Positions 1 to 43,433 of a stretch of DNA of 43,433 nt are shown one piece after another. Source of the stretch: Halorubrum sp. Boch-26 (lineage in GTDB: Archaea > Halobacteriota > Halobacteria > Halobacteriales > Haloferacaceae); the NCBI RefSeq assembly GCF_029889805.1, contig NZ_JARANT010000013.1:1-43433 (forward strand), read 5' to 3'. Positions within the stretch are counted from its first letter, which is position 1; every line of letters starts with the position of its first letter. The notes beneath the pieces are model-generated. The model saw only the letters and a program-made list of their open reading frames with translations. It was not told where the DNA came from and ran no database searches. The position numbers were made by a program, and so were the translations under genes.

Positions 1-111
1 GTTCACGTACCCCTGGTGGTGGGTGTCGTGATGCCATTCGAGCACCTGCTCGGAGATGTGCGGTTCCAGCGCGTCGTAATCGTACGGTAACGGATCGAGT
101 TCGTAGCTCAT
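1..111 (-). CDS. sod: Superoxide dismutase (Mn/Fe type), N-terminal part
   Basis: The 37 visible residues begin with the N-terminus typical of Mn/Fe superoxide dismutases: a short start, [13 protein letters not shown], then a [11 protein letters not shown] segment. In this family the first His of that segment region helps bind the catalytic metal. The enzyme converts superoxide to oxygen and hydrogen peroxide in the cytoplasm. The gene runs off the left edge, so the C-terminal domain with the remaining metal ligands is not visible. The ATG at 109-111 fits the usual family start. Mn versus Fe preference cannot be decided from this part. Confidence 0.9.
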
Positions 112-349
112 CGTTGTATCACCTGTGAACAACATGTACCGGAAACCTGTTAAAGATAATGCGGCACATGATACCACACGTCACCTGACATGAGTGTTAT
201 CGGACGACCCGGATCGAGAGCGATAGGCTCGCGGTTCAGGCCGGATCGGTCGTGACTGCGATGATCGCCGCAACGGCTCCGGGCGTCACGAACGTAACTA
301 CGAACGGTTTCGACAACATTGAACGGTGCGCGGGTGCGCCGCGCGCTGA

Positions 350-433
350 CGGTGGGACTGGGATTCGAACCCAGGAAGCCGTGAGGCTACCGGTTTTCAA
401 GACCGGCGCAATGGGCCACTCTGCCATCCCACC
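350..433 (-). tRNA. tRNA-Ser (UGA anticodon)
   Basis: On the minus strand a 7-bp acceptor stem GGTGGGA/TCCCACC encloses the tRNA, with G as discriminator base at 350. The anticodon loop CTTGAAA gives anticodon TGA (Ser). A long variable arm lies between the anticodon and T arms, as expected for class II tRNA-Ser. The T arm contains GGTTCGAATCC. No CCA is encoded. Confidence 0.93.
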
Positions 434-744
434 GCGACGTTTCCGACTGGCTCCGATGCGTCGCGCGAGTACGACGCCCGCGGAGGCGGGCCGCGTGAAC
501 CCCGCGCGTCTCACCGTGTCTCGGGTGAACCGTATCGAAATCGCTTCCATCGCGACCGCACCGGGGGTGTAAATGCAGACGACCCCGGGAATGTTGAAGG
601 TATCGCTCTCGTCCACGAACCGTCGCGGGGTCTCCGCAATGAACGTGGTCTGGCCGTCTGCGAACGTGACCTCCTGACCCGCTCCAAGGCGTTTTTGGAC
701 GAGAGGATCGGTAAGTGACCTCAAAAGTAGTCTAATTGTGTCAT
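434..744 (-). pseudogene. Possible small broken gene upstream of tRNA-Ser
   Basis: A minus-strand reading frame enters at 724 and keeps ordinary protein-like composition for about 80 residues (VTFADGQ, FVDESDTFNIPG). It then runs into the tRNA-Ser gene, which a functional gene would not do. An ATG at 742-744 starts a seven-codon ORF (MTQLDYF) whose TGA overlaps the TTG entry of the longer frame, so a 1-nt frameshift near 722 would join them. I do not recognise the product. It may be a decayed or chance ORF; the rest of the stretch up to the livJ promoter holds no other gene I can see. Confidence 0.25.
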
Positions 745-821
745 TTTATCACATACATGGTCCAACAATGTGTATTAATTTCCCTGTCACACAAATGGAA
801 TTTCTGATTCATTATCCCAAA

Positions 822-830
822 CTATTATGA
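822..830 (+). promoter_or_regulatory. Box A-like promoter element of the Liv operon
   Basis: CTATTATGA lies 24-32 bp before the ATG at 854, within an AT-rich stretch that contrasts with the surrounding GC-rich DNA. This is the position expected for an archaeal TATA box of a leaderless transcript beginning at or next to the start codon. Confidence 0.5.
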
Positions 831-853
831 CAAATGGGCCCACCGTGTGAATC

Positions 854-2257
854 ATGCCAACCAATGGCAACTCGGTGAGTCGACGACAGTTGTTGCAAAC
901 TACGGGTATCGCAGGCGCGGTGGGCCTCTCCGGTTTAGCCGGTTGTACGGGCGACGGTGGTGACGGCGGCGGTGGTGACGGCGGCGGTGGTGACGGCGAT
1001 GGCGGTGACGGCGGTGGTGGTGGCGGCGACAGCTATCCGGCGCTCGGGAACTTCCCGGTCGAGGGTGATGCCGTTACGTTCGGATTCAACGTCCCTCAGT
1101 CGGGCCCGTATTCGTCCGAGGGACAGGACGAACTCCGAGCCTATCAGTTGGCGAAGAAGCACCTCAACAACGGAGGCGGCTGGATAGAGGACTTCGAGGA
1201 CCTCAGCGGCGACGGCGTCCTCGGCTACACGGTCGAATCGGTGAACGGCGACACGGCGACCGACGCCGACACCGCTCGACAGTCCGCACAGCGGATGATA
1301 AATCGAGACGACGCCGTGATGGTCTCTGGCGGCTCTTCAAGCGCGGTGGCCATCGCCGTGCAGGGCCTCTGTCAGCAGGAGAAGGTCATGTTCATGGCCT
1401 GTCTGACCCACTCGAACGACACCACGGGGAAGGACTGCGTCCGGTACGGGTTCCGTGAGATGTTCAACGCGTACATGACGGGACAGGCGCTCGCGCCGGT
1501 ACTCGAAGGCGAGTACGGGTCCGACAATAGCTTCTACCAGTTGTACGCGGACTACTCCTGGGGTCAGACCCAACAGGAGTCGATGGACCAGTTCCTCTCG
1601 GAGATCGGGTGGGAGGCACTCGACAGCGTGCCGACTCCGCTGGGGACCAGCGACTTCTCCTCGTACCTCTCGGAGGCCGCGAACAGCGGCGCGGACGTGT
1701 TAGTGCTCAACCACTACGGTCTCGACGGCGCGAACTCCGTTTCCCAAGCCGTCGACGCCGGCCTCGACGAGGATATGGAGATCGTCGTTCCGCTGTACAA
1801 CCGGCCGATGGCGCAGGCGGCCGGCGGCTCCATCGAAGGCGTGTTCGGGACGATCGCGTGGGACTCGCAGATCGACAACGACGCCTCGAACAGCTTCACC
1901 GAAACGTTCCAAGAGGAGTACGACCGCGTGCCGTCCGGGCCGGCCCAACTCGCCTACGCCCAGACGCTGCAGTACGCGGCTGCCGCCGAGCGGGCAGGCA
2001 CGTTCTATCCGCCCGAGGTCATCCGCGAGCTCGAGGACTACGAGTACGACAACGTCGGTATCGGCGAGGAGAAAATGCGCGCGTGCGACCACCAAGCCCA
2101 GCGAGCGATTCCGGTCGCACAGGGGCTCCCGGAGAGCGAGCAGTCCGGCGGGAACTTCATCGACCTCGTGCAGATCACGTCCCGAGACGACGTCGGGTAC
2201 GGCTGTGACTCCGGTCCGGCCGCCGAGTGTGAACTTGGAGACTACGGTGACGAGTGA
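854..2257 (+). CDS. ABC transporter substrate-binding lipoprotein, branched-chain amino acid (Liv) type
   Basis: This is the extracytoplasmic solute receptor for the transporter encoded directly downstream. The N-terminus has a twin-arginine signal (S9-R10-R11) followed by a hydrophobic stretch and a lipobox ending at Cys31 (LAGC), so it is probably Tat-exported and lipid-anchored, as is common in haloarchaea. Residues about 32-59 are a Gly/Asp-rich linker. The rest resembles the Peripla_BP_6/LivJ family of type I periplasmic binding folds (for example FGFNVPQSGPYSSEG near the domain start and ADVLVLNHYG). The protein is 467 aa. The order binding protein-LivH-LivM-LivG-LivF supports the assignment. 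Substrate (branched-chain amino acid, urea, amide or other) cannot be told from sequence alone. Confidence 0.92.
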   Translation: MPTNGNSVSRRQLLQTTGIAGAVGLSGLAGCTGDGGDGGGGDGGGGDGDGGDGGGGGGDSYPALGNFPVEGDAVTFGFNVPQSGPYSSEGQDELRAYQLAKKHLNNGGGWIEDFEDLSGDGVLGYTVESVNGDTATDADTARQSAQRMINRDDAVMVSGGSSSAVAIAVQGLCQQEKVMFMACLTHSNDTTGKDCVRYGFREMFNAYMTGQALAPVLEGEYGSDNSFYQLYADYSWGQTQQESMDQFLSEIGWEALDSVPTPLGTSDFSSYLSEAANSGADVLVLNHYGLDGANSVSQAVDAGLDEDMEIVVPLYNRPMAQAAGGSIEGVFGTIAWDSQIDNDASNSFTETFQEEYDRVPSGPAQLAYAQTLQYAAAAERAGTFYPPEVIRELEDYEYDNVGIGEEKMRACDHQAQRAIPVAQGLPESEQSGGNFIDLVQITSRDDVGYGCDSGPAAECELGDYGDE

Positions 2258-2393
2258 TGCGCAGCGAGCCGGCTGAACAGCACGGGACCGCCTCGGGAGG
2301 CACGCTGCAGGGAGTCGCGCTGCCCGGTACTGGAGATCCCGCGGTCAGGACCGAAACCCTTTCGAGAGCGACGTTCGATGAGGAATCTCACAC

Positions 2394-3332
2394 GTGACGG
2401 TGCTTGCAGACATACTAACCATACTGTTGAACGGGCTGCAGCAGGGGGCGATATACGTCCTGCTGGCAGTCGGACTGTCGATCATCCTCGGGACGCTAAA
2501 GTTCGTTAACTTCGCGCACGGGGCGTTATACCTCATCGGCGCGTACCTCGGGCTGTTCATCACCGGACAGGTGCCGCTGTCGAACGGACAGTTCGCGGAC
2601 TGGGGGATCGAAACGTACGGTATCGGCCTCGGGTTCACTGCCGCGCTCATCTTGGTACCGATCATCGTGTTCATCATCGGCATCCTGATGGAACGGTTCG
2701 TCGCTCAGTCGTTCTACGACCGGCCCGACACCGACCAGATTCTCGTCACGTTCGGGCTCGCGGTCATCGTTCAGGAGCTGCTCCGAGCGCTGCTCGGCGG
2801 GAACAGCCAACCGTTCCCACAGCCGGGGTGGGCGTCCGGACCGATCGCGCTGCCGATCATCGGGAACTTCCCGCGATGGCGCCTCGGCGTCATCGCGATC
2901 ACCGCGGTGCTCGTGATGGGCGTCTACGCGTTGGTCGAGTACACCGACTTCGGACTCATCGTCCAGGCGGGGACGCTCGACGGGGAAATGGTTCGGCTAC
3001 TGGGCATTCGGCTCAGCCGGCCCTACCTCGTCGTCTTCGGGATCGGTGCCGCGCTCGCCGGGGTGGCCGGCGTCGTCGGCGGGCCGCTCGCGAACGTCAA
3101 CCCCAACATCGGCACCGAGCAGTTGGTGCCGGCCTTCCTGACCGTCGTCATCGGCGGTGTCGGGAAGATTGAGGGGGCCGTGGTGGCCGGACTGATGCTC
3201 GGCACGCTGCAGGTGGCGCTCATCCAAACCGGCTACGCCGCGTGGAGCCAAGTCGGCATATACGCCCTCGCGGCAGTCGTCCTGTTGGTGCGTCCGCAGG
3301 GGCTCCTCGGTTCGGAGGTGGACGTCGCATGA
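2394..3332 (+). CDS. livH: Branched-chain amino acid-type ABC transporter permease (LivH)
   Basis: This 312-aa polytopic membrane protein is one half of the transmembrane channel. It has the LivH-type N-terminus (ILLNGLQQGAIYVLLAVG) and a conserved LRALLGG and ADSx-like cytoplasmic region before the last helices, and ends in RPQGLLG, typical of this family. I place the start at the GTG at 2394, because upstream ATGs are out of frame. It lies 136 bp after the binding-protein gene, and its TGA overlaps the livM ATG (ATGA), which suggests translational coupling. Confidence 0.93.
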   Translation: MTVLADILTILLNGLQQGAIYVLLAVGLSIILGTLKFVNFAHGALYLIGAYLGLFITGQVPLSNGQFADWGIETYGIGLGFTAALILVPIIVFIIGILMERFVAQSFYDRPDTDQILVTFGLAVIVQELLRALLGGNSQPFPQPGWASGPIALPIIGNFPRWRLGVIAITAVLVMGVYALVEYTDFGLIVQAGTLDGEMVRLLGIRLSRPYLVVFGIGAALAGVAGVVGGPLANVNPNIGTEQLVPAFLTVVIGGVGKIEGAVVAGLMLGTLQVALIQTGYAAWSQVGIYALAAVVLLVRPQGLLGSEVDVA

Positions 3333-4420
3333 GCGACGAACCACGTGACGCGACTCCGACGGCAGCGGCTGAGGCGGACCCGGACGTCAGTGACGAACTC
3401 GGCGACAGACTGTCGCGGTTCCGCGAACGGGAGATCTCGACGGTCCTGATAACGGTCGTCGGTGTGCTCGTCTTCCCGTTCATCTTCAACAACTTCCTCG
3501 ATGGCTACACGCAACTAGCGACGCTGATGCTCATCTGGGGGATCTTCGCCATCGGGTTCGACATCCTGCTGGGGTACACCGGACTGCTGTCGTTCGGTCA
3601 CGCCGTCTTCTGGGGCGGTGCGGCCTATGCGGCCGGTATCTTCAGCGCGAGCGTCAGCAGCCAACCGTTGCTGGTGTTGCTTGCCGGCACGGCGTTCGCG
3701 GTGTTGCTGGCGTGGGTCGTCGGCTTCCTGTCGCTGCGCCGCGGCGGGATCTACTTCGCCATCCTCACGCTGACGTTCGGCCAGATGGCGTTCTACCTCG
3801 CGGCGTCGCCGCTCGCGTTCCTCACGAACGGTGAAAACGGGTTCACCTCGGTCACCATTGGCCCGCTACTGGGCGTCATCGACCTCCACGGCGGAGTGCC
3901 GTTTCCGCTGTCGATAGCGGTCGACAACATGCTGTACGTGTTCGTGGCCGCCGTCACCGTGCTGTCGGTCGCGATGGCGAATCGCATCCTGCATTCGCCG
4001 TACGGGACCGTGTTCCGCGCGATCCGAGAGAACGAGCGGCGGGCCGAGTTCGTCGGCCTACACGTCTGGCGATACAAACTGATGGCGTTCGTCATCTCGG
4101 CAGCCTTCGCCGGTATCGCCGGGAGCCTGTTCGCCATCGAGGGGAACTACGTGCCGCTGGAATCGCTGTACTGGACCGAATCCGGGGCGATCGTCATTAT
4201 GACCGTGCTTGGCGGTGTCGGGTCGCTGTTCGGGCCGTTGTTCGGCGCCGGCCTGTACCTGTACATCGAGAACATCGTCAGCGGGTTCGAAACGCTCGGC
4301 CCGTTCTGGCATCTCATCCTCGGGATCGTGTTCGTCGTCGCCGTCGTTGTCTTCCCCGACGGCATCTGGGGCGGTGTCGAGTATCTGCGTGACAAGGTCA
4401 CCGGAGGTGACGAGTCATGA
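3329..4420 (+). CDS. livM: Branched-chain amino acid-type ABC transporter permease (LivM)
   Basis: The second permease subunit has 363 aa from the ATG at 3329, which overlaps the livH stop. A hydrophilic, acidic N-terminal extension of about 40 residues precedes the hydrophobic core. LivM hallmarks are present: GYTGLLSFGHAVFWGGAAY in the early helices and the cytoplasmic-loop segment RAIRENERRAEFVGL that contacts the ATPases. The C-terminus overlaps livG by 4 nt (ATGA). A longer in-frame ORF extends to 3242 but lies inside livH and is not needed. Confidence 0.93.
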   Translation: MSDEPRDATPTAAAEADPDVSDELGDRLSRFREREISTVLITVVGVLVFPFIFNNFLDGYTQLATLMLIWGIFAIGFDILLGYTGLLSFGHAVFWGGAAYAAGIFSASVSSQPLLVLLAGTAFAVLLAWVVGFLSLRRGGIYFAILTLTFGQMAFYLAASPLAFLTNGENGFTSVTIGPLLGVIDLHGGVPFPLSIAVDNMLYVFVAAVTVLSVAMANRILHSPYGTVFRAIRENERRAEFVGLHVWRYKLMAFVISAAFAGIAGSLFAIEGNYVPLESLYWTESGAIVIMTVLGGVGSLFGPLFGAGLYLYIENIVSGFETLGPFWHLILGIVFVVAVVVFPDGIWGGVEYLRDKVTGGDES

Positions 4421-5175
4421 CGCTTCTACAAACTGAACAACTCACGAAGCAGTTCGGCGGTCTCACGGCAGTCGACGAGGTGAATATGGAAGTCGAACAG
4501 GGCGAGGGCGTAAGCCTCATCGGCCCCAACGGAGCGGGGAAATCGACGTTCATCAACCTCGTCACCAGACGGCTGGAACCGAGTCACGGCGATATCTCGT
4601 TCAAGGGAGAGTCCATCGTCGGCATGGACCCCCACCAAGTCGTTCAAGAGGGCATGAGCAAGTCGTTCCAGACGGCCTCGATCTTCCCGGAGCTGAGCGT
4701 CAAGGAGAACGCGACTATCGCCGCGTTAGCGGCCGAACACGGCTCGTTCCGGTTCAACTTCTTCCGACACCGGAACAGCTACCCGGCGGTCGACGAGCTC
4801 GCGGACGACGTCCTCAGATCGGTCGGTCTGTACGGTGAGCGAGAGGCACAGGCGGACAGTCTGGACTACGGCAACAAGCGACGCCTCGAACTCGGTATCG
4901 CGTTAGCCGCCGAACCGGACATGCTGCTGATGGACGAACCGACTGCCGGGATGTCACCCGACGAGACGCAATCGACCGTCGACCTCATCAAACGGGTGAA
5001 AGAGGAACTGGACCTGACGTTCCTCCTCGTCGAGCACGACATGGAGATCGTCTTCGACATCTCCGACCGTATCGTCGTCCTCAACCGCGGATCGGTCATC
5101 GCTGCGGGGACGCCGGAGGAAGTGCAGAACGACCCGGCCGTCCAGGAAGCGTACTTGGGGGGTGTCGAGGAGTGA
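4417..5175 (+). CDS. livG: Branched-chain amino acid-type ABC transporter ATPase (LivG)
   Basis: A 252-aa ATP-binding subunit. The Walker A motif GPNGAGKST lies at residues 36-44, and Walker B is LLMDEP near residue 170 followed by TAGMSPDE. The signature region reads LDYGNKRRLELG rather than the usual LSGGQ; LivG proteins normally have a divergent LSYGxQRRLE here, so this is a family variation rather than a defect. The H-loop is EHDMEIVF. Its TGA overlaps the livF start (GTGA). It should form an ATPase heterodimer with LivF on the cytoplasmic face. Confidence 0.93.
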   Translation: MTLLQTEQLTKQFGGLTAVDEVNMEVEQGEGVSLIGPNGAGKSTFINLVTRRLEPSHGDISFKGESIVGMDPHQVVQEGMSKSFQTASIFPELSVKENATIAALAAEHGSFRFNFFRHRNSYPAVDELADDVLRSVGLYGEREAQADSLDYGNKRRLELGIALAAEPDMLLMDEPTAGMSPDETQSTVDLIKRVKEELDLTFLLVEHDMEIVFDISDRIVVLNRGSVIAAGTPEEVQNDPAVQEAYLGGVEE

Positions 5176-5915
5176 CGCTGCTCGACGTCGAGGCGATCGA
5201 CGGCTACTACGGCGAGAGCCACATCATCCAGGACCTGTCGCTGAGCGTCGACGACGGCGAGATAACGGCCCTCTTGGGCCGCAACGGTGCAGGGAAGACG
5301 TCGACGTTGCGGTGTATCGCGGGGGCGACACCGCCGGACGTCCGAAGCGGTCGCATCCAGTTCGACGGGACCGACATCACCGACGAGCCGCCCGAGGACA
5401 TCGCCGTCAGGGGCATCTCGCTGGTCCCGGAGGAGCGACGCGTGTTCTCCGATCTCACCGTCGCCGAGAACCTCCACCTCGCGGACACCGTCCGCAACAA
5501 AGCGAACACGCTGTGGCGAGACCTCAACTTCCGCGACGAGGGCATGTCCACGTCGGACATCTACGAGTACTTCCCCCGGCTTAACGAGCGGCGCTCACAG
5601 AAGGCCGGGACGCTATCGGGCGGCGAGCAACAGATGCTGGCGATCGCCCGGGCGCTCCACCAGAGCACCGACCTGTTGATGCTCGACGAACCGTACGAGG
5701 GGCTGGCTCCGCAGATCATCGAGGCCGTCGAGAACGCGATTCGACGCATCAGCGAGGACGGCACCACGATACTGTTGGTCGAACAGAACGCGCTGGCCGC
5801 GATGAAGATCGCCGACCGGTGTTACGTGCTGGACCGTGGCCGCGTCGTCTTCGAGGGGCCCGCCGAGGAGCTCCAAGCGGACCAAGAGACGCGCGAAAAG
5901 TACCTCGGTGTCTGA
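5172..5915 (+). CDS. livF: Branched-chain amino acid-type ABC transporter ATPase (LivF)
   Basis: The 247-aa second ATPase starts at the GTG at 5172, overlapping livG. It has Walker A GRNGAGKTST, the Q-loop region LVPEERRVFSDLTV, a canonical signature LSGGEQQMLAIARAL, Walker B LLMLDEP followed by YEGLAPQI, and the H-loop switch replaced by LLVEQN, as is usual for LivF. The conserved LivF features EERRVF and EGLAP make the assignment secure. The next gene starts 1 nt after the stop and is likely co-transcribed. Confidence 0.94.
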   Translation: MTLLDVEAIDGYYGESHIIQDLSLSVDDGEITALLGRNGAGKTSTLRCIAGATPPDVRSGRIQFDGTDITDEPPEDIAVRGISLVPEERRVFSDLTVAENLHLADTVRNKANTLWRDLNFRDEGMSTSDIYEYFPRLNERRSQKAGTLSGGEQQMLAIARALHQSTDLLMLDEPYEGLAPQIIEAVENAIRRISEDGTTILLVEQNALAAMKIADRCYVLDRGRVVFEGPAEELQADQETREKYLGV

Positions 5916-5916
5916 G

Positions 5917-6600
5917 ATGGCGGACACGCTGTCCCCCGAGACGCTGCTTGACGCGCTACGCGACGAGGGCGTCGTTCGCATCGACGCGGAGACGGACACG
6001 GTCAACACGATCGAGGAGTTCGAGGCCGATCGGGAGGTGTACTACGACACGTACGTCCCGATGCCCGACGACGAGTTCCACGAGTCCGTCGCCGACGTGT
6101 TCGGCCTCGACTCGGCGGCCGAGGCCGCCGACCGGGTCGCGGAACTCGACATCTCTCGCGAGGAGTTCGCCACGTTCCTGACGCTCCGGTCGAACGTCGA
6201 CGGCTCGTACACGACCCTCGAACTGACCGCGATGGCACAGATGGCGACCGAATTGGGCCCGGAGACGCCGGTACCCGACGCGGTCGAACACCTCGACGAC
6301 GAGAGCTACGAGGCCTTCATCGACGGCCACGAGCGGTGTGTCGTCACCGTCTGGAAGCTGTTCTGTGACCCCTGCGAAGCGATGAAAGCGGAGTTAGACG
6401 AGGTTCTGGCGGCGTTCCCGGACGACGCAGCGGTCGGCGGCGTCGCCGGCGAACGCTCGCCGGACTTCTGCCGGTCGGTCGGCGTCAACGCGGCCCCCGC
6501 CTTCGTGCTGTTCGAGGACGGAGAAGCCGTGGACGTGATCACCGGCCGAACGGACCCGTCGGCGCTGGCCGAGCGGGCCGCAGACGTGTACGGCGACTGA
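5917..6600 (+). CDS. Thioredoxin-like protein with helical N-terminal region
   Basis: A 227-aa protein. Residues about 135-225 resemble a thioredoxin fold with a redox-type motif CDPC in WKLFCDPCEAMK, a cis-Pro region NAAPAFVLFEDGE, and a C-terminal helix. Residues 1-130 are acidic and mostly helical in character, and I do not recognise them. I choose the ATG at 5917 because it is directly behind the livF stop; the longer reading frame starting inside livF is not needed. Membership in the Liv operon is suggested by the 1-nt spacing, but a role in transport is not evident. It could be a thiol oxidoreductase or a chaperone of a partner. Confidence 0.8.
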   Translation: MADTLSPETLLDALRDEGVVRIDAETDTVNTIEEFEADREVYYDTYVPMPDDEFHESVADVFGLDSAAEAADRVAELDISREEFATFLTLRSNVDGSYTTLELTAMAQMATELGPETPVPDAVEHLDDESYEAFIDGHERCVVTVWKLFCDPCEAMKAELDEVLAAFPDDAAVGGVAGERSPDFCRSVGVNAAPAFVLFEDGEAVDVITGRTDPSALAERAADVYGD

Positions 6601-6999
6601 GCGCGGCGCTCTTCTTTTTCCACGCGAAAGATAACACGTTTCCCGCGAAAGATAACAGAGCGGTCCAGTGCCCGCTGTCGGCCTCTCACACGGCTCCGTC
6701 GGAGACGCCGTGCGCTCGGCGAGTTCGATCGTAACTGCGGCGCGACCGATCGTGTCCGCGGCGAGCCCGTACGTTCGGGCGTGCGTCCGGTCGAGAGCGG
6801 CAGGGGTGGCGACCGGCCGGCCGTGTCCGGGTTCGCCGCCGTGGACGGCGCCGAGCGCGACCGCCCCGAGGTGCAGTCCGGTCGCCTCGCCGTGGAGCAT
6901 TACCGTCGACTCGGATGGAGCCGCCGATAGCGGTTGTTACTACCGGATCGGGGGATCGTAATACCCGGACTCTTGTGGGGGCGCGGCGAACCCGGAGCC
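6601..6999. other. Intergenic region between the thioredoxin-like gene and the NikR-like gene
   Basis: About 400 bp without a supported gene. It begins with a T-rich run after the thioredoxin-like stop and contains the paired 14-bp repeats listed separately. A minus-strand frame from an ATG at 6900 has reasonable composition for about 65 residues (for example THARTYGLAADTIGRAAVTIELAER) but runs through the repeats and antisense through the thioredoxin-like gene; I could not assign it. No clear TATA element was found immediately before 7000. Confidence 0.4.
6623..6657. repeat. Paired 14-bp direct repeats with 21-bp period
   Basis: CGCGAAAGATAACA occurs exactly at 6623-6636 and again at 6644-6657. 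The start-to-start distance is 21 bp, two turns of B-DNA, so both copies face the same side of the helix. This is the arrangement expected for tandem binding sites of a DNA-binding protein. It lies 23 bp after the thioredoxin-like stop and about 340 bp before the NikR-like gene. Confidence 0.6.
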
Positions 7000-7395
7000 A
7001 TGCGAACGAGCGTCAACGTGCCGACGGACCTCCGCGACGCGTTCGACCGCGTCTGGCGGGAGGAGGGGATCGATAACCGGTCGCGGGCGGTCCGGGAGGC
7101 GATGCGGGAGTACGTCGAGTCACACGCGCGTCTCGAGTCGATGACCGGCGAGGTGATCGCGCTCGTCGGCTTCGACTACCGCCACCACGACGTGATCCGG
7201 GAGCTCCACGGCGTCCAGCACGCGTATCAGGACGTGATACTCAACACCAGCCACACCCACCAAGGCGAGTGGTGTCTCGAATCGCTGTTCTGCCGCGGCG
7301 ACGCGGCGCGCGTCCGCGACCTGAGCTACCAGCTCCGCGACTTCGACGCCGTCAACCGCGTGAAGGTTATGATCATCCGGGATCGCGGGGAGTGA
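7000..7395 (+). CDS. NikR-like CopG-family metal-responsive regulator
   Basis: A 131-aa protein with an N-terminal ribbon-helix-helix (MRTSVNVPTDLRDAFDRV, then NRSRAVREAMREYV) and a C-terminal ACT-like NikR domain. The metal-site region has an upstream His (GVQHAYQ) and a segment HTHQGEWCLE. In characterised NikR the nickel ligands are His, HxH and Cys with five residues between HxH and Cys; here there are four, so metal preference may differ. The ATG at 7000 directly precedes the RHH domain. No nickel transporter or urease gene is adjacent in the window, so the target is unknown. Confidence 0.8.
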   Translation: MRTSVNVPTDLRDAFDRVWREEGIDNRSRAVREAMREYVESHARLESMTGEVIALVGFDYRHHDVIRELHGVQHAYQDVILNTSHTHQGEWCLESLFCRGDAARVRDLSYQLRDFDAVNRVKVMIIRDRGE

Positions 7396-7444
7396 GCGCG
7401 GAGGGAGAGGAGGAGAGCCGCGGAAGGCGGCGACGCGGAGCCGA

Positions 7445-7990
7445 CTACTCGATGTCGGGTGCCCGCTCGCCGGCCGGGACGACGATCTCCAGCCAGTTCT
7501 CCTCGGGCGGGAGCGGACAGGCGAACGTCTCACTGTACGCGCAGAAGGGGTTGTACGCGAGGTTGAAATCGAGGGTGACGGCGTCGCCGTCGGAGAGTTC
7601 TCCCTCCGGCTCCAGCTCCATGTATCGGCCCTGATAGTACGTCTGCTGGCCGGTCGTCTTGTCGCGGAAGGGGACGAATATCTCGCCCTCGTCGCCCTCC
7701 TGTCGGTAGCCGGCGAGCGCGTGCTCCTCGCCGCCGACCTCGACGGCGAAGGTGACGACCCGGAGGTACCGGACCGGATTGCTCGCGGTCGTCTCCATCT
7801 CGACCGGTTCGGGGTCGTCGTGGACCGTCACGGTCGCCTCGACGCGGTAGTCGGGGTCTGGCGGGAAGTAGTCGAGCCCGTCGAACCCGTCGCGGTGCTC
7901 GGGCGGGATCGGCGACTGCGGGTGGTCGGCGAAGAAGTCGTCCTTCTCGCGGCGGTTGGCTCGGAGCCGCTCGACGTACTCGTCGGTCAT
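7445..7990 (-). CDS. DUF1684 family protein
   Basis: The 181-aa protein carries the DUF1684 signature block near its C-terminus: IFVPFRDKTTGQQTYYQGRYMELE, then LDFNLAYNPFCAY and CPLPPEENWLE (quoted here in pieces). The family is widespread in bacteria and haloarchaea, is cytoplasmic by appearance, and has no established biochemical function. It is convergent with the NikR-like gene upstream and stands alone. The ATG at 7990 is the first in frame and opens the conserved N-terminus YVERLRANRREKDDFF. Confidence 0.85.
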   Translation of the reverse strand: MTDEYVERLRANRREKDDFFADHPQSPIPPEHRDGFDGLDYFPPDPDYRVEATVTVHDDPEPVEMETTASNPVRYLRVVTFAVEVGGEEHALAGYRQEGDEGEIFVPFRDKTTGQQTYYQGRYMELEPEGELSDGDAVTLDFNLAYNPFCAYSETFACPLPPEENWLEIVVPAGERAPDIE

Positions 7991-8076
7991 ACTAGGTCGG
8001 AGGGGCGCCGGCGGTTTCAGGGCCGCGGTTCGAGTGGTGTGGTGAGCCGGCAGCGGCGGCGGTCAGGTCGAGGCGG

Positions 8077-8778
8077 TCACAGCGACTGCAGGTCGGCGAG
8101 ACAGTCGTCGAGGTCGCGCGTCGACGTCGCCAGCGAGAAGCGGTCGACGCGGGCGAGGTCGGCGGCGTGCCCCCAGAGGTCCTCCGGCTCGATCCCGTGG
8201 AGGACGACCGCGTTCGGCGTCGGACTCACGACCCGGAGCGCGACCAGCGGCGACTCGCCGCGGGTCACCCCCGTGAACACGAGCGCGCGGTTCGTCGACT
8301 GCCCGTACAGGCGGTAGAACTCCTCGCTGGAGAGTCGCGTGATCGCCTCGATGGAGTTGATCACGGTGTGACCGTTGACGTGGTCTTGGTCGCCGCGGAC
8401 GACCTCCGTCGCGTCCATCGCCCCGTAAAACTCCTCGACCGGCACCGCGGTCGAGTACTCGCGGAGGTCGTGGACGATGTCGCTCTCGAACCCCGCCGAG
8501 AGCACGCGGGCGTACTGGCGGAGGCGACCGCCGCCGCGCCGCTCGTCGATGTCCAAGAGCCCGTCGACGATCCGGCGCACGACGCCGATTCCCGGGCTCT
8601 CGCGGCGCCCGCTCTCGTAGTCGGAGATCACCGACGAGGAGACGTCGAGCTGGTCGGCGAGCTCGGTCTGGGAGACGTCGAAGTCGGTCCGCCACTTCCG
8701 GAGCGTCGCCCCGGGGTCGTCGCTGAGCGTTATCTCGCCGGCGATCCGGCGAGAGAGCTCCTCGCGTGCGTCGCTCAT
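8077..8778 (-). CDS. XRE-type helix-turn-helix regulator with C-terminal archaeal domain
   Basis: A 233-aa protein. Residues about 30-75 form a Cro/C1-type HTH (WRTDFDVSQTELADQL, then SSSVISDYESGRRESPG). The remaining roughly 150 residues resemble the archaeal regulator family in which an XRE HTH is fused to a conserved domain of unknown ligand (segments FYGAMDATEVVRGDQDHVNG and ALVFTGVTRGESPLVALRVV). I use the ATG at 8778; upstream in-frame codons would run through the tandem repeat. A 17-bp tandem array lies 58-125 bp upstream and may be its own operator. Confidence 0.82.
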   Translation of the reverse strand: MSDAREELSRRIAGEITLSDDPGATLRKWRTDFDVSQTELADQLDVSSSVISDYESGRRESPGIGVVRRIVDGLLDIDERRGGGRLRQYARVLSAGFESDIVHDLREYSTAVPVEEFYGAMDATEVVRGDQDHVNGHTVINSIEAITRLSSEEFYRLYGQSTNRALVFTGVTRGESPLVALRVVSPTPNAVVLHGIEPEDLWGHAADLARVDRFSLATSTRDLDDCLADLQSL

Positions 8779-8835
8779 TACGCGAATCGAGGGCGGAGCG
8801 CCGCAAAAGGCTACCGAAGACGGGGTTCGTCGGAT

Positions 8836-8903
8836 GTCGACAGTCGTCGGACATCGACAGTCGTCGGACATCGACAGTCGTCGGACATCGACAATCGGCG
8901 GAC
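8836..8903. repeat. Four tandem copies of a 17-bp unit upstream of the XRE gene
   Basis: Units of 17 bp at 8836-8852, 8853-8869, 8870-8886 and 8887-8903, consensus ATCGACAGTCGTCGGAC. The middle two are identical, the first differs at one base, and the last differs at two. A partial copy precedes the first. Each of the first three units holds the 9-bp palindrome CGACAGTCG. The array sits between the start codons of the XRE regulator (8778) and the next gene's end (8945). Confidence 0.85.
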
Positions 8904-8944
8904 CCGTCGCCGGGTCCGGCGGGAGTAGAGAGAGCCGAGCGCGG

Positions 8945-9223
8945 TCACTCCACGTACAGCGAGTAGACGATGACGCCGAAGCCGACCGCGGTCAGCAGGC
9001 TGTTGATCGCGATCCCCACCGCCAGATCGGCGCCGATGACCTGGTGGGAGACGCCGCCGATCAGCGCGCCGACGGTCACGGTTCCGAAGCCGATTCCAAG
9101 GGCGCGCAGCGAGGGGTCGCCCGTCCTGCCGTACGCGCGGAGCGCGTAGTAGGTGATACTGCCACCGAGCACGAGGATGGCGGTCTTTGCCACGATGATG
9201 GCGAGGTCGATGTACATTGTCAT
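8945..9223 (-). CDS. Small four-helix membrane protein of haloarchaeal type
   Basis: A 92-aa very hydrophobic protein with probably three or four membrane helices (IDLAIIVAKTAILVLGG, ALGIGFGTVTVGALIGG, INSLLTAVGFGVIVYSL). It starts at the ATG at 9223, which overlaps the TGA of the upstream wHTH gene (ATGA), so the two are translationally coupled. Such membrane protein/wHTH pairs are common in haloarchaea (probably the DUF7521 family). A sensory or regulator-tethering role is possible, but nothing in the sequence shows it. Confidence 0.8.
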   Translation of the reverse strand: MTMYIDLAIIVAKTAILVLGGSITYYALRAYGRTGDPSLRALGIGFGTVTVGALIGGVSHQVIGADLAVGIAINSLLTAVGFGVIVYSLYVE

Positions 9224-9618
9224 GTTTCCTCTCGCAGTTCCGACCACAGGTCGGCCAGCCGCTCGTCCCGCGTGGGCTCCGAGCGGGAGAACTCGACGGT
9301 GAGATCGCGGGGACCGTCCGCCTCGTCGTCCGCGTCGTCGATCGAGACCGTCACGGCGTCGAACGAGACGGAGTAGCGCGTCGTGTGCTGTCCGTCGCGG
9401 CGGATGTCCGTCGACTCCCGGAGCAGGGAGGCGTCAGTGAGCTTCTCCAGTTTCCGGTACGTCGTCGACAGGGGGATGTCGCACTCCTCGGAGAGGTCGC
9501 TCGCCGTCTTCGGCTCGGTGAGCGCCGTCACGATCCGGCGCGCGGCGTCGTCGGCCAGCGCGTCGAGCACGTCGTCAACCGACGGCAGATCCTCCTCGCG
9601 CGACTGGTCCCGCACCAT
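9220..9618 (-). CDS. Winged helix-turn-helix (ArsR-like) regulator
   Basis: A 132-aa protein with a winged helix in residues about 10-75: VLDALADDAARRIVTALTEP, then ASDLSEECDIPLSTTYRKLEKL, and a wing with RRDGQHTTRYSV. It is acidic as usual in haloarchaea. It is followed by the coupled small membrane protein. The operon is divergent from the potassium channel gene, with about 110 bp between start codons; GTTAGATCTCACGGTG lies just upstream of the ATG. No metal-binding Cys motif of classical ArsR is present, so the inducer is unknown. Confidence 0.85.
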   Translation of the reverse strand: MVRDQSREEDLPSVDDVLDALADDAARRIVTALTEPKTASDLSEECDIPLSTTYRKLEKLTDASLLRESTDIRRDGQHTTRYSVSFDAVTVSIDDADDEADGPRDLTVEFSRSEPTRDERLADLWSELREET

Positions 9619-9732
9619 GTCCCCCCGTTAGATCTCACGGTGAGTTAAACCATCGAACTTCGTCTCGGCCGGGCGCGCGACCGCACCCCGCCTGTGGCGC
9701 CGCCGGACGTGCCCCGTTTTTGTGGATGGACG

Positions 9733-11382
9733 ATGTACGGCGATCCGATGGACTCGTGGAAGCGTCGCGTCGGCGGATACTTCGGCTTCGTCCTCTTCGT
9801 GCTGATCTTCACCGCGATCGTCTACCGCTACGGAATGCGGGTGTACGAGGGCGACCCCCGCACGATGATCGAGGCGCTTCGGTTCTCGGTCGAAATGTTC
9901 ACGACGACCGGGTTCGGCGGGGACGCGCCCTGGGAGAGCCAGCAGCTGAACGCGTTCATCGTCGTGATGGACCTCGTGGGCATGGTGCTGTTGATCGGGG
10001 CGCTCCCGGTCGTCGTCACGCCGCTCTTAGAGGAGGCCTTCTCGACGAGCGCCCCCACGTCGCTCGACGAGGAGCTGTCCGGCCACGTCGTGGTCTGTTC
10101 GAACACCTCGCGGTCCGCGGCGCTCATCGAGGAGTTCGACTCCCACGAGATCCCCTACGCGGTCGTCGAACCGGACGACGACCGGGCGCTGCGGCTCCAC
10201 GAGACGGGCCGAACCGTGGTCCGCGCGGACCCGGAGTCGACCGACGGGCTGGCGGCCGCGAATCTCGCCGACGCGCGGGCGCTGGTGACGGACGTCTCCG
10301 ACCAAGTGGACGCGAGCATCGTGCTCGCTGCGAAGGAGCTGTCGCCGGACGTGCGCGTCGTCAGCGTCGTCGAGGACCCGGATCGCGAGCGGTACCACCG
10401 GCTCGCCGGCGCGGACGAGGTGCTCTCGCCGCGGTCGCTGCTCGGCGAGAGCCTCGCCGCGAAGGTGACGACCGCGCTCCAGACCGATCTCGGCGAGGCG
10501 GTCGAAATCGGCGACTCCCTGCGGCTGGCGGAGGTGTCGGTCCCGCACGGGAGCCCCCTCGCGGGATCGACGCTGGCCGACAGCGGGATCCGTGAACGCG
10601 CCGGCGTCAACGTGATCGGCGCGTGGGTCGACGGCGAGTTCGACGCGGCGCCTCCGCCGGACGCGACGCTGTCGGCCGGAACGGTCCTGCTCGTCTCCGG
10701 GCGGTCGGACCAGCTGGAGCGGCTCGTCGATCTGACGAACTCCGCCACGCGGCGGTTCGGCGCCGGCGAGACGGTCGTCATCGGATACGGCCAGGTGGGC
10801 CGGAGCGTCGACGAAACGGTCACGGACGCCGACCTGCCCGTCACGGTCGTCGACCGGGAGGAAGCGGAGGGCGTCGACGTGGTCGGCGACGCGACCGAGC
10901 CGGAGACGCTGCGCGCCGCCGGCGTCGAGTCGGCGCAGACGGTCGTGCTCGCGCTGCCCGACGACACGACGACTGAGTTCACGGCGCTCGTGGTCCGCGA
11001 CCTCGCGCCGAACGCGCAGGTGCTCGCCCGGGTCGAGGAGACCGCGAGCGTCAGGAAGATGCACCGCGCGGGCGCCGACTACGTCCTCTCGCTCGCGACC
11101 GTCACCGGGCGGATGTCAGCCTCGACCGTCATCGAGGACCGCGACGTGCTCTCGCTCAACCAGCAGATCGAGGTCGTCAGGAGGCGCGTACCGCGGCTTG
11201 CGGGGCGGACGATCGGACGGGCGAACGTCCGGCAGAAGACCGGCTGCACCGTCATCGCGATCGAGCGCGACGACGAGACCGTGACGGAGATCGGGCCCGG
11301 CACGCGGATCGGCGCGAACGACGAGCTCGTCGTCGTCGGCACCGACGAGGGGATCCGTTCGTTCGAGCGCCAGTTCGCGTGA
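9733..11382 (+). CDS. Two-TM potassium channel with two RCK (TrkA-N/TrkA-C) modules
   Basis: 549 aa from the ATG at 9733. Two transmembrane helices (about 15-33 and 74-92) flank a pore loop with selectivity-filter-like TTTGFGG at residues 57-63, the T-x-G-F-G form of K+ channels. Two cytoplasmic RCK modules follow. The second has a canonical nucleotide-binding Rossmann motif GYGQVG. The first reads CSNTSRS at the equivalent place and lacks GxGxxG, so it may bind a different ligand or none. TrkA-C domains follow each (about 270-345 and 475-549). It likely gates K+ flux in response to ligand. A start 39 nt upstream (9694) and an ATG at 9748 are alternatives. Confidence 0.88.
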   Translation: MYGDPMDSWKRRVGGYFGFVLFVLIFTAIVYRYGMRVYEGDPRTMIEALRFSVEMFTTTGFGGDAPWESQQLNAFIVVMDLVGMVLLIGALPVVVTPLLEEAFSTSAPTSLDEELSGHVVVCSNTSRSAALIEEFDSHEIPYAVVEPDDDRALRLHETGRTVVRADPESTDGLAAANLADARALVTDVSDQVDASIVLAAKELSPDVRVVSVVEDPDRERYHRLAGADEVLSPRSLLGESLAAKVTTALQTDLGEAVEIGDSLRLAEVSVPHGSPLAGSTLADSGIRERAGVNVIGAWVDGEFDAAPPPDATLSAGTVLLVSGRSDQLERLVDLTNSATRRFGAGETVVIGYGQVGRSVDETVTDADLPVTVVDREEAEGVDVVGDATEPETLRAAGVESAQTVVLALPDDTTTEFTALVVRDLAPNAQVLARVEETASVRKMHRAGADYVLSLATVTGRMSASTVIEDRDVLSLNQQIEVVRRRVPRLAGRTIGRANVRQKTGCTVIAIERDDETVTEIGPGTRIGANDELVVVGTDEGIRSFERQFA

Positions 11383-11482
11383 GCCGTCGAGAACCGGCGA
11401 CGGACCCTCGGACCTGTCAGGCGCCGCCTCGCTGCCGAGACGAGTCGAACGCTTCAAGTATTCGCTGGCTGTTCGTACCTGT

Positions 11483-11854
11483 ATGAAAGACCAGGGACGC
11501 TCCACGCGCAAGCGGACGGGCGGCCGACTCAAGCCCGCCTCGAAGAAGAAGCGCCACCAGCTCGGTCGCGAGCCCGCCGAGACCACCGTCGGCGAGACGC
11601 GAGTCCAGTACATCGACTCCCGCGGCAGCGAGCGGAAGGTCCGCGCGCTCGCGACGAACGTCGCACAAGTCGCCGACGACGGCGAGGTCAGCGAGGCCGA
11701 TATCGAGAACGTCGTCGACAACCCCTCCAACGTCAACTACGCCCGCCGGAACATCGTCACCAAGGGCGCTATCATCGACACGTCCGCCGGTCGCGCCCGC
11801 GTCACCTCGCGTCCCGGCCAGTCCGGGCAGGTCAACGCGGTCCTCATCGACTGA
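11483..11854 (+). CDS. rps8e: 30S ribosomal protein S8e
   Basis: A 123-aa protein with the S8e pattern: a basic N-terminus (RSTRKRTGGRLKPASKKKR), central TRVQYIDSRGS and NPSNVNYARRNIVTKGAII, and a C-terminal TSRPGQSGQVNAVL. It is a small-subunit ribosomal protein of archaea and eukaryotes. Length is typical for the archaeal form. An AT-richer segment (TTCAAGTATT) about 25-32 bp upstream could be its TATA element. The rnhB gene follows after 60 bp with its own apparent promoter. Confidence 0.97.
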   Translation: MKDQGRSTRKRTGGRLKPASKKKRHQLGREPAETTVGETRVQYIDSRGSERKVRALATNVAQVADDGEVSEADIENVVDNPSNVNYARRNIVTKGAIIDTSAGRARVTSRPGQSGQVNAVLID

Positions 11855-11914
11855 ACTGACCGACGGCCGACCGCTTTCTGAACGTATTTACCGTTCGCCG
11901 ACGACCACCGACGC

Positions 11915-12628
11915 GTGTACCTCGGCGTCGACGAGGCCGGGAAGGGGCCCGTGCTCGGACCGATGGTCGCCGCGGCCGTGCTGGCGGCGCCGTCGAACCT
12001 CCCGGCCGACATCGACGACTCGAAGCGACTCACCCCGGAACGACGCGAGGCGTTAGACGCGGCGATCCGCGGGAGCGACCGCGTCGCCGTCGGCGTCGCG
12101 CTCGTCGAGCCAGCGGAGATCGACCGCCCCGACACCGATATGAACACGCTCACGGTCCGCGGGCAGGCGCGGGCGGTGCGGGCCGCGCTCGCCGAGACCG
12201 ACGGGCCGGCGACGAGCGAGAAACGCCCCGCGGGGCCGGTCCGCGTCGTCGCCGATGCGGGCGACACCAGCGAGGCGCGGTTCGCGCGTCGGCTCGGTGA
12301 GTTCGTCGGGGCGGACGGCGACGAGAGCGCCGACCTCCCCGTGGTCGACGTCGAAGCCTTCCACGGCGCCGACGAGGACGACCCGGTCGTCGGTGCGGCG
12401 AGCGTGGTCGCCAAGGTGGCCCGCGACGCCCGGATGGCTGCGATCGACGACCGGTATCCGGGATACGAGGCCGTCGGGAGCGGCTACCCGAGCGACCCGA
12501 CGACGCGGTCGTTCCTGCGGGCGTACGTCGCCTACAACGGCGATGTCCCGGACTGCGCGCGCCGGTCGTGGTCGACCTGTGACGACGTGCTGGCGGCCGC
12601 CGAGCAGTCGGGGCTCGACGACTTCTAG
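11915..12628 (+). CDS. rnhB: Ribonuclease HII
   Basis: 237 aa from a GTG. The N-terminal YLGVDEAGKGPVLGPMV is the RNase HII active-site signature (first Asp-Glu pair), VRVVADAGDT supplies the next acidic residue, and GAASVVAKVARDA is the conserved helix. The enzyme cleaves RNA in RNA-DNA hybrids and at misincorporated ribonucleotides. TATTTA at 11885-11890, 25-30 bp before the GTG, supports this start and leaderless transcription. The stop codon overlaps that of the convergent GDT1 gene within a CTAG at 12625-12628. Confidence 0.95.
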   Translation: MYLGVDEAGKGPVLGPMVAAAVLAAPSNLPADIDDSKRLTPERREALDAAIRGSDRVAVGVALVEPAEIDRPDTDMNTLTVRGQARAVRAALAETDGPATSEKRPAGPVRVVADAGDTSEARFARRLGEFVGADGDESADLPVVDVEAFHGADEDDPVVGAASVVAKVARDARMAAIDDRYPGYEAVGSGYPSDPTTRSFLRAYVAYNGDVPDCARRSWSTCDDVLAAAEQSGLDDF

Positions 12629-13377
12629 ACGAGCGTCGAGACCGCCCCGCTCACGACGCCGATGAACGTCTCCCAGACGGAGAAGCCGGCGACGATCGAG
12701 AGGACGGTGTCGGCACCGAAGAAGGCGAACAGCGCCGCGGACGCGATGTGCGCGCGCCGCATGTCGAATCGGTGTGCGAACGTGTGGAAAAAGTAGGCGT
12801 TCGCGAGGCTGATCGGGATAATCGCGAGCATCTCGCCGACCCAGATGGCGGAGGTCACCCCGTACTGCACCGCCAGCCCGATCGTGACCAGCTGCGTCTT
12901 GTCGCCGAACTCGCCGGTGGCCATGAGTACGAATATCGGGAGGAAGCCGCCGAACGATCCCTCGTACCGGTCGAGCGGACCGGGGAGCGAGACCGAGTCG
13001 AGGTCGGCGTAGTCGGTGTCGACCGCCGAGGGGTCCGGCGTCTCGGTCCCGGCGGGCGTCGGATCCGTGCCGCCGTTGCTGGACGCGACCGGTCCGGCGT
13101 CGTGCTCCGGCATCGACCGGTACAGTAGGTACGCGAACGCGAAGAACAGCGCCGCGGTCACGGCGTCGAGCACGACCTCCGGTAGCGCCGACTGCAGCGC
13201 CTGCCCGAAGGCGATCTCGACCGCGGTCCAGCCCGCGAACGCGGAGCCGGCGGCCGCGACGACCACCTTCGGGTCGTACCGCGTCGACAGCGCGGCGATC
13301 ATGAACTGCACTTTCTCGCCCGGGAGCACGGCCAGCTGAGCCACGAACGCGACGATCAGTATCTCCAGGTAGGTCAT
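12625..13377 (-). CDS. TMEM165/GDT1 family cation transporter
   Basis: A 250-aa membrane protein with about six helices in two homologous halves separated by an acidic, low-complexity cytoplasmic loop (residues about 85-145). The second half has the family motif GEFGDKTQ. The first half has LPGEKVQ instead of the usual ELGDKT, so that half of the cation site is degenerate. Characterised members move Mn2+ or Ca2+ out of the cytoplasm. The ATG at 13377 overlaps the stop of a short upstream ORF, and a DtxR-like palindrome lies in the promoter, which fits Mn/Fe-dependent control. Metal specificity is inferred. Confidence 0.88.
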   Translation of the reverse strand: MTYLEILIVAFVAQLAVLPGEKVQFMIAALSTRYDPKVVVAAAGSAFAGWTAVEIAFGQALQSALPEVVLDAVTAALFFAFAYLLYRSMPEHDAGPVASSNGGTDPTPAGTETPDPSAVDTDYADLDSVSLPGPLDRYEGSFGGFLPIFVLMATGEFGDKTQLVTIGLAVQYGVTSAIWVGEMLAIIPISLANAYFFHTFAHRFDMRRAHIASAALFAFFGADTVLSIVAGFSVWETFIGVVSGAVSTLV

Positions 13378-13502
13378 GCGGTCCCGTCTCCCCGTCGTTC
13401 GACGGTCGAGGCCGAGCGCCGTGACGGCGCCGCCCGCACGGCGACCGGTCCCCTGATCCGCGGGTCGATCGAGCCGGACGCCTCGTGGCAGCCGTCGGTC
13501 AT
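13374..13502 (-). CDS. Putative 42-codon leader ORF coupled to the GDT1 gene
   Basis: An ORF beginning with ATG at 13500-13502 (MTDGCHEASGSIDP...) ends in a TGA that overlaps the GDT1 ATG (ATGA at 13374-13377). Its start is 26-31 bp after a TATA-like TATTAG (13533-13528, minus strand), exactly the leaderless position, so the transcript should begin here. The peptide is Arg-rich and has one Cys and one His; I do not recognise it. It could be a real small protein or a leader that delivers ribosomes to GDT1. Confidence 0.45.
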   Translation of the reverse strand: MTDGCHEASGSIDPRIRGPVAVRAAPSRRSASTVERRGDGTA

Positions 13503-13512
13503 CGTGGTTGAA

Positions 13513-13526
13513 TTAGGTACGTCTAA
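13513..13526 (-). promoter_or_regulatory. DtxR-family-like operator between TATA box and start of the GDT1 operon
   Basis: On the minus strand the sequence is TTAGACGTACCTAA, one mismatch from a TTAGG-N4-CCTAA palindrome resembling sites bound by DtxR/IdeR-type regulators (SirR, Idr, TroR in haloarchaea). It lies between the TATA-like element (13528-13533) and the leader ORF start at 13502, a position suited to repression. Confidence 0.45.
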
Positions 13527-13607
13527 ACTAATAGTTTGTCGGGGTCGCGTCCGTCTCGATGCGCCGAACGACGCGGCGAGGGGACGGGGCGCCGCTCTCG
13601 GATCCCC

Positions 13608-15209
13608 TCACCGGATCGTGAGCAGGCGGCGCAGGATGTCGCCGTAAGCCGGGCGAGTGATCAGGACGCCGATCAGGACGCCGAGGATAGTGAAGATCGC
13701 GAACCCGGAGAGGTCCCCGAGCGAGAGCACCATCAGCGGCGACATCGCGACGATTGTCGTCGCGGCGGCGGCGCCGATGACCCAGAAGGCCCGGCGGAAC
13801 CGTGAGTTGAACACCTTCCGGGAGTTCACCTCGCCCTCGCTCATCACCTCGTCGGCGATGATCACCAGGTCGTCGACCCCGGTCCCGACGACCGCGATGA
13901 AGCCGGCGATGACCGCCAGCTCGATCGGGTAGCTCACCAAGGCGGCGAAGCCGAGCAGGGCGTACACCTCCGCGAGCGCCGTGACGATCATCGGCAGCGC
14001 CACCGCGGGCTCGCGGTAGCGTAAGAACACCATACCCGCGACCGCGAACACCGCGAGGATCCCCGTCACTAGCGAGTAGTTCTTGTAGTTCTCCCCCTGG
14101 GTGGCCGAGATGGTACTGGAGGTCCCCTCGCCGCTGATGTCGAGCTCCGCCGGCAGCGCGCCGGCGCGCAGGTTGACCGAGATCTCCTGGGCCGTCGAGA
14201 ACTCGGGCGTGGTCAGCTGGAAGTTCCCCTGCTGGGCCCACGAGCCGCTTGCCATGCTGTCGGCGAGCCCCGGATCCATCCCGAAGGAGTTGACGACTTC
14301 GCCGTCGACGGTGAGCAGGAGGCAGGGGTTCGAGTTCTCGATTTCGCCCGTCTCGGGGTCGTACCCGCAGCGGTCCTGCTGGCTCTGATACGCCGAGGGG
14401 AAGCCGTAGTCGACGACGGCCTGTTGGAACCCGTCCGCGGGCGACTGCTGGCCGTCGGAGGCGGTGTTCCTGACCGTCACCGGGACGTACGAGATGGTAC
14501 TGGTCTCCCGCTGGGAGGCCGTCCCGATGTTCTCGAAGTCGTCTTGAGTGAGCACGCCCGCCTCGACGGCGGTGCCGTTGCCGGTCGGGTACGCGATGTC
14601 GATCTGGACCGTTCCGCGCTCTTGGAGCAGCGAGACCACGTCGCTCCGACCCTCGCCGGGCACCTCGACGAGCATGAAGTACTCGCCGGTGAGCGACTGG
14701 ACCTGTTGGACGCTCCCGCCGGAGAGCCCCGCCTCGTTGATCTTGCCCTCGATGATGCTCTGCGTGAGGTCGCGGGTCTCCCCGGTCACGCCGGGGCGAA
14801 CGCTCTCGTAGGAGTATCCGGAGGCGTCCATCGCCGCCCGGAACTCGTCCTCGCTCACGGACGGGTCGGTGACCTCGACGGCCTGCTCGTCCTCACCGAG
14901 GCTCGACCCGACGTCGCGGAGCTGCACCCCGTCGAGCTCGTCGGCGACGGCCCGTTCGACCGTCGCTGGGTCGTCGCCCGCGAAGTCGACGCCGGTGGCG
15001 GTGTACCCCTTCAGCGGGGCCCGGACGCGGGTGCCGCCCTCCAAGTCCAGTCCGTACTGGAGATTCGTGATCCCTTGGCTCACGTCGCTCTGGTTCTCGC
15101 CCGGCGCGGTCTCTGGCGCGAACTGCGGGGCGAACAGCGCGACCGACGCGCCGGCCACGACGACGACGAGCAGCAGGATCCGCCAGTTGTTCTTGATCGG
15201 TTCGAGCAT
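13608..15209 (-). CDS. secD: Protein-export membrane protein SecD
   Basis: A 533-aa RND-type membrane subunit that uses the proton or ion gradient to assist Sec translocation. It has an N-terminal helix, the SecD motif GLDLEGGTR near residue 53, a long extracellular region (about 60-370), then five helices containing GTGVDDLVIIADEVMSE, the family's D4-like motif. It follows secF and overlaps it (TAATG at 15207-15211). The order secF-secD is the reverse of the bacterial order, as is seen in other archaea. Confidence 0.95.
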   Translation of the reverse strand: MLEPIKNNWRILLLVVVVAGASVALFAPQFAPETAPGENQSDVSQGITNLQYGLDLEGGTRVRAPLKGYTATGVDFAGDDPATVERAVADELDGVQLRDVGSSLGEDEQAVEVTDPSVSEDEFRAAMDASGYSYESVRPGVTGETRDLTQSIIEGKINEAGLSGGSVQQVQSLTGEYFMLVEVPGEGRSDVVSLLQERGTVQIDIAYPTGNGTAVEAGVLTQDDFENIGTASQRETSTISYVPVTVRNTASDGQQSPADGFQQAVVDYGFPSAYQSQQDRCGYDPETGEIENSNPCLLLTVDGEVVNSFGMDPGLADSMASGSWAQQGNFQLTTPEFSTAQEISVNLRAGALPAELDISGEGTSSTISATQGENYKNYSLVTGILAVFAVAGMVFLRYREPAVALPMIVTALAEVYALLGFAALVSYPIELAVIAGFIAVVGTGVDDLVIIADEVMSEGEVNSRKVFNSRFRRAFWVIGAAAATTIVAMSPLMVLSLGDLSGFAIFTILGVLIGVLITRPAYGDILRRLLTIR

Positions 15210-16090
15210 TAGCGTTTCACCCCCTCGAACTTGTACCAGCGGAGCAGCGAGACGTTCAGCAGGTACGTGTTCATGAGGTCGGCACAGAGACCGACCGTCA
15301 GGATGATCCCGATGTTCCGGAGGAGGTCGACGCCGAAAAGCGAGGCGACGACCGCCATCACGATCATCGCGGCCATCGACGTGAGCGTCATCGTGACCCC
15401 GGTCCGCATCGCCCGACTCACCGACTCGTAGAAGTCACCGGTCCGGCGCAGCACGGAGTTGTTCAACAGGATGTCGGAGTCGACGCTGTACCCGATGATC
15501 ATCAAGAGCGCCGCGATGGTCCCCAGCGTCATCTGGATCCCGAGGAGGTTCATCACGGCGATCGGGATGACCAGGTCAGAGAACGCCGAGGCGACCACCG
15601 CGAGCGACGGAATGAACGTCCGGAACAGCGCGAACACGAGCACGCTCATTCCGAGGAACGCCAGCGCGACCCCGAAGATCGCGGTCTGTGCCGTATCGCT
15701 GGCGAAGCTCGGGGACACCTGGTCGATCGCCGTCGTGGTGAACCCCGCGTCGTCGGCCTGTTGCGCGAGCTCGTCGGCCAGTCCCTCGGGGTCCTCGTCG
15801 GCCGCGCGGAAGGTGACGACGAACACGTCGTCCGCGGGGATCGACCGGATCGAGTCGGGCTGTCTGTCGAACTCGGTTTCGATGCGTTCCTCGACGGTAC
15901 CACCGTCGTCGGCGATCCGGAGCTCGACGCCGCCGGTAAACGCCAGTCCGAGGTTCGCCGGCGCTCCCGTGACGAGATACCAACCCAGAATGATCGCGAG
16001 CGCGAGAACGAGGACCGCGAGCGGGATCGCCACGAGCTGCCGGTTCGAGTACTCGGTGTAGTTGACCTCCGGTACGTCGATCGCTACCAT
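15209..16090 (-). CDS. secF: Protein-export membrane protein SecF
   Basis: A 293-aa partner of SecD. It has an N-terminal helix followed by LAFTGGVELRI (the SecF DFTGG-like motif), a short extracellular domain, and five helices with IGYSVDSDILLNNSVLR (quoted as IGYSVDSDILL and NNSVLR), the conserved SecF loop. The ATG at 16090 lies about 28 bp after an AT-rich GCTTATTCG that can serve as a TATA element, so the secFD operon probably starts here. The complex sits in the cytoplasmic membrane. Confidence 0.95.
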   Translation of the reverse strand: MVAIDVPEVNYTEYSNRQLVAIPLAVLVLALAIILGWYLVTGAPANLGLAFTGGVELRIADDGGTVEERIETEFDRQPDSIRSIPADDVFVVTFRAADEDPEGLADELAQQADDAGFTTTAIDQVSPSFASDTAQTAIFGVALAFLGMSVLVFALFRTFIPSLAVVASAFSDLVIPIAVMNLLGIQMTLGTIAALLMIIGYSVDSDILLNNSVLRRTGDFYESVSRAMRTGVTMTLTSMAAMIVMAVVASLFGVDLLRNIGIILTVGLCADLMNTYLLNVSLLRWYKFEGVKR

Positions 16091-16201
16091 AAATAGCGGT
16101 TCCTGCGCGGGCGCGAATAAGCCTTCTCACTCGGTTGCGCTCCGGTCAGATCGGCGCGGGTCACCGAAACGAACAACCCGACCGGCGTGGTAGCAGTACG
16201 C

Positions 16202-16555
16202 ATGGAACTGCCCGAGGCCGATCGCGTCGTGCTCTCGTATCCGGAAGGGCTCAGCGGCTGGGGACGCGACCAAGTCGAGGCGGACCGCTACCGGGGGTAC
16301 TTCGCTCGGGTGCTGGACCGAGTCGCGGTCGGCGACGTCCGCGAGGAGTTCGTCGATGTCGGCTGCTGCGGGGACAGCCTCGACGTGCCGTTCCGCGTGG
16401 AGCGGATCGAGGCCGTCGGCGCCGACCGCGACACCGTCGACGCCGCGGTCGTGACCGGCGACACGGCCGTCGGCTACGAGACGCGCGTCGGCGACGTCGA
16501 CGGCGGCTGGCGGGTCCAGAGCGCGGCCGGTCCGTCGGGCGCCAACCCCGACTGA
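16202..16555 (+). CDS. Conserved haloarchaeal protein of unknown function
   Basis: A 117-aa acidic cytoplasmic protein from the ATG at 16202. It contains a GCCGDSLDVPFRVE segment with a Cys pair that looks conserved, and an RDQVEADRYRGYFARVLDRV helix. I do not recognise a described domain. It is divergent from secF and convergent with the next gene, whose stop codon is 1 nt away. An in-frame GTG at 16187 is a possible alternative start. Confidence 0.7.
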   Translation: MELPEADRVVLSYPEGLSGWGRDQVEADRYRGYFARVLDRVAVGDVREEFVDVGCCGDSLDVPFRVERIEAVGADRDTVDAAVVTGDTAVGYETRVGDVDGGWRVQSAAGPSGANPD

Positions 16556-16556
16556 G

Positions 16557-17087
16557 TCAGGGCATGTACCGGACGCTGACGACCCCCGGCTCGGAGCGGA
16601 CCTCGACGCGGTTCACCCCAAGTCGGGCGGCCCGCGAGAGCGTCGCCTCGCGGTCCTCGATCACGTCGTCGACCGCGTTCTCGGTGTCTCCTTCGGGCGG
16701 TGTCAGCACGTGGACCTCCCCCTCGCCCGCACGCGGCTCGCGCGCGAGTTCGCCGGTCTGCGTCTCCGTCGCGAGCTCGCGCTCGTGGACGGTCGGGGGC
16801 TCCTCGCTCTCCTCGATCGAGAGGCGCCGACGCTCCGCCACCTCGATCACGCGGTACGTGACCTCCATCGGCGGGTCGGGCGCGACGGTCGCCTCGATCG
16901 CGTCGTCGACGTCGAGCCCGGGGTTCGAGCTCAGCGTGTGGACCTGTCCGTCGTGGACGTCTTTCAACACTGCCGAGTCGCTCTCGACGTGCGTGACGAG
17001 GAACGTGCTCTCTTTTCCGTCGGCGTCCGCGTTCCCGTCGGCGCCCTTCGATTCCGCTGCGTCGGTGCGCTCCGGCTCGTCGGTCAT
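16557..17087 (-). CDS. Conserved haloarchaeal protein (DUF5812-like)
   Basis: A 176-aa acidic protein. A variable N-terminal tail (to about residue 30) precedes STFLVTHVESDSAVLKDV, a TLSSNPGLDVDDAIEATV region that looks like an OB/beta-barrel core, and a C-terminal EATLSRAARLGVNRVEVRSE helix-strand region. Domain identity (probably DUF5812) is from memory of family composition and is uncertain. The start is set at the ATG at 17087; a GTG two codons upstream gives the longer frame. It ends 1 nt from the convergent gene. Confidence 0.7.
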   Translation of the reverse strand: MTDEPERTDAAESKGADGNADADGKESTFLVTHVESDSAVLKDVHDGQVHTLSSNPGLDVDDAIEATVAPDPPMEVTYRVIEVAERRRLSIEESEEPPTVHERELATETQTGELAREPRAGEGEVHVLTPPEGDTENAVDDVIEDREATLSRAARLGVNRVEVRSEPGVVSVRYMP

Positions 17088-17132
17088 TACCACGTGATAG
17101 GTGGCCGACCCTTTTCCGGGTTTCGAGCCGCG

Positions 17133-17726
17133 TCAGTCGTCGTCGACCGGGGGCTCGTCCGCGTGGCTCGCGGTCCCGCCCGCTGACTCCCCGTCGGACG
17201 CCGTCTCGTCGGCCGCGTCCCCGGCCCCGCGGAGTCGGTAGTGAACCGCGAACACGACGAGCGCGGCGGCGATCGGGGGAACGACGCCGGCCGGCCGCGG
17301 GAGCGCGTAGAGGGCGCTGACGACCACGGACTCGGTCGGCTCTCGGAGCTCCGCCGGCGCGGAGATCACCATCCCGACGTACAGCGACAGGAGAAAGAGG
17401 AAGCCGCCGTACGCCAGCTTCCGGTCGTACCCCGGTCGCACGGGGTCGCTACGGCGGTGGCGCCGCGCGACGAACAGGAGCGGGGCGAGCAGCGGCGCGA
17501 CCGCGGCGAACCCGGCGATCACGTACAGCGACCGCGAGAACAGGAAGGTCCCGCCCTGCACGTCGGCCGTCTCCGCCATCCAGACGACGAGCGCGAGGGT
17601 GACGACGGTCGCGATCAGCCCGGCCGTGAGCGCGCCGACGACCCCGTACACGCGCATGGTCCACGACTCGGTGTGACGGATCGCGTAGGGGATCGCGCCG
17701 AACACCCCGCGGTAGCTGTCTGCCAT
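17133..17726 (-). CDS. Haloarchaeal four-helix membrane protein
   Basis: A 197-aa protein with four predicted membrane helices (about 27-50, 62-85, 105-125 and 140-160), a basic loop (ARRHRRSDPVRPGYDRK) and a highly acidic C-terminal tail from residue 170. The N-terminus MADSYRGVFGAIPYAIRH is amphipathic. I do not recognise the family or function. The gene is divergent from the cis-prenyltransferase-like gene. Confidence 0.7.
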   Translation of the reverse strand: MADSYRGVFGAIPYAIRHTESWTMRVYGVVGALTAGLIATVVTLALVVWMAETADVQGGTFLFSRSLYVIAGFAAVAPLLAPLLFVARRHRRSDPVRPGYDRKLAYGGFLFLLSLYVGMVISAPAELREPTESVVVSALYALPRPAGVVPPIAAALVVFAVHYRLRGAGDAADETASDGESAGGTASHADEPPVDDD

Positions 17727-17807
17727 CGCTCCCGCTACGGCCGACGGCGAATTAAACCCCTCGTCGGCGGACGTGAGCTTTTAGCCCCGGCGGCGGGACC
17801 ACCGCAC

Positions 17808-18479
17808 GTGGGCCTGTACGACACGTACCTCGCCGTTCGCCACCGCCTCCACGACGGGGATCCCCCAGAGCACGTCGCGATCGTCATCACCGAGCGGGAT
17901 CTCCTCGCGGACGGGGCGTTCGACACCCTCGCCGAGGCGCTCGGGTGGGCGCTGGAGTACGGCGCCGAGCGCGTCACCGTCTCGGTATCGGTGCTCGACG
18001 AGTCCGTGGTCCCGACGCTCACGCGCGAGCTCCGCCGGCTCGACGCGCCGGATCGGTTCGTCGTGCGCGGTCCGGACGACGCCGACGAAGCGGCCGACGG
18101 CGACGAGGAGCATGCCGACAGCGGCGGAGAAAGCGACAGCAAAACCGCCGACAGCGACGCCCCGATCAGAATCACAGTCGGGCTCGGCGGAAAGGCGGAG
18201 TTCGCGGCCGCGGTTCGCGAGATCGCGAGCGACGTCGCCGAGGGCGATCTCGATCCGGCGGCTATCGACGCGGACGACATCGCCGACCGGCTCGTGTTTC
18301 CGGAGGAGCCGGACCTCGTGATCAAGACGGGCGCGGAGCGGCTCTCCGACTTCGCGATCTGGCAGTCGGTGTACGCCGAGCTCTACTTCACCGACGTGAA
18401 CTGGCGCGACTTCAGGAAGCGGGACTACCTGCGCGCGGTTCTCGACTTCCAAGACCGACAGCGTCGGTTCGGGCGGTAG
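17808..18479 (+). CDS. cis-Prenyltransferase (UppS) homologue lacking the DGNxRWA motif
   Basis: 223 aa from a GTG at 17808. The C-terminal third is a clear match to undecaprenyl/decaprenyl diphosphate synthase: EPDLVIKTGAERLSDFAIWQS, then YAELYFTDVNWRDF and QDRQRRFG (quoted in pieces). The N-terminal HVAIV strand is present but continues ITERDLLADG, where active enzymes have the DGNGRWA motif with the catalytic Asp. An acidic insert (about 90-125) also interrupts it. It may be a non-catalytic partner, like NgBR-type subunits, or use another mechanism. CTTTTAG 25-33 bp upstream supports the GTG start. Confidence 0.8.
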   Translation: MGLYDTYLAVRHRLHDGDPPEHVAIVITERDLLADGAFDTLAEALGWALEYGAERVTVSVSVLDESVVPTLTRELRRLDAPDRFVVRGPDDADEAADGDEEHADSGGESDSKTADSDAPIRITVGLGGKAEFAAAVREIASDVAEGDLDPAAIDADDIADRLVFPEEPDLVIKTGAERLSDFAIWQSVYAELYFTDVNWRDFRKRDYLRAVLDFQDRQRRFGR

Positions 18480-18506
18480 GCTGCCGCTCCCGTCAGATTC
18501 CGCCCG

Positions 18507-19673
18507 TTACCAGACGAATTGGAACAGCACGGAGAACGTGACGAGCGCCCCGACCGTCGAGAGGAGCGGGACGACGTTCTGCATCAGGACGACGCGCGCG
18601 CTCGTGCTCGGATTGAACAGGTCCGACGCCGAGGGGATGTCGGTCGGGTCGCCCTCGCCGATCGGCCCCGTCTCGTCCGCCTTCAGCGCGCCGACGGACA
18701 CTTTCGGCTCCTTCTCGCCGCTGATCCCCTGTTTGACCGTGACCGTCCGCGTCGCGCGCCCCCAGCCGAGCCCGACGATCGACATCGTCGCGATGATGAC
18801 GAACGACGCCGGGATTCCGACCGCCGAGAGGCTGATGACGATCCCGGAGGAGACGCAGGCGACGACGATCGCCGCGGTCAGCGGGAGGTCGGTGATGTCG
18901 TTCCCGAGCGTGTCGAGCGTCCGCCGGGCGATCGTGAACGCCCCGACCGCGACCGCGGCGCTCCCGAGCAGGATCATCGGCGTCATCTCGACGTTGTCGA
19001 GCGCGACGAGCGGCGCGATCGCGTTCGCGATGTTGGAGGTGCCCGACGAGAAGGCCATCAGACAGCCGATGGCGATGACGATGATTCCACCGACGAGCTC
19101 GCGGCGAGTCGTGTTCGGGCCCAGAACTGGCTTCGGAATCGTCCCGGAGCGGTCGAACTCGAACAGCGCGCCCTCGGTGCTGTCTATCGCCACCCAGCTG
19201 TCGATGGCCGGATAGAAGTAGCGCCCGACGACCCCGGAGACCCAGAACCCGATGATCGGCGCGACGATCCACCAGATGGCGATCTCTCCCATCACCGCCC
19301 TGTCGAGGGTGCCCGTCGCGAGTCCGAGCCCCGCGATCGCTCCGACCGCCGTCATCGAGGTCGACGCGGGGACGCCGGCGAAGTTCCCGACGAACAGCGC
19401 GCCGCCGATGAAAAAGAGGACGACGATGCTCGTCTCCAGCGTGAACACGCTCCCCCCGGTGACGAGGTCCTCTCCGAGCGTCGTCACGACGCGCTGCCCG
19501 AGCGTGCCGGCACCGATGAAGAAGAACACCGACATCAGCGCCGCGGCGCCCGACTTCGAGAGCACTCCCGACCCGACGGCCGGCCCGAACGCCGGACCGG
19601 TCGTGGCACCACCGATGTTGTACCCGACGAACGCCGCAACCACGAACCCGACGAGGAGCAAGACCTCAACCAT
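18507..19673 (-). CDS. PiT-family inorganic phosphate/anion permease
   Basis: A 388-aa membrane protein with two homologous halves. The PiT signature appears as GYNIGGATTGPAFG near residue 19 and SSGTSNIANAIAPLVA near residue 220; the Asp of the usual GANDxANA is replaced in both, a form I have seen in haloarchaeal members. A cytoplasmic loop (about 315-360) is acidic. It should import phosphate (or a related anion) with a coupling ion. No regulatory PhoU-like gene is adjacent, unlike many pit loci. Confidence 0.85.
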   Translation of the reverse strand: MVEVLLLVGFVVAAFVGYNIGGATTGPAFGPAVGSGVLSKSGAAALMSVFFFIGAGTLGQRVVTTLGEDLVTGGSVFTLETSIVVLFFIGGALFVGNFAGVPASTSMTAVGAIAGLGLATGTLDRAVMGEIAIWWIVAPIIGFWVSGVVGRYFYPAIDSWVAIDSTEGALFEFDRSGTIPKPVLGPNTTRRELVGGIIVIAIGCLMAFSSGTSNIANAIAPLVALDNVEMTPMILLGSAAVAVGAFTIARRTLDTLGNDITDLPLTAAIVVACVSSGIVISLSAVGIPASFVIIATMSIVGLGWGRATRTVTVKQGISGEKEPKVSVGALKADETGPIGEGDPTDIPSASDLFNPSTSARVVLMQNVVPLLSTVGALVTFSVLFQFVW

Positions 19674-19848
19674 ATACCCCCATCAACAACGCACGCCCGG
19701 TTAAGCGAACAGGTTTGCGCCGACGCCGGTTGGGCGTTCTCGCGGCGGCTATCGCCGGTCGACGAGCGGAACGCTGCCGGGTGAAGTTAGTGAAAATGCG
19801 CCGGCGACGCGGCGAGCGGGGAATCAGGGCGGTGCACGACTGAAAGGA

Positions 19849-19894
19849 GTTCGTCGAACGAAGTGAGACGAACGTCGACTGACGGAGTCAGTCG
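19849..19894. repeat. Two adjacent hairpins downstream of tRNA-Gly
   Basis: GTTCGTC (19849-19855) pairs with GACGAAC (19867-19873), and CGACTGAC (19876-19883) pairs perfectly with GTCAGTCG (19887-19894) across a 3-nt loop. They lie immediately 3' of the tRNA on its strand, so they may help end transcription or processing. They may also be a common haloarchaeal intergenic motif. Confidence 0.6.
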
Positions 19895-19898
19895 GAAG

Positions 19899-19969
19899 TG
19901 CACCGGCCGAGATTTGAACTCGGGTTGCAACCATGGCAAGGTTGCGTGATACCACTACACTACCGGTGC
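19899..19969 (-). tRNA. tRNA-Gly (GCC anticodon)
   Basis: On the minus strand GCACCGG pairs with CCGGTGC as a perfect 7-bp acceptor stem, with A as discriminator at 19899. The anticodon loop TTGCCAT gives GCC (Gly). The T arm contains GAGTTCAAATCTC. Length is 71 nt, and no intron is visible. Confidence 0.95.
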
Positions 19970-20056
19970 GTGCTTCGCATTCGATGATTAGTCGGAGGTC
20001 CACTTAAACCTGTCACATCGGGACGGCGGCGGGGTCGTCCCGATTCGCTCGGGGAC

Positions 20057-20782
20057 TCACTCCGTCCGCGACGCCGCGATCTCGGCCCCGTGGGTCCGGA
20101 CGAGGGCGGCGAACGCCTCGGCCTCCGCGTCCGCCTGCACGGCGTCCTCCCGCCGGTCGCGCACCCGACGCTTGACTGCCCGCAGCGCGCCCGGCTTGCC
20201 GTCCGCGATTTCGTCGGCGACCGCGCGGGGGTCGTCGACGACGCGGGAGACGAGCCCGGTCCGGAGCGCCTCGTCCGCGTCGAGGACGCGGCCCGAGAGC
20301 GCGAAGTCGAGAGCGTCGCCCTCGCGCATCACCCGCGGGAGTCGGACCGTGCCGCCCCACGCGCCGAACAGCCCGAACTCGACGCCCGGCTCGGCGAACG
20401 TCGCCGCCGGGGTCGCGACCCGGACATCGGCCGCGAGCGCGAGTTCGACTCCGCCGCCGCGAGCCGCGCCGTCGACCCCGCAGACGACGACCGTGTCGGC
20501 GTCCGCGATCGCCGCGGCGGTGCGCTGGCCATGGCGAGCGAACGACGCCGCGTCGGCGTCGTTCTCGGGATCACCACCACTGCTTGCGAGGCCGGCGACG
20601 GCGTCGAGGTCGGCGCCGGCACAGAAGGCGTCGCCGGCGCCGCGGAGGTACGTGACGGGGGTTTCGGCGTCGGCGACGGCGCGTCGGAGGGCGGCCAGGT
20701 CCTCGGGCCGAAGCGCGTTCCGCCGCGCTGGGCGGTCGATCGTGACGACGCGGACGCGGTCGTCGGTGCGGGTGCGGATCAC
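20057..20782 (-). CDS. Enoyl-CoA hydratase/isomerase family protein
   Basis: 241 aa from the GTG at 20782. The crotonase fold is clear: oxyanion-hole segments AGDAFCAGADLDAV and GVDGAARGGGVELALAADV, then ATFAEPGVEFGLFGAWGGTVRLPR. The Glu following GGG (E144-equivalent of rat hydratase) is present. The second catalytic Glu, normally in QPE, aligns with Gly here, so it may be an isomerase, thioesterase or other crotonase rather than a hydratase. It acts on acyl-CoA in the cytoplasm. A longer frame to 20875 lacks support. It is divergent from the next gene. Confidence 0.85.
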   Translation of the reverse strand: MIRTRTDDRVRVVTIDRPARRNALRPEDLAALRRAVADAETPVTYLRGAGDAFCAGADLDAVAGLASSGGDPENDADAASFARHGQRTAAAIADADTVVVCGVDGAARGGGVELALAADVRVATPAATFAEPGVEFGLFGAWGGTVRLPRVMREGDALDFALSGRVLDADEALRTGLVSRVVDDPRAVADEIADGKPGALRAVKRRVRDRREDAVQADAEAEAFAALVRTHGAEIAASRTE

Positions 20783-20835
20783 GGTGTCGTATCCCGGTCG
20801 TTTCCAAAGGTCTTTGCCCTTCGCTCGACTAACTG

Positions 20836-21507
20836 ATGGTAATGGACGATGCCGCGCGAGCGCGTGAGGCCGCACACGAGGCGCTCGCGGACGTCGAGCC
20901 CGAACAGCTGCGCGAGGCCCTCGAACGCCGCATCCTCGACGCCGCCGTGACGCCCGGAGTGCTGGCGCTGGTCACGGCCCGCGCAGTCGACCCCGGCGTG
21001 AGCCTCGACGAGGTCGTCGACCGGGCGGCAGGCGTGCAGCTCATCTACGAGGGACTCCGGCTCACCCGGACGGTGGCCCACGAGGAGCCGTGGGTGACCG
21101 CGCCGACCCGCGAGACCGACATCGACGCGGACATGGACGTGCTCACGGCCGACGTGCTCGTCTCGCGCGGCTTTTCGCTTCTGGCGTGTACCGACGCGGC
21201 CGGCGCCGCGGTCGAGGTCGTGCGCGCGTTCGGCCGTGACCAGACACTCCGCGACCGCGAGGGGACCGACCCCGCGGCGGCGACCGCGCTCGACCGGAGC
21301 CTGGAGGTCGACGCCCTCGAACTGGCGGTCGTCGCCGGCACCACGGCCGCCGGCGGCGACCCGCCCGAGGAGCTGCTGACGTACGCCCGCGAGCTGGCGG
21401 CCGACTACGACGGCGAGTTCCCGCCGCCGGGGCGCGCGCTCCCGGAGGCGACCGCCGATCGGATCGCGGACATCTCGGACCGTGCCGTGAGCGCGACGGA
21501 CCGGTGA
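20836..21507 (+). CDS. Conserved haloarchaeal protein (DUF7114-like), all-helical
   Basis: A 223-aa acidic, helix-rich protein. Segments DRAAGVQLIYEGLRLTRTVA and DMDVLTADVLVSRGFSLLA are reminiscent of the helical core of polyprenyl synthetases, but no DDxxD motif is present, so prenyl transfer is unlikely. The DUF number is a recollection and not certain. The start is the ATG at 20836; a second ATG two codons later is equally possible. tRNA-Thr follows after about 100 bp. Confidence 0.7.
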   Translation: MVMDDAARAREAAHEALADVEPEQLREALERRILDAAVTPGVLALVTARAVDPGVSLDEVVDRAAGVQLIYEGLRLTRTVAHEEPWVTAPTRETDIDADMDVLTADVLVSRGFSLLACTDAAGAAVEVVRAFGRDQTLRDREGTDPAAATALDRSLEVDALELAVVAGTTAAGGDPPEELLTYARELAADYDGEFPPPGRALPEATADRIADISDRAVSATDR

Positions 21508-21603
21508 GGTCGCCCGACGGCGACAGGACGGTGTGTGTCTCCGTGTCGGGACGCCCCCGAATCGAAACCACTAAAGTCGACTCCCGTCAACGACTGATTG
21601 CGC

Positions 21604-21675
21604 GCCTGGGTAGCTTAGCGGTAAAGCGCGTCCTTGGTAAGGACGAGACCCCGAGTTCAAATCTCGGCCTAGGCT
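21604..21675 (+). tRNA. tRNA-Thr (GGU anticodon)
   Basis: GCCTGGG pairs with CCTAGGC (one G-U), with U as discriminator at 21675, as expected for archaeal tRNA-Thr. The anticodon loop TTGGTAA gives GGT. The T arm is CCGAG-TTCAAAT-CTCGG. Length is 72 nt. Its last 30 nt recur imperfectly at 35934-35963. Confidence 0.95.
21646..21675 (+). repeat. Candidate left attachment site (3' end of tRNA-Thr)
   Basis: The 30-nt 3' end of tRNA-Thr matches 35934-35963 at 24 of 30 positions in the same orientation, including an identical 13-nt core CCGAGTTCAAATC (21651-21663 and 35939-35951). tRNA 3' ends are frequent integrase targets. No integrase gene was recognised, so the role is inferred. Confidence 0.45.
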
Positions 21676-21717
21676 CTCTTTGGCTGTTACGTCCGGTAGT
21701 TACTGGGTTCTTCGTCG

Positions 21718-21915
21718 GTGAAACAATGTACACCACGCAAGAACGAGTACCCGGTGTGTTTGAATCCACGCACGAAAAGGGTCTCTCGGACAACGCGGTC
21801 GATGGTGAAGCGTACACTCGGTCACGCGGTGCGGGCCCGACCGTGTGACCGCGGATTTCGTGGTATCGTTCTGACGTGTGCGGCCTACAACATCAGGCGA
21901 GCGATGAAACGGTGA
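21718..21915 (+). pseudogene. Remnant of an IS5-family (ISH-type) transposase C-terminus
   Basis: A 65-codon frame ends with KRTLGHAVRARP-CDRGFRGIVLTCAAYNIRRAMKR. This closely follows the C-terminal pattern of haloarchaeal IS5-type transposases (KRTLGxAVRAR-xYREFREIVL-xxAVYNIxRA). Only the last part survives: the DDE catalytic Asp residues and the N-terminus are absent, and the frame upstream runs back into tRNA-Thr. I take it as a decayed insertion at the island edge. Confidence 0.6.
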
Positions 21916-21977
21916 GAGTAGACGCAGTCCGGCGATTCACCGGAGCCGTTCGCGGACAATACTGCCAAGGTGGCCGG

Positions 21978-23057
21978 CTACGTTTCGAGAGTGACGGTAA
22001 AGACGCTTCCCGCTGGATCGTTATCTTCGAGCGTAACCGACCCGTTGTACATTGTGACGAGCGTGTCGACGAGATAGAGGCCGATACCGGAGCCAGAGCT
22101 TTCAAGCCCCATCTCGCCGCGACCAAAGATCTCGTTTTTCTGACTGTCGGGAACGCCCGGTCCGTTGTCGGCGATCTGCACGGAGACGGTCTCCTCGTTC
22201 TCTTCGACGTGGACGGTGATGTCAGGCTTCGGTTTGTCGTTGTGCGAGACCGCATTGTTCAGGAGGTTCCGAAACACTGACGAGAGGAGATCCGTCGCGG
22301 TGACGGTGAGTCCGCTGTGGAGGTCACCCGTCAGGGTGATCGTGGCGTTGTCGTAGGCCGACCGCGCTTTCTCGATCTCGTTTGTGAGTACGCTTTCGAG
22401 GTCGACGGGGTGAAGTTCAGGGTCACTCGTTCCTTCCAAGACGTCGAGGAAATCACCGACCGTCTCGGTGATGCTAGTGATGTGTTCGCCTGCGTTCAGC
22501 ATCCGATCGAGATAGGTTTGGCCCTCCTCGTCGACGTGGGGTTCGAGCCCGTCGCCCCAGCCCAAAATCACGGCCACGTCGTTTCGGATGTCGTGACGAA
22601 CGACTTGGTTTAACAGTGCCAGCTCGGCGTTCCGCTGCTGGAGTTGCTGTTGTTGTCGTTCCCGCCGAGTCGCATACTGAAGGGTCTGTTGGAGCAGTCG
22701 AGGTGAGAGATCGCCCTTGACGAGGTAGTCTTGGGCCCCGTGTTCGACCGCATCGACTCCGACGCGTTCGTCGTCGAGTCCGGTCAGGACGACAACCGGT
22801 GTTGACCCGCTCATTCCAAGCATCTCGTCGAGTGTCTCGACACCGGAACTGTCCGGGAGGCCGAGGTCCAACAGGATGATATCGATGTCGTCAGTGGCGG
22901 TCTTCCGAGCGCTCCCCAGGCGGTCTACGTGTTCGATTACCGGTGTGTCGGCATCGATGTCTGGCCATGACTGTTCGGTGACATACTCTTTGATCAGACG
23001 GGCATCAGCTGGATTATCCTCGACGAGGAGGATGTGTGTGAGATTTGGATTACTCAT
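21978..23057 (-). CDS. Hybrid receiver-histidine kinase (REC-HisKA-HATPase)
   Basis: A 359-aa soluble protein. The receiver (about 5-125) has the acidic pair VEDN, phosphoacceptor Asp in LLDLGLPDSSG, and Lys in DYLVKGDL. A coiled stretch (Gln-rich RRERQQQQLQQ) leads to a dimerization domain with the phospho-His in VVRHDIRNDVAVI, and an ATPase with N box NLLNNAVSHN, G1 ADNGPGVP and G2 GSGIGLYLV. It is the last gene of the operon. Its ATG overlaps the preceding receiver gene by 8 nt. It can receive a phosphoryl group on its receiver and also act as a kinase. Confidence 0.92.
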   Translation of the reverse strand: MSNPNLTHILLVEDNPADARLIKEYVTEQSWPDIDADTPVIEHVDRLGSARKTATDDIDIILLDLGLPDSSGVETLDEMLGMSGSTPVVVLTGLDDERVGVDAVEHGAQDYLVKGDLSPRLLQQTLQYATRRERQQQQLQQRNAELALLNQVVRHDIRNDVAVILGWGDGLEPHVDEEGQTYLDRMLNAGEHITSITETVGDFLDVLEGTSDPELHPVDLESVLTNEIEKARSAYDNATITLTGDLHSGLTVTATDLLSSVFRNLLNNAVSHNDKPKPDITVHVEENEETVSVQIADNGPGVPDSQKNEIFGRGEMGLESSGSGIGLYLVDTLVTMYNGSVTLEDNDPAGSVFTVTLET

Positions 23058-23505
23058 TGGCTGTTGATCGGGTGGCAGTGACGACCCAGAAGTTGACGGT
23101 GGCGTCGATCATCTCAATGTAATCGTCTGGATCTGTTGGCTTCGTTATATACGCGTTTGCCGATAATTCGTAACTGCGGTTGATGTCGTCGGGGTTCTCC
23201 GAACTCGAGACGATCACGACGGGGACGTCTCGGAACGCGGACTCGTTGCGGACGACCTCCAGCAGATCGAATCCCGATTTTCCTGGAAGGTTCAGGTCTA
23301 AGAGTATTAAATCCGGGTGGTCTTCCGGGCTATCAGCGTCGATTGCGGTGAGTTTATCCGCCGCCTGTTGCCCACTGTTGAGAACGTGGAGGGCGAGTTC
23401 GATATCGGCGGCGTCGACGCCCTCCCTGACAAGCCGGATGTCGGCCGGATTGTCCTCGATAGCAAACACGTGTGGAACCGACGAGTTGGCTGTCGATTTA
23501 TTCAT
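23050..23505 (-). CDS. Stand-alone response regulator (Rcp1-like)
   Basis: A 151-aa single-domain receiver. Acidic pair EDN, phosphoacceptor Asp in LILLDLNLPGKSG, Thr/Ser in VIVSSSENPDD, and KP in AYITKPTDPDDY are all present, so it should be phosphorylatable. The C-terminal NFWVV is typical of Rcp1-type partners of phytochrome-like kinases. It overlaps the neighbouring genes by 8 nt on each side, so it is coupled between the large sensor kinase and the REC-kinase. Confidence 0.93.
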   Translation of the reverse strand: MNKSTANSSVPHVFAIEDNPADIRLVREGVDAADIELALHVLNSGQQAADKLTAIDADSPEDHPDLILLDLNLPGKSGFDLLEVVRNESAFRDVPVVIVSSSENPDDINRSYELSANAYITKPTDPDDYIEMIDATVNFWVVTATRSTANE

Positions 23506-26500
23506 TCGTATCAGCCCCAGTTGGCAGGGAGATACGAAACGTCGACCCCTCTCTTGGTCGGGATTCAACGGTAATCTCGCCGCCGTGACGATCGACGATC
23601 TTCCGGCAGATTGACAGCCCGATTCCCGTTCCCTCGAACTCCTCGCGGGTGTGGAGCCGTTGGAACACCTCGAAGATTTCGTCGATCTGGTCGGCTTCCA
23701 TCCCGATGCCGTTATCGGCAACGTCGAAGGTTACCATCCCGTCGTGGTGGCTCACTGAGATGTCGATTTCCGGTTGCTCCGTATTGTATTTGATGCCGTT
23801 TTCGACGAGATTCTGGAACAGTTGGGAGAGCTGGTTTGCATCACCGAAGACCGTGGCCTCAGTTGCCGGTAGCGACACGGTGGCGTCGGTTTCGGTGATT
23901 TTGACATCGAGGCTGGCGGTGACGCGCTCGAAGAGTTCCGAGATGTCGATCACCTCAAAAGACTCCCCGCGAGTATCGACCCGCGAGTAGGCCAACAGCG
24001 CCTGAATCATGTTTCGCATCCGGTCGGCCCCGTCGACCGCGAACTCGATGAACTCGGCGGCGTCGTCGTCGAGGTCATCGCCGTACCGCCGGTCCAACAG
24101 CGTGAGGTAGCTCGATATCGTTCGTAGTGGCTCCTGTAAGTCGTGAGAGGCCGCATACGCGAACTGTTCGAGTTCCTCGTTGGACTGCTTGAGTTGTTGT
24201 TGGGTTTCACGGAGGACCGTTTCGCGCTCTGCACGGGTCAGAGCGGCTTCGACGGTCGACGAGAGCACTTCGAGGAGGTTGAAATCCGTTTCGGAGAAAT
24301 CTCGGTTTTCGGCCGAGCCGGCGATCATGACCCCGTGGTCGCCCAGCGGCACGATGGCTTCGGAGTTGAGATCTGTCTCCTCGTTGTGCAGCCCGTCGAC
24401 CGCGCTGAGATCGTCGTATATCTGAACGGTACCGGCTTCGAACGCGTCCCACGCGAGTGCCGTCCCCCGTTCGAAGGTCGGCTGCTCGCCGATGTACTCG
24501 CTGGCCTCCTCAGTTATCACCTCCGGAACGAGCGTCTCACGTTCCTCGTCGTACCACCAGACACCGGTCATCGGCATCTGCAGGATCGATTTGGCGCTTT
24601 CAACCGCGATGGATGCGATCTGTGACGTGGACGGCACGGCCATGAGTCGTTGGGCCGTCTCGTTGATCTCGTGCAGCTTCGTCTCGAAGGACTCCGTGGC
24701 GAGTTCGTGGCTGGCCCACTGTACGAGTAGCTTCACGAACGCGCGCTCCGTGTCAGTGAACTCGTGCTCACGAGCGTGTTGATCGGCGAAACAGAGCGTG
24801 CCGTACATCTCGCCGTCAACGGTGACGGTCCCGCCGATATAACAGCCGAGATCGAACCGTTTGTAGGCTGCGTCGTCTTTCCACCCTTCGGCGACCGAAT
24901 CTTGAATAGCAAGTGGTCCGGCTTGCTGGATGGTCTTTCGGCAGTACGACTCCGACTTCGGGGCCGAAGCTCCCGTCCGAAGCTGAGGGTGATCGCCAAC
25001 GGCCTGAATGACGTGTTGTGTGCCGTTTTCGATCTTGTTCAAGAAGCCGTACGGGATGCCGAGCCGTTCGGTCCCAAGTTCCAGTAGGGCCGTGAGTTTG
25101 GCTTCGAACCCCCGGTCGGTATCCGAGGCGATACCGGTGAGTTCCCGGACCGACTGTTCGCTTTCTCGGAGGGAACGTTCGAGGCGTTTCTGCTCGGTGA
25201 TATCGCGGGCCACAGCAATGTATCGAGTGTCCCCGCCGACTTCGACCTTATTTACCCACACCTCGACAGGGAACGTCTCACCGTCCCGTCGACGGTGTCT
25301 GCCTTCCACTTTGAGGATGTCGTTCAGTTCCATTTCCGACCAGATGGAGCTGAGTTCCGACTGGTCGATCCCCGCTTCGAATTCGGCCACGTGCATCGAG
25401 CAGAGCGTCTCCCGGTCGTAACCGAGCGACTCGGCCATCGTTTCGTTGACATCGAACACGGCTCCCTCGGCGTCGTGAATCACGATGCCGTCCGGAGAGT
25501 TGTCGAACAGGGCTCGAATGCGGGTTCGCTGTCGCATGAGTTCCTGTTCGCGCTCCTTTTGAGCAGTGATATCCCGGTTCGTGCAGATCAACTCACCGCT
25601 GTCGAGAATCGAGAGGCCGAGGTCTTGGTGGACAAGGGTCCCGTCCTGCTTTCGGCCGCGGGTTTCGCCTCGCCACGACCCGGTTTCGGTGAGTTCCGGA
25701 AACACTTGGGTTTCGATCCGTTCGATCTCGGCGTCACCGTAGAGGTCTCGCCACTCGCAGCCGAGCAGTTCCTCGGGGTCATACTCAAAGATGTCGGCGT
25801 GGGCTTGGTTCATATAGACGTACTCGTCGCCATCAAGGATGGCAATACCGTCCATCGCCACCTCCATGGCCGCCGCTTGGAGCTCTATTTCTGCATCACG
25901 CTCTTTTCGCTCGGTGATATCGGTCGCGATCCCGACCAGTCGACGCGTCGTGTTCGTCCCGGCGTGCAGTTCGGCGCGGGCTTCGATCCACAGCTGCGTC
26001 CCATCGTCTTGTTCGATGCGGTACTCCACTTGCAGCGTGTCGCCGTCCGCGGTTACCGATTCGAGTGATTCCCGTACCGTAGGGACATCGTCGGGATGAA
26101 CGGGCTCTAAGAACTCCTCGTAGGTCCCGTCGGACGCGCCGGGTTCGAGACCGAACAGCTGTTCCATGGATTCCGTCCAGACCACGTCCTCGGTCTCCAG
26201 ATTCAACTCCCAGACGCCCGCGTTCGTGGCCTCCAAGGCAACGGTGAGTCGCTGTGATATCTCTTCGAGTTCTCGTTCCCGCTGTTTGGCGTCTGTGACG
26301 TCGGTTGCAACGCCGAGTACGGCCTCCCTGTCGTGGTCGACGGGATCGTACGGGATTTTCGTCGTCTGTAGGGTTACCGTCTCGCCGTCGGCTTTCGTCA
26401 GCGGCTCTTCGGGGATCACTTTTTGCTCGCCCGAATTGATGACCGCGAGATCGTCTTCTTGGAACTGTTTGGCTTCGGCTTCCGACGTGACGAAATCGGC

Positions 26501-27901
26501 GTCGGTCGAGCCTTCGACCTCTTCGACGGTCGACCCGTAGGCGTCGGCAAGCGCCTGATTGACCAGGATGTACTCGTTGTCCCTGTCCTTAGCGAACACC
26601 AACTGTGGCAACAGGTCGATGATCTGGCGCAGCCGGTCGCGATTTGCGGCCGCCCGCTGTTTGTTCTGCCGTCGACTCAGTTCCTTGCCGATCCACTGGG
26701 CGAAGATACGCACCACCGTGCGTTCGCCCTCCGTGAACGGTCGCTGACGTGCGGCTGTCTGTGAGAAGTTGAGCGTACCGTACCGCTCGCCGTCGACAAC
26801 CACCGAGGTACCAATGTACGATTCGAGACCCTGAGACTGGTAGGCCGGATGGGCCGCTAGCTCGCTGTCGCCGGCGTTGGCCACGGCCACCAGTTCCTCG
26901 GTGTCGATGACGAGATCACAGAACGTCTCACCGAGGTCGAACTGATCGCCCGGCCGGATCGCGTCGTCCGGTGCGGTGACTCTTTCGGCGGTGTACTCGT
27001 CGCCGTCGATGGTCGAGAAAATGCCGAGGTCGAGTCCCAGATACTCACTGCCGACCTCGAGAATTGCGTCGATCCGTTCGCCGACCGACCGGTCATCGTC
27101 GGTCGAAATGTCGTGAAACGCTGCGAGCGCGTCGTTGTGGGATTCAAGCGCCTGTTCGTACTCGATCTGCGCGCTGACATCTCTGATCGAGCCGAGAAAC
27201 GCCAGCGTATCGTTGTCCGGGGCTTTGAGCGCCGTCCCGAAGGTTTCACCGGTGAACGTCGTTCCGTCGGCTCGCTCGTATTCGCTCAGATACGTCTCCT
27301 CGCGCACGGGGGCCTGGTCGTTGAACCGCCGGTCTCCTTGGCGGTCGTACTCCGCTTCATCGGCGTAGAGGAGGCGCGTCTCCTCGCCGATCACTTCGGT
27401 TGTCTCGTAGCCGAACAGCCGTTCAGCCGCTGGATTAAACTCGGTGATCCGGCGGTCGGTGTCGGCAACGATGAGGGCGTCTTCGGTCTCCTTGAAGACG
27501 GTCTCGAACAGCCGACGTTGCCGCTGTGCGTCGATTCGTTCGCTGCGCTCATCGGAGATATCGTAAAAAAACGCCGTGGCCCCGTTTTCGTCCGGATAGA
27601 TGCACACCTTGACCCAACGGTCGAGCTCCTCTTGGTAGCTTTCGAACCGGGTCGACGTCTGTGTCGACAGCGCCTGCTGGAGTTCCTCCTCGACGGTTGT
27701 CTCACTGATATCCGACAGGGCCTCCCAGACGTCTCGGCCGAGTAGTTCGTCGGGTGACCGTTCCAACATCGCTGCCGCCCGTTCGTTGACGAAGGTGAAT
27801 TCACCGTCGCCGTTGAGTGCACAGATCGCCTCGTCGACGCGACCCAGTATCTTCCCGGGCGTGCAGTCTTCGACCGAGTTGTCGGTTATATCAGCGCTCA
27901 T
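23498..27901 (-). CDS. Multi-sensor histidine kinase, six PAS and three GAF domains
   Basis: A 1467-aa soluble kinase. By eye the order is PAS (about 20-115), PAS (130-245), GAF (260-415), PAS (430-545), PAS (555-670), PAS (675-795), PAS (800-920), GAF (935-1085), GAF (1095-1230), HisKA with phospho-His in FAYAASHDLQEPLRTI, and HATPase with NLVENGIKYN, DNGIGM and GTGIGLSI. There are no clear membrane helices, so inputs are cytoplasmic (redox, light or small ligands). The HisKA type resembles phytochrome-like kinases, matching the Rcp1-like receiver next to it. It starts overlapping the upstream regulator (ATGA). Confidence 0.92.
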   Translation of the reverse strand: MSADITDNSVEDCTPGKILGRVDEAICALNGDGEFTFVNERAAAMLERSPDELLGRDVWEALSDISETTVEEELQQALSTQTSTRFESYQEELDRWVKVCIYPDENGATAFFYDISDERSERIDAQRQRRLFETVFKETEDALIVADTDRRITEFNPAAERLFGYETTEVIGEETRLLYADEAEYDRQGDRRFNDQAPVREETYLSEYERADGTTFTGETFGTALKAPDNDTLAFLGSIRDVSAQIEYEQALESHNDALAAFHDISTDDDRSVGERIDAILEVGSEYLGLDLGIFSTIDGDEYTAERVTAPDDAIRPGDQFDLGETFCDLVIDTEELVAVANAGDSELAAHPAYQSQGLESYIGTSVVVDGERYGTLNFSQTAARQRPFTEGERTVVRIFAQWIGKELSRRQNKQRAAANRDRLRQIIDLLPQLVFAKDRDNEYILVNQALADAYGSTVEEVEGSTDADFVTSEAEAKQFQEDDLAVINSGEQKVIPEEPLTKADGETVTLQTTKIPYDPVDHDREAVLGVATDVTDAKQRERELEEISQRLTVALEATNAGVWELNLETEDVVWTESMEQLFGLEPGASDGTYEEFLEPVHPDDVPTVRESLESVTADGDTLQVEYRIEQDDGTQLWIEARAELHAGTNTTRRLVGIATDITERKERDAEIELQAAAMEVAMDGIAILDGDEYVYMNQAHADIFEYDPEELLGCEWRDLYGDAEIERIETQVFPELTETGSWRGETRGRKQDGTLVHQDLGLSILDSGELICTNRDITAQKEREQELMRQRTRIRALFDNSPDGIVIHDAEGAVFDVNETMAESLGYDRETLCSMHVAEFEAGIDQSELSSIWSEMELNDILKVEGRHRRRDGETFPVEVWVNKVEVGGDTRYIAVARDITEQKRLERSLRESEQSVRELTGIASDTDRGFEAKLTALLELGTERLGIPYGFLNKIENGTQHVIQAVGDHPQLRTGASAPKSESYCRKTIQQAGPLAIQDSVAEGWKDDAAYKRFDLGCYIGGTVTVDGEMYGTLCFADQHAREHEFTDTERAFVKLLVQWASHELATESFETKLHEINETAQRLMAVPSTSQIASIAVESAKSILQMPMTGVWWYDEERETLVPEVITEEASEYIGEQPTFERGTALAWDAFEAGTVQIYDDLSAVDGLHNEETDLNSEAIVPLGDHGVMIAGSAENRDFSETDFNLLEVLSSTVEAALTRAERETVLRETQQQLKQSNEELEQFAYAASHDLQEPLRTISSYLTLLDRRYGDDLDDDAAEFIEFAVDGADRMRNMIQALLAYSRVDTRGESFEVIDISELFERVTASLDVKITETDATVSLPATEATVFGDANQLSQLFQNLVENGIKYNTEQPEIDISVSHHDGMVTFDVADNGIGMEADQIDEIFEVFQRLHTREEFEGTGIGLSICRKIVDRHGGEITVESRPREGSTFRISLPTGADTNE

Positions 27902-28797
27902 TCGGCGCCTCCGATCGGGAGGCGTTCGATCGCCTCGGCGTCGACATCGTCGAGATCGATGCCCGTGGATTCGAGTTCATCGAGTCGGCTCCGGAGGCGC
28001 TGATACAGCTCGTTCGTTTCGAGAGTTTCCTCGGGGTACTCGACCTGTAACAGCGCGAGTTTCGACCGAATCCCGAGATACTCTTGCAGTTCCGTACTGT
28101 ACTCTCGGCGGTCGAAGAGATCCGCGACCACTGCGTGGAGTTCGTCTTGGCGAACGGGTTTCGTAAGGTACTCGTCGAACTCCATGTCGAGAATCTCGAA
28201 GTCGGGATCTTCGGAGGTCACCATGACGACGCGGATGTCGTACCGTTGAGACCGAATCCAGTCGAGAACTTCTCCGCCGGAGAGGCCCGGCATTCGGCGA
28301 TCCAAGACGACGACACCGACGTCGGTGTCGAGATTCCGGAGCGTCTCTTCGCCGTCATTGGCTGTCCGGACGGTGTAGTCGTTTTCCAGCCAAGCGGTGT
28401 GCATCGTGTTGATGCGCTTGTTGTCGTCAGCGACCAAAACGACCTGTTCGGTCTCCGGTTCGGCGAGATGGGTTTCGCCCCAGTCGGCGAGCGATTCGAT
28501 CACGTCGTCAAGCTCTTTGCCCCGCTCGGTTAGCGTGTAGTTGACGCGGAGCGGACTCTGGCTGATCTCGTGACGCTCGATGATCTCGTACTCTCGGAGA
28601 TCTGTCAGCGCGTCGGTCAGTACCTTCGCAGAGATACCATCGAGCCGACGCTCGAGGTCACTGAATCCGAGGCCGTCGTCGTTGGACAGACAGCGGACGA
28701 TAGCCGGATGCCACTTTTTCGAGAGCAGGGAGACACTGTCGAGAAGCGACTCCGGAACCACTGGTGTCTCGTTTGTGTGTGAATCAGTCATATTCAT
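27898..28797 (-). CDS. HxlR-type wHTH fused to a receiver and HalX domain
   Basis: 299 aa. Residues about 20-110 form an HxlR-like winged helix (LLSKKWHPAIVRCL, FSDLERRLDGISAKVLTDAL, then a wing NYTLTERGKEL). A receiver follows (about 115-235): VLVADDNKR, phosphoacceptor Asp in VVVLDRRMPGLSG, and KP in EYLTKPVRQ. The C-terminus has a HalX domain (FDRREYSTELQEYLGIRSK). HalX normally follows a receiver in haloarchaea; an N-terminal HxlR domain gives this protein a DNA-binding head. It is the likely transcription factor output of the operon. An ATG at 28791 is an alternative start. Confidence 0.9.
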   Translation of the reverse strand: MNMTDSHTNETPVVPESLLDSVSLLSKKWHPAIVRCLSNDDGLGFSDLERRLDGISAKVLTDALTDLREYEIIERHEISQSPLRVNYTLTERGKELDDVIESLADWGETHLAEPETEQVVLVADDNKRINTMHTAWLENDYTVRTANDGEETLRNLDTDVGVVVLDRRMPGLSGGEVLDWIRSQRYDIRVVMVTSEDPDFEILDMEFDEYLTKPVRQDELHAVVADLFDRREYSTELQEYLGIRSKLALLQVEYPEETLETNELYQRLRSRLDELESTGIDLDDVDAEAIERLPIGGAE

Positions 28798-28801
28798 ACA
28801 T

Positions 28802-29275
28802 CTACTCAGCAGAATATAAGGACTCTGCCGGATACTCCGCCCACTCGAACCAGAACTGTTCGATCGATCCAATGAGGTCGACGTATCTCTCAGACGTTTG
28901 CGGGATCTTGACATGTGCGTTCCCGCCGGCCTCGTACGTCATGTCGACATTACTCTCGTCGGGGTTGAGGACGATCACGGGCAGTGTTTCGAGACGCGGG
29001 CTGGATTTGATCGCATGAAGGACGGTCATCCCGTCGGGCAGCTCGAAATCGAACTGCAGCAACACGAGGTCCGGCCGTGGCTGGTCGACTGACGGTTCAC
29101 CGTCGCTGGTATCAGTAAGCCACTGGATTGCTTCCCGACCGTCGGTGACGACATCGATGTCGACCGGCCGAGTACAGGACTCGTCACACGCTTCCTGCAG
29201 ATTTATCGGGGGCGTTCCGACAAACAGGACACGCAGTTTTTCGCCGTCTTGGCTCTGTGCGACGTTCGGAACCAT
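28802..29275 (-). CDS. Degenerate receiver (pseudo-response regulator)
   Basis: A 157-aa Rcp1-like receiver fold (strand VLFVG, then LVLLQ, LPVIVLN, and a C-terminal FWFEW like its sister at 23050). The residues for phosphorylation are altered: acidic pair EDN is GTP, the phosphoacceptor Asp aligns with Gln in LVLLQFDFELPDG, and the Lys of KP aligns with Ile in HVKIPQTSE. It probably cannot be phosphorylated in the usual way. The ATG at 29275 overlaps the stop of a 14-codon leader ORF (TAATG); the longer start at 29302 is out of step with that arrangement. Confidence 0.82.
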   Translation of the reverse strand: MVPNVAQSQDGEKLRVLFVGTPPINLQEACDESCTRPVDIDVVTDGREAIQWLTDTSDGEPSVDQPRPDLVLLQFDFELPDGMTVLHAIKSSPRLETLPVIVLNPDESNVDMTYEAGGNAHVKIPQTSERYVDLIGSIEQFWFEWAEYPAESLYSAE

Positions 29276-29319
29276 TAGATAACCGCCCGCTTGGGGAAGC
29301 ATTCCAACTGATGATACAT
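29275..29319 (-). CDS. 14-codon leader ORF of the phosphorelay operon
   Basis: ATG at 29317-29319 opens MYHQLECFPKRAVI and ends in TAA that shares one A with the next ATG (TAATG). It begins 42 nt after GTTAGC of the promoter and 32 nt after the first base of the TATA-like run, the leaderless position. Equivalent mini-ORFs occur at the two sister promoters at 31977 and 34637. Confidence 0.5.
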   Translation of the reverse strand: MYHQLECFPKRAVI

Positions 29320-29702
29320 TGCTGAAACGTCTTCGAACCTCGTATATATAACGTCGCTAACTTCGAGGTAATCGAGGTACTTACCGTTAGCTTAGCCACT
29401 GAGATGTACGTTAGTAGGGTACTTACCGCAGTGTTCGCCCACGTTTATGTATACCAGACACCCCCTTTGTGTATGATCATACGGTACTTATCCGCAGACT
29501 CGGTGCACACCCGACGGTGTGATTCAGAGCCGTGCGCGGCGGGGAAGCGGAGGCGCTCGTCTCGACGCCGTGTGACCATCGATCGCCCACCCAACCAGCC
29601 GACCACACGCACCGTCAGTGCCGAACAGATAACTCCGCCTGTCGAGACAGGAGCGTCTCACGACGGGGTCGACGACCGGTGTTAGACGGGAAGTCAACTC
29701 AG
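29303..29702. other. Divergent control region between the phosphorelay operon and the GAF-kinase gene
   Basis: About 400 bp. Besides the minus-strand promoter it holds GGTACTTACCG at 29376-29386 and 29418-29428 and the related GGTACTTATCCGCAG at 29483-29497. A plus-strand TATA-like TTATGTATACC lies at 29445-29455. An ATG at 29473, 28 nt downstream of that element, opens a 70-codon Arg-rich frame ending at 29685, 17 nt before the kinase start; it may be a leader ORF or untranslated. Confidence 0.5.
29342..29396 (-). promoter_or_regulatory. Promoter of the phosphorelay operon with shared element
   Basis: Read on the minus strand: GGTAAGT (29385-29379), 17 bp, GTTAGC (29361-29356), then TTATATATAC (29351-29342). 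The half-site and GTTAGC are 24 bp apart start to start, identical to the promoters at 31903 and 34561. A weak left half GCTAAGC (29396-29390) sits 4 bp before GGTAAGT, where the other two have ACTTACC. Confidence 0.65.
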
Positions 29703-31532
29703 ATGAGTAGCGCTAACCCCACTGTTCACACAGCACGAAACCGGCTTGACGAGATTGTTCGCCAAGACACGTCCACTCAACAGAAAGCGACGGACGCACT
29801 CGACCTTGGGATCGAGTATCTGGGGGCCGACTTCGGCTACCTCGCGGTGACCGACGAGCAATTCAACTACTGGGAGCCGATCGTTAGTACGGAAATACCC
29901 GAGGGCGTCCCGGAGCACAGCCCCCGCGAGCTCTCGACTACCTACTGTCGGCGAACAACTGAGGATGACACGCAGATCGCTCTCCACGACCTCCCAAATC
30001 AGGGGTTTGCCGACGATCCGGGGTATCAAACGTTCGGCTGCCACTGCTATCTCGGCACGCCGCTCATCGTCGACGGAACACAGCGTGGGACAGTGTGTTT
30101 TGTTTCCGAAGAGCCACGGAGCAGGCCGTTTGATGACGCGGAGCTGCTGTTTGCAGAACTGTTGGCGCGAGTGCTGGGAGACGAATTTAAATGCGATCGG
30201 AAAGAGAAGAAAATTCGAAATCAGGCCAACCTCACGACCGTTCTCAGCCGGATTCTTCGGCACAATCTCCGGAACAACTTGACGGTTATCCGAGGGCACG
30301 CCCAAGCGATGGCCGACCAGTTGGAGTCCGAGCTCCGTAGCGACCTGATTCTCAAAAACGTCGACAAACTCATCAAGCTAGGCGACAAGGCCCGCACCCT
30401 CGAGTCGGTTATCGATCAGACGGCCTCGCGGGAGCCGACCGATATCGGCGCACTCGCTGCGCGTGTCGTTAGCACGGCCGACGACGAGACCCCTGCGGCG
30501 TCGATCACTGTCGACGCCAGCGAGGGACTCACGACACCAGTCCGTCCGAACTTCGAACGGGCGCTCAAAGAGCTACTCGACAACGCTGTCAAACACGGCG
30601 GGGACAGTCCGACCGTCGCTGTCGAGGTCGAACAGACGCCGACTGCGGTTGCGGTTCATGTCACCGACGACGGACCGGGGCTTCCTCGACAGGAACGGGA
30701 CGTACTCGAAAACGAGGCCGAAACACCGCTTGTCCACGGCAGCGGTCTCGGCCTCTGGATCGTCCACTGGATCGTCACCGGCCACGGTGGCACTGTCGAG
30801 TCGACGGTGACCGCGGACGGAACCAGGATGACCGTGTCGGTTCCGCAAGCCACAGAGCCGCCTGCCGACTCGATGCCGACGGGACAGGATCGGGTTCCGG
30901 AATGCACGCGGGCACGCGATCAGTACCGGGCAGCCTTCGAGGAGTCGAACGATGCGATGGTAATCACCGACGACGACGGGCGAATTATCGACGCCAACTC
31001 GACGGCGGCCGATCTCTACGGCGCCACCAAGGAGGCACTGCTCGGTCAGTCGGTCCCCGAGCTCCTCCCGGACGACTTCGATTTCGACGCCACGTGGGAG
31101 TCGTTCCTCGCGAACGGAACCACGCGTGACACGATGACGATCGTCGACGGTGATAGGTGCGAACGGACCGTCGAGTACACCGGAACCGCGAACATCGTCC
31201 CCGGCCAACACCTCTTCGTTTCCCGCGACATCACCGATCGCGTCGAACAGCAGTCCGAACTCCGGGCAAAAGCGCGGGCGACGGACGACGAACCGACCGG
31301 AATCACGATCGGAGACACCAGTGTGAGCGGTAATCCACTGAGACATGCGAACGAGCGGTTCTGCGAGCAATTCGGCTCCGACAAATTCGAAGTTCTCGGG
31401 CGGAACTGCCGGTTCCCGCAGGACGAAGAGATCAACGCCGAGGCACTCGACAGAATCCGGCAGTCGATTTCCAACCGGGAGCCGATCACCGAGACGGTAC
31501 GAGACTACTGCGAGGACGGAACAGAGTTCTGA
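29703..31532 (+). CDS. GAF-histidine kinase-PAS-LOV protein, truncated in the LOV domain
   Basis: 609 aa from ATG 29703. GAF (about 15-165), HisKA with phospho-His in LRHNLRNNLTVIRGHA, HATPase with ELLDNAVKHGG, TDDGPGLP and GSGLGLWIV, then PAS (about 415-530) and a LOV-type PAS (about 540-609). The LOV part has NPLRHANERF and GRNCRFPQ, the motif with the flavin-reactive Cys, but the frame stops after EDGTEF, where LOV domains continue with FW and three more strands. Sensors placed after the kinase core are unusual. It is divergent from the phosphorelay operon. Confidence 0.88.
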   Translation: MSSANPTVHTARNRLDEIVRQDTSTQQKATDALDLGIEYLGADFGYLAVTDEQFNYWEPIVSTEIPEGVPEHSPRELSTTYCRRTTEDDTQIALHDLPNQGFADDPGYQTFGCHCYLGTPLIVDGTQRGTVCFVSEEPRSRPFDDAELLFAELLARVLGDEFKCDRKEKKIRNQANLTTVLSRILRHNLRNNLTVIRGHAQAMADQLESELRSDLILKNVDKLIKLGDKARTLESVIDQTASREPTDIGALAARVVSTADDETPAASITVDASEGLTTPVRPNFERALKELLDNAVKHGGDSPTVAVEVEQTPTAVAVHVTDDGPGLPRQERDVLENEAETPLVHGSGLGLWIVHWIVTGHGGTVESTVTADGTRMTVSVPQATEPPADSMPTGQDRVPECTRARDQYRAAFEESNDAMVITDDDGRIIDANSTAADLYGATKEALLGQSVPELLPDDFDFDATWESFLANGTTRDTMTIVDGDRCERTVEYTGTANIVPGQHLFVSRDITDRVEQQSELRAKARATDDEPTGITIGDTSVSGNPLRHANERFCEQFGSDKFEVLGRNCRFPQDEEINAEALDRIRQSISNREPITETVRDYCEDGTEF

Positions 31533-31619
31533 ACCCGCCGGACGATCGCATCGGTCGAAGAGGAGCGGGGATGGCTCGGGAACCGCGTCGGGTTCCGAGA
31601 CGGCGGAATGAAATGTCGG
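31533..31619 (+). pseudogene. In-frame remnant of the LOV domain C-terminus
   Basis: Reading on in the same frame after the TGA at 31530-31532 gives TIASVEEERGW and NRVGFRDGG, which follow the LOV pattern RIAPVxDEDG and VGFQxD at the right spacing. The TGA stands where LOV domains have Trp (TGG), so a point mutation or sequencing error could have split the domain. Confidence 0.5.
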
Positions 31620-31902
31620 TGGCGTCGTGGGTCACTCTCGGGGGTATTCGGGGTTTGTCCCGATCGTGAATCGGACTCGCCGCGTCCACGCTGAGCCCGT
31701 CAAAGACGACGTGAGGGTCGGCGTTTGATCGCGGAATTCGATTGACTCGAGGAGCCTCAGCACGACGCTCGTTCCGATCTGCAATTCTCCCTCGAAGAGG
31801 TCAGCCGTCGAGTACACCAGCGACGGTCGACGTTTGTGTCGACCCCCGCTGTTCGGATCGCAGGGCCGACGCTCCCGCGCGGGACCGTCGATCTCGGCTC
31901 CC
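31620..31902. other. Region between the LOV remnant and the TasA-like promoter
   Basis: No supported gene. A minus-strand frame from a GTG at 31904 to 31632 (contains DLFEGELQIGTSVVLRLLESI) has reasonable codon composition over its middle, but its start lies in the palindrome of the TasA-like promoter and I find no family for it. It could be a decayed gene fragment. Confidence 0.25.
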
Positions 31903-31956
31903 ACTTACCACCGGGTAACACGGCTGCTAACTTATCAGTTAGCTTATGTATATACG
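31903..31956 (+). promoter_or_regulatory. Promoter of the TasA-like gene with shared palindrome and TATA box
   Basis: ACTTACC (31903-31909), 4 bp, GGTAACA (31914-31920), 17 bp, GTTAGC (31938-31943), then TTATGTATATACG (31944-31956). ACTTACC to GTTAGC is 35 bp and GGTAA to GTTAGC is 24 bp, identical to the promoter at 34561. ATG 31977 lies 39 nt after GTTAGC and forms the start-stop ATGTAATG with the gene's ATG at 31982. Confidence 0.7.
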
Positions 31957-31981
31957 TGGCGCTCACATTGAATTGCATGTA

Positions 31982-32572
31982 ATGTCACAGCTTACGAAAA
32001 CGCTGCTCGTTGCCGGAGTGCTCCTTGTCGCTGGGGTCTCCGTTGGCACGAGTGCGTTCACCACGGCACAGGTCGACCGGCAAGCAAACGTTGACGTCGT
32101 CGCCGACGAGGCCGGACTGCTCGGCCTTACCGACGGCACTTCCGGCGAGTTAGTGTTCCAAGACGGTGAAGGCCAGCTCGGCATCGACTTCACCGCGGGC
32201 ACGGCAGGCGGCGCGAACACGAACGCGCTGTTCGAACTGGGCAACCCCGCCGACCCGACCGCCTCACAGGCGTTCATGATCACGAACAACGACGTCGAGT
32301 CCCACGTGATCGAGACCGAATACAGAGCCAACACCACTGACGCCACCGCCGAGGACAACCTCAAGTTCGAGGTCTACGACGGCAGTGGCACTCTCGTCGA
32401 CACGATCAGCGCCTCGGGCACGACCGCATCGTGGAGCGCTCCGGCCAACACCACCTACTACGTCGTCGTCACTGTCGATACGGGCCACAGCTCCGACCTT
32501 CTCGGTCCGAATGCGGACCTCTCGGGGACGCTCGGATTCAGCATCGACGACACCGTCGAAGGTGGCGCCTAA
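31982..32572 (+). CDS. Secreted TasA/DUF1102-like protein
   Basis: A 196-aa protein with a hydrophobic signal (KTLLVAGVLLVAGVSVGTSAF) followed by FTTAQVDRQANVDVVADEAGLLGL (pieces quoted), the hallmark of haloarchaeal DUF1102 proteins and similar to SipW-processed, TasA-like precursors. The mature part is beta-rich, Thr/Asp-rich and has no Cys. TasA relatives form extracellular fibres in Bacillus, and related subunits form bundling pili in some archaea. A SipW-like peptidase is encoded 65 bp downstream. Fibre formation is inferred from family and context. The ATG overlaps the TAA of a start-stop codon pair (ATGTAATG, 31977-31984). Confidence 0.8.
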   Translation: MSQLTKTLLVAGVLLVAGVSVGTSAFTTAQVDRQANVDVVADEAGLLGLTDGTSGELVFQDGEGQLGIDFTAGTAGGANTNALFELGNPADPTASQAFMITNNDVESHVIETEYRANTTDATAEDNLKFEVYDGSGTLVDTISASGTTASWSAPANTTYYVVVTVDTGHSSDLLGPNADLSGTLGFSIDDTVEGGA

Positions 32573-32637
32573 TTCCGTCGCAAGCAGCTACTGAGTAACC
32601 GCGCCGACCGCCTCCATTTCCGACGTTCCAGACACCA

Positions 32638-33705
32638 ATGATACACAAAGCTGGCATCGCTGTCGGGCTCTTGGTCCTCGTAGCACTTGCCCTGCCAGCC
32701 GGAGCACCTGTCCAGATTTCGTACGTCTCCTCGGACAGTATGTCGCCGACAATCGACACCGACGAGGGGTACGTCCTCGTCCCGGTCGAGACAGTTCAGC
32801 CCGGAGATGTCATCACGTTCTACTCCGAGGAGCGGTCAACGTACGTAACACACCGGGCGACACAGGTGACTCCTGACGGTATCGTCACCAAGGGCGACGG
32901 TAACCCCTCGACTGACCAAGCGTCGGGCTACTCCCTCGTCAGTCCGTCCGACGTGTCGGGAAAACTCCTAACGCTCGGAGGGAGTCTGGTCGTCATCCCG
33001 TATCTCGGAACGGTGATCGGGGCGATCACGAGCTACTGGTATCTGGTCGCGGGCGCACTCGCTGCCTACCTGCTGACCAGTTCGGGGTCCGACAGACGGA
33101 GGACGCGGAAAAACGTCCTCAGGAGTCGGGAGGTCGTTCTCCCGGTGCTGGTGTTGGTGATCGTTGTGAGTGTCGCGTTCGTCTCGATGGGGGCCGTCGG
33201 GCAGACGGAGGTCTACACAGTCACCGAACAGCCGACCCCGCTCCCGTCGACGCTGACGGTCGGCGAGAGCGAAACCGAATCGATCTCACTCCAGATGACA
33301 ACATCGCCGTTCGCACACGTCGTCACCGAGGCCCACGGAATGGAAATCGTCCGCACGACACTGGAGCCAGGCGTGGCTGACGGCAGCCAACCGCCGGGGG
33401 AGGCCGCCGGCTGGCTTCCATGGCAACCGTTCGAGTCGTCGAGCCGGACCGTCGAGACCCGGATTACGGCGCCGGAGACCGCGGGGTCCCACTCGACGAG
33501 CATCCGGATACATCCCTACCCTGCGACGCTGCCGGAGGGTATCATCACACTGCTCCACGAGATACACCCGCTGGTCGCGGCGATCGCGACCGTGGTGACC
33601 GGCGTCCTGCCACTGTACGTCATCTACTGGCTGCTCGTCGACTCGACAGTGCCGCTTCGGAGCAGTCGAAGTCGGCTTGAGCGCACGTTCGGAGGTCGTC
33701 GATGA
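32638..33705 (+). CDS. SipW-like signal peptidase I with extra C-terminal region
   Basis: A 355-aa membrane enzyme. An N-terminal helix precedes the catalytic Ser in YVSSDSMSPTID, the basic position is His (THRATQV), as in archaeal and ER-type S26B peptidases, and Asp is in TKGDGNPSTD. The domain covers about residues 1-150. Helices at about 118-135 and 160-180 follow, then an extracellular beta-rich region (about 190-300) and a last helix (about 305-330). It likely processes the flanking secreted proteins. Its stop overlaps the next ATG (ATGA at 33702). Confidence 0.88.
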   Translation: MIHKAGIAVGLLVLVALALPAGAPVQISYVSSDSMSPTIDTDEGYVLVPVETVQPGDVITFYSEERSTYVTHRATQVTPDGIVTKGDGNPSTDQASGYSLVSPSDVSGKLLTLGGSLVVIPYLGTVIGAITSYWYLVAGALAAYLLTSSGSDRRRTRKNVLRSREVVLPVLVLVIVVSVAFVSMGAVGQTEVYTVTEQPTPLPSTLTVGESETESISLQMTTSPFAHVVTEAHGMEIVRTTLEPGVADGSQPPGEAAGWLPWQPFESSSRTVETRITAPETAGSHSTSIRIHPYPATLPEGIITLLHEIHPLVAAIATVVTGVLPLYVIYWLLVDSTVPLRSSRSRLERTFGGRR

Positions 33706-34514
33706 CCCTCGGTCGACGGTCACGCTCGCGGTCTCGAAACGGAGGCGGCAGTTGGGCACTGCTCCTCGTCGTCGGGGTCGTAATCGGGCTTCTCGTCTCC
33801 GGGTTCGTGGCCGCACCCTCAGTGGCGTTCACGACTGGCTCGGTCGATCGTGGAGCCGCGGCCCCGGTTGTAGATGACACCGGTGGCTTCCTCGGTATCG
33901 ATGTCACAGACAGCGTACGGGCAGGCGGTGAGGACCGGCTCGTCACCGTGACGAACCAACTCAATCGAACACTGACTGTCGACGTGTCTGCGTCGGCCGC
34001 ATTGTCGAACAGTCGAGCAACGCTCGGCCCTGGCGACTCGATTACGACGGCGGCCAGCGTTAGCTGTGAGTCTCCGCAGAGCGAACTGACCGTGACGATT
34101 TCCGCGAACGCAAACGGACAGTTCAGCGGGCGTGCCACTCGATCGACGACGGTCGATACGAGCGGCTGTGCGGACTCGACGCTCGTCTTCGGGAACACCG
34201 AGATCGTCGATCAGACGACGAGCGCTAAGGGGGGAAAAGCGGAGTACGCCGTCAGCTACACCGTCGCGAACGACACGGGCTCGTTCGATCGGGTCGGAGT
34301 CGAGATCAGGAATCTCGACCGGAGTGACGGCGTAATAACCAGAGAGTCGAGTGCACGGAGCGACACGATCAGCTTCAAAAGTGGCGGTCAGCGAACCGGT
34401 GAGCGCTTCGAGATCACGGTTCGGCTGTTCGACAGCACTGGCGAGGTCCAGAGCGAACGCATCGTGGTCACGGATAGGGCCGACGGCAGTGGAACGGTGA
34501 ACGAATCGACGTGA
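33702..34514 (+). CDS. Second secreted protein of the SipW-linked cassette
   Basis: 270 aa. A basic N-terminus (GRRSRSRSRNGGG) and a hydrophobic segment (ALLLVVGVVIGLLVSGFV) are followed by SVAFTTGSVDRGAAAPVVDD and GGFLGID, the same pattern after cleavage as the TasA-like protein upstream, so it is probably a SipW substrate. The remainder is beta-rich with two possible immunoglobulin-like halves (about 70-150 and 155-255). Two Cys (SCES and SGCAD) may form a disulfide. No enzyme motif is visible. It is translationally coupled to the peptidase gene. Confidence 0.75.
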   Translation: MTLGRRSRSRSRNGGGSWALLLVVGVVIGLLVSGFVAAPSVAFTTGSVDRGAAAPVVDDTGGFLGIDVTDSVRAGGEDRLVTVTNQLNRTLTVDVSASAALSNSRATLGPGDSITTAASVSCESPQSELTVTISANANGQFSGRATRSTTVDTSGCADSTLVFGNTEIVDQTTSAKGGKAEYAVSYTVANDTGSFDRVGVEIRNLDRSDGVITRESSARSDTISFKSGGQRTGERFEITVRLFDSTGEVQSERIVVTDRADGSGTVNEST

Positions 34515-34560
34515 GCTGGGAGAGCGTCGTGATCGTCCGCTGCGGTGAGGCCTCCGACTG

Positions 34561-34616
34561 ACTTACCCGGCGGTAAGTGGCCCGCTCACAGTCGGGTTAG
34601 CATACACTTTTTGACA
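34561..34616 (+). promoter_or_regulatory. Promoter of the DUF5305 gene with perfect ACTTACC/GGTAAGT palindrome
   Basis: ACTTACC (34561-34567), CGGC, GGTAAGT (34572-34578), 17 bp, GTTAGC (34596-34601), then the TATA-like ATACACTTTTTG. The palindrome arms are perfect. The spacing to GTTAGC is the same as at 31903 and 29385. A mini-ORF ATG lies 41 nt after GTTAGC (34637). Confidence 0.7.
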
Positions 34617-34636
34617 CGTATGCCGGTTGTAGTAGT

Positions 34637-34675
34637 ATGAACGAACGGTTCACCGTTGTGAGGTCGATCGGATGA
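34637..34675 (+). CDS. 12-codon leader ORF of the DUF5305 gene
   Basis: ATG 34637-34639 opens MNERFTVVRSIG and ends in TGA at 34673-34675, overlapping the DUF5305 ATG (ATGA). Its position after the shared promoter element matches the leader ORFs at 29319 and 31977. The peptide itself is not recognised. Confidence 0.5.
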   Translation: MNERFTVVRSIG

Positions 34676-35829
34676 CGAGCGACCTTCAGCTTCGAGCAAA
34701 ATACCTCTGTATCAAGTACTGGCACCGTCTCGTACCGGTACTGCTTCTCGTCGGCGTTATCGCAGTCGGCAGCGTTGCGGCCGGCGTCGCCTCGGAGCCG
34801 CAACCACAACCGGTCGCCGTCGAGACCGATTCGATGACCGTCGAGACGACGCTGTCGACGGAGGCGACGGTAACCGGAAACACGTCGTTGTACAATCGGA
34901 GCGAGACGCTGACCGATATGCCGGTGTACCTCCGGACGGCAACCCCGGAAGTGGAGTTGATCGCCGTCACGTCGACGCCGGCCGACCGAACCGTCTCGGT
35001 CACACAGCAGGTCGTCCTCGAGCTGTCGGCAACGCGGAATGGAGAGGTCTTTTGGCGGGACTCACAGACCCTCGCTATCGATACTCAGGAGGTGACAAAC
35101 GGCACCGCGCGAACCCGTACCACGCTCGATGTCCAACAGCTCGCCCGCGAACAGCTGTCGAACGTGACCACTGAAGCCGGCGACATCGGTACGATCGAAG
35201 CGCAGGTCACGGCCAACGCGCTGTACCACACCGACAGATACAACGGGCAAACGACGGCTGTGGCTCCGCTGACGGTTACCGACCGCGTGTACGAACTGCA
35301 GACCCCGCAGCGGGACCAACAGACGAACGTGACAACGATACAGCGGACCGTCGCCGGAGGCGAAACGGCGAGTGGTCTCTTCGGCTCTGGTGGCCGCGTC
35401 TCTCCGCGCGATCTGGGAACCAGTCTCGGCGGTCTCGGGGCGATAAGCCTCGCAGTGGGCGTTTGGCACACCAGACGGCAGATCGGTGATTTCGACGAGT
35501 TCCGTCGGCAGTACGAACGCGTGCGGTACGTCGAGTGGATCTCTCGGGGAACCATCCCGACGACAGGAAAATACGCTCGTGTCCCGGTCGAAGCGCTGGT
35601 CGATCTGGTCGACATCGCCATCGACTCCGAGAAGCGGGTGATTCACGACACCACGAAAGACATCTACGCCGTCGTCGACGGGAACCTCATGTACGAGTAC
35701 CGTGACGGCGAGGACGGGAATACCGACGAGTTCGGATTCGCCTCGTTTACCGATTCCACACCGTCACAGTCGTTGGATCTGGATCTGGACGCGCTGGATC
35801 ACGACAGGGACCAGTCGACCGAACGTTGA
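34672..35829 (+). CDS. DUF5305 family membrane protein
   Basis: A 385-aa protein with an N-terminal helix (RLVPVLLLVGVIAVGSVAAGVA), an extracellular beta-rich domain (about 45-235) rich in Thr and Val with several N-x-T/S sites, a second helix (about 245-262), and a cytoplasmic C-terminal domain of about 120 residues ending in an Asp-rich tail. It matches the DUF5305 pattern (YRSTATVTN-like NTSLYNRSETL and PVEALVDLVDIAIDSEKRVIHD). The family usually lies beside SipW-like peptidases and DUF1102 proteins, so a scaffold or anchoring role, analogous to TapA, is possible but unproven. Confidence 0.8.
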   Translation: MTSDLQLRAKYLCIKYWHRLVPVLLLVGVIAVGSVAAGVASEPQPQPVAVETDSMTVETTLSTEATVTGNTSLYNRSETLTDMPVYLRTATPEVELIAVTSTPADRTVSVTQQVVLELSATRNGEVFWRDSQTLAIDTQEVTNGTARTRTTLDVQQLAREQLSNVTTEAGDIGTIEAQVTANALYHTDRYNGQTTAVAPLTVTDRVYELQTPQRDQQTNVTTIQRTVAGGETASGLFGSGGRVSPRDLGTSLGGLGAISLAVGVWHTRRQIGDFDEFRRQYERVRYVEWISRGTIPTTGKYARVPVEALVDLVDIAIDSEKRVIHDTTKDIYAVVDGNLMYEYRDGEDGNTDEFGFASFTDSTPSQSLDLDLDALDHDRDQSTER

Positions 35830-35933
35830 GACGCCGATAGGAGTTGAAAGCGCGTTGAAACCGTGTTGTCTGAAGGCGGTCGAAGAGTCGTTTTGGGGCC
35901 ACGAAACGCGTCGATATCGTGTCGGTGAGAGGA

Positions 35934-35963
35934 AGACTCCGAGTTCAAATCACGGGCGAGGCC
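35934..35963 (+). repeat. Candidate right attachment site (copy of tRNA-Thr 3' end)
   Basis: 24 of 30 bases match the 3' end of tRNA-Thr at 21646-21675 in direct orientation, including 13 identical bases covering the T stem and loop. No complete tRNA surrounds it. GC content rises again directly after it, where core genes resume. Confidence 0.45.
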
Positions 35964-36052
35964 CGTTTCGGTTCTCTCGCGGACGGCCCTCCCTCTCAAA
36001 GCCGTCGCCGTCGGCCGCAAGCCCGATATCCCTCGCCCTCGATCCACCGACA

Positions 36053-36688
36053 ATGACCTTCGACGAGCTGTTCGACCGCGGCGCAGCGTACGACGCGAGC
36101 GCCGAGGCGGTTCGCGCGGCGCTCGCGGAGCGCCGATCGGGCACCGGTGGCGACGACGCAGAGGGCGACATCTCCCCGCTCGACCGCGAGCCGAGCCCCG
36201 CCCGCGTCGTCGCCGACGCCGACGTACTCGCGGCGGATCTCCTCGTCGGCGGCGCGGCCCGCGAGGCGCTCGACGCGCTGCGCGCGCACTCGTGGACGAC
36301 GCTCGTCGCCAGCGACGCCCTCCTCGACGACGCCGAGGCGGTGATCGCCGCGCTCGCGGACTCCGGCCTCGCGGCCGACTGGCGCGACGCGGTCGAGGCG
36401 TGGCGCGAGCCGGTCGCGCATCCCCCGGGCGACCACCCGGCGCTGGCGTCGGCGTACCGCGGCGCCGCGATGCAGGTCGTGAGCCTCGATACGTCGCTCA
36501 CCGGGCCGGGAGCCGCGGCCGGGCTCCGGGACCGGATGGCGGTGAGCGTCCGCGAGCCACGGGCGTTCGCGACCGTGTTCTCGGCCGAGAGCCTCTACCC
36601 CGAGGTCGGTAGCGGCGACTACCCCGGCCCCGACCGCGACCCGCGCTCGATGGTCTCGGTCGAGCCGACCGAGGACCAGCATTCATAA
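36053..36688 (+). CDS. Conserved haloarchaeal protein, PIN-domain-like (DUF7384-like)
   Basis: 211 aa. The region ARVVADADVLAADLLVGGAAREALDALRAH and LVASDALLDDAEAVIAAL (in pieces) resembles a PIN nuclease fold with an N-terminal Asp (DADVL) and a conserved acidic helix. The C-terminus has VVSLDTSLTGPGAAAGL and SVREPRAFATVF. If it is a PIN protein it would act on RNA, but the full acidic quartet is not obvious. The ATG at 36053 is preceded by the attR-like repeat and a GATATCCC stretch. It precedes mutY by 25 bp. Confidence 0.68.
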   Translation: MTFDELFDRGAAYDASAEAVRAALAERRSGTGGDDAEGDISPLDREPSPARVVADADVLAADLLVGGAAREALDALRAHSWTTLVASDALLDDAEAVIAALADSGLAADWRDAVEAWREPVAHPPGDHPALASAYRGAAMQVVSLDTSLTGPGAAAGLRDRMAVSVREPRAFATVFSAESLYPEVGSGDYPGPDRDPRSMVSVEPTEDQHS

Positions 36689-36713
36689 ACGAGCGCCGAC
36701 CTGAGCACCGGTA

Positions 36714-37724
36714 ATGACCGATCCGGACGCGGCCGCGGGAGGGTCCGTCGTCGACTGCGACGGCGGTACGCCCCTGCGCGCCGACGGCGGCACGGAGGGC
36801 CTCACCGACGGCGACGCCCCGGAGCTCCCGGCCGGCCTCGACGCGGTCCGCGAGGGACTCGTCGACTGGTACGAGGCCGACCACCGCGACTTCCCGTGGC
36901 GGCGCACCGAGGACCCGTACGCGATCCTCGTCAGCGAGGTGATGAGCCAGCAGACGCAGCTCGATCGGGTGGTCCCCGCGTGGGAGGACTTCCTCGACGA
37001 GTGGCCGACGACCGCCGACCTCGCCGCCGCCGACCGCGGCGACGTGGTCGCGTTCTGGTCCGACCACTCGCTCGGCTACAACAACCGCGCGAAGTACCTC
37101 CACGAGGCCGCCGAACAGGTCGAGGACGACTACGACGGCGAGTTCCCGGAGTCGCCCGCGGAACTGCAGGAGCTGATGGGCGTCGGCCCGTACACCGCCA
37201 ACGCGGTGGCGTCGTTCGCCTTTAACAACGGCGACGCGGTCGTCGACACCAACGTGAAGCGCGTGCTCCACCGCGCGTTTGCAGAAATCCGTAATGCGGA
37301 CGATCCGGACTACGAAACCGTTGCGAACGCCCTCATGCCGGCCGGAGAGTCCCGAATCTGGAACAACGCGATTATGGAACTCGGCGGCGTTGCTTGCGGG
37401 AAGAAACCACGGTGTGACGAGGTAAGTTGCCCGTGGCGCGAGTGGTGTCACGCGTACCAGACCGGCGACTTCACCGCGCCCGACGTTCCCACTCAGCCGA
37501 GCTTCGAGGGAAGCCGTCGCCAGTTCCGTGGACGGATCGTTCGGCTTCTCGGTGAACACGACGAGATGGATCTGGACACGCTTGGTCATCGGATCCGAGT
37601 GGACTACACACCTGACGGTGAGCACGGGCGAAAGTGGCTGCGAGGTCTCCTTTCGGACCTCGCCGACGACGGTCTCATCCAAGTCGAGGAAAGGGGCGAT
37701 CAGATAACTGCTCGCCTCCAGTAG
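36714..37724 (+). CDS. mutY: A/G-specific adenine glycosylase MutY with replaced 3' third
   Basis: A 336-aa DNA repair enzyme that removes adenine opposite 8-oxoguanine. It has the HhH-GPD core with LVSEVMSQQTQLDRV, the hairpin GVGPYTANAVASFAF and catalytic Asp in DAVVDTNVKRV. Four Cys (CGKKPRC, then SCPWREWC) are placed to bind an iron-sulfur cluster, with spacing C-x5-C-x4-C-x5-C. The 5' part to about 37277 is very GC-rich; from codon FAEIRN (37278) base and codon use change abruptly to lower GC, and the native GC-rich 3' end is found displaced at 39599-40069. The hybrid reading frame is intact and probably functional. Confidence 0.9.
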   Translation: MTDPDAAAGGSVVDCDGGTPLRADGGTEGLTDGDAPELPAGLDAVREGLVDWYEADHRDFPWRRTEDPYAILVSEVMSQQTQLDRVVPAWEDFLDEWPTTADLAAADRGDVVAFWSDHSLGYNNRAKYLHEAAEQVEDDYDGEFPESPAELQELMGVGPYTANAVASFAFNNGDAVVDTNVKRVLHRAFAEIRNADDPDYETVANALMPAGESRIWNNAIMELGGVACGKKPRCDEVSCPWREWCHAYQTGDFTAPDVPTQPSFEGSRRQFRGRIVRLLGEHDEMDLDTLGHRIRVDYTPDGEHGRKWLRGLLSDLADDGLIQVEERGDQITARLQ

Positions 37725-37894
37725 TCTGATTTAGGCCCGCTGAACGACTCACATACGAGAAGGCCGATTTTATTTCACACTCTATTTTGTGTCTATGTAT
37801 TTTGAGCGTCTATCAAGGCGACTTTCGGTAAACCCAATCTCAACGAGTACCTTTATTTCCGTTCAGATTTAGATTCTATGTACGCTAAGCGGCT
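37725..37894. promoter_or_regulatory. AT-rich promoter region of the abiE operon
   Basis: 170 bp of AT-rich DNA. CTTTATTT near 37848-37855 is a TATA-like element, and CACACTCTATTTTGTG (inverted CACA/TGTG arms) lies further upstream near 37775-37790, a possible site for the AbiEi wHTH, since AbiEi proteins often repress their own operon. An ATG at 37878 opens an out-of-frame ORF; the AbiEi start is 37895. Confidence 0.45.
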
Positions 37895-38728
37895 ATGGAG
37901 CCCACAAACAAGAAAGACACTAAAAGAAAGAGCCTGTCAACACGTGAATCGCAGGCGCTCTCACGGCTCGCAAGCGAGGGCCAACAGATCATCACCATCG
38001 GTGACATCGCGGATGTCATGGACATCCCTCGGAAGTCAGCCAAGGATATGGCGTATACGCTCAAGGAGAAGGGCTGGCTTGAGCGGATCGCGTACGGGAA
38101 GTATCTCATCCTGCCGCTCGCTGCGGGTGAGAACGCCGTGTATACCGAACACGAGTTCGTGATCGCGTCCGCACTCGTCAAGCCGATGTACATCGGGTAC
38201 TGGAGTGCGATGAACCATCACGGGCTTACAGAGCAGCTGTCCCGTACTGTGTACATCGTGACGACAGAACGCGCCCAAGAGCGTGAAATCCACGGGGTTA
38301 CCTATCAACCGGTGACAGTCACTGAACAGAAGTTCTTCGGCTATCAACCGACTGCGGTTGGGTCTACCCAAGTGAATATTTCGAGTATCGAGAAAACGCT
38401 GGTCGATTGCGCTGACCATCCGGAGTTCTGTGGAGGCATCGACGAGCTTGCAAAGGCAATGCAGAACGCGGCAGAAACGCGATGCTCCTGGAAGCGGGTC
38501 GTTGAGTATCTGCGGCGAGTTGGGAACGGTGCCGCGACGAAACGAATCGTTTACCTCGCCGACCAGTTGGACATCGGTATGCCGGAGTACGACGAGCTCG
38601 TTGCGGACTTCACGACCGGGTACCCGTTGCTTGATCCGACGAGAGAAGCGAAGGGAACCCGCAACAGCACGTACCAGCTCCGCCTGAATGTCGGCCCCGA
38701 GTCGTTCCAGCCGGAGGACTTCTCATAA
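37895..38728 (+). CDS. abiEi: AbiEi-type antitoxin of an abortive-infection system
   Basis: A 277-aa protein. An N-terminal wHTH (about 20-75: GDIADVMDIPRKSAKDMAYTL) is followed by the AbiEi C-terminal domain with PMYIGYWSAMNHHGLTEQL, VYIVTTERAQ and SIEKTLVDCADHPEF (each in pieces), the conserved block of the family. It represses the operon and neutralises the nucleotidyltransferase AbiEii in characterised type IV pairs. The TAA overlaps the abiEii ATG by one base (TAATG). Lower-GC codon use than flanking chromosomal genes indicates transfer. Confidence 0.92.
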   Translation: MEPTNKKDTKRKSLSTRESQALSRLASEGQQIITIGDIADVMDIPRKSAKDMAYTLKEKGWLERIAYGKYLILPLAAGENAVYTEHEFVIASALVKPMYIGYWSAMNHHGLTEQLSRTVYIVTTERAQEREIHGVTYQPVTVTEQKFFGYQPTAVGSTQVNISSIEKTLVDCADHPEFCGGIDELAKAMQNAAETRCSWKRVVEYLRRVGNGAATKRIVYLADQLDIGMPEYDELVADFTTGYPLLDPTREAKGTRNSTYQLRLNVGPESFQPEDFS

Positions 38729-39528
38729 TGATTTCCGAAGCGCACCTCCGACGGCTGGCCAGAGAGCTGGATGTTCGACTCGGCTACGCGGAGAAGAACT
38801 ACGTCAATTCGTGGATCCTCTGGGCGATATACACGAGCCAGTACGGCGATAACCTGCTGTTCAAGGGCGGCACTGCGCTCAGTAAGTTGTACTTCCCGGA
38901 GACGTGGCGCTATTCGGAGGATCTTGATTTCGGTGTCGAGGGAGAGTACCAGGGGAGCGAAGCGGAGTTGCGAGACGTATTGGAAGACGCTACCAGAGCC
39001 TCCGGCATCGACTTCGAGGTGACCAAACACCGCGAGCTACAGAAAGAAGCGTATCCGACACACTACGTCGATATCGATATCCAGTACAACGCTGTTCTCG
39101 GTCACAAGAACACAACGAGTCTGGACGTGATGATCGACGAACACGTGGCGTTCGATTCGGTAAGCCATCACCACAGCTACGAAGATGTCCCCGAATTCGA
39201 GTTGGCCGCGTACAGCCTGGAGGAGATTTTCGCAGAGAAGTTGCGAGCGCTCTATCAGCGATCGCAGGCCCGTGACTACTACGATCTCTATCGGATGATT
39301 ACCGAGACTGACGTTGATGACTCAGTTATTCTTCCAGCATTCACGCGAAAGTGTGAACACGACGGTCTGGACATCGACCTCGGAGATGGACTTCCCGGGG
39401 AGAAACGGGATGAAATCCGCGACGGGTGGCAGAATACCCTCCCCGACCTGGTTGCGGATCTTCCCGAGTTCAACCCAGTCTATGACACGCTCGAAGACTA
39501 CATCAGCTCGATAGTAGACGAATCGTAG
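38728..39528 (+). CDS. abiEii: AbiEii nucleotidyltransferase toxin
   Basis: A 266-aa DUF1814-type nucleotidyltransferase. All four family motifs are visible: FKGGTALSK (I), YSEDLDF with the metal-binding Asp pair (II), the Lys motif IFAEKLRAL (III), and SQARDYYDLY (IV). It should therefore be an active toxin. Family members inhibit growth by modifying tRNA or another target with nucleotides, and protect populations against viruses. It is the last gene of the cassette, followed by an imperfect hairpin at about 39545-39572 and the displaced mutY end. Confidence 0.93.
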   Translation: MISEAHLRRLARELDVRLGYAEKNYVNSWILWAIYTSQYGDNLLFKGGTALSKLYFPETWRYSEDLDFGVEGEYQGSEAELRDVLEDATRASGIDFEVTKHRELQKEAYPTHYVDIDIQYNAVLGHKNTTSLDVMIDEHVAFDSVSHHHSYEDVPEFELAAYSLEEIFAEKLRALYQRSQARDYYDLYRMITETDVDDSVILPAFTRKCEHDGLDIDLGDGLPGEKRDEIRDGWQNTLPDLVADLPEFNPVYDTLEDYISSIVDES

Positions 39529-39544
39529 CCTAGATAATACCTCT

Positions 39545-39572
39545 CTGGAGACGGATGGCTGCGTCTTCTCCG
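39545..39572 (+). terminator. Imperfect hairpin after abiEii
   Basis: CTGGAGACG and CGTCTTCTCCGG can pair with a 3-nt bulge around the loop GATGGCTG. It follows the abiEii stop by about 20 bp. It may end the abiE transcript. It is not followed by a strong T run. Confidence 0.35.
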
Positions 39573-39577
39573 GATCT

Positions 39578-40069
39578 ATGGTATCTCTCGCCAACTATCG
39601 TGCGTTCGCGGTCCCCGACGACGACGCGGCGTTCGGGCGGGTCGCCTCGCGCGTGATGCCCGACGGCGAGTCACGCGTCTGGAACAACGCGATCATGGAG
39701 CTCGGGGGCGTCGCCTGCGGGACGACACCGCGCTGCGACGAGGCCGGCTGCCCGTGGCGCGGGCGGTGTCACGCGTACGAGACGGGCGATTTCACCGCGC
39801 CCGACGTGCCCGAGCAGCCGAGCTTCGAGGGGAGCCGCCGGCAGTTCCGCGGGCGCGTGGTCCGGACGCTCGGCGAGTACGACGCGCTGGCGCTCGACGA
39901 GCTCGACCCCCGGATCCGAGTCGACTACGCGCCCGACGGCGAGCACGGGCGGGAGTGGCTCCGCGGGCTCGTCGGCGACCTCGCCGACGACGGGCTGGTC
40001 GCGGTCGAGGCCGGAGAGGGGGAATCGGACGGCACGGGCGGGGACGTGGTCGTGTCGCTGCAACGGTGA
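39578..40069 (+). pseudogene. mutY: Displaced native 3' end of mutY
   Basis: From RAFAV at 39599 the frame encodes the MutY C-terminal third, including VWNNAIMELGGVACG, the cluster Cys (CGTTPRC, GCPWRGRC) and TAPDVPEQPSFEGSRRQFRG, parallel to 37278-37724 at high protein similarity but with the GC-rich codon use of the mutY 5' half. It lacks the N-terminal catalytic core, so it cannot act alone. It marks the original mutY end pushed 2.3 kb away by the cassette. An ATG at 39578 could allow translation of a fragment. Confidence 0.85.
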
Positions 40070-40134
40070 GTCTCCGAGCCCGGGCCCGGCGGGGAACCGT
40101 CACCCGTTTATCACCGGAGCCAGAACGCTGACCC

Positions 40135-40533
40135 ATGAGCGAGACCGTCGACTCCGACCTCTACACGCGGACGAAGGCCCTGCTGGAGCCGGGAGACATC
40201 GAACTCCGAGGCTGTATCGTCCACACGACGCTCGGCGGGCAGGAGGACTTGGAGATGCACGAGCTCACGGTCGCCATCAACGGCGTCATCGCCGACCACG
40301 CCGACAAGGGTGAGGCGTACATCGAGGCCGGCAACGACGATACGAGCTTCTCCTCGAACCAGTTCCAAGGCCTCACCCTCGACGGCGAGGAGTTCGTCTG
40401 GGAGTGCCAGCAGCTCCTCCGCGACGGCACCTTCGACCTGGTCTTCTACTACGAGGCCGGCGCCGACCAGGAGGCGCTCGCGGAGGACCTCGCCGCTCTC
40501 GACGACGTCGACCGCGTGACGCAGGTGCCCTGA
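40135..40533 (+). CDS. Conserved haloarchaeal protein (DUF5778-like)
   Basis: 132 aa, acidic and soluble. Segments YTRTKALLEPGDIELRGCIV, LHTTLGGQED and GEEFVWECQQLLRDGTFDLVFYYEA (in pieces) look conserved. No known catalytic motif is visible. TTTATC at 40107-40112, 23-28 bp before the ATG, supports this start and leaderless transcription. It lies between the mutY remnant and the hydrolase gene and is unlikely to be part of the cassette, judging by its GC-rich codons. Confidence 0.72.
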   Translation: MSETVDSDLYTRTKALLEPGDIELRGCIVHTTLGGQEDLEMHELTVAINGVIADHADKGEAYIEAGNDDTSFSSNQFQGLTLDGEEFVWECQQLLRDGTFDLVFYYEAGADQEALAEDLAALDDVDRVTQVP

Positions 40534-40557
40534 CGCGGCGGTCCGGTTTTCGAACCC

Positions 40558-41181
40558 GTGAGCGACACCGTCCTCATCCCCGGCGGCCGCAACGTGCGCG
40601 CGAGTCTTGACACCGCTGCGAGCGACGACGCCCGATCCGATGCGGTCGTCGTCGCCTGCCCGCCGCACCCACAGCAGCGCGGCCACCGCGGCGACGTGCG
40701 CCTGACCGCCGCGAGCGACGCGCTGAGCGAGCGCGGGATCGACTGCCTCCGCTTCGACTACGGCGACTGGGACGAGGGGTACGGCGAGAGCACGGACGCC
40801 GACAACGCGGTCGCGTGGGCGACCGCGCGCTACGAGCGCGTGGGACTCTTCGGCTTCTCGTTCGGAGGCACGGTCGCGCTCGTGACGGCCGCCTCGCGTC
40901 CCGGGCTCGTCGGCGTCTGCGCGCTCGCGCCCACCGCGCGGCTGAATCCCGACGTCGACGCGGTCATCGCCCTCGGCGGGCTCGTCGACCTCGGCGTGCC
41001 GACCCGGGTCCTGTACGCGACCCGCGACTCGACGGCCGACTGGGAGCCGGTCGTGAAGCGGGCGGAGGAGCTCGGGATCGAGACGGAGGCGTTCGAGTCG
41101 GACCACTTCTTCGTGGGGCGCGCGGGCGACGTGGGGGAGCGCGTGGCGGCGTTTTTCGGAGTGCGGCTGGACGGCGATTGA
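40558..41181 (+). CDS. Alpha/beta hydrolase (dienelactone hydrolase-like)
   Basis: 207 aa from a GTG 24 bp after the previous gene. The nucleophile elbow is GFSFGG (Ser), the acid is likely Asp in YATRDSTADW and the catalytic His is in ESDHFFVG, the usual order of the alpha/beta hydrolase triad. CPPHPQQRGHRGD near the N-terminus resembles the HG-type oxyanion region. It has no signal peptide, so it is cytoplasmic. The substrate is not evident. Confidence 0.82.
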   Translation: MSDTVLIPGGRNVRASLDTAASDDARSDAVVVACPPHPQQRGHRGDVRLTAASDALSERGIDCLRFDYGDWDEGYGESTDADNAVAWATARYERVGLFGFSFGGTVALVTAASRPGLVGVCALAPTARLNPDVDAVIALGGLVDLGVPTRVLYATRDSTADWEPVVKRAEELGIETEAFESDHFFVGRAGDVGERVAAFFGVRLDGD

Positions 41182-41191
41182 TAACCGAACG

Positions 41192-41215
41192 CGACTGACG
41201 AGGCTGGGGAGGTGT
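41192..41215 (+). repeat. Left copy of a 24-bp inverted repeat flanking TFS
   Basis: These 24 bases are the exact reverse complement of 41832-41855. They lie 10 bp after the hydrolase stop, followed by G-rich sequence that resembles interspersed intergenic repeats I associate with Halorubrum. Confidence 0.8.
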
Positions 41216-41341
41216 GAGGTGTGGTCGCGGTGCGGTCGGGTGGGGCTTTGGCGGTGGGTACCGTCGATCCGTGTTCTGCTACTTATAACCGAGCGGCTGA
41301 GGGTTTGGCGGTGGTCGCCGCGAAATCGGTGAGCGATCCGA

Positions 41342-41671
41342 TCAGTTGTACCCGCGCCAGCGCCGGCCACACTCCTTGCATTTAAAGAAGCGCGTCGGGG
41401 GCTCGTCGGCGGCGCCGGTCTGTTTGATCGTGTACCACGCCTCGCCGTGGCCGCACTCGTCGCAGACGACATCGGTCGCGGTCGGCTTCCCCTCGAAGTT
41501 CGCGCCCTCCTCGGTCTCGATCACCTCGTCGCCGGTCTGCTCCGTGGTGGACTCGAAGTCGGCGGCGAGCGCCTCGTCGCGCTCGGCGGTGCCGCCGCAG
41601 TCGTCGTTCTGACACACCATCTCCCCGTCTTGAGAGACCATCATCGAACCGCAGTCGTCACAGAACTGCAT
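41342..41671 (-). CDS. tfs: Transcription factor S (TFIIS/RNA polymerase subunit M-like)
   Basis: A 109-aa protein. An N-terminal zinc ribbon (MQFCDDCGSMMV, VCQNDDCGG) and a C-terminal TFIIS-type zinc ribbon (VCDECGHGEAWYTIKQTG, FKCKECGRRWRGYN, in pieces) bracket an acidic linker. The catalytic Asp-Glu of the C-terminal ribbon is in AADEPPTRFF. The factor stimulates transcript cleavage by stalled archaeal RNA polymerase. The start is the ATG at 41671, at the first zinc ribbon. Confidence 0.95.
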   Translation of the reverse strand: MQFCDDCGSMMVSQDGEMVCQNDDCGGTAERDEALAADFESTTEQTGDEVIETEEGANFEGKPTATDVVCDECGHGEAWYTIKQTGAADEPPTRFFKCKECGRRWRGYN

Positions 41672-41831
41672 ATGTACGCCGCGTACGGCGTCGAGCGGTT
41701 TAGCTTCCCTGACTGCGCTCGGGACGAGCAGTGCTATTGAGCAGATCCGTCGCATCTCTTCCTCAACGACGCGGTGATCACTGTCAACGCCCCGGCCGCT
41801 CGGCTTTCGGTGATCGACTCCTCCGCGGGGA

Positions 41832-41855
41832 ACACCTCCCCAGCCTCGTCAGTCG
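41832..41855 (-). repeat. Right copy of the 24-bp inverted repeat
   Basis: Exact reverse complement of 41192-41215. The pair is 617 bp apart and encloses the TFS gene. Outside sequences do not share an obvious target-site duplication. Confidence 0.8.
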
Positions 41856-42022
41856 TTTACGTATCGACGACGACGCTTCTCGGCGGTCGATAACCCACGT
41901 CGCCGACGGCGGTCCGTCACCTCCGTTCCCGCTGGAACCTCGCTCGCGGCGCGCATCACACTTCTGAGAAGGGGGTGTCGTGACCGTCTCGTTTTTATCC
42001 GTGGGACGGAGAGACACACGCG

Positions 42023-43433
42023 ATGAACCCGGCGCGGGACCACGACGCGACAGACCGCGACGCCGCCGATCTCGACGACGACTTCGGCTTCGCCGAGCCG
42101 TCCACCGACCAGTCGTTCGAAAACGCCCTCGCGAAGGCCCGCGACGGCGACCGCCTCTCCGTCGACGACGCGACCGAGCTGCTCGCGACCGGCACCGACA
42201 CCGAGGGGATCGACTCGGTCCGGAAGGAGGCCGTCCTCGAAGCCGCCGACCGCCGGCGCCGCGAGGAGGTCGGCGACGAAGTGACGTTCGTCGCCAACCT
42301 CAACAACAACGTCACGACCGCCTGCAACACGGGCTGTCTGTTCTGTAACTTCAAGGACTCGGCGCACGCGTTCGAGGCCGACAGCGACGCCGACCACGCC
42401 GGCTTCACCAAGACCCCCGCGGAGTCCCGCGAGGTCGTCGAGGACGCGCTCGACATGGGGATCTACGAGGTGTGTTCCGTCTCCGGCCTCCACCCCGCGC
42501 TGGCGCTGAGCGAGGAGCACCACGAGATCCTCGCCGGCTACGACGACCCGGCGAGCGAGGTGAACTACAAGCCGCCCGAGCTGTACGCCACCGATCCGGG
42601 CACCTACGTCGACCAGCTCGAGGCGATGTCGGTCGGCGGCGTCCACCTGCACTCGATGACCCCGGAGGAGGCGTACCACGCCGCCCGCGGCACCGGCTGG
42701 GAGTACGAGCGCGTCTACCGCGAGCTGGCGGCCGCGGGGCTCGACTCGGCGCCCGGCACCGCCGCGGAGATCCTCGTCGACGAGGTCCGCGACGTGATCT
42801 GCCCGGGGAAGATCCGCACCGACGACTGGGTGGCGGCGATGGAGGGCGCGATGAACGTCGGCCTCGACGTCACCTCGACGATGATGTACGGCCACGTGGA
42901 GACGGTCGCGCACCGCGCACAGCACCTGCAGGTGATCCGCGACCTCCAAGACCGCACCGGCGGGATCACGGAGTTCGTCCCGCTCTCGTTCATTCACCAG
43001 AACACCCCCCTCTACCGGCACGGCGTCGTCGACTCCGGCCCCTCGCGTGACGAGGACGAGCTCGTGGTGGCGGTCGCGCGCCTCTTCTTAGACAACGTCG
43101 ACCACGTCCAAGCCTCGTGGGTGAAGTCGGGCGACGCCCACGGGCTGAAGCTGCTCAACTGCGGCGCCGACGACTTCATGGGGACCATCCTCTCGGAGGA
43201 GATCACGAAGCGCGCGGGCGGCGAGTACGGCGAGTACCGGTCGTTCGACGACTACGTCGAGATGATCTCGGCGATCGGCCGCACCCCGGTCGAGCGCTCC
43301 ACCGACTACCGGACCCGCCGCCGAATCGACCCCGACGACGGCCCGCACGGGCCGCGGCTCGGGCCACGGGCCGACGGCTCTCCCATGCTCCCCGACCGAT
43401 CGCCGACCGGCTCGGGGCCCGCCGGCGCGTCCG
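42023..43433 (+). CDS. cofH: FO synthase subunit 2 (CofH), 3' end missing
   Basis: 470 codons are visible and the frame runs off the right edge. It is a radical SAM enzyme of coenzyme F420 synthesis, which with CofG joins a tyrosine-derived unit to a ribityl precursor to make the deazaflavin FO. The SAM/[4Fe-4S] motif is CNTGCLFC (Cys-x3-Cys-x2-Cys), followed by GGVHLHSMTPEEAY, STMMYGHVE and a C-terminal TKRAGGEYGEYRS typical of CofH. TTTTTATCC at about 41992-42000 lies 23-31 bp before the ATG at 42023. The long minus-strand frame over it (41849-43021) is a shadow. Confidence 0.93.
   Translation, partial: MNPARDHDATDRDAADLDDDFGFAEPSTDQSFENALAKARDGDRLSVDDATELLATGTDTEGIDSVRKEAVLEAADRRRREEVGDEVTFVANLNNNVTTACNTGCLFCNFKDSAHAFEADSDADHAGFTKTPAESREVVEDALDMGIYEVCSVSGLHPALALSEEHHEILAGYDDPASEVNYKPPELYATDPGTYVDQLEAMSVGGVHLHSMTPEEAYHAARGTGWEYERVYRELAAAGLDSAPGTAAEILVDEVRDVICPGKIRTDDWVAAMEGAMNVGLDVTSTMMYGHVETVAHRAQHLQVIRDLQDRTGGITEFVPLSFIHQNTPLYRHGVVDSGPSRDEDELVVAVARLFLDNVDHVQASWVKSGDAHGLKLLNCGADDFMGTILSEEITKRAGGEYGEYRSFDDYVEMISAIGRTPVERSTDYRTRRRIDPDDGPHGPRLGPRADGSPMLPDRSPTGSGPAGAS

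Follow-up and report, generated by a model that had tools for sequence, protein, structure and literature searches.

A tandem-dyad promoter element as the likely operator of an HxlR-REC-HalX response regulator in a Halorubrum island with putative fibre genes

Results

A two-component system adjoins putative surface fibre genes

The window analyzed here, a stretch of 43,433 nucleotides from Halorubrum sp. Boch-26, carries an island in which signalling genes lie next to genes for secreted and membrane proteins:

23498..27901, minus strand: multi-PAS/GAF histidine kinase, third operon gene (Pfam)
27898..28797, minus strand: HxlR-REC-HalX response regulator (Pfam HxlR 1.4e-20, Response_reg 1.1e-18, HalX 1.7e-11)
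28802..29276, minus strand: divergent stand-alone receiver-domain (REC) protein, first operon gene (weak Response_reg match, 8e-4)
29703..31532, plus strand: divergent GAF-histidine kinase-PAS protein (Pfam)
31982..32572, plus strand: fibre-subunit-like secreted protein (no Pfam match; fold comparison)
32638..33705, plus strand: archaeal/SipW-type signal peptidase I (NCBIfam TIGR02228 2.2e-15, above cut-off)
33702..34514, plus strand: second secreted fibre-related protein (NCBIfam TafC 1.6e-7, below cut-off)
34672..35829, plus strand: DUF5305 membrane protein, served by element P3 below (Pfam PF17231 7.3e-31)

The start of the first operon gene was placed by comparison with its orthologues, which share the same start. 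In the response regulator (AlphaFold model pLDDT 80), the HxlR domain (PF01638, 1.4e-20) produced PDB profile matches to YodB (1.3e-17) and HxlR (4e-12) and retains an intact recognition helix with the conserved residues S-A-K-V-L-T-D, which meets the membership criterion for HxlR/DUF24 proteins. The criterion for REC-HalX regulators is met by the presence of both REC (PF00072, 1.1e-18) and HalX (PF08663, 1.7e-11), and the phospho-acceptor Asp166, within VVLDRRMPG, is invariant in 10 orthologues.

The initial annotation had named the 31982..32572 product DUF1102, which failed for lack of Pfam support, and had proposed a secreted fibre, a reading that is supported by fold comparison and not by sequence family membership; fibre function is inferred. 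The nearest folds were the archaeal thread (7pnb, Z 8.7), the bundling pilus (7ueg, Z 8.5) and the Natrinema Tafi pilus (9p0a, Z 6.6). These matches (Z 6.6-8.7) are moderate, above a fold-comparison background of Z ~5-6, and the pLDDT of the model is only 75. When compared with the curated Taf families, the fibre subunit fell below the TafE cut-off (0.008; 15.9 bits vs 155) and the second fibre protein below that of TafC (30.8 bits vs 410), and membership was met in neither case. Sequence searches of solved structures with the second fibre protein and the DUF5305 protein gave no match. The cognate SipW-type signal peptidase in the fibre operon meets a criterion of TasA/Tafi/thread fibres, and its match to the SipW model itself (1.3e-7) lies under that model's own cut-off. 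The island resembles donor-strand fibres of the TasA, thread, bundling and Tafi type (7pnb, 7ueg, 9p0a) in the predicted, moderately matching fold of its subunit, its dedicated SipW-type signal peptidase and its second fibre protein. It differs in lacking sequence matches above the family cut-offs, in that assembly is only inferred, and in also encoding a two-component circuit linked to these genes and a DUF5305 protein.

Three promoters share two tandem dyads directly upstream of TATA

Prior to this analysis, inspection of the sequence alone had identified a spaced element at three promoters, and its coordinates, 17-bp spacing, ACTTACC halves and palindrome at 34561-34578 all held. Exactly 17 bp separate GGTAAGT (29385-29379, minus strand; 34572-34578, plus strand) or GGTAACA (31914-31920, plus strand) from a GTTAGC further 3' (29361-29356, 34596-34601 and 31938-31943, respectively), beyond which comes an AT-rich, TATA-like run. 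At 31903-31909 and 34561-34567, ACTTACC precedes the GGTAA half by 4 bp, and 34561-34578 is a perfect palindrome. Overlooked at that stage were a fourth site, described below, and a third half-site, [A/G]CTAAC, which pairs with GTTAGC as a second dyad. The unit is therefore two tandem CTWAC-N6-GTWAG dyads, 23 bp apart centre to centre, with the 3' end 6 bp before the TATA box:

29346..29395, minus strand: composite element P1, before the REC - HxlR/REC/HalX - kinase operon; 2 mismatches to consensus; dyad 1, degenerate upstream half CTAAG with GTAAG; dyad 2, ATTAC-N6-GTTAG; TATA, TATATA at ~29342-29350
31903..31953, plus strand: composite element P2, before the fibre-subunit operon; dyad 1, 31903-31920; dyad 2, GCTAAC-N6-GTTAGC at 31926-31943; TATA at ~31945-31955
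34561..34611, plus strand: composite element P3, before the DUF5305 gene; 0 mismatches; perfect dyad 1, 34561-34578; dyad 2, 34584-34601; TATA-like CTTTTT at ~34606-34614

The genome of Halorubrum sp. Boch-26 (2,763,128 bases, both strands) was scanned by pattern searches and not by a genome-wide PWM. GGTAA-N19-GTTAGC matched three times, always in the island, with ~0.5-0.6 matches expected per genome and 0 obtained for a reversed-control pattern. Allowing up to 2 mismatches to the full element revealed the fourth match, on another contig (C123:22410-22459, minus strand) before a PAS-histidine kinase gene outside the island. Consequently, the regulon is not strictly self-contained, and the initial annotation's proposal of a self-contained regulon held only in part. 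One palindrome at C93:6192 adjoins a CoA-transferase gene and looks like a chance occurrence.

Core half-site columns carry ~1-2 bits of information vs ~0.1-0.5 bits for the spacers, and almost all of the 21 sites compared have WTWT 6 bp 3' of GTTAGC, which meets the criterion for upstream activating sequence (UAS)-type promoter geometry. The same regulator and operator could instead act in repression, with dimers abutting TATA/BRE blocking TBP/TFB until released on phosphorylation. Repressors make up most of the bacterial HxlR/DUF24 family, YodB and QsrR among them, and occlusion is possible as the end of dyad 2 is only 6 bp from TATA. However, the dyads always lie 5' of TATA and overlap neither it nor the start site, a pair of tandem sites at constant distance is characteristic of activators, and B. 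subtilis HxlR is itself an activator (PMC7835342). Repression is thus unlikely, and activation is preferred here as an inference resting on position only.

The element is conserved at the same promoters in other haloarchaea

Haloarchaea of other genera, and of another family, carry the element at these three promoters (DUF5305 gene, fibre-subunit operon and REC-HxlR/REC/HalX-kinase operon), together with an orthologous HxlR-REC-HalX gene. Six genomes carry the four-half-site element at these promoters: G149 (matched to Halohasta salina), G229 (Halorientalis salina), G365 and G066, with all three promoter types, and G349 and G205, with two of three by this pattern (G205 also has a one-mismatch REC-operon site). 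Before the fibre gene, leave-one-out PWM scores were 42-60 in six genomes (53.7 for P2) vs a null maximum of 4.9 in 560 control windows, and the distance from element to start codon was 28 bp in all six (6/6). Where the orthologous regulator is lacking, the majority of fibre-gene homologues have no such element. An initial search was restricted to the exact 23-bp arrangement; in G066 and G275, a single additional base separates the two dyads of the element, giving 24 bp at one promoter. G066 also has the two dyads flanked by TATA on both sides, where they face the orthologue of the 29703..31532 kinase. The diverged islands G013, G076 and G313 retain dyads of the form G/CTWAC-N6-GTWAC upstream of DUF5305, and at least two of the three retain them upstream of the fibre gene as well. 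Overall, the two outcomes that would have refuted the initial proposal, namely random density across the genome and lack of conservation upstream of orthologous genes, were both checked and neither was observed.

The island is patchy, with an orthologue in 2 of ~45 same-genus genomes of the class search, and a related-locus search of genome contigs returned only two close loci; horizontal movement is possible. Such mobility would favor the view that the shared promoters are functionless leftovers of ancestry, copied inside the island or moved by horizontal transfer. Against this, spacers have diverged while half-sites and distances are unchanged, altered-sequence dyads occupy the same promoters in diverged islands, and the held-out genome test (below) agrees with the regulator reading, which all but rules leftover ancestry out.

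The dyads track HxlR-REC-HalX genes

Strong sites (≤2 mismatches) occurred in 7/8 genomes with an orthologue (≥56% identity) vs 12/383 others (Fisher p 1.5e-9), and nearly all of these 12 encode another HxlR-REC-HalX protein. Related genomes in these counts are not independent observations. At ≤3 mismatches, 72 real matches were obtained class-wide vs 16 for the reversed control. Around HxlR-REC-HalX genes across the class, even at 33-52% identity, TWAC-N6-GTWA was enriched at spacer 6 only (29 and 15 counts vs ~3 and 2 at other spacers). Conversely, REC-HalX genes without HxlR showed no enrichment of TWAC-N6-GTWA (1 match), and the paralogues L053 and L055, whose HxlR recognition helix is lost, have no dyads. 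Among 34 new genomes of the family held out for testing, 4/4 with a strong site encode an HxlR-REC-HalX protein, and both genomes with a 63-77% orthologue carry the element (G406 before the fibre, DUF5305 and REC genes; G419 before DUF5305). Two exceptions were noted: G154 has a 65% orthologue, but its sites are all at 3 mismatches and it lacks a nearby fibre operon, and G370 has a site, with no full-length HxlR-REC-HalX protein in a partial set of matches.

Another regulator from outside the island, e.g., a stand-alone HxlR, might bind the element, with the HxlR-REC-HalX gene being merely a co-target. Three further HxlR-domain proteins are encoded in the genome, and a TWAC-N5-GTWA dyad occurs near one stand-alone HxlR orthologue group. 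However, N6 dyads track HxlR-REC-HalX genes in many lineages and contexts, same-genus genomes with a stand-alone HxlR and no orthologue have no element, and few N6 dyads lie close to stand-alone HxlR genes (5 in 91 kb), making this alternative very improbable. The N5 dyads near stand-alone HxlR genes and REC-HalX controls have different flanks and look like two other conserved sites rather than the HxlR-REC-HalX operator. The earlier argument that identical spacing at three promoters indicates one regulator, with HxlR-REC-HalX as candidate, is therefore supported; this protein is the best candidate, with binding and sign inferred.

Island transcripts are predicted to be leaderless

Based on predicted transcription starts, island transcripts appear to lack leaders, and they frequently begin with a mini-ORF that overlaps the main start codon:

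29275..29319, minus strand: 14-codon mini-ORF (MYHQLECFPKRAVI, then stop), located at the predicted transcription start, whose TAA stop overlaps the start codon of REC (TAATG)
31977..31984, plus strand: start-stop unit ATGTAATG, overlapping the fibre-subunit start codon
34637..34675, plus strand: 12-codon mini-ORF (MNERFTVVRSIG, then stop), located at the predicted transcription start, whose TGA stop overlaps the start codon of DUF5305 (ATGA)

A shuffle test of the overlap was weak for DUF5305 because ATGA makes an in-frame stop automatic.

Discussion

What is shown here is a conserved element of fixed geometry that is associated in genomes with HxlR-REC-HalX genes. We consider it likely (probability ~0.82) that this element serves the island's HxlR-REC-HalX regulator as operator and upstream activating sequence, with direct binding, phosphorylation control, activation and fibre function being inferred without binding or expression data. 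In this model, HxlR winged-helix dimers would bind the CTWAC-N6-GTWAG dyads, placing two adjacent dimers, centres 23 bp apart, directly 5' of TATA/BRE. After phosphorylation of the receiver by the island PAS/GAF kinases, the bound dimers would most likely recruit or stabilise TBP/TFB. The predicted outcome is a positive-feedback two-component circuit driving the regulator's own operon. Further putative targets are a donor-strand-exchange-type surface fibre operon (subunit, dedicated SipW-type signal peptidase and second fibre protein), the DUF5305 membrane protein and, elsewhere in the Halorubrum sp. Boch-26 genome, one PAS kinase.

In DNA-bound B. subtilis HxlR, the recognition helices are 34.8 A apart (PMC7835342), and by analogy the 11-bp spacing of half-site centres fits an HxlR-family dimer, in the absence of binding data. 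On this analogy, the island regulator would share with HxlR/DUF24 dimers their winged-helix fold, a site in which the inverted repeat spans roughly one helical turn, and the activator role of B. subtilis HxlR (PMC7835342); YodB and QsrR are also family dimers acting on dyads. Unlike these proteins, the island HxlR domain is fused to REC and HalX and is presumably controlled by a kinase instead of a cysteine sensor, and its CTWAC/GTWAG half-sites have a 6-bp spacer and form two tandem sites before an archaeal TATA. Haloarchaeal Bat and GvpE upstream activating sequences directly abut BRE/TATA. The island element shares this arrangement but involves other DNA-binding families and sequences, a two-component regulator and two tandem dyads. 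A 2018 census of archaeal two-component systems included the HxlR-REC-HalX architecture, with DNA binding or any other HalX function undocumented and no target given, whereas a site and regulon are predicted here (PMC5847659). No HxlR-REC-HalX binding site or regulon was found in the literature searched, of which coverage was partial, nor anything direct on Taf fimbriae and archaeal HxlR operators.

A bolder reading, which taken jointly could as easily fail as hold, is that HxlR-REC-HalX proteins form a haloarchaea-wide DNA-binding two-component class with a shared operator code, TWAC-N6-GTWA, often governing secreted or surface proteins, and that island transcripts are leaderless, with the stop of a 10-17-codon mini-ORF overlapping the main start and translation proceeding by termination-reinitiation.

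Few archaeal response regulators bind DNA, and HalX-type regulators had no documented site or target in the 2018 census (PMC5847659). A concrete operator, geometry and regulon, with covarying variants, makes the output of a large haloarchaeal two-component class directly testable. If the inferred circuit is correct, a phosphorelay would be linked to the building of a pilus-like surface fibre, in parallel to the control of the biofilm matrix in bacteria.

Architecture of the promoter element

The initial annotation placed one spaced element at three promoters of the island, and all three sites were found where it had put them: before the REC, HxlR-REC-HalX and kinase operon (P1, 29346..29395, minus strand), the fibre-subunit operon (P2, 31903..31953, plus) and the DUF5305 gene (P3, 34561..34611, plus). 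The claimed 17-bp gap between GGTAAGT (or GGTAACA) and GTTAGC was exact at every site, and the claimed palindrome, ACTTACC-N4-GGTAAGT, was perfect only at 34561-34578. The annotation's description of the element was incomplete. When 21 sites in this island and in related ones, picked solely via half-sites 2 and 4 (GGTAA/GTWAG of dyad 1 and GTTAGC of dyad 2), were aligned, two extra conserved half-sites emerged in a larger unit: CTWAC-N6-GTWAG, 7 bp, CTAAC-N6-GTTAG(C), about 6 bp and WTWT. The unit comprises two same-type dyads, 23 bp centre to centre, with near-random spacer positions and a TATA box directly downstream. Because each dyad is symmetric, one pair can serve two divergent promoters; in genome G066, TATA lies on either side of the dyad pair, toward the REC-HxlR operon and toward a GAF-kinase gene.

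The motif does not occur at random density across the genome. Within the host assembly (2.76 Mb, 177 contigs, 95% complete), GGTAA-N19-GTTAGC gave exactly three matches, every one in the island, and its reversed control none. A fourth copy of the element was found 68 bp ahead of the gene for a 968-residue PAS histidine kinase.

G000 (own genome) contig C123:22410-22459 (L005 4911-4960), minus strand: fourth element copy, before PAS histidine kinase gene

Association with HxlR-REC-HalX genes

Across 391 genomes of the class, the strict pattern (≤3 mismatches) gave 72 matches versus 16 for the reversed pattern. Strong sites (≤2 mismatches to the full element) were present in 7 of 8 orthologue-bearing genomes versus 12 of 383 others (p = 1.5e-9), and 11 of these 12 encode another full-length HxlR-REC-HalX protein. 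Around fused genes, TWAC-N6-GTWA was enriched at spacer 6 alone in every identity class (28, 15 and 29 matches); around 20 REC-HalX genes without HxlR there was one match. In distant lineages the core dyad is frequently located 120-350 bp ahead of the gene for the regulator or immediately past it, and some dyad sites stand before Tat or lipoprotein genes. No dyads were found near two paralogues (L053, G066:C5; L055, G231:C4), both of which have lost the HxlR recognition helix.

Every DNA-to-protein link here is a genomic association, relatives are not independent observations, some p-values follow choices made after the data were seen, and some of the genomes tested had also served to define the motif. 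For these reasons the held-out test on 34 further genomes of the family matters most: strong sites occurred in four, all encoding a fused regulator, and both genomes with a 63-77% identical orthologue have the element before the predicted genes.

Several side observations concern related loci. The degenerate HxlR domains of L053 and L055 belong to paralogues adjoining signal peptidase/DUF5305 homologues. At stand-alone HxlR loci (L159-L166, L174), a conserved TWAC-N5-GTWA site with flank TAGGTTACGTCCGTATACGTAGTTAC, possibly another HxlR operator, is located about 190 bp ahead of one such HxlR gene. A conserved CTTTGTAACC...GTAAACTGAA site lies near REC-HalX control loci L115, L118, L120, L121 and L130, whose genes lack HxlR.

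Conservation of the island

Orthologues of the HxlR-REC-HalX protein (56-81% identity) occur in 7 of 390 other genomes of the class. Conservation upstream of orthologous genes, whose absence would have counted against the proposal, held for most orthologue-bearing islands; most share the same plan (element before the REC-HxlR-kinase operon, fibre-subunit operon, DUF5305), which spans the same family and a second one. The element ends 28 bp before the fibre-gene start codon in six genomes, and leave-one-out scores before this gene were 42-60 (null maximum 4.9). Where no orthologous regulator is present, homologues of the fibre gene are mostly without the element. In the diverged islands of G013, G076 and G313, DUF5305 is still preceded by a dyad, as is the fibre gene in two or more of the three; most half-sites there have G in place of C at the outer base.

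Predicted transcript starts and mini-ORFs

TATA lies about +7 to +10 after GTTAGC. Haloarchaeal TATA positions place the expected transcription start near +35 from GTTAGC, and from this position the transcripts are predicted to be leaderless. At the predicted start an ATG begins a mini-ORF, which is 11-12 codons long ahead of DUF5305 and 10-17 codons long ahead of REC.

34637-34675, plus strand: mini-ORF, 12 codons, stop overlaps main start codon (DUF5305)
29319-29275, minus strand: mini-ORF, 14 codons, stop overlaps main start codon (REC)
31977-31984, plus strand: ATG-TAA start-stop unit, stop overlaps fibre-subunit start codon

The frame relative to the main gene was identical in 14/14 cases, and the stop overlapped the main start codon in 12/14. 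Length and overlap are kept, also in other genera; sequence is not conserved. The same arrangement precedes DUF5305 in held-out G419 and in the diverged islands of G013 and G313, the fourth element copy is followed at an equal distance by a mini-ORF of 11 codons, and the fibre-gene start region reads ATGTAATG in several genomes.

Proposed regulated genes and working model

In the P2 operon, a signal peptidase I of the SipW/archaeal type is encoded together with two secreted proteins, the first without any Pfam match and the second matching Taf fimbrial models only weakly. In predicted structure (pLDDT 75), the first most resembled three archaeal fibres: the thread of Sulfolobus at Z 8.7, the bundling pilus of Pyrobaculum at Z 8.5 and the Tafi pilus of Natrinema at Z 6.6. 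This likeness supports a donor-strand fibre at the level of model prediction. The protein misses curated Taf family cut-offs by far, and fold does not confer membership. Separately, the acidic pair usually present close to the N-terminus of receivers is missing from the stand-alone receiver protein (28802-29276, minus strand), which retains a candidate phospho-Asp (FDFELPDG) and may be an atypical or pseudo-receiver.

Half-site centres lie 11 bp apart within each dyad and the recognition helices of DNA-bound B. subtilis HxlR are 34.8 Å apart (PMC7835342), so HxlR-family geometry fits the element. B. subtilis HxlR acts positively (PMC7835342), like the activator role proposed for HxlR-REC-HalX. 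That the regulator instead represses these promoters cannot be excluded. As a working model, resting on genomic association for its DNA-protein link, a phosphorylation-controlled activator appears most likely. As such an activator, paired HxlR-REC-HalX dimers would sit beside BRE/TATA, and the regulator would boost its own operon by positive autoregulation.
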